Source: Nitrososphaerota archaeon
GTDB taxonomy: Archaea > Thermoproteota > Nitrososphaeria > Nitrososphaerales > Nitrosopumilaceae
Assembly (NCBI GenBank): GCA_028867755.1
Contig: JAGWFT010000001.1
Span: 226,727 to 290,726 of the forward strand
Direction of reading: 5' to 3'
DNA length: 64,000 nt
Made by a program: the position numbers and the translations under genes. Numbering within the stretch: the stretch's first letter is position 1; every line of letters begins with the position of its first letter. A model generated the notes under the pieces. The model ran no database searches. It saw only the letters and a program-made list of their open reading frames with translations, and was not told the origin of the DNA. Of the stretch, positions 1 through 64,000 are shown piece after piece.

Positions 1-11
1 ACCAATACTAA

Positions 12-290
12 GCCACGACGCCGATAAATCCTGATACAGAAGAGGCCATACAACAAAGAACAAAATTCTACAACAGTGATAGTGTAGATAATTTTATCAA
101 AAAACACGGCGTGCCAAAGACTCGACAGTCATTGCGAAACTTGGTGGAATTAGAAATGGGCAAAAAAGATAGCGGTGAGATAAATAACGCAGTAGAATTG
201 TTAGGACATGTCTATTTCCAAGTGCATTCACAGCAGATAAACATCCGGGACAGATCCAATGGAAAGTTGATTGTTTCCATTAGAAAATAA
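12..290 (+). pseudogene. C-terminal fragment of an unknown protein, possibly frameshifted
   Basis: An open frame runs from 12 to the TAA at 288-290 and reads like real protein (for example KKHGVPKTRQSLRNLVELE and VYFQVHSQQINIRDRSNGK). It has no credible start: protein-like sequence begins before the first GTG (111) or ATG (156), and a stop lies at 9-11 in the same frame. Frame 2 is open from the window edge to TGA at 32-34, so a one-base frameshift near 27-32 would join the two into a continuous C-terminus. It could also be the end of a gene whose start lies outside the window. I do not recognise the family. Confidence 0.35.
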
Positions 291-355
291 ATCAAGACCT
301 ATTACAATGAATTAAGTATTGCCAGTCTAGCAAGATTTTATCAAACTGAAAAAAT

Positions 356-2053
356 ATGACAACAGTTCTAGAACATTTCCCAGAAGAATTTGAACCAAGA
401 CAGATACAGAAGGATATACTATATGGAATAGAGCAGCAGCTCAATTCCGGCTACAAGATTGTAGTTCTTTCTGCACCTACTGGAGTTGGCAAGTCCCTAA
501 TTGCTGCCACGCTTGCACGATATTATGGTAAGTCATTTGTAATTACTGCCTCAAAACAACTTCAGGACCAGTACTCAAAAGATCTCAAATTTCTCAATCC
601 TGTCAAGGGAAAATCCAATTTTGCCTGCCTTAAGCTGATGGAGCATCAAGGAATAGAAAGATCAGATCTCAAACAAGCTATACAGAAAGGACTGACATGT
701 GAGAAGGGATTATGCGAAGAGACGGTCAAGATAAAAGGAAAAGAGGTAAAGGAAAGTTGCAAATTCAAACCTAAAATTGGCGAATTGCAACCAAATTCCA
801 AAAATCCCCAGTGTTTTTATTACGAACAAAAATATCTCGCCCTCCTTTCTGACCATTCCATCTGGAATTATGCAGCATATTTCCAGCTGATGAGATTTGG
901 CCGCAAAGCATATGCAGATTATATCAAAAAACCGATTGCGATCTTTGACGAGGCCCACAAAATAGAAGATCAGATAATCCAGTTCATAGGTGTAGACATC
1001 TACAGTGGACACATAACAGAATGTGGGATTGATGTCAAGAGCTATTCCCTTGATGAACCAAAACTTGTCTTGGAACTGCTCGATGATCTTGCAAAATCAT
1101 ATTCACAGCAAATCAAGAATCTTCAAGAGAGTAAAAAATTTCAGCAAAATCCAGACTACATGCAACTTGCAAGACTCGAATCGCGATACGAAAAGATGGC
1201 AAATGCTCATGTTGAACTAGAATTAAACAAGGAAAACTTTGTCCTAAATGATCCTTACTTCGATGAGCGAGGCAACTTTAGATCGCTTTCAATAAAGCCA
1301 CTTGATATTTCAAAATATGTCAAGGCGTTCTTTGACATTGATATACAGATCTTCATGTCGGCTACCATAGACAAGGCAAGTTTTTGTGAAAATACTAGTC
1401 TTGATCCTTCCACAGTTGCGTTTGTTGACACTCCAAAATCACCTTTCTTGCCTGATAAAAGACGAATCAATTTTCTAAATGTAAGAAAGCTCAACTATTC
1501 ATCAAGCAGAGATGATGAGCTTGCAGTGATATCCAAGATTGATGACATACTAACACAACATGCAGATGAGAGAGGTCTCATACTTAGCTCCTCTGAGAAG
1601 AAATGCGTGGACATACGAGATCATCTCTCGGAGAAAAACAAGTGCAGAATCAGAATTTGTCATAGTAGAAATGAAAATGGCATGACCCAAGATGAGGTAA
1701 TTCAAGAACATGCCATGGATGAAAATGGTGTGCTGTTGTCATCTTCATTGTGGGAGGGGGTTGATTTGAAAGATGATCTTTCCAGATTCCAGATAATAGC
1801 AAAAGTACCATATCCAAACTTGAGTGAGAAAAGAACTAAAATTAAGATGCAAAAGTTTCCCTTGTGGTACAAATCCCAAACACTGGTGAAGTTACTACAG
1901 GGGTTTGGAAGGTCAATTAGAAGCGAGCAAGACTGGGCTGTGACATATGTGCTTGATACTGCAGCAGATGACTTGTTGCTTCAATGCAAATCAATGGTGC
2001 CAAAATCATACTATGATGTCTTGGGATTCAAGAGCTATCCAGGATCCAGTTGA
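356..2053 (+). CDS. XPD/DinG-like superfamily 2 DNA helicase with Fe-S cluster cysteines
   Basis: Predicted ATP-dependent 5'-3' DNA helicase acting in repair. Walker A APTGVGKS lies at residues 40-47 and the DEAH box at 198-201. Between them sit cysteines 91, 115, 120, 135 and 153, the region where XPD/Rad3 and DinG proteins hold a 4Fe-4S cluster; FYYEQ after the last Cys is typical. Motif SATI follows at about 330, and the C-terminal GFGRSIRSEQDW resembles motif VI (Q-x-x-GR-x-IR). At 565 aa it is slightly shorter than most archaeal XPDs. ATG start at 356. The family is clear; whether it is the XPD orthologue or a DinG-like paralogue is not settled. Confidence 0.85.
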   Translation: MTTVLEHFPEEFEPRQIQKDILYGIEQQLNSGYKIVVLSAPTGVGKSLIAATLARYYGKSFVITASKQLQDQYSKDLKFLNPVKGKSNFACLKLMEHQGIERSDLKQAIQKGLTCEKGLCEETVKIKGKEVKESCKFKPKIGELQPNSKNPQCFYYEQKYLALLSDHSIWNYAAYFQLMRFGRKAYADYIKKPIAIFDEAHKIEDQIIQFIGVDIYSGHITECGIDVKSYSLDEPKLVLELLDDLAKSYSQQIKNLQESKKFQQNPDYMQLARLESRYEKMANAHVELELNKENFVLNDPYFDERGNFRSLSIKPLDISKYVKAFFDIDIQIFMSATIDKASFCENTSLDPSTVAFVDTPKSPFLPDKRRINFLNVRKLNYSSSRDDELAVISKIDDILTQHADERGLILSSSEKKCVDIRDHLSEKNKCRIRICHSRNENGMTQDEVIQEHAMDENGVLLSSSLWEGVDLKDDLSRFQIIAKVPYPNLSEKRTKIKMQKFPLWYKSQTLVKLLQGFGRSIRSEQDWAVTYVLDTAADDLLLQCKSMVPKSYYDVLGFKSYPGSS

Positions 2054-2084
2054 GATATAGTCTTTTTTCTAAAATAGATAAAAT

Positions 2085-2390
2085 CTAATGTGCTATCTCT
2101 TGGATAGGATTTTCAAGTTCTGCCAGTGTGAATACAAACCTAGAGCCCTCAAATTCTGTTGTACCCTCTCGTTCCCAATTTACTTGGTAGGTCTTTGTCA
2201 CATGCCCCCCAATAATTGAAATTGTCTTTGGTACTGCCTCATACAGTTTTTCCACCTTATCTTTATCTCGTGTCATCAGCAGAGATCTACGCCTTTTCAT
2301 GAGATACTTGATGGCTACATTTTTGTGCTGATGGCCCTCAACTTCTATCTTCTCACTGCCAAGATCTATGGTGAATTTTCTTTTTCCCAT
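2085..2390 (-). CDS. conserved hypothetical protein, 101 aa
   Basis: Small basic protein of 101 aa starting MGKRKFTIDLGSEKIEVEG. The pattern suggests an N-terminal beta-hairpin, a Lys/Arg-rich stretch (YLMKRRRSLLMTRDKDK, about residues 30-46) and a C-terminal beta-rich half. There is no signal peptide or membrane segment. It converges on the helicase gene with 31 bases between stops. I do not recognise the family; the basic patch would fit nucleic-acid binding, but that is inference. Confidence 0.6.
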   Translation of the reverse strand: MGKRKFTIDLGSEKIEVEGHQHKNVAIKYLMKRRRSLLMTRDKDKVEKLYEAVPKTISIIGGHVTKTYQVNWEREGTTEFEGSRFVFTLAELENPIQEIAH

Positions 2391-2683
2391 GCTATCTAGG
2401 TGAGAATTTTCTACAAAAATCGGATTGACAAATCACATCTATCATCTGCATTGAAAATTATGACAAAACTTCATGAGATAGAATGGAGCCGGGGGACTAG
2501 GATACCATCTTGGTCATATTTCTGGGCCCACTTTGTTCTAAAATTGAAAATATGCAGTAAGCTAATCTGAGTAACTACAAAACTCCTTCCTTAATTTTTA
2601 AAATCTAATCCATCTAAAGTAGATACGGTTTTTCTTTTATATTCAGAATATGGGATAAGCCTGTTTTATCTTGAGGCATATAG

Positions 2684-3016
2684 CTAGACATACCATATCG
2701 ATGATTCTAGGTGTGCCGTGTTACCTGAGACAATTACTCTCTTTCCAGCTGCTGTTGCCTTGTGTTTTTGTTCTTTTCCATCTTCGTCGATTATGGTAAG
2801 TTCACCAATTCCCTTACTCGTGTACGTAACACAGCCCTCCTTCGGCTCAGATCTTTCCCAGAGATCTACCTCAAATCCGATTTTCTTGAACGTTGTCAGT
2901 CGATGGCCACATTTTTTGGATGTCACAATACCTTTATCGGATTCTTCGCCCATTGTCTTCATTCTTTGAATTTCCTTGTGATGAATATATGTTTTCTTGA
3001 TTCCGCCCCGAGCCAA
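2684..3016 (-). CDS. conserved hypothetical protein, 110 aa
   Basis: A 110-aa soluble protein, MARGGIKKTYIHHKE at the N-terminus, with a Lys/His-rich start and a beta-rich C-terminal half (GELTIIDEDGKEQKHK, KRVIVSGNTAHLESS). It has only two cysteines (in KKCGH and EGCVTY), too few for a zinc ribbon. ATG start at 3016, no recognisable domain. The 2391-2683 gap between this gene and its neighbour holds no convincing gene, only AT-rich promoter-like sequence. Confidence 0.55.
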   Translation of the reverse strand: MARGGIKKTYIHHKEIQRMKTMGEESDKGIVTSKKCGHRLTTFKKIGFEVDLWERSEPKEGCVTYTSKGIGELTIIDEDGKEQKHKATAAGKRVIVSGNTAHLESSIWYV

Positions 3017-3065
3017 GAAAGTTTAATGAATGTTAAAACACAAACAGGTTATTGATGATGTGAAT

Positions 3066-3111
3066 CTGGTAAGACTCGGACTCTCATAGGTTTGAGTCCT
3101 ATAAGGTCCAG
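3066..3111 (+). other. two-tier hairpin, RNA-like element beside tRNA-Pro
   Basis: CTGG at 3066-3069 can pair with CCAG at 3108-3111. Inside, GGACTC pairs with GAGTCC around a 10-nt loop, leaving two opposed unpaired stretches of about 8 nt. The same stretch also contains ATAGG-TTTGAGT-CCTAT, shaped like a tRNA T-arm. It could be a decayed tRNA end, an H/ACA-like guide RNA or a chance structure. No matching acceptor 5' half is seen upstream. Confidence 0.25.
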
Positions 3112-3186
3112 TTATCATTGTGATACAATTTTAGTTCCAAAAAGGTCAAATTAACCTCCGCTGTCTTTACCCATGAGACAGACTGG

Positions 3187-3260
3187 CGGGACCGGCCGGA
3201 CTTGAACCGGCGACCTCTAGCACCCCAGGCTAGCATCATACCAAGCTAGACTACGGTCCC
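3187..3260 (-). tRNA. tRNA-Pro (GGG)
   Basis: On the minus strand a full cloverleaf can be drawn. The acceptor is GGGACCG/CGGTCCC. The anticodon stem CTAGC/GCTAG encloses the 7-nt loop CTGGGGT with anticodon GGG. The T arm is GCCGG-TTCAAGT-CCGGC. No intron is needed. The discriminator base is G at 3187 and CCA is not encoded. Confidence 0.95.
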
Positions 3261-3331
3261 TCAAGTTGCAGGGAATTGTTGAAATTATTAAATGGTAGGA
3301 TTAACTTTTGCGCAAAAATTTGGCTTAGATT

Positions 3332-4474
3332 CTATAACCACTTTTCCAGTCGTTCTTTTTCAAACTTTTCCTTTTCTGAAAAATAATCAGATGATGGTGC
3401 TTTTAGCTCAGTTATTGGAGTAGGGCTTGAATACATGTCTACTCGGATGTACCCAGCTATCTTCTTTCCTGTTTCCAAGAAACACCCACCCTGTCCGTCA
3501 AAAACAGAGCCTTCCTGTTCTTTCTTAATTTTGGATATGATGTTTCTTGCAACAGTTATTCCTTGTCCTTCTGCAAATATTCCTGCCTTTGGTACTGCTA
3601 TCTTGTCTGTTACCATTATCTGATTTACATCTCCTATTGCAAAGACATTCTCAAATTTTGTCTTGCAGGTTCTGTCCACTTCGATGAACTTGCCTGGCTG
3701 CGCAAGCCCACAATCAACTGCTACAAGAGGCACCTTATGAGGAGGAATTGCGATCAGCAAATCAAAATTTGTCTCTCCAGATTCAAACTTGAGCTTGTTT
3801 GGCTCAACTGATGTAGTCTTGTGGCTTCCATGAAACTCTATGTTCTTTGATTTTAGAATCTGCAAGATTTCCTCACTTACTTGCGGGCCTCCGGCCGGAA
3901 GTGTGATTTGAGTAGGGCTGTAAAAATCCATTTGAATTGAACTACTAGCGCCAGTCTCTTCAAGAACTGACCTTATCAAGAGGGCTGCTTCATATGGTGC
4001 AGGAGGACACTTGTATGGCAAGCCTGTAATTGCAATAGCTATCTTGCCTAATTTCATCTGGCTTATCTTATCTCGAATTTTTGAAACGTCATTGAGATCA
4101 TACAATATCAGACTGTTTTCCCTCAGTCCTGGAATCTGTTCTGGTGCAAGCTCAACGCCCAACGCAATTATTAGATAATCATAGTGCAGCCTGCGATAGT
4201 TTGTTCTTACAATTTTGTTTTCAAGGTCTATCTTAGTTGCCTCTTCATTGATGAATTCAATTCCCTTTTTTGTAACAGCTTCGAGTTGTCTCTTTGAGGT
4301 TTCAAACTGTCTTGCACCGGTCAAGATCCAAAGCTTGACTAGGTCCATCATGAACCAGTCTTTTTTGTCAACTATGGTGATTCTAGCATCTTGAGGTAAT
4401 GCAGCACGTAGCTCGTTGGCAGCAGCAAGCCCTCCAAATCCCCCACCCAAAATTACGATGTTCGTTGGTCTAAT
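3332..4474 (-). CDS. FAD-dependent pyridine nucleotide-disulfide oxidoreductase (NDH-2 / SQR-like)
   Basis: Predicted membrane-peripheral flavoprotein transferring electrons from NAD(P)H or sulfide to quinone. The dinucleotide-binding motif GGGFGGLAAANEL is at the extreme N-terminus. A second block is YDYLIIALGVELAPEQIPG, and the late motif ENVFAIGDVNQI is the FAD-binding GD motif of this family. The only canonical start, TTG at 4450, would begin inside the first beta-strand (NIVILGGGFGG). The strand needs the upstream codons, where the only start-like codon is ATT at 4472-4474, 17 bases after the SDR stop. I therefore extend to 4474. It is the second gene of a likely two-gene unit with the SDR. 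NDH-2 versus sulfide:quinone reductase cannot be decided here. Confidence 0.8.
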   Translation of the reverse strand: MRPTNIVILGGGFGGLAAANELRAALPQDARITIVDKKDWFMMDLVKLWILTGARQFETSKRQLEAVTKKGIEFINEEATKIDLENKIVRTNYRRLHYDYLIIALGVELAPEQIPGLRENSLILYDLNDVSKIRDKISQMKLGKIAIAITGLPYKCPPAPYEAALLIRSVLEETGASSSIQMDFYSPTQITLPAGGPQVSEEILQILKSKNIEFHGSHKTTSVEPNKLKFESGETNFDLLIAIPPHKVPLVAVDCGLAQPGKFIEVDRTCKTKFENVFAIGDVNQIMVTDKIAVPKAGIFAEGQGITVARNIISKIKKEQEGSVFDGQGGCFLETGKKIAGYIRVDMYSSPTPITELKAPSSDYFSEKEKFEKERLEKWL

Positions 4475-4490
4475 GCAAGAACACCATTCA

Positions 4491-5234
4491 CTATCTTTCT
4501 TGGGTTGTTGGCCTTATGGTTATCTCGTTTACGTTCATGTGAGGTGGTGATTCTATGGCAAACAGAATAGAATTTGCAATGTCTTCTGACTTGAGAGCTT
4601 GCATAGTCTTTGCAGATTTTACAAATGCTTCAAGTGATTTATCAGTAATAGTATTTGTAAGCTCTGTATCAACAACACCTGGCTCTATTGTTGTAACCCG
4701 AATGTTATTTCGTGCAGAAAGCTCTTGTCTCAGGCCTTCACTAAATGCTCTAACTGCGTATTTTGTTGCACAATATACACTTCCTGCAGGAAAGACTACT
4801 CTTCCTGCAATTGATGAAATGTTTACAATGTGGCCAGAATTTTGCTTTAACAAATGAGGAATTGCTGCAGCAGTGCAATATAAGACTCCCTTGATGTTTA
4901 CATCAATCATTCTGTCCCACTCGTCAACTTTGAGGTTTTTGACAAAGCTCAATGGCATAAGACCTGCATTGTTGACAAGAATGTCTACTCTGCCCCATTT
5001 TTTTATTGCAGCATCAATTAGGCTCTCGCAATCACTACGCTTTGTAACATCGCATGATATCGTAATGCATTCGCCTCCAGCTTTTTCAATTTCTTTTTGC
5101 AGTTGTTCTAGTTTGTCCTTTCTTCGCGCGCCAGCAACAACCTTGGCTCCAGCCTTTGCTATTGATAACGCTGTGGCATAACCAATTCCACTGCTCGCAC
5201 CTGTTACTATAGCGACTTGACCTTTTATCGTCAT
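4491..5234 (-). CDS. short-chain dehydrogenase/reductase (SDR)
   Basis: Classical NAD(P)-dependent SDR of about 247 aa. It shows the cofactor motif TGASSGIG, the NNAG structural motif (LVNNAGLMPL), a catalytic Ser in NISSIAG, and YxxxK as YCATK. GARRKDKL after the second strand suggests NADP preference. The frame extends four codons upstream (5246), but the ATG at 5234 directly before TIKGQVAIVTGAS gives the usual SDR N-terminus. The flavoprotein gene follows 17 bases downstream, so co-transcription is likely. The substrate is unknown. Confidence 0.88.
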   Translation of the reverse strand: MTIKGQVAIVTGASSGIGYATALSIAKAGAKVVAGARRKDKLEQLQKEIEKAGGECITISCDVTKRSDCESLIDAAIKKWGRVDILVNNAGLMPLSFVKNLKVDEWDRMIDVNIKGVLYCTAAAIPHLLKQNSGHIVNISSIAGRVVFPAGSVYCATKYAVRAFSEGLRQELSARNNIRVTTIEPGVVDTELTNTITDKSLEAFVKSAKTMQALKSEDIANSILFAIESPPHMNVNEITIRPTTQER

Positions 5235-5353
5235 ACAGAAAATCATTTTTCATCAGGTGTACTGCGTAAATAAATTTTGTCAATTAATTCCAATAATTGT
5301 AGAAATTAACTTTGTTTCTTAACACTAATTTAGGATCAAGTGGGATCTAAGCC

Positions 5354-5578
5354 ATGGAGCAATTTGACTGTGCGTATTGCGGAGAAAAACAAGATCTGCC
5401 GTTTCAGTGCAATTACTGCAATGACAAGTTTTGTGCCGAACACAGATTGCCAGAGGACCATAGGTGTGTCAAGCTGCACCAGATAAGAACAAAAAGATTT
5501 GGAGAAAATAAGGTTCAGAGAAGAAAAGGCATTGGGAGACAGGGTTTCATAAAACGTGTATTTGGCAAGTTTGGTTAG
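5354..5578 (+). CDS. AN1-type zinc finger protein
   Basis: A 74-aa protein whose first half is an AN1 zinc finger: CAYCG, CNYCNDKFCAEHRLPEDHRC, with the usual Cys/His spacing that binds two zincs. The second half is basic (KRFGENKVQRRKGIGRQGF). Archaeal AN1 proteins are conserved in Nitrososphaerota but their role is unclear; eukaryotic relatives act in ubiquitin and stress pathways. It converges on the next gene, the stop codons overlapping by a few bases. Confidence 0.85.
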   Translation: MEQFDCAYCGEKQDLPFQCNYCNDKFCAEHRLPEDHRCVKLHQIRTKRFGENKVQRRKGIGRQGFIKRVFGKFG

Positions 5579-5847
5579 TAGAGAGCTTTTTGCGGATCAA
5601 GTTTTGATAGTTTTGCCTGATAAAACAGAGCAATTGCCAAAGCTAACAGTACACCTGCAGTAAGCCAATGAGCCACATGCATAACAAGATAGGCAATTCC
5701 AAAACCAATGCACATTAGTGCCTGAGTCATTAGTTTTATCCAGCTTGGTATCTTGGCTGCCCTGCTAATCATTTCTATGATAAACAGGCCTGCAACTGGA
5801 TATAGTATGATTTCAAAATAAACATCAAGGTCTATTCCATTATGCAT
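5575..5847 (-). CDS. small integral membrane protein
   Basis: A 90-aa protein with about three hydrophobic segments: IILYPVAGLFIIEMI, the stretch around MTQALMCIGFGIAYLVMHV, and LTAGVLLALAIALFY. The C-terminus is soluble (KLSKLDPQKALY). No family recognised. Its stop overlaps the convergent AN1 gene. Start is ATG at 5847; 27 bases separate it from the gins51 stop, so the two may share a transcript. Confidence 0.6.
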   Translation of the reverse strand: MHNGIDLDVYFEIILYPVAGLFIIEMISRAAKIPSWIKLMTQALMCIGFGIAYLVMHVAHWLTAGVLLALAIALFYQAKLSKLDPQKALY

Positions 5848-5874
5848 GATATCTCACGATGTATTGTCTAATTT

Positions 5875-6432
5875 CTAGTCTTCCCAACTTATCTTTACTG
5901 CTACCTTTTTGGTAATGAGTGCACGCGCATTCTCAAACGGTAAGGTCGCAACATCTTCAGCCTCAAATGGCCCATATGTCTGAAGATCTGTTCCCACAAT
6001 CTGGTCTATGGGTTTGAGAAATCTTACAACAACTGTTCTTGACCTATGATTTTTTGCTACAGTCTCAAGGAGCTTTAATCTTCCATTTAGTGTTGCAGAG
6101 AGAATAGTTTCTTTTCTCTGCCTTAGCTCATCTTCAGAATCAAGAATGAATCTTTCTTCATCAAGTAGATTTGAATAATCAATCTCTTCCAAGCCTGTTG
6201 CCTTTTCAATTCTAATTTTTAGAAGAAGTGATGTCAGGTCAGTTATCATTTTTACAAGCGAGTCTTTGATCTTCGATTCAGCCCCGTCATAGTCCTGATT
6301 TTTTAGATTCCCGAGAAATTCTGCGATATTGTTGTATAATTTTGAATCGAGCTCCTGTACTGAATCATTTTCTACTTCGCGAAGAAGCAAGGCATACAAT
6401 GAATTTGCATCAATTTTTTTTGTTTCTGACAT
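5875..6432 (-). CDS. GINS complex subunit Gins51 (Sld5/Psf1-like)
   Basis: Component of the archaeal replisome, bridging MCM and other fork proteins. The N-terminal about 120 residues are helical and charged (GINS A-domain type). The C-terminal B-domain carries the diagnostic stretch TVVVRFLKPIDQIVG followed by TYGPFEAEDVATLP, the GPF-x-x-x-DVA-x-LP pattern of archaeal Gins51. At 185 aa the length is normal. With PolD, Orc1/Cdc6 and PCNA it belongs to a regional concentration of replication genes. Confidence 0.9.
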   Translation of the reverse strand: MSETKKIDANSLYALLLREVENDSVQELDSKLYNNIAEFLGNLKNQDYDGAESKIKDSLVKMITDLTSLLLKIRIEKATGLEEIDYSNLLDEERFILDSEDELRQRKETILSATLNGRLKLLETVAKNHRSRTVVVRFLKPIDQIVGTDLQTYGPFEAEDVATLPFENARALITKKVAVKISWED

Positions 6433-6467
6433 TTACACACCCAACAATACTTAAATCATAGACTCCT

Positions 6468-7952
6468 TTGTTTTATGATCAAGGTGCAAAATTGCCATAT
6501 AAAGTGATTGGTGGAGAGCCAGTATCAGTTTCTTACTCGGCTGATGAAGTTTTTGCAAAGATAAAACACGATCAGATAAAATTCATAGATTTACAATTTA
6601 CAGGTCTTAGAGGAAGATTTCATCACACGACAATTTCTGCTAACCTGTTTACCCCTCAACAGATGCAAGATGGCTTGCCAAAGCTAGATGGTTCTTCAAT
6701 CGTAGGATTTGCTTCCATCCAAGACTCTGACATGATACTCAAGCCAGATCCCAATACATATGCGGTAATTCCTTGGATGACAAACTCCAAAACAGCTAGG
6801 TTGATTTGTGATGTATACTGGGGTTGGGGAAAAGGCAGGCTGGAATCCGATCCAAGAGGCATAGCACAAAAGGCTGAAAAACATCTTACAACACAGGGTT
6901 TTGATACAAGCTACTGGGGTCCAGAGGTAGAGTTCTTTGTTTTTGACAAGATCCAATGGGATGTATTGACGCCATACAAGGGCCAGTCATATTCAATCGA
7001 GTCAAAGGAAGCCCCATGGAACCAAGAGGGAAAAGGATACCCAATGGCATTGAAAAAGGGATACTATCCCAGCACTCCTGCTGATACTTTAACAGAATAT
7101 AGAAACGATTGTGTGGAATGCTTGAATGAGTATTTTGGAATCTTATGTGACAATCATCACCATGAGGTGGCAACTGCTGGACAGTGTGAGATCGATATAA
7201 GATATGATACCTTGACAAATTCCGCAGATGGCGCACAGACTTACAAGTATGTTATAAGAAATATTGCTACAAAATATGACAAGGTTGCAACCATGATGCC
7301 AAAACCAATTTCTATGGATGCAGGTTCTGGAATGCACACCAATGTAAGCTTGTGGAAGGACGGCAAGAACATGTTCTTTGACAAGGATGACAAAGAAGAG
7401 ATAAGCCAAGCTGCAAGGTACTATTGCGGAGGAATCATGAATCATGCAAGAGCGTTGTCTGCAATTGTTGCACCGACAACAAATTCTTATCACAGATTGG
7501 TTCCTGGATATGAAGCTCCTGTGTATATTGCATGGAGTGCAAGCAACAGGTCTGCAATAATTAGAATTCCGGCTCATTTCAGGGGAGAAAAATATGCAAA
7601 GATAAAGAGGTTAGAGTTCAGGGCTCCAGATCCGTCTTCAAATCCATATCTTGTATTTGCAGCAGTTCTTGCAGCAGGACTTGATGGAATTAAAAGGAAG
7701 ACCGAGCCTGGCGACCCAGTTAACGAAGATATCTATAAGATGACAAAGACGCAACGAGATGCAAAGGGGATCAAAGACCTGCCAGCAACGTTAGGAGAGG
7801 CACTTGATGAGCTTGAAAGTGACAGAAAATTCCTCAACCCAATATTTTCAAACGAGACCATTGACAAGATAATTGAGATAGAAAGAGCAGACGACCACGA
7901 GATCTCAATAAGACCTCATCCTCACGAGTTTTATCTCTATTTTGATATCTAG
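6468..7952 (+). CDS. glnA: glutamine synthetase, type I
   Basis: ATP-dependent synthesis of glutamine from glutamate and ammonia, the main ammonia-assimilation step. Recognisable blocks: N-terminal beta-grasp with KFIDLQFTGLRGRFHH, KLDGSSIVGF, the WGPEVEFFVFD metal-binding strand, the GSGMHTNVSLW nucleotide/metal block, APTTNSYHRLVPGYEAP, and NRSAIIRIP near the active-site arginine. The track start is TTG at 6468; GTG at 6504 is an alternative, because a TATA-like element near 6446-6452 would place the transcript start about 25 bases later. It is divergent from gins51 and overlaps the convergent small membrane gene by 4 bases. Confidence 0.95.
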   Translation: MFYDQGAKLPYKVIGGEPVSVSYSADEVFAKIKHDQIKFIDLQFTGLRGRFHHTTISANLFTPQQMQDGLPKLDGSSIVGFASIQDSDMILKPDPNTYAVIPWMTNSKTARLICDVYWGWGKGRLESDPRGIAQKAEKHLTTQGFDTSYWGPEVEFFVFDKIQWDVLTPYKGQSYSIESKEAPWNQEGKGYPMALKKGYYPSTPADTLTEYRNDCVECLNEYFGILCDNHHHEVATAGQCEIDIRYDTLTNSADGAQTYKYVIRNIATKYDKVATMMPKPISMDAGSGMHTNVSLWKDGKNMFFDKDDKEEISQAARYYCGGIMNHARALSAIVAPTTNSYHRLVPGYEAPVYIAWSASNRSAIIRIPAHFRGEKYAKIKRLEFRAPDPSSNPYLVFAAVLAAGLDGIKRKTEPGDPVNEDIYKMTKTQRDAKGIKDLPATLGEALDELESDRKFLNPIFSNETIDKIIEIERADDHEISIRPHPHEFYLYFDI

Positions 7953-8227
7953 GCTCTTCCTATTGCACCGTATATCAAGAATAATGCTGCTGCCATGATA
8001 GCTAGGCCAATAGCGAGGTAAGCTTTCCTGTGGCGGTCACCAGTTCCTGCCTTGTAAAGGGAGACAGCACCTGCCAGACCTACGAAGAGAATCAATGTTC
8101 CTATTATGACTGGATCCCAAGCACTATGAGTGATAACAGGATAAAAGACTCCAGAGAGCAGCGCAAAGAAAACTGCCAGGTAAATGTATTTTGCACCAGC
8201 CAAGATTTTGCTGCTGCCTAGTTGCAT
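7949..8227 (-). CDS. small integral membrane protein
   Basis: A 92-aa protein with three predicted membrane segments: YIYLAVFFALLSGVFYPVI, PVIIGTLILFVGLAGAVSLY and LAIGLAIMAAALFLIYGAI. Short basic loops (TGDRHRK) separate segments two and three. No family recognised. ATG start at 8227; the stop overlaps glnA by 4 bases in convergent orientation. Confidence 0.6.
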   Translation of the reverse strand: MQLGSSKILAGAKYIYLAVFFALLSGVFYPVITHSAWDPVIIGTLILFVGLAGAVSLYKAGTGDRHRKAYLAIGLAIMAAALFLIYGAIGRA

Positions 8228-8286
8228 AGGATTGCCTATCTAGAATAGTCAAATAAACCTTTGAGAAGAGAAAGAGTGTTTTCTTT

Positions 8287-9972
8287 TTATTCCATGCCCA
8301 TAGGTGGCATGCCCATGCCGCCCATCCCACCCATTCCTTCCATACCACCCATGCCGCCCATTCCTCCTCCTGGTGGTCCAGAAGTTTTGGTTACTGAAAT
8401 CACATCATCAATTCTTAGAATCATGCATGCTGCTTCTGTTGCAGATGAGATTATCTGGTTTTTTACAGATAATGGTTCGAAGATATCTGTTGCATGCATG
8501 CTTGCGACTTGGCCTTTCATAACATCAATGCCAGTCCACTTGTTTCCCTTCAACTGCTTTGATCGTAATGAAGCAAGAGTATCAATTGGATCCATTCCTG
8601 CGTTTTCTGCAAGTGTGATTGGAATTACCTCAAGAGAATCGGCAAACTTTTCCACTGCTAATTGTTCTCTTCCTTCAAGTGATTTTGCCCACTCGCGAAG
8701 TTTTGTTGCAGCATAGGTTTCTGGAGCACCCCCGCCTGCTACTATCATTGGGTTTTCCATTACATCTTTTACAACCATTAATGCGTCGTGTACAGATCTC
8801 TCAACTTCGTCAACAACTCTTTGAGAGCCTGCTCTTACAAGAAGAGTTACTGCCTTGGGATGCTTGCAGCCTTCAACGAATACCCATCTATCACTCTCTA
8901 CTTTTCGTTCTTCTACCAGTTCTGCAGAGCCAAGATCCTTTTCAAATAAATCATCAAGATTTGTAATCATTCTTGCGCCAGTTGCTTTTGCAAGTTTTGC
9001 CATGTCACTTTCTTTTACTCTTCTAACTGTAAGAACTCCTGCCTTTGCAAGATAATGCTGTGCCATGTCATCTATGCCCTTTTGGCAGAACAATACATTG
9101 GCACCAGATGCAACAACCTTATCAACCATGTTCTTGATCATTCTGTTTTCCTCATCAAGAAATGACTTCATCTGCTGTGGATTATTGATATTGATCTTGG
9201 CATCAAATTCTGTCTTGTCAATCTCAAGCGCGTTGTTTATGATTGCAATTTTTGCTTTTTCAATCTTCTTTGGCATTCCACTGTGAACCACTTCCTTGTC
9301 AAGTATGATTCCTTTGGTAATGCTGGAATCCTTGATAGAGCCGCCAGCCTTTTTTTCTACCTTGATATCATCAATGTCCACTCTATATCCTTCCTCGGCT
9401 TTTTCTGCAACTGCCAATACTGCCTTTACTATCATATCTGCCAAGTTTGCAGAATCTCTTCTGACAAGCTTTGTCTGCATTGAGGTCCTTGCAATTCTTT
9501 CAAGAACATCTTTGTCAGTAGGAGAAACCTTGTCTGCTATCTTTGACAAAAGATCTTTTGCCTTGTGTGCAGCCTTTCTGTAACCATCAACTATTATTGT
9601 TGGATGAACATCCTGCAAAATGAGAGACTCGGCATTTTCTAAAAGTGCACCAGCAAGTACCACTGCAGAGGTTGTTCCATCACCCACCTCATTATCGGTT
9701 GCTTTGGAGATCTCAACTAGCATTTTTGCTGCGGGGTGCTGAACGTCAATTTCCTTAAGAATGGTGGCACCATCATTTGTAATTGTAACGTCACCAAGTG
9801 AATCTACCAGCATCTTGTCCATTCCTCGTGGACCAAGGCTGGTATGAATGATTTCTGCAATCAGTTTTGCTGCAGAGATATTATTTTTCTGGGCGTCACG
9901 ACCCTTGGTCTGTGTTGCGCCGTCTTTTAATATAACAACTGGAATTCCGCCCGATGAGGCTTGAATTGACAT
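8287..9972 (-). CDS. thermosome subunit (group II chaperonin)
   Basis: ATP-dependent cytosolic protein-folding chaperonin. The 561-aa length, the N-terminal [20 protein letters not shown], the ATP-binding [12 protein letters not shown], the late VAGGGAPE and the C-terminal Gly/Met-rich tail (repeated GGM/GMGG) are all typical of thermosome subunits. Expected equatorial, intermediate and apical domains are complete. Whether it is alpha or beta type cannot be assigned by eye. ATG at 9972. Confidence 0.97.
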
Positions 9973-10045
9973 ATTTTAGCTGGGATCGATTTTCCCTTAT
10001 TATTTCTTTATGTAGACAAAAACCATGACCTGCTGAAATTTTTGA

Positions 10046-11413
10046 ATGTCGAACGATGTTTTTAAATTAGGAAAACTGGTCGAACAATGCATGTCACGCT
10101 CATCACCACGGGTTGCTTACAACGAAGTATTATCTATGCTCAAGACACATAACCAATGGTTTGCAGAGTCAATTCCCCTAATTGCAAGCGAAAACATTCC
10201 AAGCCCGGCAGTTAGGGAGGCAACTATTTCTGACTTTGCAAATAGATATGCAGAGGGTTGGCCTGGCGAGAGGGTTTATGCCGGATGTATCTACATAGAT
10301 AAGGTAGAGTTCAAGTGCATGGAACTTGCCCAGAAGCTATTCAAGGCAGAGTTTGTTGATGTAAGGCCAATTTCTGGTGTTGTTGCTAATTTGGCAATTT
10401 ATTCTGCATTTACAAATCCCGGAGATGTGATGCTTGCGCCATCAATTCCATCTGGTGGCCACATATCACATGGTAAAAAGGAGCACTCAGGTACTGCAGG
10501 GCTTGTACATGGACTGGATATCGAGTTTTATCCATTTGATGCAGAAGAGATGGCAATTGATGTTGACAAGACAAAGCAAAAGGTAAAAGAACTTGAAAAG
10601 GCAGGTAGGACTCCAAAACTTGCAATGTTTGGCGGTTCAGTCTTCTTGTTTCCACATCCAGTAAAGGAACTAGCAGATTTTCTGAAAAGCTACAAGATGT
10701 TCATAAACTATGACGGAGCCCATGTTGCAGGACTTATTGCAGGAGGTCAATTCCAAGATCCTCTCAGGGAGGGGGCTGATGCAATGACTATGAGCACCCA
10801 CAAGACTTTGTTTGGTCCCCAAGGAGGAATGATATGTTCATTTAACAAGTATGGTGACGAGATCAAAAAAGCAACTTTTCCAGGCATGACAAGCAATCAT
10901 CACTTGCATCACATGGCTGGAAAAGCAATTGCATTTGCAGAGATGTTAGAGTTTGGCAAAAAATATGCTCTTCAAGTGGTAAAGAATGCAAAAACCTTGG
11001 CAGAAGCTCTAAGCTCATCTGGATTTACAGTGCTTGGAGAGAAGCGAGGATTTACAAAATCTCATCAAATTGTTGTAAACGTTCTTTCGTTTGGAGATGG
11101 TGGTACTATTGAAGCTGATTTAGAAAAAGCAAACATAATTGTAAACAGGCAGCTTATCCCAGGAGATATCAAGGCAGGACGCAACTACTTCCATCCAGGC
11201 GGAATGAGATTGGGAGTTTCCGAGCTAACAAGGCTTGGCATGGGTAAGTCTGAGATGAAACAGGTTGCAGAATTTATCAAAAATGTAGTTGTAGATAAAA
11301 AAGACAAGAAGAAGATTGCGTTAGAAGTGAAGCGATTCAGAAAAAGATTTCAAAAGGTCCACTATTGCTTTGAGAGCAAGATGGGTGGATATGATTATGT
11401 CAAGTTGCGTTAG
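10046..11413 (+). CDS. glyA: serine hydroxymethyltransferase
   Basis: PLP enzyme interconverting serine and glycine with a tetrahydropterin C1 carrier. Diagnostic pieces: ESIPLIASENIPSPAVREA, RYAEGWPGERVYAGC, DGAHVAGLIAGGQF, and the PLP lysine in MSTHKTLFGPQGG. At 455 aa it is full length. ATG at 10046, divergent from the thermosome gene across a short promoter region. Its stop overlaps the convergent PolD large-subunit gene by 4 bases. Confidence 0.95.
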   Translation: MSNDVFKLGKLVEQCMSRSSPRVAYNEVLSMLKTHNQWFAESIPLIASENIPSPAVREATISDFANRYAEGWPGERVYAGCIYIDKVEFKCMELAQKLFKAEFVDVRPISGVVANLAIYSAFTNPGDVMLAPSIPSGGHISHGKKEHSGTAGLVHGLDIEFYPFDAEEMAIDVDKTKQKVKELEKAGRTPKLAMFGGSVFLFPHPVKELADFLKSYKMFINYDGAHVAGLIAGGQFQDPLREGADAMTMSTHKTLFGPQGGMICSFNKYGDEIKKATFPGMTSNHHLHHMAGKAIAFAEMLEFGKKYALQVVKNAKTLAEALSSSGFTVLGEKRGFTKSHQIVVNVLSFGDGGTIEADLEKANIIVNRQLIPGDIKAGRNYFHPGGMRLGVSELTRLGMGKSEMKQVAEFIKNVVVDKKDKKKIALEVKRFRKRFQKVHYCFESKMGGYDYVKLR

Positions 11414-14400
11414 GCATAATCTGTAAGCAAGGCCTGGCTACCATTTTCTTCTTTACCAAATACAAGTTCTAGTTCATCGAGTAAAGAGAGAACCCTGCTC
11501 CTAAGGTATGGTTCAATCCTATACTTGTCAAGCATCCTTCTTGCAAGCTTGAGATATTTTTGTACAGATGGACGCGTCATTGTTTGGATTAGCTTGTTCT
11601 CGCACTCGAGACATTTTCCCACAAGAGGAATTCTCCTGTAGCTTGCGCCACATGACGTGCACCTAAATGACTGCCCAGAATATGCCCTGAGGTTTCCCAT
11701 TATGTCAGGCAAAAGGTGGGTGGTCATTACCATAGAGACTACCTCGCTTGGGTCTACAGCGTTTATGATATCAGCAGTCCTAATTTGCATGTCAAGCTTC
11801 TCAAGGACTGATCCAAGTGTAGAATACGCACTACGCGATTTTGATGTGGTAAGAGTACTGGTAATATGGGTAAAACCATAACCGTAGAATTGTTTTTCAG
11901 TCTCTAGCCTTGACTTTAGGATCTCAATGTCTTTTATCTCACTTGCCTTTTCTTTTTGCAGTGTTGCTTCAAAAAATGATAGCGGATAGCTTGTTACTAC
12001 TTCAAAGTTGTGAGCCTGTCTTTGTACTTCTTGAGGTATAACAATTGGTTGCACAAGCAGTGGTGCATCCATCAGTCCCCCAATTCGGTCAGATAAGAAC
12101 AATCTTGAAAAATTGAGTAAGCTATCCATCAATAACATTATCGAGTCGGCATCACCATCAGCATCTCTTCTTTTTGCAGAATGCCAAACGGCAGTACCAA
12201 GACAGACTTGGGTATCAGTGTAACCAATGATTCTTCCAACAATTCCAACCGAAGTGTGCGGTGCAAGGCCAATTATCAGATGACCAACCAGGTCATCAGT
12301 AGTTTTTGCATTATAGTATGCAGGATGGGCAAATAATTTTACAAGTTCTCTGTCAAGATACTGGCAAACTAGGACAAGAGTGTCCCCACATTCTTTTGGG
12401 ATTATGACATCCTGAGTTCTTAGTTCAACTATTTGGTCTGGGTTTACAAGTGGCTTGCCATCGATGTCCTGTGTGTAACCAAGCTCTACAAGCCTTGCAG
12501 GTGTTGTGCCAATCCATGACGGTTTGAAGTGTGAGATTGGCGCGTTTGTCGCATCAAACCTGATTGTGCCGTCTTTGAATACGTTAAGGTCAAGGCTCTG
12601 TCGTATGAGACCTTTTTCCAGCGGCTCTGGAACTCGGTCTTGGTTAATGAGTTCCTTTACTCCCTTGAATGGTACCTGAGCACGAATTCCAGTTCTTTCC
12701 TGTGCAGAATAAAGCAATTCCTTGAGAGGAAATGCACGGTACGAGTGGGCATGTGCCTTTACTTTGCATTTTGGACAGCGAGATTCTTCCAATTCGTCAC
12801 GACATTTTGGGCAAACAAATGTCGTGGAGGTCTTTGTCTTGCATAGCTGGCATACTATGCTAATTGATGGTAGGTTACAGTTTTTGCATGTTCTGTTATT
12901 GATGTTACAGTAAAAGTTGGATTGTTTTGATGCCTTGAGAAGATCACGCGATGCACCGCCCTTGCTTCCAACTGGAAAGAGTGTATGCACTGGGGGTTTC
13001 ATCTTTCTAAGAGACGCCTTTTCAGGTCTTCCAACCCTTACACCAACAGCAGTTGAGAACTTGGGCCTTACCTTGATCCCAGATGATATTGAGATTATTT
13101 CCGGAACTGATAGTGTTTTGTCCAGCTGTAATGGTTTTCTGAAAAGCAGGTTGAAAAAGACCTTTGCTTCTGTATCTTTTAACATAATTTTATCACCTGC
13201 CAACTCGTGGGGGACACCAAGTTTTTCCAAGATCTCTTTTGTGTCATTTTGATAAACTACAAGATCTGGCTCTATCTTGCTTGGATTGAGGATCTTTTCT
13301 AATTCTTCAACTGTAATCTGATCCCAATAATACAGATAGTGAGGGTGTAGTCCGATTCCAAAGTTAAGTGATATTCTAAATGCCTCTTCGAGGTCTGGAA
13401 CCTTGTTTATGTAGCTTAGTAGGTTGAGGTCGTCTGGCTCGTACTTTGTGATCTTTTCTTTTAGCTCCTCAGCCCAGAACTCTTCAACATATCCAGTCGG
13501 GACAAGCTCTGCATTGTTCTCAAGAAAATCGCCATAACTTATGAGAATGTCACCAAGATGTAGAATTTTTACAATATGTGGCTTTAGATGAATTCCATGT
13601 GCAGTGTCCCTTATCTTGACTACATTTCCATTGTCTAATCTGACAACTGGGGTATCAATCGAGTCCACAAATGCTACAGTTGAAGCCTTTCCTGGGATGT
13701 CAAGTTTTATCTGCGTGCCAACAGCAATTACATGATCCAAAATTTCTGCAACAACAGGATGAACCCCAATGGATGCAAAGCCAGTATTGCATGCACGCCC
13801 GTATCGTAGTCTGAATCCGCCAAGTTTTTTTGGCATTGAAAGGACGGATCTGCCTGTAATTACCTCTCTCATTCTATGTGCTGCTGCATCCTCGTCTCCA
13901 GTCTGGATAGCACCTTTTAGGTCCTTGAGCCATTCCCATCCATCTAGCTTGAAGAGATCAATGAGTTTTAGCAACTTGCGAGACCTACCAATTAATCCAT
14001 CGTTGAGCACACGAAGTGCACCTCCACGGACACGGTTGGTGTTTATTCTTACCATGTTTCTATGGCTTACAATCTCTACCGGATCTGTATCTATACCGTT
14101 TAGCTCTACTGGTAGATTGGAAATGGTAGTTACCACATCCTCATCGGGAACATGGAATTGGAAATTTCCTACCTCTCTCTCATAGAGACGCAGTTCTTCT
14201 ACAAATCTGCCTGTCTCATCATCGTAGGAATTTGCCTTGTATTTGTCAAGCCCGGCAATCTTGCGTACATGGTCTGCAATGAGTATGGTAGATGCTGCCT
14301 CCGTGCCGCCTGCAGAGCGTATGGGCCCTGCGAACGAAACTGAGAGATAGTCTGAACCGTCGGCATTCTTTTTTATCTTAACCTCGCTTATTCCCTGAAG

Positions 14401-14787
14401 AGGGGCGATGGTAACGCCTTCAGTGACTATTGCAAGACCTACACGCACGGCTAGGTCAAGCTTTTCTTGTAGATCAGTCTCAGAATCTGAATACTTACCT
14501 TGGGCTATCTCTTCTGCAAGCTTAAGAGCGGCCAGTTCCTTTGTTGTTGTCTGGATAAGATTTCTGAGATTATCTGTGACATCTATGTCGTGCATTTTTG
14601 ATACACGATCAGAGAGGTCAAACGCTATCTTGGGCTCTACCATTCCAGAGGAATCTGCCAGTGTGGCCTTGGCAGCAGCAGCCTTTTCAAAAATAGAAAA
14701 GACCTCGTTTGATATTTTACTATAATAATTAAAATATGATTCTGGCATTGGGACTTCCTTGAGTCTCAATGCTACGTTTTCAGACAT
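11410..14787 (-). CDS. polC: DNA polymerase D (family D), large catalytic subunit DP2
   Basis: Catalytic subunit of the archaeal replicative polymerase. 1125 aa, normal for DP2. The catalytic region contains RRDADGDADS, with the acidic residues of the two-barrel active site. Zinc modules are visible mid-protein (CNINNRTCKNC, CQLCK, CPKCRDELEESRCPKC) and near the C-terminus (CTSCGASYRRIPLVGKCLEC). No intein is seen around the catalytic motif, a common insertion site in this family. It lies 1 base from the GGGP synthase gene, which precedes it in transcription, so the two are probably one operon. The partner DP1 is at 19039-20478. Confidence 0.97.
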   Translation of the reverse strand: MSENVALRLKEVPMPESYFNYYSKISNEVFSIFEKAAAAKATLADSSGMVEPKIAFDLSDRVSKMHDIDVTDNLRNLIQTTTKELAALKLAEEIAQGKYSDSETDLQEKLDLAVRVGLAIVTEGVTIAPLQGISEVKIKKNADGSDYLSVSFAGPIRSAGGTEAASTILIADHVRKIAGLDKYKANSYDDETGRFVEELRLYEREVGNFQFHVPDEDVVTTISNLPVELNGIDTDPVEIVSHRNMVRINTNRVRGGALRVLNDGLIGRSRKLLKLIDLFKLDGWEWLKDLKGAIQTGDEDAAAHRMREVITGRSVLSMPKKLGGFRLRYGRACNTGFASIGVHPVVAEILDHVIAVGTQIKLDIPGKASTVAFVDSIDTPVVRLDNGNVVKIRDTAHGIHLKPHIVKILHLGDILISYGDFLENNAELVPTGYVEEFWAEELKEKITKYEPDDLNLLSYINKVPDLEEAFRISLNFGIGLHPHYLYYWDQITVEELEKILNPSKIEPDLVVYQNDTKEILEKLGVPHELAGDKIMLKDTEAKVFFNLLFRKPLQLDKTLSVPEIISISSGIKVRPKFSTAVGVRVGRPEKASLRKMKPPVHTLFPVGSKGGASRDLLKASKQSNFYCNINNRTCKNCNLPSISIVCQLCKTKTSTTFVCPKCRDELEESRCPKCKVKAHAHSYRAFPLKELLYSAQERTGIRAQVPFKGVKELINQDRVPEPLEKGLIRQSLDLNVFKDGTIRFDATNAPISHFKPSWIGTTPARLVELGYTQDIDGKPLVNPDQIVELRTQDVIIPKECGDTLVLVCQYLDRELVKLFAHPAYYNAKTTDDLVGHLIIGLAPHTSVGIVGRIIGYTDTQVCLGTAVWHSAKRRDADGDADSIMLLMDSLLNFSRLFLSDRIGGLMDAPLLVQPIVIPQEVQRQAHNFEVVTSYPLSFFEATLQKEKASEIKDIEILKSRLETEKQFYGYGFTHITSTLTTSKSRSAYSTLGSVLEKLDMQIRTADIINAVDPSEVVSMVMTTHLLPDIMGNLRAYSGQSFRCTSCGASYRRIPLVGKCLECENKLIQTMTRPSVQKYLKLARRMLDKYRIEPYLRSRVLSLLDELELVFGKEENGSQALLTDYA

Positions 14788-14788
14788 G

Positions 14789-15538
14789 CTACTTCCTTAC
14801 GAACTGGATGGTTTTTACGATATCGGCTATTGTCTTGAAACTTCCGCCTTTTTCAATGAAGGTGCCAATTACTATGGCATCAGCACCTGCCTTGACAATC
14901 TCGCCAGCAGTCTTGGCGTTTCGTATCCCTCCGCCGACTATGAGAAATCCCTTGAAGAGTTTTCTAACAGCTGCAACCATCTCTGGCCTAACATTTGATT
15001 TTGCTCCAGAGCCTGCTTCGAGATATACAAATCTCATGCCCATGAATTGAGCAGATAAGGCGTACATGGCGGCCAAACTTGGCTTGTCAAACGGAATGGT
15101 TCTTGCAGAGCCAACATGCCATACTGTTGTACCTTCACCGATTATAATATAGGCTGTTGGTAGGGGCTCAAGTCCAAATCTGAGTACGTTCGGGGCACCT
15201 AGTGCCTGGGCCTGTGAGATAAAGTATGGGTTGTCAGAGTTCAAAAGCGAGCTAAACAGGATTGCATCTGCTCCGGGGACCACACCAGTAACATTTCCTG
15301 GAAAGAGTATTACTGGGATCTTGACAGATTTTTTGATATTTTTAACAGTCTCGGCCATGGTTAGCTGATCGGTCGCAGATGATCCTCCAACCAATATGAC
15401 TGATGCACCGTTCTTCTCTGCTTCCTTGGCAAGTTTTGATGCCGGTATGTTTCCATCATTTTCAGAGTCAATTAATACGAAAAGTAAGGCCCCCCTCTTC
15501 TTCTTGGTGGCATTCAGATAGCTTTCTACGCTTTGCAT
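14789..15538 (-). CDS. geranylgeranylglyceryl phosphate synthase
   Basis: TIM-barrel prenyltransferase forming the first ether bond of archaeal lipids from glycerol-1-phosphate and GGPP. Visible motifs: FVLIDSENDG with the metal-binding acidic residue, ILVGGSSATD, ILFPGNVTGVVPGADA, YLEAGSGA, LIVGGGIRNAKTA and ADAIVIGTFIEKG, the last two forming the phosphate-binding end of the barrel. 249 aa, standard length. ATG at 15538. It is directly upstream of DP2 on the same strand. Confidence 0.93.
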   Translation of the reverse strand: MQSVESYLNATKKKRGALLFVLIDSENDGNIPASKLAKEAEKNGASVILVGGSSATDQLTMAETVKNIKKSVKIPVILFPGNVTGVVPGADAILFSSLLNSDNPYFISQAQALGAPNVLRFGLEPLPTAYIIIGEGTTVWHVGSARTIPFDKPSLAAMYALSAQFMGMRFVYLEAGSGAKSNVRPEMVAAVRKLFKGFLIVGGGIRNAKTAGEIVKAGADAIVIGTFIEKGGSFKTIADIVKTIQFVRK

Positions 15539-15572
15539 ATGACTGGTTAATAGCTATTCATTAAAAGTTTAA

Positions 15573-15965
15573 TTGAATAAGGTTATACAGATTTGTATAG
15601 CTTTGAGTACATCCCCAGAAGAAAATTTGAATAACATAATAAGGCAAATTATAGAAAAATCATTATTTACGGAGCGTCAAATTGAAATTATTTTAAAAAG
15701 ACGGAGCCTATCAGAACATCAGTTTAGCATAACTAAGGGGGCTTTTTACAGGCAGGTCAGACAGTCCCAGGATAAGTTTGAGGCCTTGTGTTATTCCTGG
15801 ATATTGCTCAGGGCGTTAGGGGTCCTTCGTGAGGAGGATATGGATGTGATAAGTCGTCTCTCAGAACAGGTTTCTGTGATAAAAAACAGTGATGTTTTCC
15901 CTGAACGTGAGGAACAAGTCATGTCTGTGATAAAGGAGCTACTAAAACGCATGTGTAAGATGTGA
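15573..15965 (+). CDS. conserved hypothetical alpha-helical protein
   Basis: 130 aa, almost entirely helical by composition, with a segment (ITKGAFYRQVRQSQDKFEAL) resembling a DNA-recognition helix. It is divergent from the GGGP synthase with only 34 bases between starts. The first in-frame start is TTG at 15573; TTG at 15603, just before STSPEENLNN, is a plausible alternative. I do not recognise the family. A regulator role is a guess based on size and helix pattern. Confidence 0.6.
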   Translation: MNKVIQICIALSTSPEENLNNIIRQIIEKSLFTERQIEIILKRRSLSEHQFSITKGAFYRQVRQSQDKFEALCYSWILLRALGVLREEDMDVISRLSEQVSVIKNSDVFPEREEQVMSVIKELLKRMCKM

Positions 15966-16084
15966 TTTTGACCTGTGAGAGTGTTTTTGGCATGAATAAT
16001 TCGTGATAAACATGTTGTGATTGATGTGCATTGTGTGAAATTATTTTATTCAAATATGATAAATCACGTTGGTTATGATGTGTA

Positions 16085-16645
16085 GTGATGTTAGTAGACA
16101 TAGATGTAGGAATGATTTTGACCATAATTGCTTCATTTGTAATTGGTCTTGCATGTGTAGTAGCATACAACAAGATCAGGCCACGCCTAGGTTCACAAAG
16201 CAGCGATCTAAAAATTTTGGTAGAACGGCTACAATATTATGAAAATCTGTTAATAGACATGAAAATTAGGCTAGATTCATTTGAACTAGTCAAGGAACCT
16301 GAAGAACTTCCTCAGGCGCAAATTCCAAAGCCAAAGGAGCAGAAACATGAACCAGTTGTGGCTGTAGAGATAAAAGAAGAGAAGCCCAAAGAAAGGACAC
16401 ATAACATGAACTTTGGTAGTGCAACAGAGTATGTACTGCGATTAATCACAGAAAAGCCTACGACATCACGTGACATTCAGGTCACAATAGGAAGAACACG
16501 AGAACATACATCACGCATGATGAAAAAGCTTTTTGAGGAAGGCTTGGTCGAAAGGGATATGCAAACAAAGCCCTTTACCTACAAGATAACCGAGAAAGGC
16601 CTTACTAGAATAGGGACATTAAAGGAACCACCAACAATACAATAG
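16085..16645 (+). CDS. membrane-anchored winged-helix protein
   Basis: 186 aa. An N-terminal membrane helix (MILTIIASFVIGLACVVAY) is followed by a short coiled-coil-like segment (about residues 35-65), a Pro/Glu/Lys-rich linker, and a C-terminal winged helix from about residue 110 (YVLRLITEKPTTSRDIQ, GRTREHTSRMMKKLFEEG, VERDMQTKPFTYKITEKG). The wHTH resembles MarR/ArsR-type readers. The architecture suggests a membrane-tethered transcriptional regulator. No partner gene is obvious. Confidence 0.7.
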   Translation: MMLVDIDVGMILTIIASFVIGLACVVAYNKIRPRLGSQSSDLKILVERLQYYENLLIDMKIRLDSFELVKEPEELPQAQIPKPKEQKHEPVVAVEIKEEKPKERTHNMNFGSATEYVLRLITEKPTTSRDIQVTIGRTREHTSRMMKKLFEEGLVERDMQTKPFTYKITEKGLTRIGTLKEPPTIQ

Positions 16646-16659
16646 GTTGGCTTTTGATC

Positions 16660-16735
16660 TTGGTTTTGACTTAAGTTTGAGGTTTTGGTTTTGAAGGTTT
16701 TTTGGGCTGATGGAAGGTTTTAGGATTGTTTTTAG
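16660..16735 (+). repeat. G/T-rich low-complexity tract with GGTTTT repeats
   Basis: In the gap after the winged-helix gene the plus strand is almost free of C and carries five GGTTTT units, two of them as GGTTTTGGTTTTG near 16681. T runs make it a plausible transcription terminator region. Four GG runs in about 30 bases could form a weak two-tier G-quadruplex. Confidence 0.4.
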
Positions 16736-16817
16736 TCAAAAATGATGAAAAATCAACATAAATTATTAATCTTATTTTATTATAAAATCTTAAATTAAGG
16801 AATTTATAATATACAGC

Positions 16818-16973
16818 ATGTCAGATATGGAGCAGCTCGTAAAGATAACATCCGCGGGCACGATCTCGATCCCTAAGGATTTTAGGAGATATCTTGAACT
16901 CCAGAAGGGAGATTATATCAAAATATCAGTCGAGGGGGATCGTCTAGTTGTTAAAAAGGCAACAATCTCTTAA
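16818..16973 (+). CDS. stand-alone SpoVT/AbrB-type DNA-binding domain, 51 aa
   Basis: A small ORF with ATG at 16818. It encodes an AbrB swapped-hairpin fold: LVKITSAGTISIPKDFRR, then YLELQKGDYIKISVEGDRLVVKK. Family members bind DNA as dimers and act as transition-state regulators or as antitoxins. A TATA-like stretch (TTTATAATATAC) lies just upstream at about 16803. No toxin gene follows on the same strand; the next gene converges, stops overlapping. So it is more likely a lone regulator than half of a toxin-antitoxin pair. Confidence 0.75.
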   Translation: MSDMEQLVKITSAGTISIPKDFRRYLELQKGDYIKISVEGDRLVVKKATIS

Positions 16974-17365
16974 GTCGTATTTTGTTCTCTTTGGGCTAGT
17001 TTGAGCACTTGATAGTCCCATTCCTTCCCTTTTCTCTCTCTGCCCATCCTTCCTTTAAGAGCAAACCTTGAGAGATATGTGGAGATCACGCTTAGTTTGA
17101 TTGGCTCTTCGTACTCGTCCTCATATTTTTCAAGAATCATAGAAGAGGTAAACTTACCCATTGGGAAGTGCTTGTCCACAATATTCCAGATTTTGGCCCC
17201 AATCGTATCAAGTTGTGCTGATTCCTCAGGTTCCTCTATGTTCATCAAATCCATTAATTCGAATATCTTTAGCATCTTTTCACGGGTAACATTACCCTCT
17301 AGGCTAAGGTTGTACTTGGCGCCTTCTGCGTCCTCTAGGTCTATTCGTATTCGTTTTCGAGCCAT
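16970..17365 (-). CDS. conserved hypothetical protein next to the origin
   Basis: 131 aa, charged, starting MARKRIRIDLEDAEGAKYNL. The N-terminus reads as a beta-hairpin, and the rest is helical with a winged-helix-like end (FTSSMILEKYEDEY, LSVISTYLSRFALKGRMGRERKG, WDYQVLKL). It could be a DNA-binding protein, but the family is not recognised. It converges with the AbrB gene and diverges from the origin region; three TGTTAACA-type palindromes sit just upstream of its start. Confidence 0.6.
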   Translation of the reverse strand: MARKRIRIDLEDAEGAKYNLSLEGNVTREKMLKIFELMDLMNIEEPEESAQLDTIGAKIWNIVDKHFPMGKFTSSMILEKYEDEYEEPIKLSVISTYLSRFALKGRMGRERKGKEWDYQVLKLAQREQNTT

Positions 17366-17378
17366 CGTGATCGATCAG

Positions 17379-17440
17379 GTTAACACATCTACACTTGAAC
17401 AGATCATAGAAGAATTGTTAACAAGTAAGTTTGTTAACAT
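17379..17440. promoter_or_regulatory. cluster of GTTAAC palindromes upstream of the origin-adjacent gene
   Basis: GTTAAC occurs three times in 60 bases: in GGTTAACACA (17378), TTGTTAACAA (17415-17424, a perfect 10-bp palindrome) and TTGTTAACAT (17431-17440). Related TTAACA strings recur to about 17660. The clustering suggests protein-binding sites, either operators for the minus-strand gene or accessory origin elements. Confidence 0.4.
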
Positions 17441-17522
17441 TCACTGCGTAATCCACGCCTAGCCATTTTTCCCATCTTAACAGGCTTCCCTAAGCTTTTA
17501 TCCAGGGGCAGGCCAAAACTAT

Positions 17523-17790
17523 GCCTAGAGTGGAAATAAAGGGGTCCATTTAGGCATATTAACAATGTTAAGGACCATCTTCACGCCTAGAGTGGAAATA
17601 AAGGGGTCATTTTGGGCTCCTTTTAGATTCACCTTAACACCAAGTTCACTAACTGTTAATTTGGTTCCAGAAATACCCACACCCCTTTTCTTCCACTCTA
17701 GCTTTATTAAAAAATATTTTTTTAAGAAAATAAAAATAATTAATGATATACTAAATTTGAATTAGTTATTCTATTCTAATCTAATTAGTA
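17523..17790. other. probable chromosomal replication origin (oriC) with ORB elements
   Basis: Two direct copies of a 24-bp box (17523-17546 and 17585-17608), core AGTGGAAATAAAGGGG, are identical. A third, inverted copy lies at 17681-17702 with core AGTGGAAGAAAAGGGG. This matches the archaeal origin recognition box bound by Orc1/Cdc6. The first box is also flanked by ATGCCTA and TAGGCAT. From 17703 to about 17790 the sequence is extremely A+T-rich, a plausible duplex-unwinding element. The whole 17366-17805 gap lies directly before the orc1/cdc6 gene, the classic archaeal arrangement. Confidence 0.85.
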
Positions 17791-17805
17791 TGGTAGAGTC
17801 CATAT

Positions 17806-19047
17806 GTGGATAGAGAAGAAACAATGGTGTGTGGGTTGATGACAAGAGATCCTATTGATAAATTACTTGATGATGCAGCAAGCGGTAAATCATTATTCAA
17901 AAACAGAGAGGTGTTGCATTTTACGTTCATACCAAACATGGTATTGCATAGAGATGATGAACAGAAAAAAGTTACCCAATCACTTATTCCACTGCTGAAA
18001 AAGGCCAGGCCATCAAACCTATTGATATATGGCAAACCAGGTACGGGTAAGACATTAGTTGTAAAAAAAGTACTAGATAAGATTCAAGAGCGAGTTAAGG
18101 ACGGCTCATTTCCAATACAACTGCTGTACGCAAATGCAAAGGAAGAGACCACATTATACGGACTTTTGGTAAAATTTGGCCGCCAGTTGGGACTTGCATC
18201 ACAAAAGGAGCTGCCAACAACTGGACTATCAATCAGTGAAGTCTTCAATAGGCTAATAGCAGTAATTGAAAAGAACGCCCTCAATACTGTCTTTGTAGTA
18301 GACGAGATTGATTATCTGGCAGAACTAGTATCAAAGACAGGAAAGGATGTTTTCTATTCATTAACACGAGCAAATGAGAGACTGAAAAAAGGCTCACTTA
18401 CTTTGATTGGCATATCAAACGACCTAACGTTCAAAGAAAGACTGGACCCCAGGGTTCTAAGCAGCCTAAGTGAGGAAGAGATTGTCTTTACCAACTATAC
18501 AGTTAACCAGATCAAGGAAATATTGATGGATAGGATCAAGGAAGCATTTGTTCCACACATAGTGGATCCAGCAGCCCTAAACCTATGTGCTGCAATGTCA
18601 GGCCAAGAACATGGCGATGCCAGGCGGGCAATAGACCTACTTCGTGTAGCAGGCGAGATAGCAGAACGAGAGCAGTCTGATATTGTAAAAGAAGACCAAA
18701 TTCGCAAGGCCTCTTTGAAGATGGAAGAAGATAAGGAAACAACAGCACTTAACTCATACCCCCTTCATGAAAAATTACTCATACTTGCAGTAATGAAGGC
18801 AAACGGCACCACGACAGGTGAGATATATCACTCCTACAAGAATCTCTGCAAGATCACCAGACAGAAAGAACTCACACAGCGTAGAGTCACTCAAATGCTA
18901 AGCGAGATAGAAATGACAGGATTAATCTCAGGAAAGATAGTCCATCAAGGGATGCATGGGAGAACAAAAAAATTTGCCCTGACACTAAATCCAAATACAA
19001 TAAAAAAAGCATTCAAAGAAGACTTGGCATTAGAAGATCTACTGTAA
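17806..19047 (+). CDS. cdc6: Orc1/Cdc6 replication initiator
   Basis: AAA+ ATPase that binds ORB sites and loads the MCM helicase. Walker A GKPGTGKT is at residues 76-83 and Walker B is in VFVVDEIDYL at about 165. Sensor and lid regions (FKERLDPRVLSSL, SGQEHGDARRAIDLL) are followed by a C-terminal winged helix from about 315 (LLILAVMKANGTTTGEIYHSY, QRRVTQMLSEIEMTGLI). 413 aa, usual length. Start at 17806 is the longest; in-frame starts a few codons later (before MVCGL or MTRDP) are possible. It sits beside the probable origin and converges on DP1. Confidence 0.95.
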   Translation: MDREETMVCGLMTRDPIDKLLDDAASGKSLFKNREVLHFTFIPNMVLHRDDEQKKVTQSLIPLLKKARPSNLLIYGKPGTGKTLVVKKVLDKIQERVKDGSFPIQLLYANAKEETTLYGLLVKFGRQLGLASQKELPTTGLSISEVFNRLIAVIEKNALNTVFVVDEIDYLAELVSKTGKDVFYSLTRANERLKKGSLTLIGISNDLTFKERLDPRVLSSLSEEEIVFTNYTVNQIKEILMDRIKEAFVPHIVDPAALNLCAAMSGQEHGDARRAIDLLRVAGEIAEREQSDIVKEDQIRKASLKMEEDKETTALNSYPLHEKLLILAVMKANGTTTGEIYHSYKNLCKITRQKELTQRRVTQMLSEIEMTGLISGKIVHQGMHGRTKKFALTLNPNTIKKAFKEDLALEDLL

Positions 19048-20478
19048 TCCTTCATTTGTTTCTGTAAAGTCTTTTGTAAAGACCTTCATTGTAGCCAGGT
19101 TGATGATCATGGCTATCCCTGGTGTAGGTGTAATGCCAACACTTGCCTGGTAACCAGTCTGGCTCTGCCAAGCCCCAGAGTTTACTATCAAAGTACCCTT
19201 GTACATGTCAAGATCAACAACATGTACATGGCCAGAATGAAAAATATCTGGAACCTCATTTATCACCATGAAATCTTCAAGCTCGGGGGCAATTGGCGTT
19301 CGTTTTCCATAAATTGGGCTAAGGTGCCTTGTTCTCAATAATGCACGCATTGCCCTTGCTGGTTGTGCATAGCTCAAGCCCGGAGTAGTTCCTACTACAT
19401 CATCAAGGCTCTGACCATGGAACATCAAGACCTTTACGCCATTGAGATCCAAAAAGGCAGGATTTCCAAGCATAAAGAAATTCTCTCTATTCCACAAACT
19501 TGTGTTGTGTTTTTCTGGTATTGCAGGTTGGGGAAGCGCTCTTCTACCTGGATCGTGGTTGCCAGGAATTATGAAGGTCTTGATATGTTTTGGAATCTTG
19601 TCTAAAAGCTGTGCTGCTTTTGCCATCTGTCCGTCGATATCCATTATGAGCAACTCCTTGTCCTGGTTTGGAAAGATGCCAATCCCATCAACTATATCCC
19701 CACATATCAAGAGAAACCTAACTTTTCTTGCCACTGGATCAGGACTTGAAAGCCAAGAAATGAAATCTGTAAACTCCTTTTCCATAAAATACTGGCTGCC
19801 TATGTGAATGTCTGATATCAAAACGGCATATGTCTCAGTCTTTGAGCGATTTGCTATGTGTTCTGGAACATCTGGCACTAGGAGCTCCTTTGCGATAAAT
19901 CCACCATTCTTGCCGTTTGCAACGCCAACCATTACAAACTGGTCCATCAAGAGCGAGTTTGCAGTCTCCTGCAGCTCTTGGTTCCACACCAAAATCTCTA
20001 CAGAACCTGTCGGATCGTCTATTACTAACTTGGTGACATCACGTTCAATTTTTCTATCCATCAAGAGGCCTGCAATGAACACCTCTTCACCAAGCTTACC
20101 ATCTGTCACATTTTTAATTGGTGTAAGTTTCTTTGCCTGTGATCTCTGCATCATTATTTTAAGCAATTTTGAATACCTATCTGAAAAAAGGGCCGTAAAA
20201 CCATCTATTCCCTCTGCTGATGTGACCTTTTTTGTGGGATCAAACAATATCTCATACCTATCCTCAACACCACCATCCACTTCCGACTCTACAAACATCT
20301 TAAGGTCGCTTTGATTTATCAAAAACAAATTTTGTTTTGCCTTTTCGCGAACAATCTGTTTAATTATATTCTGAAGTTCCTTCACGTCTATTTTTTCTAA
20401 TATCTTAAAAGCATCAGGATGAATCTGAAATCCTTTACTCAATGCATATGTTATTGCCGAGGATACCTCTTCTTTCAC
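19039..20478 (-). CDS. polB: DNA polymerase D small subunit DP1 (3'-5' exonuclease)
   Basis: Proofreading subunit of PolD. An OB-fold region (about residues 130-210) precedes a calcineurin-like phosphoesterase domain with all metal-binding motifs: SDIHIGS, CGDIVDG, PGNHDPG, MFHGQS and SGHVHVVD. These residues indicate an active nuclease. 479 aa, normal length. Convergent overlap of 9 bases with cdc6. The neighbourhood of origin, initiator and polymerase is typical of archaeal chromosomes. Confidence 0.95.
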   Translation of the reverse strand: MKEEVSSAITYALSKGFQIHPDAFKILEKIDVKELQNIIKQIVREKAKQNLFLINQSDLKMFVESEVDGGVEDRYEILFDPTKKVTSAEGIDGFTALFSDRYSKLLKIMMQRSQAKKLTPIKNVTDGKLGEEVFIAGLLMDRKIERDVTKLVIDDPTGSVEILVWNQELQETANSLLMDQFVMVGVANGKNGGFIAKELLVPDVPEHIANRSKTETYAVLISDIHIGSQYFMEKEFTDFISWLSSPDPVARKVRFLLICGDIVDGIGIFPNQDKELLIMDIDGQMAKAAQLLDKIPKHIKTFIIPGNHDPGRRALPQPAIPEKHNTSLWNRENFFMLGNPAFLDLNGVKVLMFHGQSLDDVVGTTPGLSYAQPARAMRALLRTRHLSPIYGKRTPIAPELEDFMVINEVPDIFHSGHVHVVDLDMYKGTLIVNSGAWQSQTGYQASVGITPTPGIAMIINLATMKVFTKDFTETNEGLQ

Positions 20479-20554
20479 AAACTGTCATAATACAACTTTT
20501 AATTAAATCTGTTCGAGCTACCAACCCTCAAATAACTCCTCAAAAACAAACTCG

Positions 20555-21094
20555 ATGTTGGTAAAAAAAAGACTCCTGATTTTTCTGATCTTCATTGTAA
20601 TATTTTCCATTGCATATTCTGCCGGCAGTGCAAGCAATCTATCAGAAGATGATTCCAAATCATTTATCAAAGAGTTTCAGCATGTTGTAGAGGGAATAGA
20701 CGCAATCGGCATATTTACTCACAACACATCTGTTGCCCTACCCATGTTTGTGCCAGGTTTTGGAATAATATGGGGATCATTTGCAGCATGGTCTACTGGA
20801 TTGGCTTTCAAGGCTCTTGTGTCTACCACTCCAACACTTGCAAAGCTTCCACCACTTGCCATAATCTATCTCTCGCCTTTTGGCGTAATGGAGTTAATTG
20901 CTTACTCAATTGGAATGTCAAGAAGCTTTCTTCTCATCAATACAATATTGAGAAGAGGATCACTCAAGAAAGAGTTACGCCCCACAGCAATAGAGATAGG
21001 AATTGTAATTGCATTGTTGCTAGCAGCGGCATTTATTGAATATGCCATGATCCAAGAATTTGGTTCAACACTTACTCAGTCAAAAACGCACTAG
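20555..21094 (+). CDS. SpoIIM-family (stage II sporulation M-like) membrane protein
   Basis: 179 aa with an N-terminal membrane segment (RLLIFLIFIVIFSIAYSAG). A loop contains GIFTHNTSVALPMFVPGFGIIWG, the HN-containing pattern shared by SpoIIM/DUF95 proteins. More segments follow (LAIIYLSPFGVMELIAYSIG and EIGIVIALLLAAAFIEYA). In archaea these proteins are small multipass membrane proteins of unknown role. Start ATG at 20555, divergent from DP1. Confidence 0.7.
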   Translation: MLVKKRLLIFLIFIVIFSIAYSAGSASNLSEDDSKSFIKEFQHVVEGIDAIGIFTHNTSVALPMFVPGFGIIWGSFAAWSTGLAFKALVSTTPTLAKLPPLAIIYLSPFGVMELIAYSIGMSRSFLLINTILRRGSLKKELRPTAIEIGIVIALLLAAAFIEYAMIQEFGSTLTQSKTH

Positions 21095-21130
21095 ATTCGT
21101 TTTTATTTTAACATAAAATAATCAAAGACA

Positions 21131-21865
21131 ATGCTCGGTCTTAAGATCCACACACTTCCAAAACTCAACAAACCCACGATGATAGCTGCACTTCCAGACA
21201 TGGGAAATGTTGCTGGAATTGGAATGGATTTTCTTGTAAAAAAATTAAAGGCAAAACTATTTGCAGAGATCTATGCGTTTTGGCCTCCAGCAGTATCGCA
21301 TGAACATGGACTGATAAAATATGAACAATCAAGCTACAAATTTTATTATTTACAGAAGGAAAACCTCGTGTTCTTTTCTGGAGAGTTTAACCCATCTGAT
21401 CCCCGTCGCCTTTACGAATTATGTTATGAGGTAGTTGACATGGCAAAAAAACTCAAAGTAAGTATGCTATATTCCATAGGTGCAGCCTTGCGGCAGCCAA
21501 GTCCTACAGAACCTAAACTGTTTGCCGCTACAACAACACAAAAACATCTAAACTTGTTAAAGAAGGAAAAACTAGAGATTCTCAACGGAAAAGGCCAGAT
21601 TACTGGCTTCAATGGCTTGGTGTTAGGTATTGCAAAAGAAAAACAACTTGATAGCATTTGCATTTTGGTAGAAATAGATAATCCAAATGTCATTCAACCC
21701 AAATCAGCTAAGCTCATACTTGCAAAACTATTGCAAATCTTAGAACTTGAACCACTGGATATGAAAGAATTAGAGGAAGAGGAAAAGAGAAAACAGTTCA
21801 TGGAACAACAGATGAGCTACATGAATGGACTAGCAAAGAAAGACAATCAACCGGGAATTGCCTAA
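21131..21865 (+). CDS. PAC2-family protein (proteasome assembly chaperone-like)
   Basis: 244 aa. IAALPDMGNVAGIGMDFLVKKL at the N-terminus, AEIYAFWPPAVSHEHGLI, and the central VFFSGEFNPSDPRRLYELCYEVVDMA match the PAC2 fold (nucleoside-phosphorylase-like sandwich). The C-terminal tail (LEEEEKRKQFMEQQMSYM) is a charged helix of the kind archaeal proteasome chaperones use. Role inferred from the family: proteasome assembly or related. It is downstream of the SpoIIM-like gene on the same strand. Confidence 0.75.
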   Translation: MLGLKIHTLPKLNKPTMIAALPDMGNVAGIGMDFLVKKLKAKLFAEIYAFWPPAVSHEHGLIKYEQSSYKFYYLQKENLVFFSGEFNPSDPRRLYELCYEVVDMAKKLKVSMLYSIGAALRQPSPTEPKLFAATTTQKHLNLLKKEKLEILNGKGQITGFNGLVLGIAKEKQLDSICILVEIDNPNVIQPKSAKLILAKLLQILELEPLDMKELEEEEKRKQFMEQQMSYMNGLAKKDNQPGIA

Positions 21866-21922
21866 CTGTGTTAAGAAATTATACCTATTCGTTAAATACG
21901 AGTTTTTGCCTTTGCTAATTAA

Positions 21923-23623
21923 ATGAAATCTGGTATCTTGTCTCTAATGGCAATTGCTGTAATTTTAATTATGTTCTGTTTACCTAACAACGCATATTCT
22001 GATTTTGTATCCAACAACAAATATCTGATTCAAGCTACAGGACTTGTATCCGGAACGCAAGACATTCTTGATTCCACAATTGACATACAACTAACTGCAG
22101 GTGCCCAAAGTGGCAGCAGCATACTTTCTACACTAGACAATGGCCTTGTTACAATTAACGGAGACAGTTATCTTAACACTGGCAACTGGACTACAACTCT
22201 GTTACGCGATGGAAAATTCCTTCTTCTACAAGGAAATGCACAAGATCAGCACGGTAACGTGGTACAACTCAATCTCTTTGGAAGACAGATAGACAGCAGC
22301 CAAAATGGTGTTGTTTACAGCATTACTGGTAAGATTACCAGCTCTGAAACCATGCGTGTAATCTACAGTGCAAAAGCAACCGTTGTTGTAAGCACAACAC
22401 CAACACAAACATCAACCAACCAAACAACAACGCAGCAAACACCATCAAATATTGTTAACATAAGCATCGTTGCTGGAGCATCTAACCACAATAATCAAAT
22501 CTTCTTTTCCCCCTCGGCCACCAGTGTGGCTCCTGGCACTGTTATAATCTGGACTAACAATGATAACATGCCTCATAGAATAATCACTGGTGTAGCAACT
22601 GTCATCGGAGGAAATGCTTCATCGCCAAAATTTACTCCTGACGGAATAATCGACAGTGGTATCATAGCTCCTGGCAAATCTTTTCAATATACCCTAACAA
22701 ACTTTAACTCCAAAACATATCTTAGTCCTGCAGCAGCACAATATCTGAATTTACCGCAAGATCAAACTGCTGGCGACATAACCTTCTTTGATCCAAATTA
22801 TACTTGGATGGTAGGAGTGATTAGCCCAACTTCAATTTCAACCCAAACACAAACAGCCCAGATTAACATATTGCAAGGAGCATCTACTGCCACAAATAAT
22901 CAGTATCTCTCCCCACCCTCTGTTCAAATTACGCCAGGCTCTACAGTTGTTTGGGTAAACCATGATTCTGTTGGACATAGAATATTGAGTGGTCAAAGCA
23001 GGCAAAATATTGCAGCAACTGGCAGTATTACACCAACAGGAACTCCAACATCACCATCATTTGTTCCAGATGGAAAGATAGACAGTGGTATCATAGCTCC
23101 CGGCCAAAGTTTCAAGTATACAATAACTGGAAGTGGCACCTTTGCATATTATGATCCCTCAAATACATGGCTAAGCGGAAACATCATTTCGGTTTCACAA
23201 ACATCAACAATGCCACCAGTGCAAGTAAGCATTCTACAGGGCGCGTCAAGGGCACAAGGGTCTGCCTCTCAGCAAAATCAAAACTATGTGAATGGATACT
23301 ATTCTCCAGACCAAATTCAGATAGCACCAGGTACCACAATAATCTGGACTAACAATGATAACGTGGCTCATTCAATATGGAGTGGTGCTGCAACCTTTAG
23401 CACAGTTAATCCATACGTGCCAGATGGCAAGATAAAGAGCGGGTCAATAGCTCCCGGCCAAACTTTTCAGGTTACCATCAACGATACTGGATTGACTAGA
23501 TTCTACGATCCATCATACACATGGATGAATGGCGTAATTGTTTCACTCCCGTCCACGCAGACTCACACGCTCAATTCTGGTGGCTTCCAGAATGGTATCA
23601 ACAAAGCCTGTCCTTTCTGTTAA
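21923..23623 (+). CDS. secreted protein with three cupredoxin-like domains
   Basis: 566 aa with an N-terminal signal peptide (LSLMAIAVILIMFCLPNNAYS). After an N-terminal beta domain and a Thr/Gln-rich linker come three plastocyanin-like domains, each with a PGTVIIW-type strand: PGTVIIWTNNDNMPHRI, PGSTVVWVNHDSVGHRI and PGTTIIWTNNDNVAHSI. Each holds the first His ligand, but the loop that should carry Cys-His-Met instead reads FDPNYTWM, YDPSNTWL or YDPSYTWM, so type-1 copper binding is doubtful. The protein ends in ACPFC, a CxxC motif. Such exported cupredoxins are abundant in ammonia-oxidising archaea as electron carriers. Confidence 0.8.
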   Translation: MKSGILSLMAIAVILIMFCLPNNAYSDFVSNNKYLIQATGLVSGTQDILDSTIDIQLTAGAQSGSSILSTLDNGLVTINGDSYLNTGNWTTTLLRDGKFLLLQGNAQDQHGNVVQLNLFGRQIDSSQNGVVYSITGKITSSETMRVIYSAKATVVVSTTPTQTSTNQTTTQQTPSNIVNISIVAGASNHNNQIFFSPSATSVAPGTVIIWTNNDNMPHRIITGVATVIGGNASSPKFTPDGIIDSGIIAPGKSFQYTLTNFNSKTYLSPAAAQYLNLPQDQTAGDITFFDPNYTWMVGVISPTSISTQTQTAQINILQGASTATNNQYLSPPSVQITPGSTVVWVNHDSVGHRILSGQSRQNIAATGSITPTGTPTSPSFVPDGKIDSGIIAPGQSFKYTITGSGTFAYYDPSNTWLSGNIISVSQTSTMPPVQVSILQGASRAQGSASQQNQNYVNGYYSPDQIQIAPGTTIIWTNNDNVAHSIWSGAATFSTVNPYVPDGKIKSGSIAPGQTFQVTINDTGLTRFYDPSYTWMNGVIVSLPSTQTHTLNSGGFQNGINKACPFC

Positions 23624-23664
23624 GAAAGACGGAACATAGGCTACGCTAGTTAGTAAAAGTAGTA

Positions 23665-24363
23665 TTAGAAATTTATGTATGATTCTAGTCTTGTTTGATC
23701 AAATACCATTACGGAAAGATCAGAAAATTGTTTTCCTTCCAGATCTTTTACTGTTCCAACAAAACAAGTCTCCTTCTCCGTTGTAAGAAACTCAAAGACA
23801 TGCACTTTTATTTTTGAAGTGTCAAACCCATGATTTTTCAAATAGATTGCAATCTCAGACTGCATAAAGTGCTTTGAGGGCTCTTTTGGCCAGGGGCGTG
23901 GCACCAGCACTACACTTAATCCATCTGCCAGTGCTTTTTGGAGCTCAAGCTTCTTTTCTTCTATGCTAGTTGACACATGCATAGTTATCACCCTGCTTTT
24001 GTCAAGTGGTACCCTTGCTTTTGATGCAGCAACTTGCACTGAGCTTATACCTGGAACTACCTGCACATCTCCGAAAATTTCAATTAACCTATCAACAACC
24101 TCTGATTCAGAAAAGTTTACGTCCCCCGTGAATGGTACAACACAAGTCTTGCTCCCAAGAACCTTGGAGACTTTTTGGTATGCTTCTTCCTGATCTTGCA
24201 TCGTTATCTCATAAACCTCTTTATTTTTGATGAGCTCCTCAATAGTTTTGAGAGTATACTTGTAACCTATTACAATGTCAGAATTTGTCACAATTTCCTT
24301 TACTATATCTGTGACATATTCTGGTGAGCCAGGTCCTACTCCCACTGCAAAAACTTTTCCCAT
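23665..24363 (-). CDS. cbiE: cobalt-precorrin-7 (C5)-methyltransferase, CbiE-like
   Basis: SAM-dependent tetrapyrrole methylase of cobalamin synthesis. The start MGKVFAVGVGPGSPEYVT is the standard methylase N-terminus. VVPFTGDVNFSESEVVDRL replaces the usual SGDPG loop, as in CbiE. VVPGISSVQVAASKARVPL is the third motif. A TTG eight codons upstream (24387) gives a longer frame, but ATG at 24363 places the first beta-strand correctly. CbiE rather than another Cbi methylase is judged from the GDVNFSES motif. CbiH and BluB occur elsewhere in the window. Confidence 0.8.
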   Translation of the reverse strand: MGKVFAVGVGPGSPEYVTDIVKEIVTNSDIVIGYKYTLKTIEELIKNKEVYEITMQDQEEAYQKVSKVLGSKTCVVPFTGDVNFSESEVVDRLIEIFGDVQVVPGISSVQVAASKARVPLDKSRVITMHVSTSIEEKKLELQKALADGLSVVLVPRPWPKEPSKHFMQSEIAIYLKNHGFDTSKIKVHVFEFLTTEKETCFVGTVKDLEGKQFSDLSVMVFDQTRLESYINF

Positions 24364-24446
24364 AAAGACATCTTTTGTAATGTTCAATATAATTCACAAT
24401 TTGGAAACACAATTAGCTTTTATTTGCGAGCTCAAAGTCTTTATCA

Positions 24447-25136
24447 TTGAATAACACAATAATCCCAGTCTCTCTCCTTTTGATTCTGGTTAGTTTTGTT
24501 CCAATCTCTTCTGCAAGTATGCAAAACTCTACATTGGATTCACAGGGAAACTATGCAAATCTATCTCTTGGTATAACATTTCAGGCCCCTGCTGGCTGGA
24601 CAGTCCAAGAACCAAAAAAATCCCAGCCTGATGCACCAGACATTGCCGTGATTGCTCCATACTCTGGTGGATTTACACCATCAATTTCATTTACCATTGA
24701 GAAATCAAATGGGACAACACTTGATGATTATATAAAAAATAAAAACAGTCAATTGATTAATGCCAGCCAGTCAAGCAACATATTATTTCTGTCAGAACAA
24801 GACGGAACAATTGGTGGAGTTGATGCCAAAATATCATTGTTGCAAGAAAATTTTACTTCGCAAAACAGCAGTAATGCAATAAGATTCAAACAGGCAACAG
24901 TTCTGACAAATAATGAATTTTATACAATAACTTATGCAAATAAGGAATCAAATTTTGACAGCGATTTATCAAGCTATGATCAGCTATTGGGCTCTATCAA
25001 ATTTATGAGCAATGACACATCTTTTTCTTGGACTGGCTATCTTTTCATTGGCATAGCAGGGGCTGCGCTTATTGCAGGTGCGATAATCGCAATTAAAAGA
25101 AAATCATCACAAAAAAATATCTCCTCAGATAAATAA
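24447..25136 (+). CDS. exported, C-terminally anchored protein, PsbP-like domain
   Basis: 229 aa. It has a signal peptide (IIPVSLLLILVSFVPISSASM), a domain beginning LGITFQAPAGWTVQEP like the PsbP/DUF1795 fold, and a C-terminal membrane helix (YLFIGIAGAALIAGAIIAI) followed by KRK. Many N-x-S/T sites suggest surface exposure. TTG start at 24447. Function unknown; probably a cell-surface lipoprotein-like or membrane-anchored protein. Confidence 0.65.
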   Translation: MNNTIIPVSLLLILVSFVPISSASMQNSTLDSQGNYANLSLGITFQAPAGWTVQEPKKSQPDAPDIAVIAPYSGGFTPSISFTIEKSNGTTLDDYIKNKNSQLINASQSSNILFLSEQDGTIGGVDAKISLLQENFTSQNSSNAIRFKQATVLTNNEFYTITYANKESNFDSDLSSYDQLLGSIKFMSNDTSFSWTGYLFIGIAGAALIAGAIIAIKRKSSQKNISSDK

Positions 25137-25240
25137 AAACAAGTTACTATTCGTGAGTAATATGGTCCATATCTATACAGAAAAAACATAGTAGGATAGA
25201 TGAGAGAAAGATAAAATACGGTGTTTGGAGAACATAGGGT

Positions 25241-25564
25241 ATGAAAAAGGAGTACATTGTAGTAAGGATTGAGAGCTCCCCTGATGGTGCACCATACGTA
25301 GTAGTCTCTCTATCCTCTTCTAAAGATTTCAAAGAGCAAAATAGCACCCCAATGTCTCCCTTTGGCTCTGGCGTCATGGGATTTACCAATATGGATGACA
25401 TGATAAAGGGCCTTAACAAAATGATGGCAGGAGGCGGCATGGGAGGAATGGGAAGCGGAATTACCTCTATCAAACTAGATATGCATGAATACAAGGAGCT
25501 AAACCTTTCAGTGGGAGACAAGGTATATCTAGAAATAACAAGAGCCGAGTCTCTTGGAATTTAG
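25241..25564 (+). CDS. conserved hypothetical archaeal protein with Gly/Met-rich loop
   Basis: 107 aa. Beta-strands at both ends (KEYIVVRIESS, APYVVVSLSS; ITSIKLDMHEYKEL, LSVGDKVYLEITRAES) flank a flexible Met/Gly-rich insert ([13 protein letters not shown]). The C-terminal block looks like a small beta-barrel (AbrB- or OB-like), but I do not recognise the family. ATG at 25241. Convergent with the ACT-domain gene. Confidence 0.6.
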   Translation: MKKEYIVVRIESSPDGAPYVVVSLSSSKDFKEQNSTPMSPFGSGVMGFTNMDDMIKGLNKMMAGGGMGGMGSGITSIKLDMHEYKELNLSVGDKVYLEITRAESLGI

Positions 25565-25571
25565 GATTATA

Positions 25572-26234
25572 CTATCGGGAAATTTCTCCGCGCAGGATTT
25601 CATATGCCCTTGCGGCGTCCTTTTCATGTAACACTAGGACAATATCGTCTTGTCCAAAAAAGGCATTAACAAGCTCAATTCCGCTATCATGAAGAATTTC
25701 CGATACATACGATACTACGTCTGACTCATTTTCTGACTGGGGTATGTGAATGCTTATCTTTGCAAGCCCAGTTTGGAAAAAGTTTTTGTGTGAAGAAAAG
25801 GATTCCAGCAATTTTCTTACATCACTAATGTCTTCAGTTAGGAACCTAAACGAGTCTGTGAACCTAAAAAATTCGTAATTTGGATCAGCTCTGGTAAATC
25901 CATCCATCAACGCCCTTACATCCTCCATTCCAAAATCTTGCGAGGAAAATTTGATATCTAGTATTCCATCGGTAAGCGAGAGTCTGGCATTTTTTAGCAC
26001 TGGCTCGCTTTGCACATCATCTTTTTTCTCAAAAGAATCTGCATATCTCTTGATTGCTACCACGATAGTGTTGAGGTTTACAGAACCGCCAACTTGAGTC
26101 TCCACCTCTTTTTGGATCTTCACAGCAAGTGCCGTATAGTTTACCAAATCCATCTTGATGCAATCGTAAATTGACCTGTTCTTGGTGATTATCTCTCTGA
26201 CTGCATCAGGAACAGAAAGATTAACCGTACGCAT
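25572..26234 (-). CDS. ACT-domain-like regulator with N-terminal HTH-like region
   Basis: 220 aa. The N-terminus (VNLSVPDAVREIITKNRSIYDC, NYTALAVKIQKEV) resembles an HTH. The C-terminal part has aspartokinase-type ACT patterns (LAKISIHIPQSENESDVVSYVSEILHDSGIELVNAFFG, DIVLVLHEKDAARAYEIL). This fits an amino-acid-sensing regulator, but the ligand is unknown. It diverges from the small heat-shock gene; the shared intergenic region has a 10-bp inverted repeat. Confidence 0.6.
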   Translation of the reverse strand: MRTVNLSVPDAVREIITKNRSIYDCIKMDLVNYTALAVKIQKEVETQVGGSVNLNTIVVAIKRYADSFEKKDDVQSEPVLKNARLSLTDGILDIKFSSQDFGMEDVRALMDGFTRADPNYEFFRFTDSFRFLTEDISDVRKLLESFSSHKNFFQTGLAKISIHIPQSENESDVVSYVSEILHDSGIELVNAFFGQDDIVLVLHEKDAARAYEILRGEISR

Positions 26235-26264
26235 ATAGGAATATGAACTGTCATCTATATTAGC

Positions 26265-26326
26265 CTATGTAATAATCATATATCATAACCACATAATATT
26301 TATATAATGTCATGAATATTACATAG
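26265..26326. promoter_or_regulatory. divergent promoter region with perfect 10-bp inverted repeat
   Basis: CTATGTAATA at 26265-26274 and its exact reverse complement TATTACATAG at 26317-26326 are 42 bases apart and flank the TATA-like TTTATATAATG at 26299-26309. The pair sits between the ACT regulator and the small heat-shock gene, a good place for a two-site operator. Confidence 0.55.
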
Positions 26327-26342
26327 TATAAGTGATTATGAC

Positions 26343-26843
26343 ATGATAGAACAAGATGAGTTTGACAACCTCTTCCAAAGAATGCTACGACCTTTCAAAG
26401 GTCTAGATAACATATGGGATGAGCTAGAAGGTTCTGCTAACCTGCAGACGTTTGGTCCATACTATTATGGTTACACGGCAACGATAGGACCAGATGGCAA
26501 GCCAGTGGTAAGAGAATACGGAAACATACGACCAGGTCTTCTTCCAGCTGTAGAAACAAGAGAACCCTTTGCAGATGTTATCGTAGATGACAAAGAGAAG
26601 GTTCTGAAAGTTGTGGCTGAAATGCCAGGAGTAGAGAAGAAGGACATCAAGATCGAAGTAGTCGGTCGTACGATCTTAATTGATGCAGAACATGAAGAAA
26701 GAAAATACCACACCAAGATTCCCATCAAGCAAAAGGTTGACGAAAATTCTGTCAAGGCAACCTATGCCAACGGAATTCTTGAAGTGAGGTTCAAGCTAAA
26801 GGAAGAGGAAAGACCTCGAGGCAAAACAGTAGAGGTTGAATAA
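26343..26843 (+). CDS. small heat shock protein, Hsp20/alpha-crystallin family
   Basis: 166 aa ATP-independent holdase. The N-terminal arm ([22 protein letters not shown]) is followed by the alpha-crystallin domain from about residue 70: [30 protein letters not shown], then [18 protein letters not shown] and the conserved [15 protein letters not shown] box lies at about 26299. 29 bases downstream starts cdc48, also a protein-quality factor, so co-transcription is plausible. Confidence 0.92.
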
Positions 26844-26872
26844 CTCCCTTTCTTTTTTATGGTGATAAAATT

Positions 26873-29014
26873 ATGAGCGAAATTATATTAAGAATTGCAG
26901 AGGCGTCACAACGACATGTAGGCAAAGGAATTGCCGTAGTTGATCCAAAAGTTGTTGAAGGCAACAACTGGGAAACAGGCAATATCCTGGAGCTAATAGG
27001 GAATAGAAAAAGCCATGCAAAGCTATGGCCAGGCTCTGCCGAGCAATATGGGACTGGAATCATAAAGATAGATGGAATCACAAGACAAAACATTGGTTCT
27101 GGAATAGGAGAAAAAATTTCCATAAAGAAAGTTGATGCACAGAAAGCTGAACAAGTTACACTCTCTCCAATTGAAAAGCTAAGCGCCGAAGGCCTGCAAG
27201 AATACATGCAAGCAAATTACATCGGGCATGTATTGACTACTGGGGATACTCTTATAGTAGCTACACAACTTGGTGGAAAAACCCAACTCGTGGTAACAAA
27301 CACTGCACCATCTGGTAAACCTGTCATAGTTTCCGAGAAGACTGAGTTCAAGCTAGGATCGATGACAAAAGCCATTGACAACTCAGTCCCTAGGATCACA
27401 TATGATGATCTGGGTGGCCTCAAAAATGAGGTGCAGAAGATACGCGAGATGGTGGAACTTCCCATGAGACATCCTGAATTGTTTGAGAAGATTGGAGTTG
27501 AGGCACCCAAAGGAGTACTGCTTTATGGACCGCCAGGCACTGGAAAGACACTGCTAGCAAAGGCTGTTGCAGGTGAGACAAATTCTCACTTTATCTCAAT
27601 TAGTGGACCTGAGATAATAGGCAAATTCTATGGTGAGAGCGAGGAAAGATTGCGTGAACTATTCAAGCAGGCTGAAGAAAATACTCCAAGCATAATTTTC
27701 ATAGACGAGGTTGACTCGATCGCGCCAAAACGGGAGGAAGTAACAGGCGAGGTGGAAAAAAGAGTGGTATCGCAGTTGTTGACACTAATGGACGGAATGA
27801 AATCAAGGGGCAAGGTAGTAGTAATTGCTGCCACTAACAGGCCAGACTCGATTGATCCAGCACTTAGAAGACCTGGCAGATTTGATCGTGAAATCGAAAT
27901 AGGAATACCAGACACTGCTGGAAGAAAAGATATACTTGATATCCATACGCGCGGAATGCCGCTTGATGAAAAGGTAAAGCTTGAACAAATTGCCAAGGTG
28001 ACTCATGGATTTGTTGGAGCTGACCTTGAGATTCTTGCAAAAGAAGCTGCAATGAGATCTCTGCGAAGAATATTGCCTGATATTGATCTAGAAGAAGAAA
28101 AAATTCCAGCAGAAGTTTTGCAAAGAATTGTGATTACTGAAAATGACTTTAAAGATGCACTAAAAGAGGTTCGACCATCTGCGCTAAGGGAAGTTCTAGT
28201 TCAGGTGCCCAATGTTACATGGGAAGATATTGGTGGATTAGAATCGTTAAAGGACGAGCTTCATGAGGCAGTAGAGTGGCCTCTAAAACACAAAAATGCA
28301 TTTGAGTATACAGATGTCAAGGCACCAAAAGGAGTACTGCTTTATGGACCACCAGGCACTGGAAAGACGCTAATTGCAAAAGCAGTTGCCTATACAACAG
28401 AATCTAATTTCATAAGCATCAAGGGCCCAGAATTGCTCTCAAAATGGGTTGGCGAATCAGAAAAAGGAATACGCGAGATCTTCAGAAAAGCACGTCAGGC
28501 TGCACCATGCATAATATTTCTCGATGAGATGGATTCTCTAGCTCCTAGCAGAGGCTCTGGCAGTTCAGATTCAAACGTTACAGAAAGAATAGTATCACAA
28601 CTCTTGACAGAGATTGATGGTCTTGAAGAGTTGAATGATGTATTGGTGATTGGAGCTACCAACAGAGTGGACTTGATAGACAGCGCATTGCTAAGACCAG
28701 GCAGATTTGACAGAATACTTGAAGTATCATTACCAGACCCAAAGGGGCGCGAACACATCTTTAAGATACACACAAAAAACAAGCCAATTGCAAGCAACAT
28801 AGATTTTGCAAGATTGGTAAAGATAGCTGATGGATTCAGTGGCGCAGAAATTGAAGGTGTATGCAACAGGGCTGCAATGAGTGCAATAAGGAGATACGTT
28901 AACAATGGAGAAAAATCGGTCAAATCAATAAAGATAACTCAAGAAGACTTTGAAAATGCAATAGAAAAATTGCGACCAAGAAAGATCAATCCACTACAAG
29001 CTATGACATTATAG
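26873..29014 (+). CDS. CDC48/VCP-type AAA+ ATPase
   Basis: 713 aa with double-psi barrel N-domain ([15 protein letters not shown]) and two AAA+ modules. Each has Walker A ([30 protein letters not shown]) and Walker B ([26 protein letters not shown]), with arginine-finger region [10 protein letters not shown] and [10 protein letters not shown]. Hexameric unfoldase that extracts and unfolds proteins, probably feeding the proteasome. Length and domain order are normal. The C-terminal tail is short and lacks an obvious HbYX motif. Confidence 0.96.
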
Positions 29015-29027
29015 CTTATATGATTAA

Positions 29028-30104
29028 ATCAAGTTAAAAGAAACAACGGCAAAAGAAGCAATTCTGTATCAAAAACTACCTGACGACAAGGTAAGGTGTA
29101 CAGCTTGTGCTAGGTATTGCGAGATTGGAAAAAACCAGATTGGTCTTTGTGGTATAAGAGCAAACAACAACGGCAGACTTGATCTTTTGGCTTATGGAAA
29201 AGTAATAACTGGTCATGTTGACCCAATCGAGAAAAAACCTGTAACACATTACAGGCCTGGAACCAGCATATTTTCCATTGCTACTACGGGCTGCAACTGG
29301 CTTTGCAAATATTGTCAGAATTATGATATCAGTCAGAGAAGGAAGATTGAGGGAACCGATATGACGCCTGAAGAGGTGGTAAGCATGGCTAAAAGCTCAG
29401 GCTCTCAAGGCATTGCATACACATACAACCAACCATCGATCTTCATCGAGTTTGCAAGAGATTGTGGTGTAATTGCAAGAAGAAATGGATTATTCAACAT
29501 ATTTGTATCAAATGGTTACGACACCCCGGAGACTGTACACATGATGAAAGAGTTTCTTGACTGCATAACAGTAGACTTTAAGGGAAATGCAGAGCCGCAA
29601 TTTACACGAAGATATGTCGGCGTTCCAGATCCTCAACCTATCTTTGATACTCTCAAGGAAATAAGAGACAAGACAACAATTCATGTGGAAATCACTGATC
29701 TAATAGTCCCCCAGGTGGGCGATGACTTGGAGCATGCAGTTAAACTTTGCAAATTTATTTATGATGAATTTGGGCCTGACATGCCAATTCATTTTCTAAG
29801 ATTTCATCCAGATTACAAAATGATGGAATTTGAATCAACACCAATCAAGACACTTGAGAAACACCATGCAGTGGCAAAAAAAGAGGGCCTCAAGTATGCC
29901 TATCTGGGAAATGTCCCAGGACATCACCTTGAGCATACGTATTGTCCAGAATGCAAAAAAATTGTAGTAAAAAGATATGGCTTTGATATCCAAGGATGGT
30001 ATCTTGATGATAACAACAACTGCAAGTTTTGTGGTAACAATATACCAATAACAGGAAAGCTGACAGAAAATTACAAGCAGAACAGATTCCAGTTTGTGTT
30101 CTAG
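29028..30104 (+). CDS. amrS: AmmeMemoRadiSam-type radical SAM enzyme (PFL-activase-like)
   Basis: Radical SAM protein with CX3CX2C cluster motif in TGCNWLCKYCQNYD, followed by YTYNQPSIFIEF and VSNGYDTPE typical of AmrS. The canonical start is TTG at 29187, but the same frame upstream encodes the family's conserved N-terminus (EAILYQKLPDDKVRC, TACARYCEIGKNQIGLCG) with its own cysteines. That region, from 29028, has no ATG, GTG or TTG; an ATG at 29020 lies in another frame. I extend to 29028 and flag either a non-canonical start or a one-base frameshift. It follows cdc48 closely. The C-terminal CPECKK and CKFCG form a zinc-ribbon-like pair. Confidence 0.85.
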   Translation: MKLKETTAKEAILYQKLPDDKVRCTACARYCEIGKNQIGLCGIRANNNGRLDLLAYGKVITGHVDPIEKKPVTHYRPGTSIFSIATTGCNWLCKYCQNYDISQRRKIEGTDMTPEEVVSMAKSSGSQGIAYTYNQPSIFIEFARDCGVIARRNGLFNIFVSNGYDTPETVHMMKEFLDCITVDFKGNAEPQFTRRYVGVPDPQPIFDTLKEIRDKTTIHVEITDLIVPQVGDDLEHAVKLCKFIYDEFGPDMPIHFLRFHPDYKMMEFESTPIKTLEKHHAVAKKEGLKYAYLGNVPGHHLEHTYCPECKKIVVKRYGFDIQGWYLDDNNNCKFCGNNIPITGKLTENYKQNRFQFVF

Positions 30105-30790
30105 AGTGCAACAGCTCTAACAGGGGAGCCAGTAGCGCCCTTTAGCTTGAGGGGCAATACTGTGAGCTTGAAAGTAGTCCTTTTGATCCTGTCAAGATTA
30201 CACAGGTTTTCTAAAATCAAAACATTGTTCTTCAATAATACATGATGGGCAGAATACTTTGAATCCTTTCCCAAATCAATGCTAGGCGAGTCTATGCCTA
30301 TGAGATTAATTTTCTTTTCTGAAAGATACTTTGCTGCACTTGCTGAAAGCCCTGGATTTTTTGTGAAATAGTCCTTTCTTGTTATGTTTTTTGCCCATCC
30401 AGTCCTGAAGATTATGGTTGAATTTGGTGATATCTTGCCATTTCTTGCCTCAAAGGCAACAATATCGCTTTGGGTGATTGACCCGTTAGGACCCTTTTTT
30501 ATATTGCATAAAATTGCAGTGGTAATCAACCGGCTAAGGGGAATGCTGTCTATCTTGAACCCTTTTTCTATAAAGTGATACGGTGCATCAAGATGGGTCC
30601 CAGAATGAGAACTAAAGAAAATTAATTCAAGATTGTATCCGTCGGACTTTTTATCTGCCCATGAAATGAATTGAGGGCGTGGAGAACCTGGAAAACTTGG
30701 AAGCTTGTTTGAAATTTCAAGTGTTAGGTCAATTGGTTCCACCAAATTAATTGGAACTGGTGATAAATCAATTTTGATATTCATAACCAA
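30101..30790 (-). CDS. cyclase/kynurenine-formamidase-like metal hydrolase
   Basis: 229 aa of the cyclase family (Mn/Zn-dependent amide or lactone hydrolases). The diagnostic motif HSGTHLDAPYHF supplies the metal-binding H-x-G-T-H-x-D-x-P-x-H ligands. LTLEISNKLPSFPGSPRP at the N-terminus and LIGIDSPSIDLG are also typical. Substrate unknown; tryptophan catabolism is not implied by the neighbours. Its stop overlaps the amrS stop by 4 bases. Confidence 0.85.
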   Translation of the reverse strand: MVMNIKIDLSPVPINLVEPIDLTLEISNKLPSFPGSPRPQFISWADKKSDGYNLELIFFSSHSGTHLDAPYHFIEKGFKIDSIPLSRLITTAILCNIKKGPNGSITQSDIVAFEARNGKISPNSTIIFRTGWAKNITRKDYFTKNPGLSASAAKYLSEKKINLIGIDSPSIDLGKDSKYSAHHVLLKNNVLILENLCNLDRIKRTTFKLTVLPLKLKGATGSPVRAVAL

Positions 30791-30821
30791 AGGTTAAATA
30801 TTGTGCGGCGAGAATTACTTT

Positions 30822-31079
30822 ATGCCAACTACTTACATCTTGATAAATTCTGATCTAGGTTCTGATATGGAGATAATTCAGAAGATAAAGGACATGCTGA
30901 GCAAGGAAAGCTCTGTAAAATATGAGGTTCAGGGAGTCTATGGTGTTTATGACATAATAATCAAGATCAGTGCAAACTCGATGGATCAGTTAAGAAGCAT
31001 GATAACTGATAAGATAAGAAAGATAGACAAGGTCTACTCTACCCTTACAATGATGGTAATAGAAGAGCAGGAAAAGTAA
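30822..31079 (+). CDS. stand-alone Lrp/AsnC ligand-binding (RAM) domain protein
   Basis: About 85 aa starting MPTTYILINSDLGSD; no DNA-binding domain. The alternating pattern (AYILI-type strand, helix IIQKIKDMLSK, VYGVYDIIIKISANSMDQL, helix, STLTMMVIEE) matches the RAM domain of Lrp/AsnC regulators. Such single-domain proteins form oligomers that bind amino acids. The frame extends 7 codons upstream to TTG 30801, but ATG 30822 is preferred. It diverges from the cyclase-family gene. Confidence 0.8.
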   Translation: MPTTYILINSDLGSDMEIIQKIKDMLSKESSVKYEVQGVYGVYDIIIKISANSMDQLRSMITDKIRKIDKVYSTLTMMVIEEQEK

Positions 31080-32228
31080 CTAGTCTCTTTTCAGCGCGTC
31101 AATTACCTGTAAAATCTCTGATTCTGTATTGAAAAAGTGCGGCGAAGATCTAATCACTTTCTTGGAAAATATCTCTCGCACAGCAAGTATCATGTTTTCC
31201 TTTTCAAGCCTCTTGACTACTAATTCGGGGTTCTTGCCCTCGATGGCAAAAGAGACTATGCTTGTTCTCCTGTTGTCCTCTTGGGGTCCAAACAGGGTAA
31301 TGCCTCGCATCCTTGATAGCTCCTCACGCATCATGTTTGCAAGTTTGATGTTTTGGCTTCTTATCTTATCAATGCCTATCTTGAGAAGAAAGTTCACAGA
31401 TGCCTCAAGCCCTGCAGCTCCTACCCAATTGCGAAATCCTGCCTGAAACCTTGCAGGCATTTCCTTGTGGACTATCTTATTATCATGAAAAATTGCAGAC
31501 TCACCACCCACCTGTAGTGGCTCTATCAACTCGCTTGATTCTTTTTTGCAAAAAAATATTCCCATGCCCATCGGGCCACACAACCACTTTGAGCCATTAA
31601 AAGACATGAAATTGCATTTTATCTTGTTTACATCAACATCATTGATGCATCCAACCGTTTGCGCAGCATCAATAAAGTAAGGTATGTTTTTTTCTGCAAG
31701 ATAGTTGCCTATCTCTTCCACCGGAAGGATTGCCCCGGTGTTAAACAACGCATGGCTTAGGACAACAAGCTGTGTGTTGTCATCTGTCATCTTCTTTAAC
31801 GAGTCAAGATCAAAATATCCAGTCTCATCAATAGATATCTCCCTTAGCTCTATTTTTTGACCAGCCCTTACCCAAGGATAGTGGTTTGCAGGATGTTCAT
31901 GATTTGAACCCCGTGTTATGATGTTGGATTTTGGCTTGAATTTCATACCATTAGCTACAAAGTTTATCCCATCAGTCACGCTTTGCGTTAGAATTACTTC
32001 TTCATGGCTGCACTTGATTATCTTTGAAATTGATTTACGCAGGTTGTTAAGCCGCTCTTTTACATAATTGTCTGACAATTCAGAATCAGGGCCATATTCA
32101 TTATATTTTACCAGAAAATCATTCATTGTTTCTATGCCAGTTCTTGGCATTCGTGATGTGGATGCATTGTTTAGATAAATTCTAGCCCGGTAGGGAAATT
32201 CTTGTGCAAAGTCAGAGCTCAAGTTCAT
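31080..32228 (-). CDS. class V aminotransferase / cysteine desulfurase-like
   Basis: 382-aa PLP enzyme. YLNNASTSRMPRTG at the N-terminus, TQSVTDGINFVANGM, FIDAAQTVG and the PLP lysine in FNGSKWLCGPMGMG match the SufS/Csd-like class V fold. An obvious active-site loop Cys of a group II desulfurase is not evident, so desulfurase, selenocysteine lyase or another lyase remain possible. ATG at 32228; the 5' end overlaps the frame of the divergent gene, which probably starts later. Confidence 0.8.
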   Translation of the reverse strand: MNLSSDFAQEFPYRARIYLNNASTSRMPRTGIETMNDFLVKYNEYGPDSELSDNYVKERLNNLRKSISKIIKCSHEEVILTQSVTDGINFVANGMKFKPKSNIITRGSNHEHPANHYPWVRAGQKIELREISIDETGYFDLDSLKKMTDDNTQLVVLSHALFNTGAILPVEEIGNYLAEKNIPYFIDAAQTVGCINDVDVNKIKCNFMSFNGSKWLCGPMGMGIFFCKKESSELIEPLQVGGESAIFHDNKIVHKEMPARFQAGFRNWVGAAGLEASVNFLLKIGIDKIRSQNIKLANMMREELSRMRGITLFGPQEDNRRTSIVSFAIEGKNPELVVKRLEKENMILAVREIFSKKVIRSSPHFFNTESEILQVIDALKRD

Positions 32229-32254
32229 TATTATATTACAATTTGGTACCTATT

Positions 32255-32869
32255 GTGTTGTTTAAAAATCATAACAATGAATCTGAGAATTCTCCAAAAT
32301 TAAAAGACATTCTTTCACAAGTACAGATTAACTCTGTTTTGTATTCTGATCCATTTCTCAAAGCAGGATTCATATCAAAACTTGTCAGTGAGATGAAAAC
32401 TGATGTATTGTACTTGGATCTTGATTTGTTGTACAGTGGATATGTCATATCTGGCACAATCCCGTCACAAGAAAATCTTATCTTGTATCAGCCTTCTGAG
32501 CATACAATTAGCGATATACTAACAAAAATTTTAGTCAAGGCAAGTACGTCTCAAGTGCTAGTCATAATAGACTCAATCAATGGTCTCTTCAACATATTAA
32601 ATCACAAAAAAGAAGTTGGAAAGGTGGTAGCCTCAATTGTTGTGCTACTTGCAAGCATCACCCGTGTTACCAAATCATATATCGTCATATCCAGTATGGC
32701 AAGATACAAAAAAGAAGAAGGTTGGGTTTTGTCTCCAACTGGAAAACGATTCATCGAGACAAAAAACAGCAAGAAAATTTTGCTTGAACAGGGAAAGGAA
32801 GGAATCATTGTAAATCTTTTGGATGATTCAAGCAAAATTTTGCTTCCAGCAAGCTCTATTCTGATCTAG
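32255..32869 (+). CDS. RecA/KaiC-like protein lacking a P-loop
   Basis: About 205 aa. TDVLYLDLDLLYSGYV and VLVIIDSINGLFNIL look like core strands of a RecA/RadA fold, with the second acting as a Walker B-like strand. No GxxxxGK[S/T] motif is visible at the expected N-terminal place (SVLYSDPFLKAGFISKL). The longest frame begins at 32204 but would overlap the divergent aminotransferase; GTG 32255 or TTG 32258 is more likely. Function unknown. Convergent with the parvulin gene. Confidence 0.55.
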   Translation: MLFKNHNNESENSPKLKDILSQVQINSVLYSDPFLKAGFISKLVSEMKTDVLYLDLDLLYSGYVISGTIPSQENLILYQPSEHTISDILTKILVKASTSQVLVIIDSINGLFNILNHKKEVGKVVASIVVLLASITRVTKSYIVISSMARYKKEEGWVLSPTGKRFIETKNSKKILLEQGKEGIIVNLLDDSSKILLPASSILI

Positions 32870-33141
32870 TCAAGTCTCTTGATTATGTGATATCCAAACT
32901 GTGTTTTTACAATATCAGAAATTTGGCCTTTTTCCAATGTAAATGCAGCCTTCTCAAACTCTTTTACCATGACACCACGTCCAAAAAGACCCAAATCCCC
33001 ACCTCTCTTTTTTGAGACATCGATTGAATACTGCTGGGCAAGCTTTGAGAAGCTCTCGCCGCTTGATAATTTTGTTTTGATCTCTTGAGCCACACTCAAC
33101 TTTTCTACCAGTATGTGCGCACAGTGAATCTTGGTTACCAT
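32866..33141 (-). CDS. parvulin-type peptidyl-prolyl cis-trans isomerase
   Basis: A single-domain PpiC/Pin1-like PPIase of about 91 aa: HCAHILVEKLSVAQEI, FSKLAQQYSIDVSKKRGGDLGLFGRGVMV and FGYHIIKRLD are the parvulin core. It has no signal peptide, so cytosolic. ATG at 33141 is preferred over the two-codon longer frame. Stop overlaps the convergent RecA-like gene by 4 bases. Nitrososphaerota commonly have such minimal parvulins. Confidence 0.92.
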   Translation of the reverse strand: MVTKIHCAHILVEKLSVAQEIKTKLSSGESFSKLAQQYSIDVSKKRGGDLGLFGRGVMVKEFEKAAFTLEKGQISDIVKTQFGYHIIKRLD

Positions 33142-33196
33142 TATCAACAGGTTGTTGGCAAATTATAAAAAATCCTCGGTCAAAACTAAGTCTCTT

Positions 33197-33214
33197 ATTC
33201 TAAGTTTTTAGAAT
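33197..33214. promoter_or_regulatory. short perfect inverted repeat upstream of the ferredoxin gene
   Basis: ATTCTAA and TTAGAAT flank the 4-base GTTT. Two GTTATAA strings follow (33238 and about 33259) and a TATA-like GTTATATTAAG lies at about 33284, some 30 bases before the ferredoxin ATG. It may be an operator, or a terminator for the parvulin side. Confidence 0.3.
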
Positions 33215-33315
33215 GAGCCGATCAAAATCTAACACTGTTATAAAATTCCCAAACGCCGTTATAACATCGATTTTCTCAGCAAGTTATATTAAGATCTGTT
33301 CGCGAAGTACTAAAC

Positions 33316-33615
33316 ATGCCAGTTGGAATTATTCCAGATATCGGCGAACAAATGTGCATAGGATGTGCACTCTGCGTAGAGATTTGTACATCACTAGGCC
33401 CAGACGTATTAAGAGTAAAACCAGTAGAGGGCTGGAAGAGAGGTAAAGCATTTGTATTTTATCCAGAGAGATGCATCTCAGACGGTGCATGCATCGGCGT
33501 TTGCCCAACAAAGGCAATCTTCTGGATGAGACCAATGGACTTTACTCCAGGACAGCCAGTCCCACTATACAGAAACTCTGTATTCGTCAAAGGTTGGACT
33601 GAACTAGTCGAATAG
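33316..33615 (+). CDS. two-cluster ferredoxin-like 4Fe-4S protein
   Basis: 99 aa electron carrier. The first cluster motif is CIGCALCVEIC (CX2CX2CX3C). The second is CISDGACIGVCP, where the second Cys position is Asp, so it is CX2DX2CX3C. Each motif is followed by a strand-rich segment, and the C-terminal part (MRPMDFTPGQPVPLYRNSVF) is longer than in minimal ferredoxins. Asp-ligated clusters are known in Pyrococcus ferredoxin and can convert between 3Fe and 4Fe forms. ATG at 33316 with a TATA box about 30 bases upstream. Confidence 0.88.
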   Translation: MPVGIIPDIGEQMCIGCALCVEICTSLGPDVLRVKPVEGWKRGKAFVFYPERCISDGACIGVCPTKAIFWMRPMDFTPGQPVPLYRNSVFVKGWTELVE

Positions 33616-33693
33616 GTCTAACATTAACTCCTTTTTATTATTCTCACCCTAACCTTCGGTTTCTAAATATATGGAATGGAATAATCTCTAGCA

Positions 33694-34188
33694 ATGAGCA
33701 AACCAGGAAATCTCTGGAGAAAAGTACACGGCAAAATTGCAAAAAAACCTACCAACTTTAGTTGGCTACTTGACAACGAGCTTGCTGGTAGCGGGATGCC
33801 AACCACACCATCAGAAATTAACTGGGTGGTAAAGCAGGGAGTCAAATCAATAATTACAATGACAGAAGAATCCTTGCCGGATTCATGGGTGAAAGATATC
33901 AAGTACTTGCACGTGCCAACAGAAGATCTCTCAGCTCCTGACATGGAACAAATTGATCAAGCAGTAGAGTTCATCTACGAAAGAATTCAAAATAATGAGC
34001 CTGTCATGGTTCATTGTGCTGCAGGGATAGGAAGGACTGGGACCATACTGGCGTGCTATCTTGTAAAGTATAACAAATTATCTGCAAAGGACGCTATAGA
34101 AAAAGTGCGAAAAGAAAGACCAGGTTCGATTCAATCCGAATCTCAGGAACTAGCAATCAGCCTGTATTACAAGCATATTCACATGTAG
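33694..34188 (+). CDS. dual-specificity-type protein phosphatase
   Basis: 164 aa of the cysteine-phosphatase fold. The P-loop HCAAGIGRT is at residues 107-115, giving nucleophile Cys108 and phosphate-binding Arg114. The general acid Asp probably lies in LHVPTEDLSAPD (about 72-83). FSWLLDNELAGSGMP at the N-terminus matches archaeal DUSP proteins. Substrate unknown: phosphoprotein or a small phosphate ester. ATG at 33694. Convergent with a small gene, stops almost touching. Confidence 0.88.
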   Translation: MSKPGNLWRKVHGKIAKKPTNFSWLLDNELAGSGMPTTPSEINWVVKQGVKSIITMTEESLPDSWVKDIKYLHVPTEDLSAPDMEQIDQAVEFIYERIQNNEPVMVHCAAGIGRTGTILACYLVKYNKLSAKDAIEKVRKERPGSIQSESQELAISLYYKHIHM

Positions 34189-34344
34189 CTACTCTGGTAT
34201 TGATGTAGTTACCATCTTTCCATTTTCAAGTTTGATGAAGAGGTATCTGTTATCCTTGAAGATCAAGGTTATCTCGTTGTCTTTTTCAGACTTGTCTTCA
34301 ACTTCAAGCAATTCCTGTCCTCTAACACCGTCGAATTTTGCCAT
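34189..34344 (-). CDS. small conserved-looking protein, 51 aa
   Basis: An ATG at 34344 opens a 51-codon frame ending at 34189: MAKFDGVRGQELLEVEDKSE, then NEITLIFKDNRYLFIKLENG and a short tail. It reads as a small beta-sheet protein and packs exactly between the phosphatase stop and the next gene, 29 bases from the neighbour's stop. That supports it being real. Family unknown; possibly co-transcribed with the 180-aa gene upstream. Confidence 0.65.
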   Translation of the reverse strand: MAKFDGVRGQELLEVEDKSEKDNEITLIFKDNRYLFIKLENGKMVTTSIPE

Positions 34345-34373
34345 GATGTCACTCTGGTATTTCCATTTATATC

Positions 34374-34916
34374 CTATTTGGTGATTTCAATCTCTATTTC
34401 TTTAGAGTTTGACTTGGTATCAACTTCATCGGCATAATCATGCTTGAACCAGGAGACATAGACCTCTGCTCCAATCTTGTGTTTTCCAGGGCCAAGCTCA
34501 GATGCCTTGATCTCCATTTTCTCATCAAAATCAAGAAGCATCTGTTGTGCTTCTGTTTGATTTACTGGTATGTGTGGTTCAAAGTTCTTGGATATCTGTA
34601 CCCAGACCTTCTTTTCTGCCATCTGGGTAAGCTTTGGATTTCTTGTCCAAAAAAGAGCTGCCTTTTTGTATGTATCAAGCGAAGTTCCTATCTCACGTTT
34701 TCTCAATCCGCCTGAGTAGAGCTTGACGCCGTACTTTAGCTTGAATACGTTATCATGCTTGTTGTATGCTCTTTCCCAATTTTTTTCATTGAATGCTTCA
34801 CGAAGCCCTCCGGTCACGGAGAATTTCACGTTTATTGTTATGTTATCGTCCATGCTGAATTTATCAGCAGTTTTTTCTAACAAAACCTCACCAATTGCGT
34901 TCTTTTCGTTTGTCAA
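34374..34916 (-). CDS. conserved hypothetical protein, 180 aa
   Basis: Charged soluble protein. A beta-rich start (IGEVLLEKTADKFSMDDNITINVKFSV) is followed by helical and beta segments ending in KIGAEVYVSWFKHDYADEVD and EIEIEITK. No cysteine, signal peptide or membrane segment is seen. It might be an immunoglobulin-like or beta-sandwich protein; I do not recognise it. Divergent from rpo11 with a short intergenic gap. Confidence 0.6.
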   Translation of the reverse strand: MTNEKNAIGEVLLEKTADKFSMDDNITINVKFSVTGGLREAFNEKNWERAYNKHDNVFKLKYGVKLYSGGLRKREIGTSLDTYKKAALFWTRNPKLTQMAEKKVWVQISKNFEPHIPVNQTEAQQMLLDFDEKMEIKASELGPGKHKIGAEVYVSWFKHDYADEVDTKSNSKEIEIEITK

Positions 34917-34962
34917 CTCTTCGTAATGATTTATATCCTCAATAAGTATTTTTTTGACTTAC

Positions 34963-35244
34963 ATGGACGTTCAGGTTAAAAAGTCTTCTTCAAGGGAAGT
35001 TCTGTTAGATATACAAAAATCTGACATAAGTACTCTATACATCGTCCAACACGAATTGCTCAAGGACTCTGCAGTGGAATTTGCAGGTGTAGTGCTAAGA
35101 CATCCACTAACCAAAGAATTTGCAATGCGTGTAAATACGTCCAAGGGCAATCCGATCAAGGAAATTGAAAAGGCTATCAAGGCCGCAATAGATTATTCTG
35201 ATGAGATAAAAAAAGCAATTAATTCAAAAATTAAAGGTGCGTAG
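34963..35244 (+). CDS. rpoL: RNA polymerase subunit Rpo11 (RpoL)
   Basis: About 93 aa alpha-like subunit that pairs with Rpo3 in RNAP assembly. The conserved pattern is present: HELLKDSAVEFAGVVLRHPLTKEFAMRV, then NPIKEIEKAIKAAIDY. ATG 34963 fits the usual start; the frame also has a start three codons earlier (34954). It is followed directly, with stop and start adjacent, by the TFS gene. Confidence 0.93.
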   Translation: MDVQVKKSSSREVLLDIQKSDISTLYIVQHELLKDSAVEFAGVVLRHPLTKEFAMRVNTSKGNPIKEIEKAIKAAIDYSDEIKKAINSKIKGA

Positions 35245-35559
35245 ATGAAATTCTGCCCCAAGTGTAATGCTAGGCTTAAGCTAGCTGACTCAGAGTCTGA
35301 ATTTGTATGTCCTAAATGTGGTTATAGCGAGAAAGGTACCAAGGCAACAAAACACGCAAAGGCAGAGGACCGCTCTACAATCAACATACTTGATGAAAAA
35401 GAGAAAAAAGAAACATTGCCTGTCATAAAGATCGAATGTACAAAATGTGGTCATAACGAAGCTGTATGGTGGATGCTTCAGACCAGAAGTGCAGATGAGC
35501 CCACCACTCAATTCTATCGTTGTGTTAGTTGCAGCTACACTTGGAGAAATTACGCATAA
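35245..35559 (+). CDS. transcription factor S (TFS, TFIIS/RPB9-like)
   Basis: 104 aa transcript-cleavage factor that rescues backtracked RNAP. N-terminal zinc ribbon CPKCNAR...CPKCGYS, and C-terminal ribbon CTKCGHNEAVWWMLQTRSADEPTTQFYRCVSC with the acidic hairpin DE that stimulates cleavage. It overlaps or abuts rpo11 (next base after its stop), so the two form an operon that continues to PCNA. Confidence 0.95.
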   Translation: MKFCPKCNARLKLADSESEFVCPKCGYSEKGTKATKHAKAEDRSTINILDEKEKKETLPVIKIECTKCGHNEAVWWMLQTRSADEPTTQFYRCVSCSYTWRNYA

Positions 35560-35594
35560 AGTTTAACTTGAACGTACTAGAGATGTGAATAAGT

Positions 35595-36341
35595 TTGGTA
35601 TTTTCCGCAAAGACTGGAGGTTCTGATGAATGGAAAGCAGTAATATCTGCCATTTCTACACTTGTAGAAGAGGCAACCTTTGAGGCTACTGGCGAAGGAA
35701 TTGCTTTTCGAGGAATGGATCCTTCCCATGTTGCATTAATTGATATTGCATGGCCTAACTCTGCATTTGAAAAATATGTCTGCGACGAAGACGTAAAGTT
35801 TGGCGTAAGAATAGATGAGTTTGCCAAGCTGATCAAGAGGGCTGATAAAAAAGAGAACATAGAGATTAGCATTTCAGAGGAAAAATTATTGCTTGTCACT
35901 ATTGGTAAAAATAAGAAATACAAAATGAGGTTGATTGAAAGTTCTGCCACAGACACTCCTTTACCAAAAATCTCTTACAATGCAAAGGTTGCTGTAACTT
36001 CAGCTGAATTTGATAAAATTCTGGGCGATGTTCAGGTGGTTTCAGAATATCTTTCAATCAATGCAAGTTCGAGCAAGGCAGAATTTTCTGGCAGAGGTGA
36101 CTCGGGAGAGGCAGTGGTTACGCTAGAGAAGGGAATGCCTGAGATGCCAGAAATTGAGGTCAAAGAAGACAGTACAGCCACATACAGCCTTGAATATCTC
36201 AACAGCATTGTAAAGGCAGTAGGTTCTGCGGCTGGTACGGTTGTATGCGAATTCTCTACCAAGATGCCGCTAAGGTTAGAGTTTAAGGTTGCAAATATAG
36301 GTAGAATTCATTTCTATCTGGCTCCAAGAGTTGAAAGTTAA
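35595..36341 (+). CDS. pcn: DNA sliding clamp PCNA
   Basis: 248 aa. Both halves of the clamp fold are seen: WKAVISAISTLVEEATFEATGEGIAFRGMDPSHVALIDI, the interdomain region DTPLPKISYNAKV, and the end KMPLRLEFKVANIGRIHFYLAPR. It tethers PolD, FEN1, ligase and other fork enzymes to DNA. TTG start at 35595, 36 bases after the TFS stop, on the same strand. Confidence 0.95.
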   Translation: MVFSAKTGGSDEWKAVISAISTLVEEATFEATGEGIAFRGMDPSHVALIDIAWPNSAFEKYVCDEDVKFGVRIDEFAKLIKRADKKENIEISISEEKLLLVTIGKNKKYKMRLIESSATDTPLPKISYNAKVAVTSAEFDKILGDVQVVSEYLSINASSSKAEFSGRGDSGEAVVTLEKGMPEMPEIEVKEDSTATYSLEYLNSIVKAVGSAAGTVVCEFSTKMPLRLEFKVANIGRIHFYLAPRVES

Positions 36342-36523
36342 AGATATCCAGATTGAGAGATGAAGCAAATTCAGTAACTCTGGTCAAGCTATGACAGCCG
36401 GTAATTGTTCTATTGTTAGTCATTTTTTTACTGATATTTTTCTCAATTCTTCTCCACCCTTTCCGGTTTCTACTGCTTAATTGACACCATCAAGTATTTA
36501 TGGTAAGAAAGTAAGAATATAGT

Positions 36524-36808
36524 ATGAAAAACACGGCAACTTACGCGGAAAAGGATATCACGGTAGTTAGCGACAAGGGGCAAGTAGTCATACCGCAGTC
36601 CGTGAGAGTAAGACTCGGACTCAAGCGCAAGACAAGACTCATAGTGTACGGATACAAGGATGCTGTCATAATGAAAAAGATGGATATTCCTGACGTAATA
36701 AAAGACCTGAAGTCACTATACCAAAAGGTAGATGCTAGGGCTGCGAAATACAGCAGAATATCCGATGAAGAGATAAACGAAATAGTACAAAAGTACAGAA
36801 AGAAATAA
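36524..36808 (+). CDS. SpoVT/AbrB-type antitoxin-like protein
   Basis: 94 aa. The AbrB hairpin is at residues 10-50: DITVVSDKGQVVIPQSVRVRLGLKRKTRLIVYGYKDAVIMKK. A C-terminal helical tail (KSLYQKVDARAAKYSRISDEEINEIVQKYRKK) is the type that masks a toxin. The next gene, 15 bases downstream, is a PIN-domain protein, so this is most likely the antitoxin and autoregulator of a type II toxin-antitoxin pair. TATA-like TTTATGG at about 36498 precedes it. Confidence 0.85.
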   Translation: MKNTATYAEKDITVVSDKGQVVIPQSVRVRLGLKRKTRLIVYGYKDAVIMKKMDIPDVIKDLKSLYQKVDARAAKYSRISDEEINEIVQKYRKK

Positions 36809-36822
36809 TCGGGCCAGTTTCT

Positions 36823-37230
36823 ATGAGGATCGTCCTTGACACCAACATACTGGTATCTGCAATGATAGTGGATGGAAAGCAGAGAGCTCTCTTGAATACC
36901 ATAATAACCAAAAATCATAAACTAATCATCTCAAAAAAGATCATAGAAGAGTTTGTCAAAGTAACAGCAGAATCTAAAATACGAAAATATGCTACCAAGG
37001 AGGAAGTTGCAAGATTCCTACACAATCTTTCCCTCATATCAACACTGGTTCCTGTACGATCCAGGGTAAAGGCAGTAAGGGATGAAAAAGACAATCCCAT
37101 TCTAGCAACTGCTTATGACGGCTATGCCAGCTATCTGGTAACTGGAGACGACGATCTGCTTACGTTGAAAAAGTTCAAGAGAGTGAAAATAGTGAAGGCC
37201 ATTGAGATGCTAACGATACTGGAACAGTAA
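36823..37230 (+). CDS. PIN-domain toxin-like RNase
   Basis: 135 aa. The first acidic residue is in RIVLDTNILVSAMIV; later acids sit at EEFVKV, AVRDEKDNPILATAYDG and YLVTGDDDLLTLKKFK, giving the four-acid PIN active site. Predicted Mg-dependent endoribonuclease, toxin of the upstream AbrB-like protein (15 bases apart, same strand). It lies beside the CRISPR locus, as toxin-antitoxin modules often do. Confidence 0.88.
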   Translation: MRIVLDTNILVSAMIVDGKQRALLNTIITKNHKLIISKKIIEEFVKVTAESKIRKYATKEEVARFLHNLSLISTLVPVRSRVKAVRDEKDNPILATAYDGYASYLVTGDDDLLTLKKFKRVKIVKAIEMLTILEQ

Positions 37231-37302
37231 AGAACAAGTTCAAGGTAAAAGAACCCAATCTGTGCATTTTTGCCTTGGAAAGCCTCTCTTGCCAAAATCC
37301 AT

Positions 37303-37785
37303 CTAAGTTTCTAGTCTAAATTCCTCAAAGTAGACCTTGCCATTCTCTACTGCCTTCTTAATGCTTTTTTGTCGTGGTGAGAGATCAGCCTCTCCAGTCT
37401 TTGCATCAATGAAAGTTATCTTGTCCACCTTGTTCTCATTGAAAAGTCCGTCAAAAGCTATAAAGTCAATTGGTTCTGCTAGAAACCTGCAATCCCTTGG
37501 TTGATGGCCAAAATTGGAGACTGTAGGTGCAAGATGCTCTAGCGTCTTTCCAATATAGACCTGTTTTGATTTTTCGATGGATTCTTGGATGATCTTCTTT
37601 TTCTTTACCTCGAACTCTTCTTGTGCCTGTCTTAATTGGTCTAACAGGTCTTGAGGTGGTTTTTTACCACTGAATATTTTAAATTCGTTCAATCTGTGGA
37701 TTGCCTGACAGTCCGGACATTGGGCATAGGTGTTCCTCTCTGCTTGTATGAAGTTGACAAGCAGCTTTGCTGCAGTATTTGGCAT
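37303..37785 (-). CDS. Holliday-junction-resolvase-related endonuclease (Endonuc_Holl type)
   Basis: 160 aa. The N-terminal zinc-ribbon-like CPDCQAIHRLNEF is followed by a coiled-coil helix. The C-terminal PD-(D/E)xK-like core is RDCRFLAEPIDFIAFDGLF, FIDAKTGEADLSPRQKSIKKAV and KVYFEEFRL, typical of the Endonuc_Holl family. In FIDAKTG the usual acidic D/E-x-K is Asp-Ala-Lys. It could act on branched DNA. It is divergent from the cas6 side and lies between the toxin pair and the CRISPR genes. Confidence 0.8.
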   Translation of the reverse strand: MPNTAAKLLVNFIQAERNTYAQCPDCQAIHRLNEFKIFSGKKPPQDLLDQLRQAQEEFEVKKKKIIQESIEKSKQVYIGKTLEHLAPTVSNFGHQPRDCRFLAEPIDFIAFDGLFNENKVDKITFIDAKTGEADLSPRQKSIKKAVENGKVYFEEFRLET

Positions 37786-37946
37786 TCTGTGCTATATGAC
37801 TATATATGCATAATTTGGTCTATGTCAAACTATTTTATAATATCAATCAACGGAAAACCATTGTCCTAATATGGCACTCACTAAACACCAGATTAATTCT
37901 TAAAATCAACCTACGATCGAAATGTACCAACTGCTAGTTTAAGTGA

Positions 37947-38036
37947 ATGAAGACAATGATAGGTGCATTTGTTATAACAATTTTTCCGAGAGAAACATGT
38001 TCTTATTCTGGTTTCACCGATCTCGAATCTGAATGA
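37947..38036 (+). CDS. possible 29-codon micro-ORF overlapping the cas6 start
   Basis: ATG at 37947, immediately after an in-frame TGA, opens 29 codons: MKTMIGAFVITIFPRE..., ending SGFTDLESE with a TGA that overlaps the cas6 ATG as ATGA. Such overlap is typical of translational coupling. The first half is hydrophobic. A TATA-like TTATAACA lies inside the frame (about 37970), which argues against full transcription from that promoter; another, TTCTTAAAAT, lies at about 37897. So expression is uncertain. Confidence 0.35.
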   Translation: MKTMIGAFVITIFPRETCSYSGFTDLESE

Positions 38037-38779
38037 GAATTTTATTAAAACTCCGTTCATTGGAAACACAAAAATACGATATGGGCTATCATCATAAATT
38101 ACAAAGCTTTATCTATAAAATGCTAATGACCCAAGGCTTAACTCAAATCCATGACAAAAAAGGTTACAAGTTTTTTTGTTTTTCAAATATTTTTCCCTCA
38201 AATAACATGCATAGGGGTGATCTAAAAAGTCTAATTATTTCATCGCCTAATGAAAAAATAATTCGTGCGTTTGAGAGGCAGGCACAACAGATAAGATCCG
38301 ATCAATCTTCTATTATGATAGGAAATATGACATTTATTCTTGATAGATTTGAAGTTTTCTCATTAAATTTACCTGACGATAATGTAAGAATGATAACAGG
38401 AACCCCAATTATTATCAGGATTCCAAGGGAACGATATTTGAAATATGGGATTAATCCTGAAATTCCATATAATTATATCTTCTGGCGTAAGGAACATCCG
38501 ATTGAAATGTTTATTGAACAGATTGAGGAAAACCTAAAGAAAAAATATGAAGAGTTCACAACAAAACCTGTTGTAGAAGAAACAATACTTAGTAAAATAA
38601 AATTTCGAAAGCAGATATCAAATAAGATTCCACTCAAAGGAGATATTCAGACAATAATAGGCACTCTGTGGGAATTCGATTTTCATAAAAAAGAGAACAT
38701 GGATCTATTACAGTTTAGTTTAGATGCAGGATTTGGAGAGAGAAACTCTCTTGGTTTTGGATTTATGAATTTACAATAG
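38033..38779 (+). CDS. cas6: CRISPR RNA endoribonuclease Cas6
   Basis: 248 aa. Processes pre-crRNA at repeats, producing the 8-nt 5' handle. Two ferredoxin-like folds are indicated, with an early His-containing helix (MGYHHKLQSFIYKMLM), a typical mid region (IMIGNMTFILDRFEVF) and the C-terminal Gly-rich loop DAGFGERNSLGFGFMNL that marks Cas6. ATG at 38033. First gene of the plus-strand effector operon cas6-cas8b-cas7-cas5-cas3. Confidence 0.95.
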   Translation: MRILLKLRSLETQKYDMGYHHKLQSFIYKMLMTQGLTQIHDKKGYKFFCFSNIFPSNNMHRGDLKSLIISSPNEKIIRAFERQAQQIRSDQSSIMIGNMTFILDRFEVFSLNLPDDNVRMITGTPIIIRIPRERYLKYGINPEIPYNYIFWRKEHPIEMFIEQIEENLKKKYEEFTTKPVVEETILSKIKFRKQISNKIPLKGDIQTIIGTLWEFDFHKKENMDLLQFSLDAGFGERNSLGFGFMNLQ

Positions 38780-38813
38780 ATATTCTTAAAAATTACAATA
38801 GGATGCTGTCTTT

Positions 38814-40304
38814 GTGGAAATAATTTTCAAAAGAACTGGAGATTTTTGGATTGATTTGGGCATCATCTCTCTTTGGACTAGATTGGCCTCACAGGCCTCT
38901 AAACGAGGATCATCATATGTTACTCAGGTGAAGAGACATGGGAGATATGGTAAAGACATTCCAGTATTGAAGGTCATACTTTCTCCCGACCAATTATCTT
39001 TGATAGCCGAAAAAGAAAATGCCATTGTGGAGGAGTTAGATAAGACTTGCGTGAAGCTTTGCAATGATTATATAAGAAAAGCAAGTACTGGCAGAAACTG
39101 GTGGTGGGGAATTTCTAATTTTTTCTTCAAAAATACAAAACCGGAATCATTTTTTAAAAATCCTGAAGATATGGTTAAAGAACAGAAAGGTAAATGGAGT
39201 AAAGAAACATGCAATTTTTGTGGCCTTGAAAGAATGGTAAAAGATCTGGGAACTACTGAACACCCATTAGTTGTAACAAGTAAAAAATTCCAAAGTTTTT
39301 ACTCTGAGTTATCTACTAGTGTAAAGATATGTAATTATTGTACATTTGTAACAAAATTTGTTCCAACAAAGTTATTCTTCAATACTGGCAGAAATGCTAT
39401 TCTTGCAATGATGTTTGAAAGCTCGGATCTAATTACTTTAAATAATTTATATATTGAATTATCACGACTTTTCGCAGAGGCAAACGAATATGGAAACTTC
39501 CCAAACGTCCTTTCTTGGACTCAATATCCTGCAGAAACTTTCATGAATTTTCTATGTGCAATAAAAATAGAAACGACTAATTCAAATATTTTAAAAAATA
39601 CTCTTGAAAAGTTAGAGAATAGTAAAGCACATGTAATAAAAGGAACACTCGGACAAGGTCTTATAATTGCTAATTATATAATTATTCCAAATCTTTTCAA
39701 GACCTATAATTTTATTGAGCATTGTGACTGGAAATCTAAATCTGGTAAAAAGTATAATGCACTGATTAATACTTTGAAATTTCTAATGGTTAAAACATCA
39801 ACAGGAATGGATACTATTAAAAGAGAGGAATTCTGTCACCGCATATTCTATAGTTATGATGTGACAAATCTCTTATTTGAATTTCTCATTGATAATAGCT
39901 TAGGGAAAAGTCAGACAGGCAATTTACCATCTGCAGGCTTTTCAGGATTTAATATAGAAGTATTTATCACTAAGTATGAAAAAATACTCGCGTACATGAA
40001 CCAGTATCAGATTGACATCTCAAAAGAAATTGGGGCTATGATTGGTGATCTAGCAAAGAAGACTGGGAAGAAATCATTATTGTATTCTCTTCGTAGTGCA
40101 AGAAACTTGAATGACCTCTTAGCGTTCATCAATGAGATTCTGAACAGCTATCTGGACATGATAATATTAGATCGAAATCACATAGATGGCCTTCTTAAGG
40201 CAATAGATAACTCCAATTGGTCCACATACAAGTCTCTCATAGGAATTCATGCAGTCTTGTCTTTCCTAGAAAATAATGAATTAGTAGAGGTAAAAAGCAG
40301 ATGA
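38814..40304 (+). CDS. cas8b: type I-B Cascade large subunit Cas8b
   Basis: 496 aa, position and size fit Cas8b (Cst1/Csh1-like). Two CxxC pairs, CNFC at about 136 and CNYC at about 176, can form a zinc finger. The C-terminal region is helical with little other motif conservation, as usual for this fast-evolving family that recognises PAMs. GTG start at 38814, 34 bases after cas6; its stop overlaps cas7 by 4 bases. The family is inferred mainly from context and the zinc finger. Confidence 0.88.
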   Translation: MEIIFKRTGDFWIDLGIISLWTRLASQASKRGSSYVTQVKRHGRYGKDIPVLKVILSPDQLSLIAEKENAIVEELDKTCVKLCNDYIRKASTGRNWWWGISNFFFKNTKPESFFKNPEDMVKEQKGKWSKETCNFCGLERMVKDLGTTEHPLVVTSKKFQSFYSELSTSVKICNYCTFVTKFVPTKLFFNTGRNAILAMMFESSDLITLNNLYIELSRLFAEANEYGNFPNVLSWTQYPAETFMNFLCAIKIETTNSNILKNTLEKLENSKAHVIKGTLGQGLIIANYIIIPNLFKTYNFIEHCDWKSKSGKKYNALINTLKFLMVKTSTGMDTIKREEFCHRIFYSYDVTNLLFEFLIDNSLGKSQTGNLPSAGFSGFNIEVFITKYEKILAYMNQYQIDISKEIGAMIGDLAKKTGKKSLLYSLRSARNLNDLLAFINEILNSYLDMIILDRNHIDGLLKAIDNSNWSTYKSLIGIHAVLSFLENNELVEVKSR

Positions 40305-41287
40305 CAAGTAAAGCAATAACAATAGGAATACTATTCAAGGTCGAGGTAGGCAATGTTAATGCCGGGTGGACGGAAGGTGTAGTAACCATAATGAAAAAAG
40401 TTGAGCTTCCTGATGGTAATTCTCATCCATATATTTCCGGCCAAGCCATGCGAAGATATATGCGAGATACTATGCAGGATATAATAACTGGAACATCAGA
40501 ACAAATGTCTCCATCAGATCAGGCTAAAGACAAACGAGGAAAATCGCCAATCACTACCCTTGGTGATCCTAGGAAATATATCGATGATGATCTTTTCGGA
40601 TTTATGAGGGCAGTAAAAAAAGATCGGAAAGAAAAGGGTAAGGAAAAAGATGAAGAGTCTGAAATCGGTTCTACTCGAAAACGAACATCTCCATTAAGAG
40701 TATCTGCTGCATTTGGTTTTTTCAAATTTACTGGAAACAGAGATTTGGGAACAAAAAGTTCCATAGAGCATTCAGGTTCGGCTGAATCTGGCGGATCAAT
40801 TTTTGAAACTGAGATCACTAACAACATTTTCAAAAATAATCTCATGCTTGAATTAGATCGAGTTGGTGTATGGAAAGATTATGAAACAACAGATGAAGAG
40901 GGAGAGGGAAGTCTTTCGGAAATTCAAAGAAAAGAGAGAATAAAGATTATGATTAAATCGCTCAAATATCTATGGGGAGGCGGAAGACAAAGTAGATTCC
41001 TTGTTGATTTGACCCCACAATTTATCATTTATGCGAGAATGTCTAAGAAGGTTCCAATTTTTCTAAATTCTCTAAATATTACATATGAAAATTCCCAATA
41101 TTATCTAGGCTCTGCGATACAAGAGGCCCTCAAAGACTATGAACAAGACATTGAGAATGTAATTATCGGGTCCAGAGATGGATTTTTAAAAAATGTTAAT
41201 AATTTAGAAAACAATGGAAGAGCAGTACAAACCATAGGGAATGCAATAGATATGATGATAAAAGACATTGACACAGCAAAAATCTGA
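40301..41287 (+). CDS. cas7: Cascade backbone subunit Cas7 (DevR/Cst2-like)
   Basis: 328 aa, RAMP fold that multimerises along crRNA. Features: ITIGILFKVEVGNVNAG at the start, PYISGQAMRRYMRDTMQD (the typical SG-x-x-[FM]RR helix), SPLRVSAAFGFFKF, and RQSRFLVDLTPQFIIYARM. A long Lys/Glu-rich insertion at about 105-125 is unusual. Overlaps cas8b by 4 bases and cas5 by 20 bases, consistent with tight translational coupling. Confidence 0.93.
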   Translation: MTSKAITIGILFKVEVGNVNAGWTEGVVTIMKKVELPDGNSHPYISGQAMRRYMRDTMQDIITGTSEQMSPSDQAKDKRGKSPITTLGDPRKYIDDDLFGFMRAVKKDRKEKGKEKDEESEIGSTRKRTSPLRVSAAFGFFKFTGNRDLGTKSSIEHSGSAESGGSIFETEITNNIFKNNLMLELDRVGVWKDYETTDEEGEGSLSEIQRKERIKIMIKSLKYLWGGGRQSRFLVDLTPQFIIYARMSKKVPIFLNSLNITYENSQYYLGSAIQEALKDYEQDIENVIIGSRDGFLKNVNNLENNGRAVQTIGNAIDMMIKDIDTAKI

Positions 41288-42011
41288 AACTAATCAGAAA
41301 AATATACAAGCAGTTTGTCTTACTGTGAGAGGAGATTTTAATTCATATAGAATTTCTACAAATATAAAATATCAACGGAGTTATATTATTCCTACAAAAA
41401 CAACTCTAATTGGTATGCTTGGTGCTGCGCTTGGGATACAAAATAAAGAACTCGAAATTCTTTTTAAAACAGTCAAGACTAACGCTGTTTTAATTTCACT
41501 TATGGGCCGTGCAAAAGATCTATGGCTTGTAAGTAAACTAAAAGTAGATGGTAATCATGAAAAATCTCCAATAATGAGAGAAGTTCTGGTCAATCCAGTA
41601 TACATGATCTACTATCAGGCAGATAACGACATGATTTTAAAAATTATTGATGCGTTAAAAGATCCAAAATTTGTACTTAGTCTTGGTAGGTCTGATGAAA
41701 TGATAGAAATAAAAGAAATCCAAACACTAAAACTGACCGAAACAAAAGGTATAGCCAGTTTTAAAAATACAATTATTCCATTCAATTATAGAAGTCTCTT
41801 TCTTGCCTATGAAACTATGCCTGTACAAAGAGGAACAACCATGGAATTGCCAGAAGTGATTAACATACCTGTTTCTTTTGAATACGATTCAGCTGGCAGA
41901 AGAAAAGTAAGTGAGTCAAAAGATGTTACTATTATTTATGAACTTGGTATAAAATTAAAAGATTCGTCTGGAGCGTGGAGTGATGGAAAACGAAATCTAT
42001 TCCTTTACTAA
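41268..42011 (+). CDS. cas5: Cascade subunit Cas5
   Basis: 247 aa RAMP protein that caps the 5' handle of crRNA. N-terminal AVCLTVRGDFNSYRI, then SYIIPTKTTLIGMLGAALG, the conserved P-x-x-T-x-x-G-x-L-GAA pattern of Cas5. The rest is weakly conserved. It overlaps cas7 at its start and cas3 at its end (cas3 begins 31 bases before the cas5 stop), so the effector genes form one operon. Confidence 0.94.
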   Translation: MTQQKSETNQKNIQAVCLTVRGDFNSYRISTNIKYQRSYIIPTKTTLIGMLGAALGIQNKELEILFKTVKTNAVLISLMGRAKDLWLVSKLKVDGNHEKSPIMREVLVNPVYMIYYQADNDMILKIIDALKDPKFVLSLGRSDEMIEIKEIQTLKLTETKGIASFKNTIIPFNYRSLFLAYETMPVQRGTTMELPEVINIPVSFEYDSAGRRKVSESKDVTIIYELGIKLKDSSGAWSDGKRNLFLY

Positions 42012-44199
42012 AATTCTTGCAAAATCTGAACCAGAAGAGACTCTTGAGGAACACATAGAAAATGTACTCAAATTTCTCATCAAATTCATAAAATGGAAGA
42101 AAAAAGAAATAAAAAAAATATCTGAAATTACCGGCTTGCACAGAACTGAAATTCAAGGAAGATTATTTGCAACAGCATATTTACATGATATTGGAAAATG
42201 TAGCAATTCATTTCAGAGATTTATAAGAAAGGAACAATCTAACCGCTTTCCTCACGCTCTTTTAGGACTTCCCTTTATCATATCTGCAGTAGATCCGTTG
42301 TCAGTAGAAGATACAACAATTTATCCTGAAGCAATTTCAGTAATGTCCCATCATACTCCGTTTTATGATGGTCTTTACGCGTATGAAAAAGATAACCCAC
42401 CTAATAAATTTTTAATTATAAATAAAGCACTTGAATTTTATAATAAAATCGAACAATCATATTCCAATATATTCAAAGAAAAATATCCATTTCAATTAGG
42501 TAACCCAGATCTAGACTCATCGTTGTCTACCCTCTTGGAAAAAATCAAAAACCCTCTAAAATTTAATCGGCCCACACATCTTAGGGAAATTCATTCTTTT
42601 TTCGTGAATTTTTTGCATACTGTAGATTGGCTTGGTAGTGGAAAAACGTTTGATTATCAGTATTCGGTAAAAAGCATTTCCGAGAAGATTGCAAATGAAT
42701 TGAAACAAAAAAAAAGTTTGACTTCTTGGAATGAAATTCAAATTAAAGCATCACATACGTATGGCAATTTGCTTCTTTGTGCCCCCACTGGTCAGGGGAA
42801 AACAGAAGCTGCACTATTATGGGCTGATAGAAATATGTATCATGATAAGATAATTTATCTATTACCTACGCGGGTTACAACGAATGCACTCTATAAGAGA
42901 TTAAAATTCCTTGGAGATTCTGTTGGTGTATCACATGGAACTTCAGCTTTAATTATTGCAGAGGAAGAACAATGGAATAACAAAAGAATTATGGCAAGAA
43001 GATTACGTTCTGGTTCTTTTATGGAACCAATTACTGTTGCAACGGTTGACCAGTTATTATTACCACATTTTAATTGGAAGTATTGGGAAATGATTGAACA
43101 AAATGCATCTAACGCTGCAATCGTCTTAGATGAAATTCATGCATATGATTACTACACTCTAGCTTTGATCACTGAGATGATCAAAAAATTTCCACGGAGT
43201 CGTTTTGCTTATCTCTCAGCCACTTTACCAAAGTATATTCAAAATCATCTTACTAACTTGCATGAAGAAAAAATTACCACTATTGTGGACTATGAACATC
43301 TTGATTTATCAAGACATAACATACAATTTATCGAGACTACTATTGATAATTCAGTTGACGAAGTAAAACAATATTACAAAGAAGGTAAGAAGGTGTTGAT
43401 CATATTAAACACTGTCAAAGAAGCAACTCGATTTTACAAGAATTTTTTAGATCTTAATTCCATACTTTATCATTCTAGATTCATAGAGAAAGACAGACGC
43501 AAGAAAGAAGAATTAATTGAAGAAGCAAATGACAAAAACAAAGGTTGTATCGTTGTTGCTACACAGGTAGTAGAGGTCAGTCTTGATATCGATTTTGATA
43601 TTCTTTTCACTCAGATTGCACCACTGGACGCTCTGATTCAACGTTTAGGGAGAGTGAATAGAAAAGGTAAAAAATCCACAGATATTACTAACGTGAAAAT
43701 ATATGATTTTGGTGAATTTGATTATATGGTATATGGACTAGATAATCTACAAAATGCAAGAGAAATTGCGTCTACATGGTTTTCTGTTAAACATAGATTG
43801 AAAGAAAATGAAATTCAGGATTTAATAGAATGGCAATATCCACAAGAAAAAACCTCTGCTAGTTTTCTAGAAGAATGGGATAGAGTTCACGAGGATCTAG
43901 AATGGTTTAGAAATCAATTATGGGATATTCAAACTCTTCGAATGAAAGATGATATGAAGGTACTTATGAAGTTAGCAAAAACCAGACAAGATAAATTTCC
44001 TGAAATTGCTGTAATTCCTGAAATGTTCAAAGATGAAGTTAATCTCTTGCAGCCGAGTAGAAAACTTCAAGTTATTGAATATCTAGTCAAGGTACCATTT
44101 TCTCAGTTCAAGAACGGTATTAGGCCTGCAAAAGATGATTCTGATCTAGTCTTTTGTAAAATGGATTATAGCTTTGAATATGGTGCTGACGCGCTTTGA
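41980..44199 (+). CDS. cas3: Cas3 nuclease-helicase (HD + SF2 helicase)
   Basis: 739 aa. N-terminal HD nuclease: His69-Asp70 in ATAYLHDIGKC and HH at 124-125 in MSHHTPFYD. Helicase: Walker A APTGQGKT at 268-275, DEIH at 384-387, SAT at 413-415, late motif QRLGRVNRKG at about 570. It degrades DNA recruited by Cascade. Single-chain HD-helicase, as usual for I-B. GTG (41980) or ATG (41983) start; the stop is about 65 bases before the first array repeat, inside a stretch resembling a repeat. Confidence 0.97.
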   Translation: MMENEIYSFTKILAKSEPEETLEEHIENVLKFLIKFIKWKKKEIKKISEITGLHRTEIQGRLFATAYLHDIGKCSNSFQRFIRKEQSNRFPHALLGLPFIISAVDPLSVEDTTIYPEAISVMSHHTPFYDGLYAYEKDNPPNKFLIINKALEFYNKIEQSYSNIFKEKYPFQLGNPDLDSSLSTLLEKIKNPLKFNRPTHLREIHSFFVNFLHTVDWLGSGKTFDYQYSVKSISEKIANELKQKKSLTSWNEIQIKASHTYGNLLLCAPTGQGKTEAALLWADRNMYHDKIIYLLPTRVTTNALYKRLKFLGDSVGVSHGTSALIIAEEEQWNNKRIMARRLRSGSFMEPITVATVDQLLLPHFNWKYWEMIEQNASNAAIVLDEIHAYDYYTLALITEMIKKFPRSRFAYLSATLPKYIQNHLTNLHEEKITTIVDYEHLDLSRHNIQFIETTIDNSVDEVKQYYKEGKKVLIILNTVKEATRFYKNFLDLNSILYHSRFIEKDRRKKEELIEEANDKNKGCIVVATQVVEVSLDIDFDILFTQIAPLDALIQRLGRVNRKGKKSTDITNVKIYDFGEFDYMVYGLDNLQNAREIASTWFSVKHRLKENEIQDLIEWQYPQEKTSASFLEEWDRVHEDLEWFRNQLWDIQTLRMKDDMKVLMKLAKTRQDKFPEIAVIPEMFKDEVNLLQPSRKLQVIEYLVKVPFSQFKNGIRPAKDDSDLVFCKMDYSFEYGADAL

Positions 44200-44236
44200 A
44201 TCACCATATTGTTCAGTTTGAATCGAACTATTGTAG
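44195..44236 (-). repeat. inverted partial CRISPR repeat and degenerate copy at the array trailer
   Basis: From 44216 to 44236 the plus strand has 21 bases identical to the first 21 of the crRNA-strand repeat (begins GTTTGAATCGAACTA), so it is inverted relative to the array repeats as read on the plus strand. Just before it, overlapping the cas3 stop, 44195-44212 has TTTGAATC and TATTGT at repeat-like spacing. The first repeat starts 27 bases later, so a minus-strand transcript could fold 21 bp between the last repeat and this element. Confidence 0.75.
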
Positions 44237-44263
44237 CCTCATTCACTAATTTTTCAATTATAT

Positions 44264-46675
44264 CTTTCAATCCTACAATAGTTCGATTCAAACATGTTTG
44301 ACCCAACTGTTTTAATCGTTTGTGTAGCAGTCTTTCAATCCTACAATAGTTCGATTCAAACAGGTTTTGTTAGATCATGTGTAGTTTTTGGTATTGTCTT
44401 TCAATCCTACAATAGTTCGATTCAAACCAGAGTAAACGTATATCTGTGTTCTTGTTTCTGCATCCTTTCAATCCTACAATAGTTCGATTCAAACTGCATC
44501 CTGGAACTGGAACAAGTTTGGCTATGACAGACTTTCAATCCTACAATAGTTCGATTCAAACTTTGCAGATGACACCAACGAATCAGCACTCTTGATCCTT
44601 TCAATCCTACAATAGTTCGATTCAAACATTGAGAAAATTCGTATGGAGCTAGAATCATCTATCCTTTCAATCCTACAATAGTTCGATTCAAACCGTTGAC
44701 ACAACTTTTTGCAACAGATGTTTTGAGCACTTTCAATCCTACAATAGTTCGATTCAAACCTCGGAGATGCCTTCGTAGGCATTGGTATGCTAATCTTTCA
44801 ATCCTACAATAGTTCGATTCAAACATGGTAGATTATTTCTGGCCGTTGCAATTGTAATCGCCTTTCAATCCTACAATAGTTCGATTCAAACCCATATCCA
44901 GTTAATCTAACCATTAATGACAATCTACTTTCAATCCTACAATAGTTCGATTCAAACACATATTCAAAAGGCCAACTGAGACAGTCATAAAGACTTTCAA
45001 TCCTACAATAGTTCGATTCAAACTCAATATACGCATATCACCACGAATTAAAGAAGATACTTTCAATCCTACAATAGTTCGATTCAAACGTGTCACCAAA
45101 ATCTCCTGGTGCATTAATGCAAGAGACTTTCAATCCTACAATAGTTCGATTCAAACTGGTGAAAAATTCACAAACACAATGACAGAAAGATACTTTCAAT
45201 CCTACAATAGTTCGATTCAAACTGGCTCGTTTGCTCCAGGAAGAGAATTGGTATGTAGCTTTCAATCCTACAATAGTTCGATTCAAACACATCTTGACAT
45301 TAACAGAACTAAACTCAAGATCAACTTTCAATCCTACAATAGTTCGATTCAAACATTTACATTCCAGCAAAACTAGAAAAGAAAGTTGTCCTTTCAATCC
45401 TACAATAGTTCGATTCAAACAATTATTGTAATGTTCTTTCTGTATGGATTAGTAACCTTTCAATCCTACAATAGTTCGATTCAAACAACTCCAGCTGGCT
45501 GGCGTCCCACAAGATGGAGCCACTTTCAATCCTACAATAGTTCGATTCAAACATGATTGTCTTATTTGTCGGCCTGCAACTACCACTTTCAATCCTACAA
45601 TAGTTCGATTCAAACTGCCTTTTGGAGAAATGAAAGATTTGACATAGTTAACTTTCAATCCTACAATAGTTCGATTCAAACTTTGACAAGAACCCTCCAG
45701 TCTCCATCCTTGGGATACTTTCAATCCTACAATAGTTCGATTCAAACGGCAATATATGTAAGCATTGTATTGCCTTTATCACTCTTTCAATCCTACAATA
45801 GTTCGATTCAAACTCTAATCATTGGCTCTTTTTTCCATTTTATGACTAGCTTTCAATCCTACAATAGTTCGATTCAAACTACTGTGATGTCCGAGAATCT
45901 TCCAAGTCTGACCTGTCTTTCAATCCTACAATAGTTCGATTCAAACCTGTGTTGTTACAGATCCAACAAACGGTCTCTGCTACTTTCAATCCTACAATAG
46001 TTCGATTCAAACGAGATTGTACTTCATTTTTACACTTGTCTCGATATACTTTCAATCCTACAATAGTTCGATTCAAACCTAGTGCAGGCTTTGTTTTCCA
46101 TCCCTTGTTACCATCTTTCAATCCTACAATAGTTCGATTCAAACCAGCTACTGCATTTACTGTACCCTCGTTTGGTGTTATCTTTCAATCCTACAATAGT
46201 TCGATTCAAACTCTATTCTCCCTAGCTCTTTTAGCAACCTTATCTTTCTTTCAATCCTACAATAGTTCGATTCAAACTGGAGTAGGGGCTGGAGTAGGTG
46301 ATGGTGATGGTATCTTTCAATCCTACAATAGTTCGATTCAAACAGGATTACCAGCAGTCAGAAAGATTTGCCATGTACACTTTCAATCCTACAATAGTTC
46401 GATTCAAACGTCTTTACTACATAATAGAAGACAGTTTCCGATGAATCTTTCAATCCTACAATAGTTCGATTCAAACTATCGAATTTCTTCGAATCCTTGT
46501 TGTATTTGAACCACTTTCAATCCTACAATAGTTCGATTCAAACAATATATTGTGTCATATTTTTATTATTTTTACTGATCTTTCAATCCTACAATAGTTC
46601 GATTCAAACTTATTCTAATATGATGTTGTCGAGGTGTTCGAATCCCTTTCAATCCTACAATAGTTCGATTCAAAC
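44264..46675 (-). CRISPR. CRISPR array, 37 repeats and 36 spacers
   Basis: 37 copies of a 30-bp repeat, apparently identical, with spacers of 33 to 38 bp, mostly 36. On the crRNA (minus) strand the repeat begins GTTTGAATCGAACTA and ends GGATTGAAAG, giving the ATTGAAAG handle typical of archaeal type I systems. Transcription therefore runs from 46675 down to 44264, and the newest spacers are at the right, next to cas4-cas1-cas2. The uniform repeats and length suggest an active array. Spacer 46278-46313 is of G-rich low complexity. Confidence 0.99.
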
Positions 46676-46860
46676 CGCCAGTTTTTTCAACGGATTTATG
46701 CATACTTTAATCGATAAGCCCTTTTAGTTTTTCGGCAACCTCCAATAGTGCAGTCTACTTATAAAAGCAACTTTTCAAGCGCGTAATGCATCACAGTTAA
46801 TAATCTAGTCAGCAATTTGTCACCCATCATTCTATAGTTTTTTTATAACATATTGAATAA
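46676..46860 (-). promoter_or_regulatory. CRISPR leader with probable minus-strand promoter
   Basis: Non-coding 185 bases between the array and cas4. On the minus strand a TATA-like CTTTTATAAG (46758-46767) would start transcription near 46736, about 60 bases before the first repeat. The same near-palindrome reads CTTATAAAAG on the plus strand, so it might serve cas4 too. TTTTATAA at 46841-46848 is a second plus-strand candidate just before cas4. Confidence 0.7.
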
Positions 46861-47370
46861 TTGGAGGCGTTCACAGATGCAGGCCTGACCCATACTGGCT
46901 CTGAGATTAACTATTATTTTGTATGCAAAAGAAAACTCTGGCTTTTTTCTCATAACATAGAATTAGAGTCTGATTCTGATCTTGTGCTGCAAGGTAAACT
47001 TTTGCATGAACACAGCTACAAAAGGAAATTAAAAGAGATTGCAATTGACAAGATAAAGATCGATTTCATAGAGAAAACAAATGAAGTGCATGAAATAAAA
47101 CGTTCAAGAAAAATAGAGGATGCTCATGTGTATCAGCTGCTATACTATCTGTACTATCTCAAAAAATATGCCGGACTTGACACAAAGGGAGTCCTTAACT
47201 ATCCGTTGCTTAAAAAAACTGTAAAGGTAGAGCTAACTCCACAAAAAGAAAGAGAGCTGCAAAAGATAATTCAGAAAATAGATCAGATAACAGAACTTGT
47301 AAAACCTCCAGAGGCAAAATGGATATCATACTGCAAGAGTTGTGCATATAGTGAGATGTGCTGGGGATGA
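46861..47370 (+). CDS. cas4: Cas4 RecB-like nuclease
   Basis: 169 aa adaptation nuclease that trims prespacers and selects PAM. Cys22 (FVCKRKLWLF) and C-terminal cysteines (WISYCKSCAYSEMCWG) bind a 4Fe-4S cluster. The RecB core shows EIK at 78-80 (HEIKRSRK) and Gln92 (YQLLYYLYYL). Start codon is doubtful: TTG at 46861 gives the longest frame but overlaps GGAGG, and the only nearby ATG is out of frame. Stop overlaps cas1 as ATGA. Confidence 0.93.
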   Translation: MEAFTDAGLTHTGSEINYYFVCKRKLWLFSHNIELESDSDLVLQGKLLHEHSYKRKLKEIAIDKIKIDFIEKTNEVHEIKRSRKIEDAHVYQLLYYLYYLKKYAGLDTKGVLNYPLLKKTVKVELTPQKERELQKIIQKIDQITELVKPPEAKWISYCKSCAYSEMCWG

Positions 47371-48353
47371 AAGATTACTATGTATTTAAAAATGGAAGAT
47401 TGCGCAGAAGCGAAAACACCATAAAATTAGAATCATCAACAGGAGAGAAAAAATCTCTTCCCATACATGATATCTATTCCATACATCTGTTTGGCGAGAC
47501 TGATCTTAACACAAAACTGATTGTATTTCTAAACCAGCACGGAATCCCGCTACACTTTTACAATTATTATGGATATTATTCAGGAAGTTTTTATCCGCGA
47601 GAAAAACTACTCTCCGGATTTCTTATCGTAAAGCAAGTACAGCATTATCTTGATTCTCACAAGAGGCTGGAAATTGCAAAAGAATTTGTCAGAACATCTA
47701 TACATAACATTCTCTCGAATTTACAACAATACAGCAAGAGAGGCAAAGACATGGGCGAATTCATCTCAAGAATTAAAGGTGAATCTGAGGCCATTGAGGG
47801 AGTAACCAATATTCCAGAACTTATGGGAGTAGAAGGCAGATCAAGGCAGGCATACTTCTCCTCCTTTGATTCATTTTTAAGAAAGGGATTCGAGTTTGAA
47901 AAAAGAACCAAGCTTCCTCCCCAGAACATGCTTAATAGCCTGATATCATTTGGAAATTCTTTGCTTTATGCTACAATACTTACAGAAATCTACCATACGC
48001 AGCTCACGCCAACTATAAGTTATCTTCACGAACCAGGCGAGAGGAGATACTCTCTTTCTCTTGATATAAGTGAGATATTCAAACCTATCATAGTAGACAG
48101 GGTCATCTTTAATCTTATCAATAACAGAATCATAAAACCAGAACACTTTGACAACAAGCTAAAAGCCAGTTTTCTAAACGAACAAGGAAGAAAGATCTTT
48201 GTATCTGAATACAAGAAGAAGCTTGAAACTACAGTTCACAATACCACCTTAAAGAGAAATATCAGCTATCAGCGCCTGATAAGAATAGAATGCTTCAAGC
48301 TAATCAAACACATACTTGATGAACGAGCCTACAAAGGCCTTAGGAGCAAATGA
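47367..48353 (+). CDS. cas1: Cas1 integrase
   Basis: 328 aa spacer integrase. Metal ligands: Glu156 in MGVEGRSRQAYF, His221 in YLHEPGERRYSL and Asp233 in LSLDISEIFKP. ATG at 47367 overlaps the cas4 TGA by ATGA; the frame also has a GTG 9 bases upstream, which I reject. The downstream cas2 starts directly after its stop. Belongs to the plus-strand adaptation operon cas4-cas1-cas2. Confidence 0.98.
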   Translation: MKDYYVFKNGRLRRSENTIKLESSTGEKKSLPIHDIYSIHLFGETDLNTKLIVFLNQHGIPLHFYNYYGYYSGSFYPREKLLSGFLIVKQVQHYLDSHKRLEIAKEFVRTSIHNILSNLQQYSKRGKDMGEFISRIKGESEAIEGVTNIPELMGVEGRSRQAYFSSFDSFLRKGFEFEKRTKLPPQNMLNSLISFGNSLLYATILTEIYHTQLTPTISYLHEPGERRYSLSLDISEIFKPIIVDRVIFNLINNRIIKPEHFDNKLKASFLNEQGRKIFVSEYKKKLETTVHNTTLKRNISYQRLIRIECFKLIKHILDERAYKGLRSK

Positions 48354-48617
48354 ATGTACGTGATTATTGTTTATGATATCGAGGTGGAAAGAATTGATGC
48401 GGTCAGGCATATATTAAAACAATATCTGACGTGGATACAAAACTCTGTCTTTGAAGGAGAGATAACAGAGGGTCATCTTGAAGAATTAGGATTCAAGCTG
48501 TTTGAGCTCATAGAGAAAGAAAAGGATTCTATAATTGTTTATTCAATAAATAATCCATCGTGGATAAAAAAAAGAGTCTGGGGCAAAGAAAAGAATATGA
48601 CAACAAATATTTTGTAG
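48354..48617 (+). CDS. cas2: Cas2
   Basis: 87 aa ferredoxin-fold partner of Cas1. YVIIVYDIEVERIDAVRHILKQYLTWIQNSVFEGEI is the signature N-terminus with conserved Asp in VYDI; the body includes IEKEKDSIIVYSINNPSW. ATG begins right after the cas1 stop. Expected to scaffold two Cas1 dimers. Normal length. Confidence 0.97.
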   Translation: MYVIIVYDIEVERIDAVRHILKQYLTWIQNSVFEGEITEGHLEELGFKLFELIEKEKDSIIVYSINNPSWIKKRVWGKEKNMTTNIL

Positions 48618-48682
48618 ATATACAAACATTAGGTTGAACTACACGTAATAGCCTTTTCAACATAAAGCATTCATCAAAACAA

Positions 48683-48787
48683 GGATTGAAACATGTCTAA
48701 TAACAATTAAACAACGATGAAAATGTGGGGATGCTTCCAAAAGGAAGCCACCTGAACACGGTTATGAAGACAAACCGTGTAATCTGA
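48683..48787 (+). ncRNA. candidate structured RNA downstream of cas2
   Basis: GGATTGAAAC at 48683-48692 shares 9 bases plus A before it with the repeat's 3' end. After about 40 bases come two perfect hairpins: GCTTCC-AAAA-GGAAGC (48733-48748) and ACACGGTT/AACCGTGT (48756-48780, 9-nt loop). C/D-box-like strings (ACGATGA, CTGA, GTTATGA, CTGA) are arranged in the right order, but the first guide interval (about 31 nt) is too long for an ordinary C/D sRNA. It could also be the terminator of the cas4-cas1-cas2 transcript. Confidence 0.4.
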
Positions 48788-48878
48788 GCTTGTCATTGTT
48801 TTTCTGATATAAAAGTTATACTCGAGATAGGTTTCCAGCATTCTATATAATTTAATTTGTAATTCTTTTGATAGTTTG

Positions 48879-49595
48879 TCAGAAACTTCTATGCAGCCTG
48901 TCCTCTTTTATTATTTTGTCGATCTTCTCTGCGGCCTTTTCTGAGACAGATAGCTTATCAAATAATGTCATGTATCGTTCCTCTTTTTTGTTGTCTTTCA
49001 TCCATTTATTCAATTTCATAGTAGCAAGGTCCCACACTTTTCTTGAAGATTCTGTCATACGTGTATAGGTATACAGCACCTTACAATCAATATCATATAC
49101 CATTCGCTCTAGTGCTAGCTTTTCTTGAAAGGACTTTGTTTTGTCAAGCTGTTCACGTAGTCGAGATCTTTGTATCTCCAATCGTTCAATGTTAAGAATT
49201 ATGACTTCTTCGGGGTTGAAGATGTTGTAATTCCTGAAAATTTTTGAATACCAGTAATTGATATCCCCATTTATGGTATTCCGGTTTACTTTCATCAACT
49301 CTGAGATCTTTCTTGCAGAATAGCCGTATTCAAAATGCAGCTTGTACACTTCCTGCATTCTCTTGTCCCGCTCAAGCTTGGAATAAGGCCCACCTTCTTT
49401 CTTTACCGCCTTTTTAGAATCTGGTCTTCTGTTTTGTTCAATAAATTCGGAGATACCACCATCAGATGGTAAATTCAACGACTCTTCCAAAGCCAATTTG
49501 CATTCATTTTGTATGGATAAATAATAAACGCTGGTATAATACGGTAGAGCTACCGTATTATACTTTTGTTGACTCGACTGTTTATAACTAAACAA
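48879..49595 (-). CDS. HTH protein adjoining the CRISPR locus
   Basis: 238 aa. The central YGYSARKISELMKVNRNTINGDINYWYSK reads as a helix-turn-helix, followed by a long charged helical region (LNIERLEIQRSRLREQLDKTKSFQEKLALERM). It converges on the cas genes, after the structured RNA. A 30-bp palindrome lies inside the first 25 codons of the longest frame, so the true start is probably later, for example TTG at 49496. A regulator of itself, and maybe of the neighbouring cas genes, is inference. Confidence 0.65.
   Translation of the reverse strand: MFSYKQSSQQKYNTVALPYYTSVYYLSIQNECKLALEESLNLPSDGGISEFIEQNRRPDSKKAVKKEGGPYSKLERDKRMQEVYKLHFEYGYSARKISELMKVNRNTINGDINYWYSKIFRNYNIFNPEEVIILNIERLEIQRSRLREQLDKTKSFQEKLALERMVYDIDCKVLYTYTRMTESSRKVWDLATMKLNKWMKDNKKEERYMTLFDKLSVSEKAAEKIDKIIKEDRLHRSF
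49534..49563. promoter_or_regulatory. 30-bp palindrome, probable operator
   Basis: Perfect 14-bp arms (GTATAATACGGTAG and its complement) separated by AG. Each arm includes a TATAATA-like box, so bound protein would cover the promoter of the minus-strand HTH gene. It falls within the longest HTH frame but codes for a palindrome-driven, unlikely peptide (YNTVALPYY), supporting a regulatory role. Confidence 0.65.
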
Positions 49596-49770
49596 TCAGA
49601 ATTTGCTTCCGATTACTACAAAATGGCATAGTTTGGCATAGTCTAGTACCAGATTCCAATTTTAGAACTTGCTAATTACAAAATCTTGTTAAAATGATAT
49701 ATGCCAAAAAGTAACCAGTCTAAAAGATCACTAAAAGCATTTTAAGGATATTATAGTCAGGTATACTGAT

Positions 49771-51171
49771 TTGAAGCTAGTTCTAAAGTTTGGTGGAACA
49801 TCAATTTCCTCTGTAGCAAATATTCGAAATGTGGCAAATTTAATAAAATCGCTCTCAAAAGAACACAAGATAATTCCTGTCTTCTCTGCAATAAGTGGAG
49901 TCACAGACGATCTAATCAGAATAACAAATCATGTAAAAGACAGAAACGAGCAAGCAGCAAATTCACTTGCAAACAAGATTATCAAGATGCACATGCATGT
50001 TTCCAACCAATGTGTAAAAAATCCAAAAATCCGAAAGGATCTAGTAACCAAAATGAAGGCTGACCTTGACGAGCTTGAGGAGTTGCTGCATGGAATGCTG
50101 CTACTCGGAGAGGTAACTCCTAGATCTTCTGATTATTTGATTTCCTTTGGAGAAAGACTATCTGTTAACTTGGTTGCTTTTGCGTTAAATGACATTGGCA
50201 TCAAGGCAGCACCCCTGACAGGAAAGGATGCTGGCATTATCACAGATTCAAATTTTGGAGAAGCAAAGCCACTGATGGATACTACAAGGCTGCATGTATC
50301 TCATAAAATTGAAAACCTTTCACAAAAAAAGATAATGCCAGTGATAGGCGGCTTTGCTGGAGCAGATCAGCATGGTAACATAACTACATTTGGCAGGGGA
50401 GGGTCTGACTATACTGCCACCATAATTGCATCAAGCATAAAGGCAGATGAGGTGTGGTTGATGAGCGACGTAGATGGATTGATGACAACAGATCCAAAGA
50501 TTGTAAAAAATGCCAAACTCATCAAGGAAGTATCATATGTTGAAGCCATGGAGATGGCGCTATTTGGGGCAAAACAGATTCATCCAAGAGCTCTTGAGCC
50601 GCTAGTTACAAAAAAAATTCCACTCAGAATTCGAAGTACGTTTAACATAAAAAATCCCGGAACGCTTGTAACAGCAGATCCGCAGATTGATACCCAAAAG
50701 ACAGTCAAATGTGTAAGCGCAATAAGACACACAGGACTAATTGATGTAAGGGGAGGAAGTATGGTAGGCGCCCCAGGGACTGCAGCTACAATATTTTCTA
50801 CTCTTGCAAAAGCCGGAGTCAACGTAATGATGATTTCTCAGAGCCCGTCAGAATCAAGCATTTCAATTATTGTAAAAAAGAATGACATGGATAAAGCTGT
50901 CAACACACTTGATATGAACTTGCTTGGTAAAATAATCAAAAAAGTAGAGGTCACAGTAGATGTATCCATTATAGCGCTAATTGGGTCTGGAATGAGAGGA
51001 ATAGTTGGCGTTGCATCCAAGGTATTTACTGCAGTGGGAAAGAAAGGTGTGAACGTGATAATGATTGCACAAGGTTCCTCTGAGCTCAACATTGCCTTTG
51101 TTGTCAAGGATTCAGATTGCAATGCTGCAGTGCAAGCATTGCATGATGAATTTGATTTAGCAAAAAACTAG
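49771..51171 (+). CDS. lysC: aspartate kinase
   Basis: 466 aa. First step of the aspartate family (Lys, Thr, Met). KFGGTSISS is at residues 6-14, FGRGGSDYTATIIA and WLMSDVDGLMTTDP are catalytic and nucleotide blocks, and RALEPLVTKKIPLRIRSTFN leads into two C-terminal ACT domains (GAPGTAATIFSTLAKAGVNVMMISQSPS; VASKVFTAVGKKGVNVIMIAQGSS). These imply feedback control by an end product. TTG start at 49771. Confidence 0.95.
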   Translation: MKLVLKFGGTSISSVANIRNVANLIKSLSKEHKIIPVFSAISGVTDDLIRITNHVKDRNEQAANSLANKIIKMHMHVSNQCVKNPKIRKDLVTKMKADLDELEELLHGMLLLGEVTPRSSDYLISFGERLSVNLVAFALNDIGIKAAPLTGKDAGIITDSNFGEAKPLMDTTRLHVSHKIENLSQKKIMPVIGGFAGADQHGNITTFGRGGSDYTATIIASSIKADEVWLMSDVDGLMTTDPKIVKNAKLIKEVSYVEAMEMALFGAKQIHPRALEPLVTKKIPLRIRSTFNIKNPGTLVTADPQIDTQKTVKCVSAIRHTGLIDVRGGSMVGAPGTAATIFSTLAKAGVNVMMISQSPSESSISIIVKKNDMDKAVNTLDMNLLGKIIKKVEVTVDVSIIALIGSGMRGIVGVASKVFTAVGKKGVNVIMIAQGSSELNIAFVVKDSDCNAAVQALHDEFDLAKN

Positions 51172-51219
51172 TACATTTTACTGAAAAGCATATTTATGCT
51201 GATCAGACACCGTAACACT

Positions 51220-52689
51220 ATGAACCGATTCCTTATTGTAGGAATTATTGCAGTTGTTGTTGGTATAATATTACTGGTTCCTCTGTTATCTAATAATCTG
51301 GCCACTGCGGGAAGTGTTAAAAAAATACAATTTACTCAAACTGTGACATCATCGCAGGATCCAGGACAGGGACATGACAACGAACAACTTGCAATGATAT
51401 TGCTGCCAAACAACGGAACTCTTTATGATGGTACGCTAACATACACTGCAAGCGAGCCTGTTCAGGTAGTAATTCTTCATCAAATTGAAAAAAGCGACTC
51501 AAAAGGCCAGCCTGTATGGACTGTAGATAATAATACGATTTATGCTGAGACCATAATTAATTCCACCACAAACGGCGGAACACTCGAGTTTGCAGGATCA
51601 GCTGTTGGTCTACATTACACCAATTCTTCACAATTTGCAGCAACAGTGAGCGTTGATGGATGGATAAGGGGCACTACACCAGGGTTCCTTGAAAATAACA
51701 CGCAGGTAATTTCTGAGAATAATCTGAAGCTATCTAGAGCGGAGATTCCTGTGAACATACCTTTGCATAAGGCGTTGTACAATGGAAAATCAGTCTACTA
51801 TATCATAACTGATTCAAGCAATAGCATGGATGCTAATGATATATCATCTAAACAAAACTGGAAGGTGCAACAATCTCCTCTCTTGGCTCAGGCTCCACAA
51901 AAATTGCTAAGCAAGATGTACATATTTACAAATGGAATAACTGGAAATGGAACAAAAGGATATCAAGATGAAATATTTTCAAATACGCCATCAAATAGCA
52001 ACTATACCCCACTCAGCCTGGTAGTGCAAGTCACGTGGAATGTGGGAAGAACCCCAAAAATCCTAAACTCTACACAAGATATTCTTGACGGAAATACGAC
52101 AGGAAAACTAAAACTAACTGTCACCGATGATGTCATGAACACGCCACAAATAGTTTGGCCAGACGGTCAAATGAGTATCAGAAATAATACAAAACTATCT
52201 GATCAAACATCTTACGTTGGGGGTCAAGTGTTCAACATAGACACGACAAACAAACTTGTTACATTTGTAGCCCACAGGGGATGGGGACCAGATGGCAGTA
52301 CTATTTACTATATCATTACAAGCGGTACACCTCAAGGACCAGCCAAAATGATGGGATTGACAAATAATCCTGCACTCTCGATACTTTCGCCTGTATCACG
52401 AGATCTTTACCACTTTGCTAATGGTATCAGGAGCGGGGGACCATTTGGTTTTCAGGAGGGAGTTTCTGGCGCGCAACTAGGTGATGTCAAATATTCTCCT
52501 ATCTGCAAGATCTCGATGATAACGTGGACAAATCCTCAGAATGCAACATTATTGGAAAACATAAACGACATTAATTTTGAAAAATCTCAAGGAAGCATAA
52601 CTGTACAACCTGCATTGGCATTCAATAACAACTACTTGGTTGATTGTCCTATTATTGAGATTTCAAAAAGCGCTCATGAAAAGGGATAA
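51220..52689 (+). CDS. large exported protein of unknown function
   Basis: About 489 aa with one N-terminal hydrophobic segment (FLIVGIIAVVVGIILLVPLL) that is either a signal anchor or signal peptide. The rest is Asn/Thr/Ser-rich extracellular beta-type sequence with many N-x-S/T sites. Two internal blocks are similar in pattern: YYIITDSSN with KMYIFTNGITGNG, and YYIITSGTP with DLYHFANGIRSGG, suggesting duplicated domains. Family unknown to me. ATG 51220 is preferred over 51196 because a TATA-like ATATTTATG lies about 25 bases before it. Confidence 0.7.
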   Translation: MNRFLIVGIIAVVVGIILLVPLLSNNLATAGSVKKIQFTQTVTSSQDPGQGHDNEQLAMILLPNNGTLYDGTLTYTASEPVQVVILHQIEKSDSKGQPVWTVDNNTIYAETIINSTTNGGTLEFAGSAVGLHYTNSSQFAATVSVDGWIRGTTPGFLENNTQVISENNLKLSRAEIPVNIPLHKALYNGKSVYYIITDSSNSMDANDISSKQNWKVQQSPLLAQAPQKLLSKMYIFTNGITGNGTKGYQDEIFSNTPSNSNYTPLSLVVQVTWNVGRTPKILNSTQDILDGNTTGKLKLTVTDDVMNTPQIVWPDGQMSIRNNTKLSDQTSYVGGQVFNIDTTNKLVTFVAHRGWGPDGSTIYYIITSGTPQGPAKMMGLTNNPALSILSPVSRDLYHFANGIRSGGPFGFQEGVSGAQLGDVKYSPICKISMITWTNPQNATLLENINDINFEKSQGSITVQPALAFNNNYLVDCPIIEISKSAHEKG

Positions 52690-52721
52690 ATTTACTCTAA
52701 AAATTTCTTAATGTGATAATG

Positions 52722-53510
52722 ATGCTTGGTAAGTTATACATTGTAGGAGTTGGACCGGGTCATCACGATCACATGACTTTTAGAGCTAAACAAGTAATTG
52801 AGGAAAGCAATACAATTGTAGGATATGAAACATACGTAAATCTGGTTGAAGATCTAATTGAAGGAAAAGAAGTTCACAGATATGCCATGACACAGGAAGT
52901 TGAACGTGCTCATCAATGTATAGATCTTGCAAAATCTGGTAAGATAGTTTCTCTGGTCTCAAGTGGGGATCCAGGAATCTATGGCATGGCTGGTTTGATT
53001 TATGAAATTCTTGCTGAAGAGAACTGGGACAGAAAAACTGGTCTGTATGTTGAGATAGTTCCAGGAGTCTCTTCTCTTAACTCATGTGCTGCACTGGTTG
53101 GCTCTCCATTGATGACTGATTTTGCAGTAGTTAGCATGAGCGATTTGCTTGTACCGTGGGAAATAATAATAAAAAGAGTTGAAGCTGCAGCGCAAGGGGA
53201 TTTTGTAATTGTGATATACAATCCTGCAAGCAAGAAAAGGATTCACCAGTTACAAGACACAAGAAAAATTTTGCTAAAATATAGAATACCAAATACTCCT
53301 GTAGCAATAGTCAAGGGGGCATACAGAGAATCGCAGGAGGTTGTTCTAACTGATCTGGAAAATATGGAAAGCCATCAGGATAAGCTAGGAATGATAACTA
53401 CTGTGATAATAGGCAATTCTTCTACATTTAGATACAAGGACATGATGGTTAATCCTCGTGGATATACATCAAAATACAATATAGTAGAGCCACAGAAAAG
53501 CCGAAGCTAA
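52722..53510 (+). CDS. cbiH: precorrin-3B / cobalt-factor III C17-methyltransferase, CbiH-like
   Basis: About 262 aa SAM-dependent methylase of ring contraction. KLYIVGVGPGHHDHMTFRA, SSGDPGIYGMAGLIYEIL, EIVPGVSSLNSCAALVGSPLMTDF and FVIVIYNPASKKRIHQL are CbiH/CobJ hallmarks. The end GNSSTFRYKDMMVNPRGY is typical. ATG 52722 fits the start of the first strand; earlier in-frame starts exist to 52713. Together with CbiE and BluB it supports de novo B12 synthesis. Confidence 0.92.
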   Translation: MLGKLYIVGVGPGHHDHMTFRAKQVIEESNTIVGYETYVNLVEDLIEGKEVHRYAMTQEVERAHQCIDLAKSGKIVSLVSSGDPGIYGMAGLIYEILAEENWDRKTGLYVEIVPGVSSLNSCAALVGSPLMTDFAVVSMSDLLVPWEIIIKRVEAAAQGDFVIVIYNPASKKRIHQLQDTRKILLKYRIPNTPVAIVKGAYRESQEVVLTDLENMESHQDKLGMITTVIIGNSSTFRYKDMMVNPRGYTSKYNIVEPQKSRS

Positions 53511-53530
53511 GACAAGACCAGTTCAGGTTC

Positions 53531-54586
53531 TTAGGTAGTAGATTTGATTGATTCAAAGAGCTCTGGAGATAATACTATTTTCTCTCTTACCGGCCTGATT
53601 ATGTCAGACACATATTTTCCTGCACTGGTCTTCAAGTCTGAGGGATGTATCTTTTTTTCTGAAAAGTCCTTTTCTAGCTGTTGGTAACTGGTATAGCTGA
53701 CGTTACCTCCAAATTTTTCCGGTCTTTCAATAATGATTTCACCAAATTCATGAAACACGACATATCTGAAAATTTCAAGAATGGGGTTTTTCTCTATAAT
53801 ACCTTCAGGGCACCAAGCTTTTTTGAATTTTGACCTGATCTCCTCGTCTGAATCATGGATGAATATTCCTGATGCTGATTTTGATTTGCTCATTTTGCTT
53901 GAGATAAACTGTGAATCAGAATCAGTGCCAGTCTCTGGCTCTCCTAGGCCTGCAAGTATGTGGTGATGAATTGCTACTGGCACCTTCCATTTCATTTTAG
54001 GAAAGATTTCTCGCACTAGCATGTGAATTTTCCTTTGATCCATTCCTGCATGCACTATATCCAAATCCATCGAATGAATATCTACAGCCTGCATGGGTGG
54101 GTAAAAGAGCTGGCCTAGCTCAATCTTGTCTTTGTCTGCACTTCTTCCCATTATTGTAAGTGAACGCATGGTTCTATCAAGTGACATGTTTTTTGCAAAT
54201 TTGACCAGATCCATCCAGTATCCCTTCCTTGATTCGTAAAGGTCTGAGCCCTCTACAATTTCCACACCTGGACAGAATAGTTTGAAGGCATCGGCATAAT
54301 ATTTTGAGACCATCCTGATCTTGTCCCAGTCTCCACCTAGCTTGTTATTGATGTAGGTGTGCCAGTCTGCCAAAAATACGGTGCATTTTACTCCAGCCTT
54401 GATAAGATCATTTATTTTAAAACCAGTAAGTATCAAACTTCCAAGATGTAAAAACCCGGAAATTTCTAGTCCGATGTAATGTTTTGGATGGTCATTTGTG
54501 CTAAATAGATTGACCAGTTCTTCCTGTGTGACTATTTCCTCAGTAGGTTCTCTTGTAACAAGTTTGATTTTTTCTGTAACATCCAC
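53531..54586 (-). CDS. tyrS: tyrosyl-tRNA synthetase, archaeal type
   Basis: 351 aa class I synthetase. The HIGH-like signature is HLGS in LEISGFLHLGSLILTG and the second signature is KMSKSKSASG. GMDQRKIHMLVREIFPK between them is typical. Its short length without extra anticodon domain matches archaeal TyrRS. Some residues cannot exclude TrpRS by eye, but the length and the YIGLEISGFLHLG pattern favour Tyr. ATG at 54586. Confidence 0.9.
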   Translation of the reverse strand: MDVTEKIKLVTREPTEEIVTQEELVNLFSTNDHPKHYIGLEISGFLHLGSLILTGFKINDLIKAGVKCTVFLADWHTYINNKLGGDWDKIRMVSKYYADAFKLFCPGVEIVEGSDLYESRKGYWMDLVKFAKNMSLDRTMRSLTIMGRSADKDKIELGQLFYPPMQAVDIHSMDLDIVHAGMDQRKIHMLVREIFPKMKWKVPVAIHHHILAGLGEPETGTDSDSQFISSKMSKSKSASGIFIHDSDEEIRSKFKKAWCPEGIIEKNPILEIFRYVVFHEFGEIIIERPEKFGGNVSYTSYQQLEKDFSEKKIHPSDLKTSAGKYVSDIIRPVREKIVLSPELFESIKSTT

Positions 54587-54620
54587 TTCGAGTCAAATCT
54601 TCTTTTGTGATCCTATAAAG

Positions 54621-55184
54621 TTACGCATCAAGATCATCCAATTTCTTTCTTGGTCTTGTGCTAAGATATAGTGCATGTGAACTTATGATAAAGGCTGCAA
54701 GAAATGATTTTGTAGCAAAGTTCAGGTTCCATGGCCTGGTGGGGTCTGGGTATGCCACTGTTAAGGAGTCAATATCTGGAACCTTTCCGTTAATAATTCC
54801 AGCCGTGATTTGTGCATTGAGAACTATAAAGTTGTAAATTACCTCATACAGGGTGATTGCTGCTAGCCCAGCCAACATTAGCTGTACCAATGTAAGTTGC
54901 CAGGAAGGAACTTCGACTGTTCTCTTCCAACCAATTCTTGTGACACAGTACCACCCAATTATGGTGGAAAAGAAGAACCATGATGTTAGCTTGGCGAAGT
55001 GAGCCGTAGGAAATTCTGTCTTTTCTAATATTTCACCCATTACATATGTGCCATTTTTTTGCCATTCTTCAGACATCTCATAAATGCCATAGAAGGTTAT
55101 AGATCCCATTATGAATGCGCATGCATAGAAAATGTACAGAAATATCTTGTATCCTGACTGATCCCTGTGCAATCCAATCTTCAT
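54621..55184 (-). CDS. integral membrane protein, four predicted segments
   Basis: 187 aa. Segments at IFLYIFYACAFIMGSITFYGIYE, LTSWFFFSTIIGWYCVTRIG, LTLVQLMLAGLAAITLYEVIYNF and FLAAFIISSHALYLS. The loop between segments 3 and 4 is outside-like (NGKVPDIDSLTVAYPDPTRPW). The C-terminal end is charged (RPRKKLDDLDA). No family recognised. It is 34 bases upstream of tyrS on the same strand. Confidence 0.65.
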   Translation of the reverse strand: MKIGLHRDQSGYKIFLYIFYACAFIMGSITFYGIYEMSEEWQKNGTYVMGEILEKTEFPTAHFAKLTSWFFFSTIIGWYCVTRIGWKRTVEVPSWQLTLVQLMLAGLAAITLYEVIYNFIVLNAQITAGIINGKVPDIDSLTVAYPDPTRPWNLNFATKSFLAAFIISSHALYLSTRPRKKLDDLDA

Positions 55185-55273
55185 TAAACACGATTGATGT
55201 TACCTGAAATATAAAAATTGGTTTTAATTTCATTCGGAAGTTTAATTATAGTATAAAGTTTGATAATATATAA

Positions 55274-56362
55274 TTGAAAATTCCTATAAATTCCCCAGTA
55301 ATTGGAAAGGAGGAAATCAATGAAGTACGATCTGTTTTACTGGAAAAATCATTAACCACTGCTGCAAATTCTGGAGGCAAAAGAACCCAAGAGTTTGAAA
55401 GACTTTTGTCATCGTATACCAAATCAAGATACGCAATAGCAGTAAATTCAGGTACTGCAGCACTGCAGGCTGCGCTTTACACTCTTGACATAAAAAGTGG
55501 CGATGAAGTCCTGCTCCCATCATTTACTTTTGTAGCCACTGCAAATTCTGTTGTATCAGTTGGTGCAAAGCCAGTGTTTGTGGATGTGACTCCAGATAAT
55601 TATACGATGGATCCTGACGACCTGGAGAGAAAAATCACAAAAAAATCAAAGGCAATAATGCCTGTCCATCTGTACGGAAATTTTTCATACATGAGTGAAA
55701 TTTCTGAGATAGCAGACAAGCATAATATCGATGTAATTGAGGATGCTGCGCAGTCACTGGGAACTACATATAAAAATAAACAATCAGGAACATTTTCACG
55801 ATTAGGTTGCTTTAGCATGTATGCTGCAAAGGTAGTGACATCAGGAGAGGGTGGGGCAATTGTCACAAACGACAGAGATCTATTTGAAAAACTTCGTAAA
55901 ATAAGAAACCATGGAATGCTTCATGGGTACGACACCAGAATTTTAGGATTAAATCTTAGGCTTCCAGAAATATCTGCTGCCATAGCCAAGGTTCAAATGA
56001 AAAAACTTCCAAAGTTTCTCAAAAAAAGAGAGAAAAATGCCAAAACTTTAACAGACCTCTTATGCGACCTGAATTTCATTCTACCAAAAGAAAGAGCTGG
56101 TGTCAAGGTAAACTGGTATCTTTATACAATTTCCACAAAGAATCGAGATAGATTATCAAAGCAATTAAATGAAAAAGGAATTGGTGCAACAGCATATTAT
56201 TCCATCCCAGTACACAAAACTCCATTTTACAAAAACAATACAAAATTACCGATGACTGATTGGGCTGCTTCTGCAGTACTGAGCTTGCCTGTACATCCTC
56301 TTGTAACGGAAAATGATCTTCATTACATCTCAAAAACCATTCACCAATTGATCAAAAAATGA
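55274..56362 (+). CDS. DegT/DnrJ/EryC1/StrS-family aminotransferase
   Basis: 362-aa PLP enzyme normally making amino sugars for surface glycans. SVLLEKSLTTAANSGGKRTQEFE, GTAALQAALYTLDI, EVLLPSFTFVATANSVV, VIEDAAQSLGT and FSMYAAKVVTSGEGG (PLP Lys in AAK) are clear. HPLVTENDLHYISKTIHQL closes it. The stop overlaps the MtrA-like gene by 4 bases. TTG start at 55274. An actual sugar substrate is not evident from neighbours. Confidence 0.92.
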   Translation: MKIPINSPVIGKEEINEVRSVLLEKSLTTAANSGGKRTQEFERLLSSYTKSRYAIAVNSGTAALQAALYTLDIKSGDEVLLPSFTFVATANSVVSVGAKPVFVDVTPDNYTMDPDDLERKITKKSKAIMPVHLYGNFSYMSEISEIADKHNIDVIEDAAQSLGTTYKNKQSGTFSRLGCFSMYAAKVVTSGEGGAIVTNDRDLFEKLRKIRNHGMLHGYDTRILGLNLRLPEISAAIAKVQMKKLPKFLKKREKNAKTLTDLLCDLNFILPKERAGVKVNWYLYTISTKNRDRLSKQLNEKGIGATAYYSIPVHKTPFYKNNTKLPMTDWAASAVLSLPVHPLVTENDLHYISKTIHQLIKK

Positions 56363-56838
56363 ATCTTATAGGAGAGTTTGCAGGTGAATTGTGCAAAATA
56401 CTGCTTCCAATTGAGGACAGGGTTTACCTTGGGAATTCCGAATCTGGTATAGCCATATGCACTCTGTCTAGCATGAAACTGCTCACTGAAATTGTAAATT
56501 CTTCATTTATGGTCAAAATCAATATAGCTGGGAGACTGCTTTCAGAAAATAAAGGAATTGATTTACTTGTTAGATATGTTATATCCAATAGAAAAATTCA
56601 CACTATCATACTATGTGGTAACGATGCAGTAGGACACAAGCCTGGACACTCGTTATTTTGTTTATACAAAAATGGAATAAACCAAGACAGAAGAATAATT
56701 GGTTCTCAAAGTCCAGATCCATTTTTGTCATTGACAAGTGAAGAGGTGTTAGAGTTTCAAAATCAAGTAAGAATTATTGATAAGATAGGGCAAACCAATA
56801 TTTCAAATCTCAGTATGGAAATCAACAACAAAAGCTAA
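56359..56838 (+). CDS. MtrA-like corrinoid protein
   Basis: 159 aa. Resembles the cytoplasmic domain of tetrahydromethanopterin S-methyltransferase subunit A: GIAICTLSSMKLLTEI, INIAGRLLSENKGIDLLVR, ILCGNDAVGHKPGHSLFCLY with the likely cobalt-binding His, and NGINQDRRIIGSQSPDPFL. The final segment QNQVRIIDKIGQ is also MtrA-like. It lacks the C-terminal membrane helix. ATG overlaps the DegT stop as ATGA. In a non-methanogen its role is open. Confidence 0.85.
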   Translation: MNLIGEFAGELCKILLPIEDRVYLGNSESGIAICTLSSMKLLTEIVNSSFMVKINIAGRLLSENKGIDLLVRYVISNRKIHTIILCGNDAVGHKPGHSLFCLYKNGINQDRRIIGSQSPDPFLSLTSEEVLEFQNQVRIIDKIGQTNISNLSMEINNKS

Positions 56839-56840
56839 GC

Positions 56841-57173
56841 TCAATAACCGTCAAGCTGTCTTTGTTTGTTGACTTGGTGTTTCTTTTGATATTCTTTTAG
56901 TATGTCCTCGGGGGTCATGTTCAGTTCCAGTGAAGCTTGTACCACAAAGTGCCATATATCGATAAGCTCCTCCCTGGCAGCTGCCTCGTCAAACTCTGTC
57001 GGTTTTTTCCACCACTTCCAATTCGTTGTTCGCTGCAGCTCTACTGCCTCGTGAATTATGGCAGTACACAATGAAGAAATTTTCCCTTGTGTATCTTTTG
57101 GATAACGCTCTAGGTTCATCATTTTCTCCAAATTCTTTTGAAGCCTGAAAATTGTATCCAGCCTGTCTTCCAT
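56841..57173 (-). CDS. all-alpha NTP pyrophosphohydrolase (dUTPase-2 / MazG-like)
   Basis: 110 aa. The metal-binding helix patterns are HEAVELQRTTNWKWWKKP and AAREELIDIWHFVVQASLEL, where E-x-x-E and E-x-x-D ligate Mg. The WKWWKK-EELIDIWHF arrangement resembles dimeric dUTPases more than canonical MazG. Cleans dUTP or damaged dNTPs from the pool. Convergent with the MtrA-like gene, 2 bases between stops. Confidence 0.85.
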   Translation of the reverse strand: MEDRLDTIFRLQKNLEKMMNLERYPKDTQGKISSLCTAIIHEAVELQRTTNWKWWKKPTEFDEAAAREELIDIWHFVVQASLELNMTPEDILKEYQKKHQVNKQRQLDGY

Positions 57174-57207
57174 GGACTTTTTTTCTATTTGATATCTATA
57201 ACCTTTT

Positions 57208-58101
57208 TTAGAAATGAACTATTTTTCTATAATATCTGAATCTGTTTTGTATCTGGGATTTTCTCAATTTGACTAGGCCAGCAATTCCATATCTTTCGAC
57301 TGCAAATGAACCCATTACATTTCCATACGCAGCAGCCTCTCTGATTGTTGATAGTTTTGTACTGTTTTTACTAGCCATGTATCCAATCATGCCACCTGCA
57401 AAAGAATCTCCAGCTCCTGTAGGGTCAACGATATTCTCCAAGGAAAAGGCAGATGAAGGAAATACCATATCATCACAAAATAGCAGGGATCCGTGCTCTC
57501 CCTTCTTTATGATTACAATTTTTGTTCCCCATTCCATGATCTTTTTTGCGGCTTTGATTAGGTTGTGAGTTTTTGTCAGCAACTTGGCCTCTTCGTCATT
57601 TATAACAACAGAATCGACCACTCCCATCATCTTTATGACATCATTTCTTTTAGTTGAAATCCAGAAATCTATAGTATCACACATGGAAAACTTGACCTTA
57701 TCAAACTCCTTGATTATCTTTGCATTTTGGGCAGGATCATTGTTTGCAAGATAAACAAATTCTGATCTTCTATATCTTTCAGGAACTGTAGGCTTGAAAT
57801 CCTTTAGTACATTTAGCTCAGTCTTGTTGGTAGTCCTTGAGCTTAATGTCTTGTCATAACTTCCATCATATCGGAAAGTTTTCCCGTTTGCATGTACTAC
57901 TCCCCCAGTGTCCAAGAACTTGTTCAAGATTTTTTGATATTGTTTTGGAAAGTCATAGCCTATTACTGCAATAAGGCTAGGTTTCTGAAAAAAACTTGCA
58001 GATACTGCTGCATATGTGGCAGCACCACCTAATGCATTTTTAATAACTCTAGATGGAGTCCTGATGGTATCTATAGCAACAGATCCAAAAACAGTCAGCA
58101 T
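57208..58101 (-). CDS. PfkB-family carbohydrate/nucleoside kinase
   Basis: 297 aa ribokinase-fold kinase. GSVAIDTIRTP and GGAATYAAVSASFF at the N-terminus, and the ATP/anion-hole motif DPTGAGDSFAGGMIGYMA near the C-terminus with catalytic Asp. Substrate unknown: sugar or nucleoside. 34 bases upstream of the dUTPase-like gene, same strand. ATG at 58101. Confidence 0.9.
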   Translation of the reverse strand: MLTVFGSVAIDTIRTPSRVIKNALGGAATYAAVSASFFQKPSLIAVIGYDFPKQYQKILNKFLDTGGVVHANGKTFRYDGSYDKTLSSRTTNKTELNVLKDFKPTVPERYRRSEFVYLANNDPAQNAKIIKEFDKVKFSMCDTIDFWISTKRNDVIKMMGVVDSVVINDEEAKLLTKTHNLIKAAKKIMEWGTKIVIIKKGEHGSLLFCDDMVFPSSAFSLENIVDPTGAGDSFAGGMIGYMASKNSTKLSTIREAAAYGNVMGSFAVERYGIAGLVKLRKSQIQNRFRYYRKIVHF

Positions 58102-58113
58102 ACTTTGCTGGTT

Positions 58114-58584
58114 TTACGTGCCGTCTATAAATGCTCTAGCTTCGTCTTGTGTTGGGTAGTATGTGAATGGGACACTTACAGTTGTAAAGAGGACGTTATA
58201 CTGACTTGTTCCTGTTAGTTTTAGGCTGGGGATGTTGTCACTCTTGTTGTACTTGTCCAATATTGTAGTGTCGGCAAGAAATGGAGTCTGAGCAACTGTT
58301 TTTCCCATCGCAGGAATTAGTGATGGCTGTAATACTCCAGTACCAAGATCTTCCCCATTGGCAGACACAGAGAAATCAGTCTTTCCAATGTTTAGAACTA
58401 ATAGTGAGGGATTGTTGAATTGCAGCTGTAGACTGTATAGTGTGCCTTGATCACTCTTATCTACGATCTTACTTTGAATAATAGAAACATGAAGATTAGA
58501 CACTGATAGATATTGAATATAGCCAAATATGCCTACAGCGGCGACAATTATGCTTATGACAACGATTTTTGTTCTTTTTTCCAC
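58114..58584 (-). CDS. membrane-anchored LEA14/WHy-like protein
   Basis: 156 aa. N-terminal membrane helix (IVVISIIVAAVGIFGYIQYL), then a beta-sandwich region: LHVSIIQSKIVDKSDQGTLY, LQLQFNNPSLLVLNIGKTDFSV, NGEDLGTGVLQPSLIPAMGK and VLFTTVSVPFTYYP. The pattern N-P-x(n)-L-x-x-L resembles WHy domains of LEA14. It probably faces outward. Starts 12 bases upstream of the kinase gene. Confidence 0.7.
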   Translation of the reverse strand: MEKRTKIVVISIIVAAVGIFGYIQYLSVSNLHVSIIQSKIVDKSDQGTLYSLQLQFNNPSLLVLNIGKTDFSVSANGEDLGTGVLQPSLIPAMGKTVAQTPFLADTTILDKYNKSDNIPSLKLTGTSQYNVLFTTVSVPFTYYPTQDEARAFIDGT

Positions 58585-58720
58585 GCTGGTGAATGGTAAA
58601 ATCCCTTTTTAGCACAGGTAGAAAAAAAATCCAAATAACTTGTGTAAACTTTTTGATCTGTTTTTAAAGCTACTTAGAGCTAACAGAATAAATCAAAATA
58701 GTAAGATTGAATGTTACAAA

Positions 58721-59197
58721 ATGGCTAAAATAAGAATCAGATATGGACAAAATGAAATTGAGATCGAATCCAAGGATTTCTATATAGATAACCAAAGTGT
58801 AGATGAGGTAGTAAACAACCTCTCAGTATATGTCAAAGATTACAGCCCGAGCACACTTCAGCATGACTATTCGTACGGACAGCCTACTCGAGGTACCGAA
58901 GTTTTAAGCATGCTAGATGATGCAGAAATTCACGAGCCAGAGTTTGCCAGGCCTACTTTCCTTGATAAGCAGCAAATAAAGAGCAAGGTTAGAACGCTCG
59001 TTGAGGATGCGTTCTTTGACCAGCCACGAACAGTCTCTGAGGTTGTTGCCCAATTACATGAATATGGCTGGACAGCAGTTCCGCTTGATGTATCCAAAGC
59101 CTTGACAGATATGGCCTTTAGCAATGAACTACAAAGAGACTTGCGGGAAAAGCGCAGTTATTACTCAATTGCTAAGATTGAACAGTGCCTTAACTAG
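58721..59197 (+). CDS. conserved hypothetical protein with C-terminal winged helix
   Basis: About 158 aa. The N-terminus (MAKIRIRYGQNEIEIESKDFYID) reads as a ubiquitin-like or beta-hairpin fold. The C-terminus has a helix-turn-helix character: ARPTFLDKQQIKSKVRTLVEDAFFD, SEVVAQLHEYGWTAVPLDVSKALTDM, with a wing ending YYSIAKIEQCL. ATG 58721 is preferred; the longer frame from 58640 begins with unlike sequence. Convergent with the following zinc-ribbon gene, overlapping 8 bases. Confidence 0.7.
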   Translation: MAKIRIRYGQNEIEIESKDFYIDNQSVDEVVNNLSVYVKDYSPSTLQHDYSYGQPTRGTEVLSMLDDAEIHEPEFARPTFLDKQQIKSKVRTLVEDAFFDQPRTVSEVVAQLHEYGWTAVPLDVSKALTDMAFSNELQRDLREKRSYYSIAKIEQCLN

Positions 59198-59375
59198 CCT
59201 TATAGTCACACTTGCTGCAAGAATCAAACACATCCCCTTCCAAGTGATCAAAATGAGCGTTGCACTTTAGGCACGTGTGATGCATATCAAAATAGCCGTC
59301 ATTTTCGACTTTTCCTACACGATTAGACTGCAATTCCATGCTTCCGCATTTTATACAATGGCATCCGCATTGCAT
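59190..59375 (-). CDS. small zinc-ribbon protein
   Basis: 61 aa. Cys pairs CIKCGS, CLKCNAH and CSKCDY with further Cys and His (MQCGCHC, MHHTC) make two likely zinc sites. No other domain. Start ATG at 59375. Tiny zinc-ribbon proteins of unknown role are common in Nitrososphaerota. A TATA box is not obvious. Confidence 0.7.
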   Translation of the reverse strand: MQCGCHCIKCGSMELQSNRVGKVENDGYFDMHHTCLKCNAHFDHLEGDVFDSCSKCDYKAS

Positions 59376-59397
59376 GGAATTTGATGAATTTCTACTG

Positions 59398-60321
59398 TTA
59401 ATAACCTGAGTGGAAATTCAACCTATTTGCAAATCTCAGGGCAACAACTGATAAAATTGCAATGGCTAGCGGCACAAAAACTGGAAACTCTGGAATTGCA
59501 GTTGTTCCTGTGATCTGCAGTGTTCCATTATGAGCAGGTTTCATTCCTATCCAAGCATACGTACCGTTGTCATTAAATGAGCTAGCAAGAGTTGAATTTG
59601 TGTTTATTGTTGCTTGATATGGACCCCATAAAAGTGCCTTAGGCATTATCACTACTACATTAGAATTTGCCTTGTCAATATTGAATGCATATGTTTTTGC
59701 TGATTGATCAAAAACATAAGATCCGGCATTTGCCAGAGTCCTTATTCCAACATTGAATGTCTGGTTTTGCCACTGTACAGTTTGGACAGTTTCAGGTTCA
59801 TTGATGATGTATGTAAGATGCATGCCATTTCCAACTTGCCTGAGACCCTTTTCACCAAGATACACAGGCCTGTCTTGGGCCCAAATCATATCTACTCCTT
59901 TAGGAAAATAAAAATCAGTGAAGTATGAGTCACTTGGGGCATAATAATTCCAGCGCCAGACTCCGTTATCATTGGTTACTACGTTAGGTATGTCATATCT
60001 GATCAGTGTTACATTTCTTTGAGTAGGCAATAATAGAACAGACATTGGGCTTTGACTAATTGTGGAATATTGTACAGAATTGCCAGCTTGATCAGTAACT
60101 GTCAAGTTAGCAAGACTGCCGGAAATCATCTCAACATGAATAGGAGTGGTACCGTTTCCCTGCACTTCATGAAGCACATGAGCTGTTCCGTTCCCATCAA
60201 TTGCAATCTTGATGTCTTCCTGAGGAGGGCCTCCAATTGATAGCTGGCCAAACGCAGCTGTAGTTGAAAAAATTGTTACGGCTATTATGCAAGCAATGAA
60301 AAGTTTCAACATAGGCATCAT
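59398..60321 (-). CDS. exported protein with C-terminal IPEFP sorting-like signal
   Basis: About 307 aa. A signal peptide (MLKLFIACIIAVTIFSTTAAFG), a long beta-rich extracellular region, then TAIPEFPVFVPLAIAILSVVALRFANR: an IPEFP motif, hydrophobic helix and basic tail. This resembles PEF-CTERM-type signals handled by archaeosortases. ATG at 60321 is used because an earlier frame start would overlap the cyclophilin. No known domain seen. Confidence 0.75.
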   Translation of the reverse strand: MMPMLKLFIACIIAVTIFSTTAAFGQLSIGGPPQEDIKIAIDGNGTAHVLHEVQGNGTTPIHVEMISGSLANLTVTDQAGNSVQYSTISQSPMSVLLLPTQRNVTLIRYDIPNVVTNDNGVWRWNYYAPSDSYFTDFYFPKGVDMIWAQDRPVYLGEKGLRQVGNGMHLTYIINEPETVQTVQWQNQTFNVGIRTLANAGSYVFDQSAKTYAFNIDKANSNVVVIMPKALLWGPYQATINTNSTLASSFNDNGTYAWIGMKPAHNGTLQITGTTAIPEFPVFVPLAIAILSVVALRFANRLNFHSGY

Positions 60322-60322
60322 C

Positions 60323-60802
60323 TTATTCTGAGATCGTAACGTGTAAAATTTTGGCTTCTTGATTAGGACAGTCATTTTTATCTCTTGGAAGATTCACAAT
60401 CTTATCTGCAACATCCATCCCCTTTGTAACCTGCCCAAATACGGTATATTGTCTATCAAGAAACGTGCTGTCTGTGGTAACTATGAAGAACTGTGAACCT
60501 GCACTGTCTGGGTCTGTTGCCCTTGCCATTGAGACGATGCCTCTTAGGTGTGACTTTGAGTTAAACTCTGCCTTTATTGTATAGCCAGGTCCTCCCATAC
60601 CCCATTTCTTTTTGTCAGAATTCTTGGTATTAGGGTCACCTCCTTGAATCATAAATCCAGGTATTACTCTGTGAAAGAGGGTTCCATCATAAAAATTACT
60701 TTTTGCAAGTTTAGTGAAATTTCGTATAGTTTCTGGAGCGTTATTTGGTAATAGCTCAAATACAATGTTTCCAAAATTAGTTTCTATAGTAGCCTGTGCC
60801 AC
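60323..60802 (-). CDS. cyclophilin-type peptidyl-prolyl isomerase
   Basis: 159 aa. Conserved blocks: FHRVIPGFMIQGGDP, GGPGYTIKAEF, LRGIVSMARATDPDSAGSQFFIVTTD and YTVFGQVTKGMDVADKI. The catalytic Arg in FHRV and the Phe of QFFI are present; the Trp of the human cyclosporin site is absent here. Cytosolic, no signal. ATG at 60802. Confidence 0.95.
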   Translation of the reverse strand: MAQATIETNFGNIVFELLPNNAPETIRNFTKLAKSNFYDGTLFHRVIPGFMIQGGDPNTKNSDKKKWGMGGPGYTIKAEFNSKSHLRGIVSMARATDPDSAGSQFFIVTTDSTFLDRQYTVFGQVTKGMDVADKIVNLPRDKNDCPNQEAKILHVTISE

Positions 60803-61073
60803 CTTTCACAACCATCCATTTTATCATAATAACCTTTCTACACAATCTTACTTTTTCAGTAAAGGGTTTCCTTTGATTATTCTATTGTAACCGCTCAAGT
60901 AAGATAAAAACATTTTAGCTGAATAAAATCAATAGTCAAAACTCTGGAAAATTTTGAAAATTATGATGCAAACAGAAGACTATGTTAAAATGTAAAACCA
61001 ATTTTCCAATATGCAATATTATTACCAAAAATATAGTAACAGTCTTATATAGAAGATCTGAAAAATAAAAATC

Positions 61074-61316
61074 GTGAATCGTACTACTCAGAGCACAAAT
61101 ATCAAGCAAGCAATAAACAGTCTGCTTGACAGAGGCTTAACAGATAAACAAGATATCTACACAAAAGTTGTAGAAGAGCTTGGGGTTCCAAGACCAACAG
61201 TAAGGCGGGTTGCAAGAGATCTTAGAAACGAACTTTTACAGAAAATTAAGATTTTGCAGTCTGAAGTTCCAGAATTAGAGGGTAATTCTAAGGCTGCTGC
61301 TGAAAGCAGTGACTAA
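61074..61316 (+). CDS. small HTH DNA-binding protein
   Basis: 80 aa: NIKQAINSLLDRGLTDKQDIYTKVVEELGVPRPTVRRVARDLRNEL is a helix-turn-helix, with a short coiled tail. GTG start at 61074. TTATATAG at about 61044-61052 is a good TATA box about 25 bases before, so the transcript is probably leaderless. Family conserved in this phylum by general impression; target unknown. The 60803-61073 gap otherwise shows only AT-rich sequence. Confidence 0.75.
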   Translation: MNRTTQSTNIKQAINSLLDRGLTDKQDIYTKVVEELGVPRPTVRRVARDLRNELLQKIKILQSEVPELEGNSKAAAESSD

Positions 61317-61400
61317 CAAAACCCCTCTATTTTTATAAATATATTTTCTAATTTGGAAATTTCCATTACTGTTATATTCTGCTATTTGAAGAATAAATTC

Positions 61401-61856
61401 ATGGGAAATATACCCACCATTGTAACATCCTGTCTTGCAGTGGCTCTGACCATAGTGTACTTCTTGGTCTCAGATCAAGGCAAATTCACTTTCATAATCT
61501 TGGCAGCAGCAGCATGGTTTCTAGTTATAATATGCTGGCTGGCCGACAAGAGTCAAAAGTACATGCACAAACTTGAGGGTCATGAACAGACACACGATGA
61601 AAAAAAAAAGCTAGCTAATTACAATCAGCAACAACATACCGTCCAGATAAGCTCTAGTGAACTAAGCCATGTCAAAGCAGAACTTAGTGCTGACTTGGAA
61701 GAATTGCAAAGCTCACTGAAGAACAAAGACACAGAGATTGAAAACCTCAAGGCAGAGATTGCAAGCCTTCACACTCTCGTAGAGATAGAAAAACTAAGAG
61801 CAGAATTAGCTAACCTCAAAGCTCTTGCAGCAAAACAAAGTGCCAAAAAGAAATAA
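61401..61856 (+). CDS. membrane-anchored coiled-coil protein
   Basis: About 151 aa. Two membrane segments (IPTIVTSCLAVALTIVYFLV, FTFIILAAAAWFLVIICWLA) followed by a long heptad-pattern coiled coil (VKAELSADLEELQSSLKNKDTEIENL... and LVEIEKLRAELANLKAL) and a Lys-rich end. The coiled coil may tether a partner. ATG 61401 used; the longer frame (61353) begins with weak sequence. Confidence 0.65.
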   Translation: MGNIPTIVTSCLAVALTIVYFLVSDQGKFTFIILAAAAWFLVIICWLADKSQKYMHKLEGHEQTHDEKKKLANYNQQQHTVQISSSELSHVKAELSADLEELQSSLKNKDTEIENLKAEIASLHTLVEIEKLRAELANLKALAAKQSAKKK

Positions 61857-61860
61857 CAGA

Positions 61861-61998
61861 TTATTTACAATGAGGACATTCGTGCTTTCCGTGATTTTCT
61901 TTGCAAGAAGGACAACTAATGGCCCCCCCATAGTGGCAGTCACATCTGCACCCATCATTTAGCTTTTCTTCTGTTATCAACTGATTAATGAGAATCAT
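61861..61998 (-). CDS. small Cys/His-rich putative zinc-binding protein, 45 aa
   Basis: ATG at 61998 opens MILINQLITEEKLNDGCRCD, then CHYGG, CPSCKENHGKHECPHCK. Seven cysteines and four histidines in 30 residues make two zinc sites very plausible. It fits exactly between the convergent coiled-coil gene and the divergent next gene. Family unknown. High Cys density argues against a chance frame. Confidence 0.65.
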   Translation of the reverse strand: MILINQLITEEKLNDGCRCDCHYGGAISCPSCKENHGKHECPHCK

Positions 61999-62003
61999 AC
62001 GTC

Positions 62004-62450
62004 ATGTTAATATTTAACGATGTAAAATTACGAAATGTGAGGTATATCACAGCAATACTTGCAATGGCTGCACTTTTAGTTTCAAGCTTTGCACTTCCAG
62101 CTTCACAGGCAGTTGTACCTACGCAAAACTATGTACCTGAAAGTGATGTTACAATGCAAAAATCTGTTGTAAATATGAATATCCCATCCAATCCAAATCT
62201 ACCGTTTGGCTGTGTCTGGGGAACAGTACAAAATGCTGCACCGGGTTATCCGGTTGATATTGAAATTTACAAAAACGGTAAACCAGTTTACTTTGCTCAA
62301 GCTAATGTGACTTCAGACGGTTCGTATCAACAATATTTTAGAGTCATGAATGTTGATCATGGGCATGAAACTAACATTTTTGAGGGAGATTACACCGTTG
62401 AAATTTTCAAATATATTGTAAATTCCACATCAAGCGCTGCTTCGACCTAA
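62004..62450 (+). CDS. secreted protein of unknown function
   Basis: 148 aa with a signal peptide (YITAILAMAALLVSSFALPASQA) and a beta-rich domain containing CVWGTVQNAAPGYPVDIEIYKNGKPVYFAQANV, reminiscent of small Ig-like carboxypeptidase-regulatory folds. The end is NSTSSAAST. ATG at 62004, divergent with the small zinc protein by 5 bases. Probably surface-located. Confidence 0.65.
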   Translation: MLIFNDVKLRNVRYITAILAMAALLVSSFALPASQAVVPTQNYVPESDVTMQKSVVNMNIPSNPNLPFGCVWGTVQNAAPGYPVDIEIYKNGKPVYFAQANVTSDGSYQQYFRVMNVDHGHETNIFEGDYTVEIFKYIVNSTSSAAST

Positions 62451-62468
62451 AACCTAATTATAATAAAA

Positions 62469-62561
62469 CGGGCTCGGAGGGCTTCGATCCCTCGACCTGT
62501 AACTTAGGAGGCTACCGCGCTATCCATGTTTCGCGTCATTAAGACTCTGCGCCACGAGCCC
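62469..62561 (-). tRNA. tRNA-Arg (CCT) with enlarged D-loop
   Basis: Acceptor GGGCTCG/CGAGCCC, anticodon stem GTAGC/GTTAC with loop CTCCTAA (anticodon CCT), T-arm GAGGG/CCCTC with loop ATCGAAG, which lacks the usual T54. Between GCGC and GCGC of the D stem lie 28 bases rather than about 9-11. About 17 extra bases suggest an intron in the D-loop or an unusual loop. Discriminator G at 62469. Confidence 0.88.
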
Positions 62562-62586
62562 AGCAAAAATCAAACTTGGTAACAAT

Positions 62587-63297
62587 TTAAGCGTAATCGA
62601 GATTCGAAATTATCATCTCTCTGATTTGCTGCCAACTAGGATCACTGTTATTGTTCCATTTCTCATAATACACGACGTCTTTCAAGGCAAGTCTGTTAAG
62701 CCAGCCGGCTGTCTCTAAATCTGGTTTTTCAGCAAAACCTGTAACATGTCCAAGACACAGGTATGCAACGGGAACAACATGCTCAGGAATCTCGAGGTGT
62801 TTTTTGAGGTCATCATTTGAAAGTATGCTGACCCAGCCTACTCCTATATCCTCTGCTCTTGCAGCAAGCCAGAGATTTTGTATGGCACAACAAACACTGT
62901 AAATTCCAGTCTCTGGTATACTGGACCTTCCTATAACAAAAGGTCCAAACTTGGAAGGATCATAAGTGACACAAACATTTAGTGCAGAACCCAAGATTCC
63001 TTCAAGTCTCAATGAAAGATATTTTGATCTCTTGGGGTCTTCGACTAGATTAGAAGAACGAATTCTTTCTTTGTCAAAAGAATCCTTTACTTTTTTTCTT
63101 GTTTGCTTATCTTTGATTAGTATAAAGTTCCATGGCTGTGAAAATCCCACAGAAGGTGCATGATGAGCCGCATTGAGTATTCTTGACAGGACTCTTTCAT
63201 CTATTGACTCGGAAGTAAAGTGAGACCTTACATCACGTCTTGAAAAAACTGCTTTGTAAAAGCCGTCTTTTTCCTCTGGTGAAAATTCACCATTCAT
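62587..63297 (-). CDS. bluB: BluB-type nitroreductase, 5,6-dimethylbenzimidazole synthase
   Basis: 236 aa. Converts FMNH2 to DMB, the lower ligand of cobalamin. SRRDVRSHFTSESIDERVLSRILNAAHHAPSVGFSQPWNFI is the BluB N-terminus, and LWLAARAEDIGVGWVSIL, VVPVAYLCLGHVTGF and GWLNRLALKDVVYYEKW complete the pattern. Start ATG at 63297. Fits the B12 set CbiE/CbiH seen elsewhere. Confidence 0.93.
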   Translation of the reverse strand: MNGEFSPEEKDGFYKAVFSRRDVRSHFTSESIDERVLSRILNAAHHAPSVGFSQPWNFILIKDKQTRKKVKDSFDKERIRSSNLVEDPKRSKYLSLRLEGILGSALNVCVTYDPSKFGPFVIGRSSIPETGIYSVCCAIQNLWLAARAEDIGVGWVSILSNDDLKKHLEIPEHVVPVAYLCLGHVTGFAEKPDLETAGWLNRLALKDVVYYEKWNNNSDPSWQQIREMIISNLDYA

Positions 63298-63378
63298 ACG
63301 GTATCCATTTAGAGTGTTCGCATATTACTCTTCTTTTCTAAAACGTTAATATCGTGTACAATGAGGTCGTATTTCATT

Positions 63379-63453
63379 GGGCCGATGGTCTAGCCTGGTT
63401 AGGATACCCCCCTGACACGGGGGTGGTCGAGAGTTCAAATCTCTCTCGGCCCA
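63379..63453 (+). tRNA. tRNA-Val (GAC)
   Basis: Acceptor GGGCCGA/TCGGCCC, discriminator A at 63453, anticodon stem CCCCC/GGGGG, loop CTGACAC with anticodon GAC, T-arm GAGAG-TTCAAAT-CTCTC. Intron-free. A recombinase gene reading toward it suggests it may be an integration target. Confidence 0.95.
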
Positions 63454-63540
63454 TTTTATCTCACTTTACGGGCAACGTTGCGGCCCGAACTTAATCGAGA
63501 ATGAACAGGTGACTGTTTGAATCCTCTGCGCGATCAGAAA

Positions 63541-64000
63541 TTATTTTTCCAGTACAACCTTTCCGTTTGGCAGTACTGCAACAAATCTCCAACCTTCCAA
63601 GATGAGATTCTCTGTCTGCTCGCTAGATGCTACTCTCTGACCTCGGACTTGCAGATGCCATCATCTTGAGCATCTCTTGCACCTGTTCAGGGGCAGCTCT
63701 TGCAATCAAACTTTGAAACTCTTCTTTCTGTTTTTGCAGTGGATCTTTTACGGTTGTTTCCAAATCAAGCAACTCCTCACTTCTCTTGAAAGCTTCTTGC
63801 ATTTCTTTCACCAAGACTTCGGCCAAGACTCCCTTGTTTGTCGTGTACTTTGCTTCAATGGATCCCTTGTGTCCCATGAAGAAAACACGAAAGTCATGTG
63901 CAATCTTTCCCCTTGCTTCTGCGATTAGGAGCTGCGTGTCAAAGTATGCACGAAGTACATACGGTCTCCATGTGAATCGCGGTCTGAAGGTATTTCTGAC
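63541..64000 (-). pseudogene. tyrosine recombinase/integrase C-terminal part, frameshifted, 5' end outside window
   Basis: The frame entering at 64000 reads TWRPYVLRAYFDTQLLIAEA...KIAHDFRVFFMGHKGSIEAKYTTNKG with R, GHKGS and nucleophile-like Tyr of archaeal tyrosine recombinases, then stops at 63623. In the +1 frame the sequence continues LQVRGQRVASSEQTENLIL, then EGWRFVAVLPNGKVVLEK, to the TAA at 63541-63543: the family's usual C-terminal end. A one-base change near 63655-63660 thus separates them. Either a decayed integrase or a sequencing error. Confidence 0.75.

Follow-up and report, generated by a model that had tools for sequence, protein, structure and literature searches.

The window, that is, the whole stretch of 64,000 nucleotides that was analysed, contains a gene for a soluble protein of the MtrA family which, as judged from its sequence, its predicted fold and an unrooted tree, belongs to one clade common to ammonia-oxidiser-type archaea. 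This protein does not belong to an Mtr pump: its reading frame is too short to include a membrane anchor, and MtrH is missing from the genome. We read it, with moderate confidence, as a free-standing accessory carrier of corrinoid rather than as an Mtr subunit, which would work either with a PPOX-family oxidoreductase and a BtuR/CobO-like protein or with a pair of methyl-transfer partners. Its host is a Nitrosotalea-lineage archaeon (assembly of 1.64 Mb, 99.95% complete). Ammonia-oxidising archaea are said to be implicated in global cobalamin production. In these organisms, which are abundant (PMC10833072), a conserved, single-copy and dispensable MtrA-type protein points to an unmapped B12 or one-carbon step.

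Identity and distribution of the MtrA-type protein

The open reading frame (56359..56838, forward strand; 159 aa) scored 82.5 bits against PF04208 (MtrA; cut-off 25) in a Pfam search. It stops at residue 159, just past the MtrA domain, and consists of the soluble core only, the C-terminal membrane helix of Mtr subunit A being absent. Its sequence matches in the PDB are the MtrA chains 5laa, 5l8x, 8q3v and 9qtq, one further row being at chance level (E 0.43). An AlphaFold2 model built with 55 homologues reached a pLDDT of 86.5, residues 1-19 falling under 50, and at E<=0.001 the predicted fold matched MtrA chains only (TM 0.74-0.79 by query length), the best being 5l8x (TM 0.79). The preliminary description of the protein as the soluble core of MtrA, in an organism that is not a methanogen, is supported. 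From its profile scores, the protein is best classified as a member of the family and not as a true MtrA, because it stays well under both the NCBIfam equivalog cut-off (TIGR01111, mtrA; 74.5 bits against 249.15) and that of the top-scoring NCBIfam model, NF002126 (121.6 against 161).

With MtrA as the corrinoid-bearing subunit of Mtr (M. jannaschii 5l8x, M. marburgensis and M. mazei), the window protein shares the Rossmann-like fold, the His ligand, its Glu partner, Asn55 and Gly57. It differs in stopping short of a juxtamembrane segment and a membrane helix, in an identity of 23-33% (structural alignments), in the replacement of Asn64 and Lys52, and in a genome devoid of MtrH. The cytoplasmic MtrA homologue of methanogens (M. 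fervidus 5laa) is likewise soluble and made of a single domain. However, such homologues are described, in the part of the structural report at hand, as 60-97% identical to true MtrA (PMC4915002), whereas the window clade is far more distant and the window's genome lacks MtrH. When a gene of an archaeon of this kind is annotated as mtrA, this should not on its own be taken as a trace of methanogenesis. Within the accessible portions of the literature on MtrA and corrinoid proteins in ammonia-oxidising archaea, no treatment of this clade was found; mtrAH is mentioned there for hot-spring Nitrososphaeria (PMC6783470, PMC8407382), and the "MtrA" of N. evergladensis is a two-component regulator (PMC4084955).

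A search of the window's own genome returned one MtrA copy. Among 300 sampled Nitrososphaeria genomes, 188 gave a match to the family, always as a single copy, and the proportion was 154/213 in the high-quality subset; a phylum-wide set, which overlaps the former, gave 96 matches in 398 genomes. The MtrA-positive Nitrososphaeria belong for the most part (179/188) to four families, denoted f1, f2, f3 and f5, and the other 9 genomes to further families. Family f1 is read as the Nitrosopumilaceae, and we take f3 to be the Nitrososphaeraceae and f2 the Nitrosocaldaceae, in part from their pattern of MetE and MetH. The pattern used in labelling f2 and f3 is the one reported for Nitrosocaldus in the available text of PMC5817080. 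The label "ammonia-oxidiser-type" for the four families is our own reading and is weakest for f5, which comprises one genome.

The gene is not a chance reading frame, because it is matched in 188 of the 300 class genomes and because dN/dS ranges from 0.07 to 0.27 across 13 pairs, a sign of purifying selection. Phylogeny, which had been proposed as a check, separates the ammonia-oxidiser-type copies from the others: in an unrooted tree of 70 rows, obtained by a quick search without bootstrap and showing some long end branches, a single branch (SH-aLRT 99) divides the 41 rows from f1, f2, f3 and f5 from the rest, and f1, f2 and f3 each form a single branch (SH-aLRT 99, 95 and 90, respectively). 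This topology fits vertical inheritance, of which it is no proof.

The corrinoid site

In M. fervidus MtrA, cobalamin is held base-off with His84 on the cobalt and Glu54 bound to His84, and Thr53 and Asn64 are among the residues whose side chains touch the cobalamin tail, according to the part of the report at hand (PMC4915002). Mapping onto this structure places the equivalents of His84 and Glu54 at H93 (56635-56637) and E63 (56545-56547) of the window protein. The residue alignment has 65 rows besides the canonical ones, in which the window gene appears twice (once as L001) and L042 is not a member of the clade, so that 63 different genes of the clade remain. Every one of them keeps the equivalents of Glu54, Asn55, Gly57 and His84, which are also invariant in an alignment of 56 rows. 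Loss of the His in relatives, one half of the outcome that had been named as speaking against a corrinoid protein, is thus not what the clade displays. Position 53 is Ser or Thr in every aligned clade gene. The Asn64 equivalent, which is Tyr in the window protein, is replaced in 59 of the 63 genes, mostly by Tyr, His or Phe, and kept as Asn in 4, against 27/27 of the other homologues, some of which are close relatives of each other; this tail contact comes from the M. fervidus structure and is not among the stated requirements of the MtrA family. Lys52 is also replaced in the window protein. The site is therefore conserved where it grips the cobalt and has changed where it meets the nucleotide tail.

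We infer from these residues that the window protein binds corrinoid. Most likely, a cobamide would be held base-off as in M. fervidus, with the cobalt coordinated from below by H93, and H93 in turn hydrogen-bonded to E63. Since Asn64 is so widely replaced, the affinity or the specificity for corrinoids may differ in the clade.

It is very unlikely, in our estimation, that the clade represents a repurposed MtrA fold which no longer binds corrinoid. The loss of Asn64 in 59 of the 63 genes would fit such a change, and loss of the ligand is evidently possible, since at the His position the long homologues L178, L185, L186, L188 and L042 have Phe (three), Tyr (one) or Pro (one). In L178, L185 and L186, where Phe stands for the cobalt-ligand His and Ala for the Glu, the MtrA fold is possibly used in a corrinoid-free manner. 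Against this reading, the His, the Glu, Asn55 and Gly57 are invariant in the clade even though overall identity to the window protein drops as low as 39%.

Elsewhere in the phylum, the MtrA domain also occurs in other protein contexts, with and without the cobalt ligand. It is fused to PterinBD-DUF4346 in f17, f19 and another family (L006, L042 and L178), and to a methanogen-type ThyA in other Thermoproteota (L175:1378-2694, L181:1432-2709 and L188:230-1597); a literature search on both kinds of fusion returned nothing relevant. These proteins contain the same MtrA domain within a longer, different protein, whereas the window protein is unfused. The Glu is lost in L042, L178 and the three ThyA fusions, and the His in L042, L178 and L188, whereas the window clade keeps both.

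Gene neighbourhood and losses

Upstream of the MtrA-like gene lies a gene for a DegT/DnrJ/EryC1 PLP-dependent aminotransferase (55274..56362, forward strand; PF01041, DegT_DnrJ_EryC1, 379.9 bits), whose stop codon shares the ATGA at 56359-56362 with the MtrA start. Downstream, on the reverse strand, is a gene for a dUTPase_2-like NTP pyrophosphatase (56841..57173; PF08761, 65.9 bits, cut-off 22.9; the NCBIfam dUTPase model was not passed, with 33.5 bits against 300), and the convergent stops of the two genes are 2 nt apart. Coordinates and gene calls thus agree with the arrangement first described, an ATGA overlap with DegT and convergence on a dUTPase-like gene. DegT is directly upstream of MtrA in 45 of 46 f1 loci, the window's own included; L013 keeps MtrA with no DegT alongside. 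Start and stop overlap by 4 or 8 nt in 42 f1 loci (17 with ATGA, 11 with TTGA or GTGA, and 14 of 8 nt), a count obtained with a script that takes the start codon nearest to the DegT stop and is thereby biased toward overlaps; L063 has ATGA by eye, and in L040 and L041 the two genes do not overlap. No DegT homologue was present in the fetched loci of f2, f3 and f5. The dUTPase-like gene converges with MtrA in all the listed f1 loci and in 8 of 12 f3 genomes, an orientation which means that the two have no shared transcript.

The loss survey drew on 12 of the tested f1 genomes, which lack an MtrA match and have a DegT homologue at E<=1e-60; of these, eight were inspected, leaving out G037, G046, G141 and G144, whose DegT matches are 51% or less. 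In five of them (G063, G234, G159, G212 and G102), tblastn matches place the DegT and dUTPase-like genes 0-108 nt apart, or nearly so, and MtrA has therefore been deleted. In G086, a broken MtrA copy lies between the DegT and dUTPase-like genes (G086:C68, L203), and a second broken copy, likewise flanked by both genes, occurs in G097 (G097:C7, L211), a genome counted as MtrA-positive among the 300 Nitrososphaeria; both are apparently recent losses. The absence is not real in G214, where a contig end cuts the MtrA locus, and G177 has only a 52% DegT match and none of the other neighbours. MtrA has thus been lost more than once, which means that it is dispensable and that B12 metabolism can do without it.

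DegT and MtrA do not form an obligate pair, MtrA being deleted with DegT staying in five genomes, broken in two, and present without an adjacent DegT in L013. The DegT and dUTPase-like genes are positional neighbours and not obligate partners of MtrA, DegT and MtrA each being found without the other, and the overlap with DegT is not supported as a hint to function.

Another neighbour is a PPOX-family gene, which is directly upstream of MtrA in 12 of the 17 fetched genomes outside f1 (f2 4/4, f5 1/1, f3 7/12). It matches PF01243 above the cut-off; since its nearest NCBIfam models, F420-dependent PPOX enzymes, all score below their cut-offs, F420 as its cofactor is a guess. PPOX is not adjacent to MtrA in the other 5 of 12 f3 genomes nor in f1, where it lies 7-8 kb downstream in four loci (L035, L059, L060 and L062) and 19 kb downstream in the window's genome. 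Across f1, 104 genomes have both genes, 34 MtrA only, 10 PPOX only (one of them the contig-cut G214) and at least 14 neither, a co-occurrence above expectation (Fisher p = 0.0015, uncorrected for relatedness). PPOX without MtrA is also found in other families of the order and of the class.

Corrin genes are seen nearby in fewer genomes. A BtuR/CobO-like gene, so labelled from its P-loop sequence by eye, is the divergent neighbour of MtrA in L052 and is separated from it by one gene in L050 (2 of 12 f3 genomes), and a CbiD-like gene, also recognised by eye, starts within 7 kb of MtrA in 5 of 12 f3 genomes; because the genomes covered are few and corrin genes many, the proximity of both could be due to chance. 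Within the window, a CobJ/CbiH precorrin-3B C17-methyltransferase gene (52713..53510, forward strand; TIGR01466, 314.9 bits, cut-off 246.35) ends 2.8 kb upstream of MtrA, and in those f1 loci that extend far enough, CobJ is found at 2-5 kb on the upstream side. A CbiE-like cobalt-precorrin methyltransferase gene (23665..24387, reverse strand; TIGR02467, 96.9 bits, cut-off 92.9) is far from MtrA. Both genes score above their cut-offs and belong to corrin biosynthesis. An apparent CRISPR array beside probable cas genes was also recognised by eye in the window, at 38033-48353 (repeats in the ORFs at 45038-46464).

Cobalt reduction and adenosylation in B12 synthesis are carried out by CobR and CobO. 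A link of the window protein to this pathway is suggested by the PPOX-family gene and, in two genomes, by the BtuR/CobO-like gene near MtrA, and we know of no MtrA-type carrier in it. The free-standing carrier would present its base-off cobamide to the reduction and adenosylation step, for which the PPOX-family oxidoreductase and the BtuR/CobO-like adenosyltransferase are candidate partners; alternatively, the cobamide might be presented to an unrecognised methyl donor/acceptor pair. A more specific version, which we regard as unlikely, is that of an MtrA-derived corrinoid chaperone whose changed tail pocket would accept incomplete or different corrinoids and pass these on to BtuR/CobO and to a reductase of the PPOX family that may depend on F420. 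If true, it would describe an aerobic relay for cobalt reduction and adenosylation unlike the known B12 trafficking proteins. The mutable residues, PPOX as a candidate partner and the natural deletion lineages offer handles by which the carrier function could be probed.

Candidate partner pathways

A methyl carrier is the main alternative to corrinoid handling and, in our view, somewhat on the unlikely side: MtrA would receive a methyl group from methyl-tetrahydropterin through an unrecognised methyltransferase and donate it to an acceptor, the role that MtrA has between MtrH and coenzyme M. The clade keeps the His-Glu pair that tunes the cobalt in a methyl-transferring protein, and both fusion partners of the MtrA domain elsewhere in Thermoproteota, ThyA and PterinBD-DUF4346, are pterin-linked. 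In addition, the available text of Price et al. predicts that the methanogen MesA takes methyl groups from MtrA, in which case MtrA could serve biosynthesis (PMC7857596), and the mtrAH of hot-spring Nitrososphaeria and Bathyarchaeia has been proposed, in the passages at hand, to assimilate unknown methylated compounds (PMC6783470, PMC8407382).

Candidate pathway genes, profiled in 67 genomes, speak against such a carrier. The preliminary description had noted no other Mtr subunit in the window, and the absence of MtrH (PF02007) extends to the whole genome; MtrH was detected in 4 of the 67 genomes but not in a single one of the 59 that represent f1-f5 and f7, which rules out its working with MtrA there. 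DUF4346, found in 7/67, is likewise missing from the f1-f5 and f7 genomes that were tested and can be set aside as a detached partner; across the 55 tested genomes of f1, f2, f3 and f5, neither MtrH nor DUF4346 occurs. The MetE catalytic domain (16/67 genomes) is present in 5/5 f2 genomes, the one f5 genome, three f1 genomes without MtrA and others, but in none of the 14 MtrA-positive f1 and 7 MtrA-positive f3 genomes tested, which have a MetH-type homocysteine domain instead; therefore no core MetE is there for MtrA to feed, and a role as its donor is rejected. MtrA and MetE do occur together in f2 and f5. Further, MtrA is lost without change in the tested methyl genes, except in three MetE-bearing genomes.

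These three f1 genomes (G124, G159 and G212) are the ground for another reading, highly improbable to us, in which MtrA would assist methionine synthase, either by keeping cobalamin in store for a split MetH or by helping to reactivate it, and would become dispensable once MetE replaces MetH. The MetH homocysteine domain (46/67 genomes) is the complement of MetE within f1, f2, f3 and f5, and in all three tested MetE-bearing f1 genomes a MetE-type catalytic domain replaces it and MtrA is absent; PF02607 has no match in two of them and one below the cut-off in the third. However, the distribution of MetE within f1 (0/14 MtrA-positive against 3/24 MtrA-negative genomes) is not significant (about 0.24, hand calculation), and a tie between MtrA and MetH meets counter-examples both ways: 21 of the 24 f1 genomes counted as MtrA-negative, one of the 24 being the contig-end artefact G214, still have the MetH homocysteine domain, and f2 and f5 carry MtrA without it.

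As to the co-occurrence with methyltransferases that had been proposed as a check, none of MtrH, MetE, MetH, ThyX, ThyA and DUF4346 tracks MtrA across the 67 genomes. Corrinoid handling is modestly favoured over a methyl shuttle, both being possible, because the search for known methyl-donor partners gave none, because the tail pocket differs and the gene can be lost, and because its recurrent neighbours are PPOX and, in fewer genomes, corrin genes.

Finally, a link to thymidylate synthesis, an idea that came from the proteins in which MtrA is fused to ThyA and from the adjacent dUTPase-like gene, is discarded: ThyX is present in 65/67 genomes regardless of MtrA, and ThyA in 2/67, with none in the tested f2, f3 and f5 genomes and one among 38 of f1 (G063, which lacks MtrA). 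In G000:C24:804678-806018 and in most tested f1-f5 genomes, ThyX is a single open reading frame (about 545 aa) that Thy1 matches twice, as would be expected if a tandem duplicate had fused.
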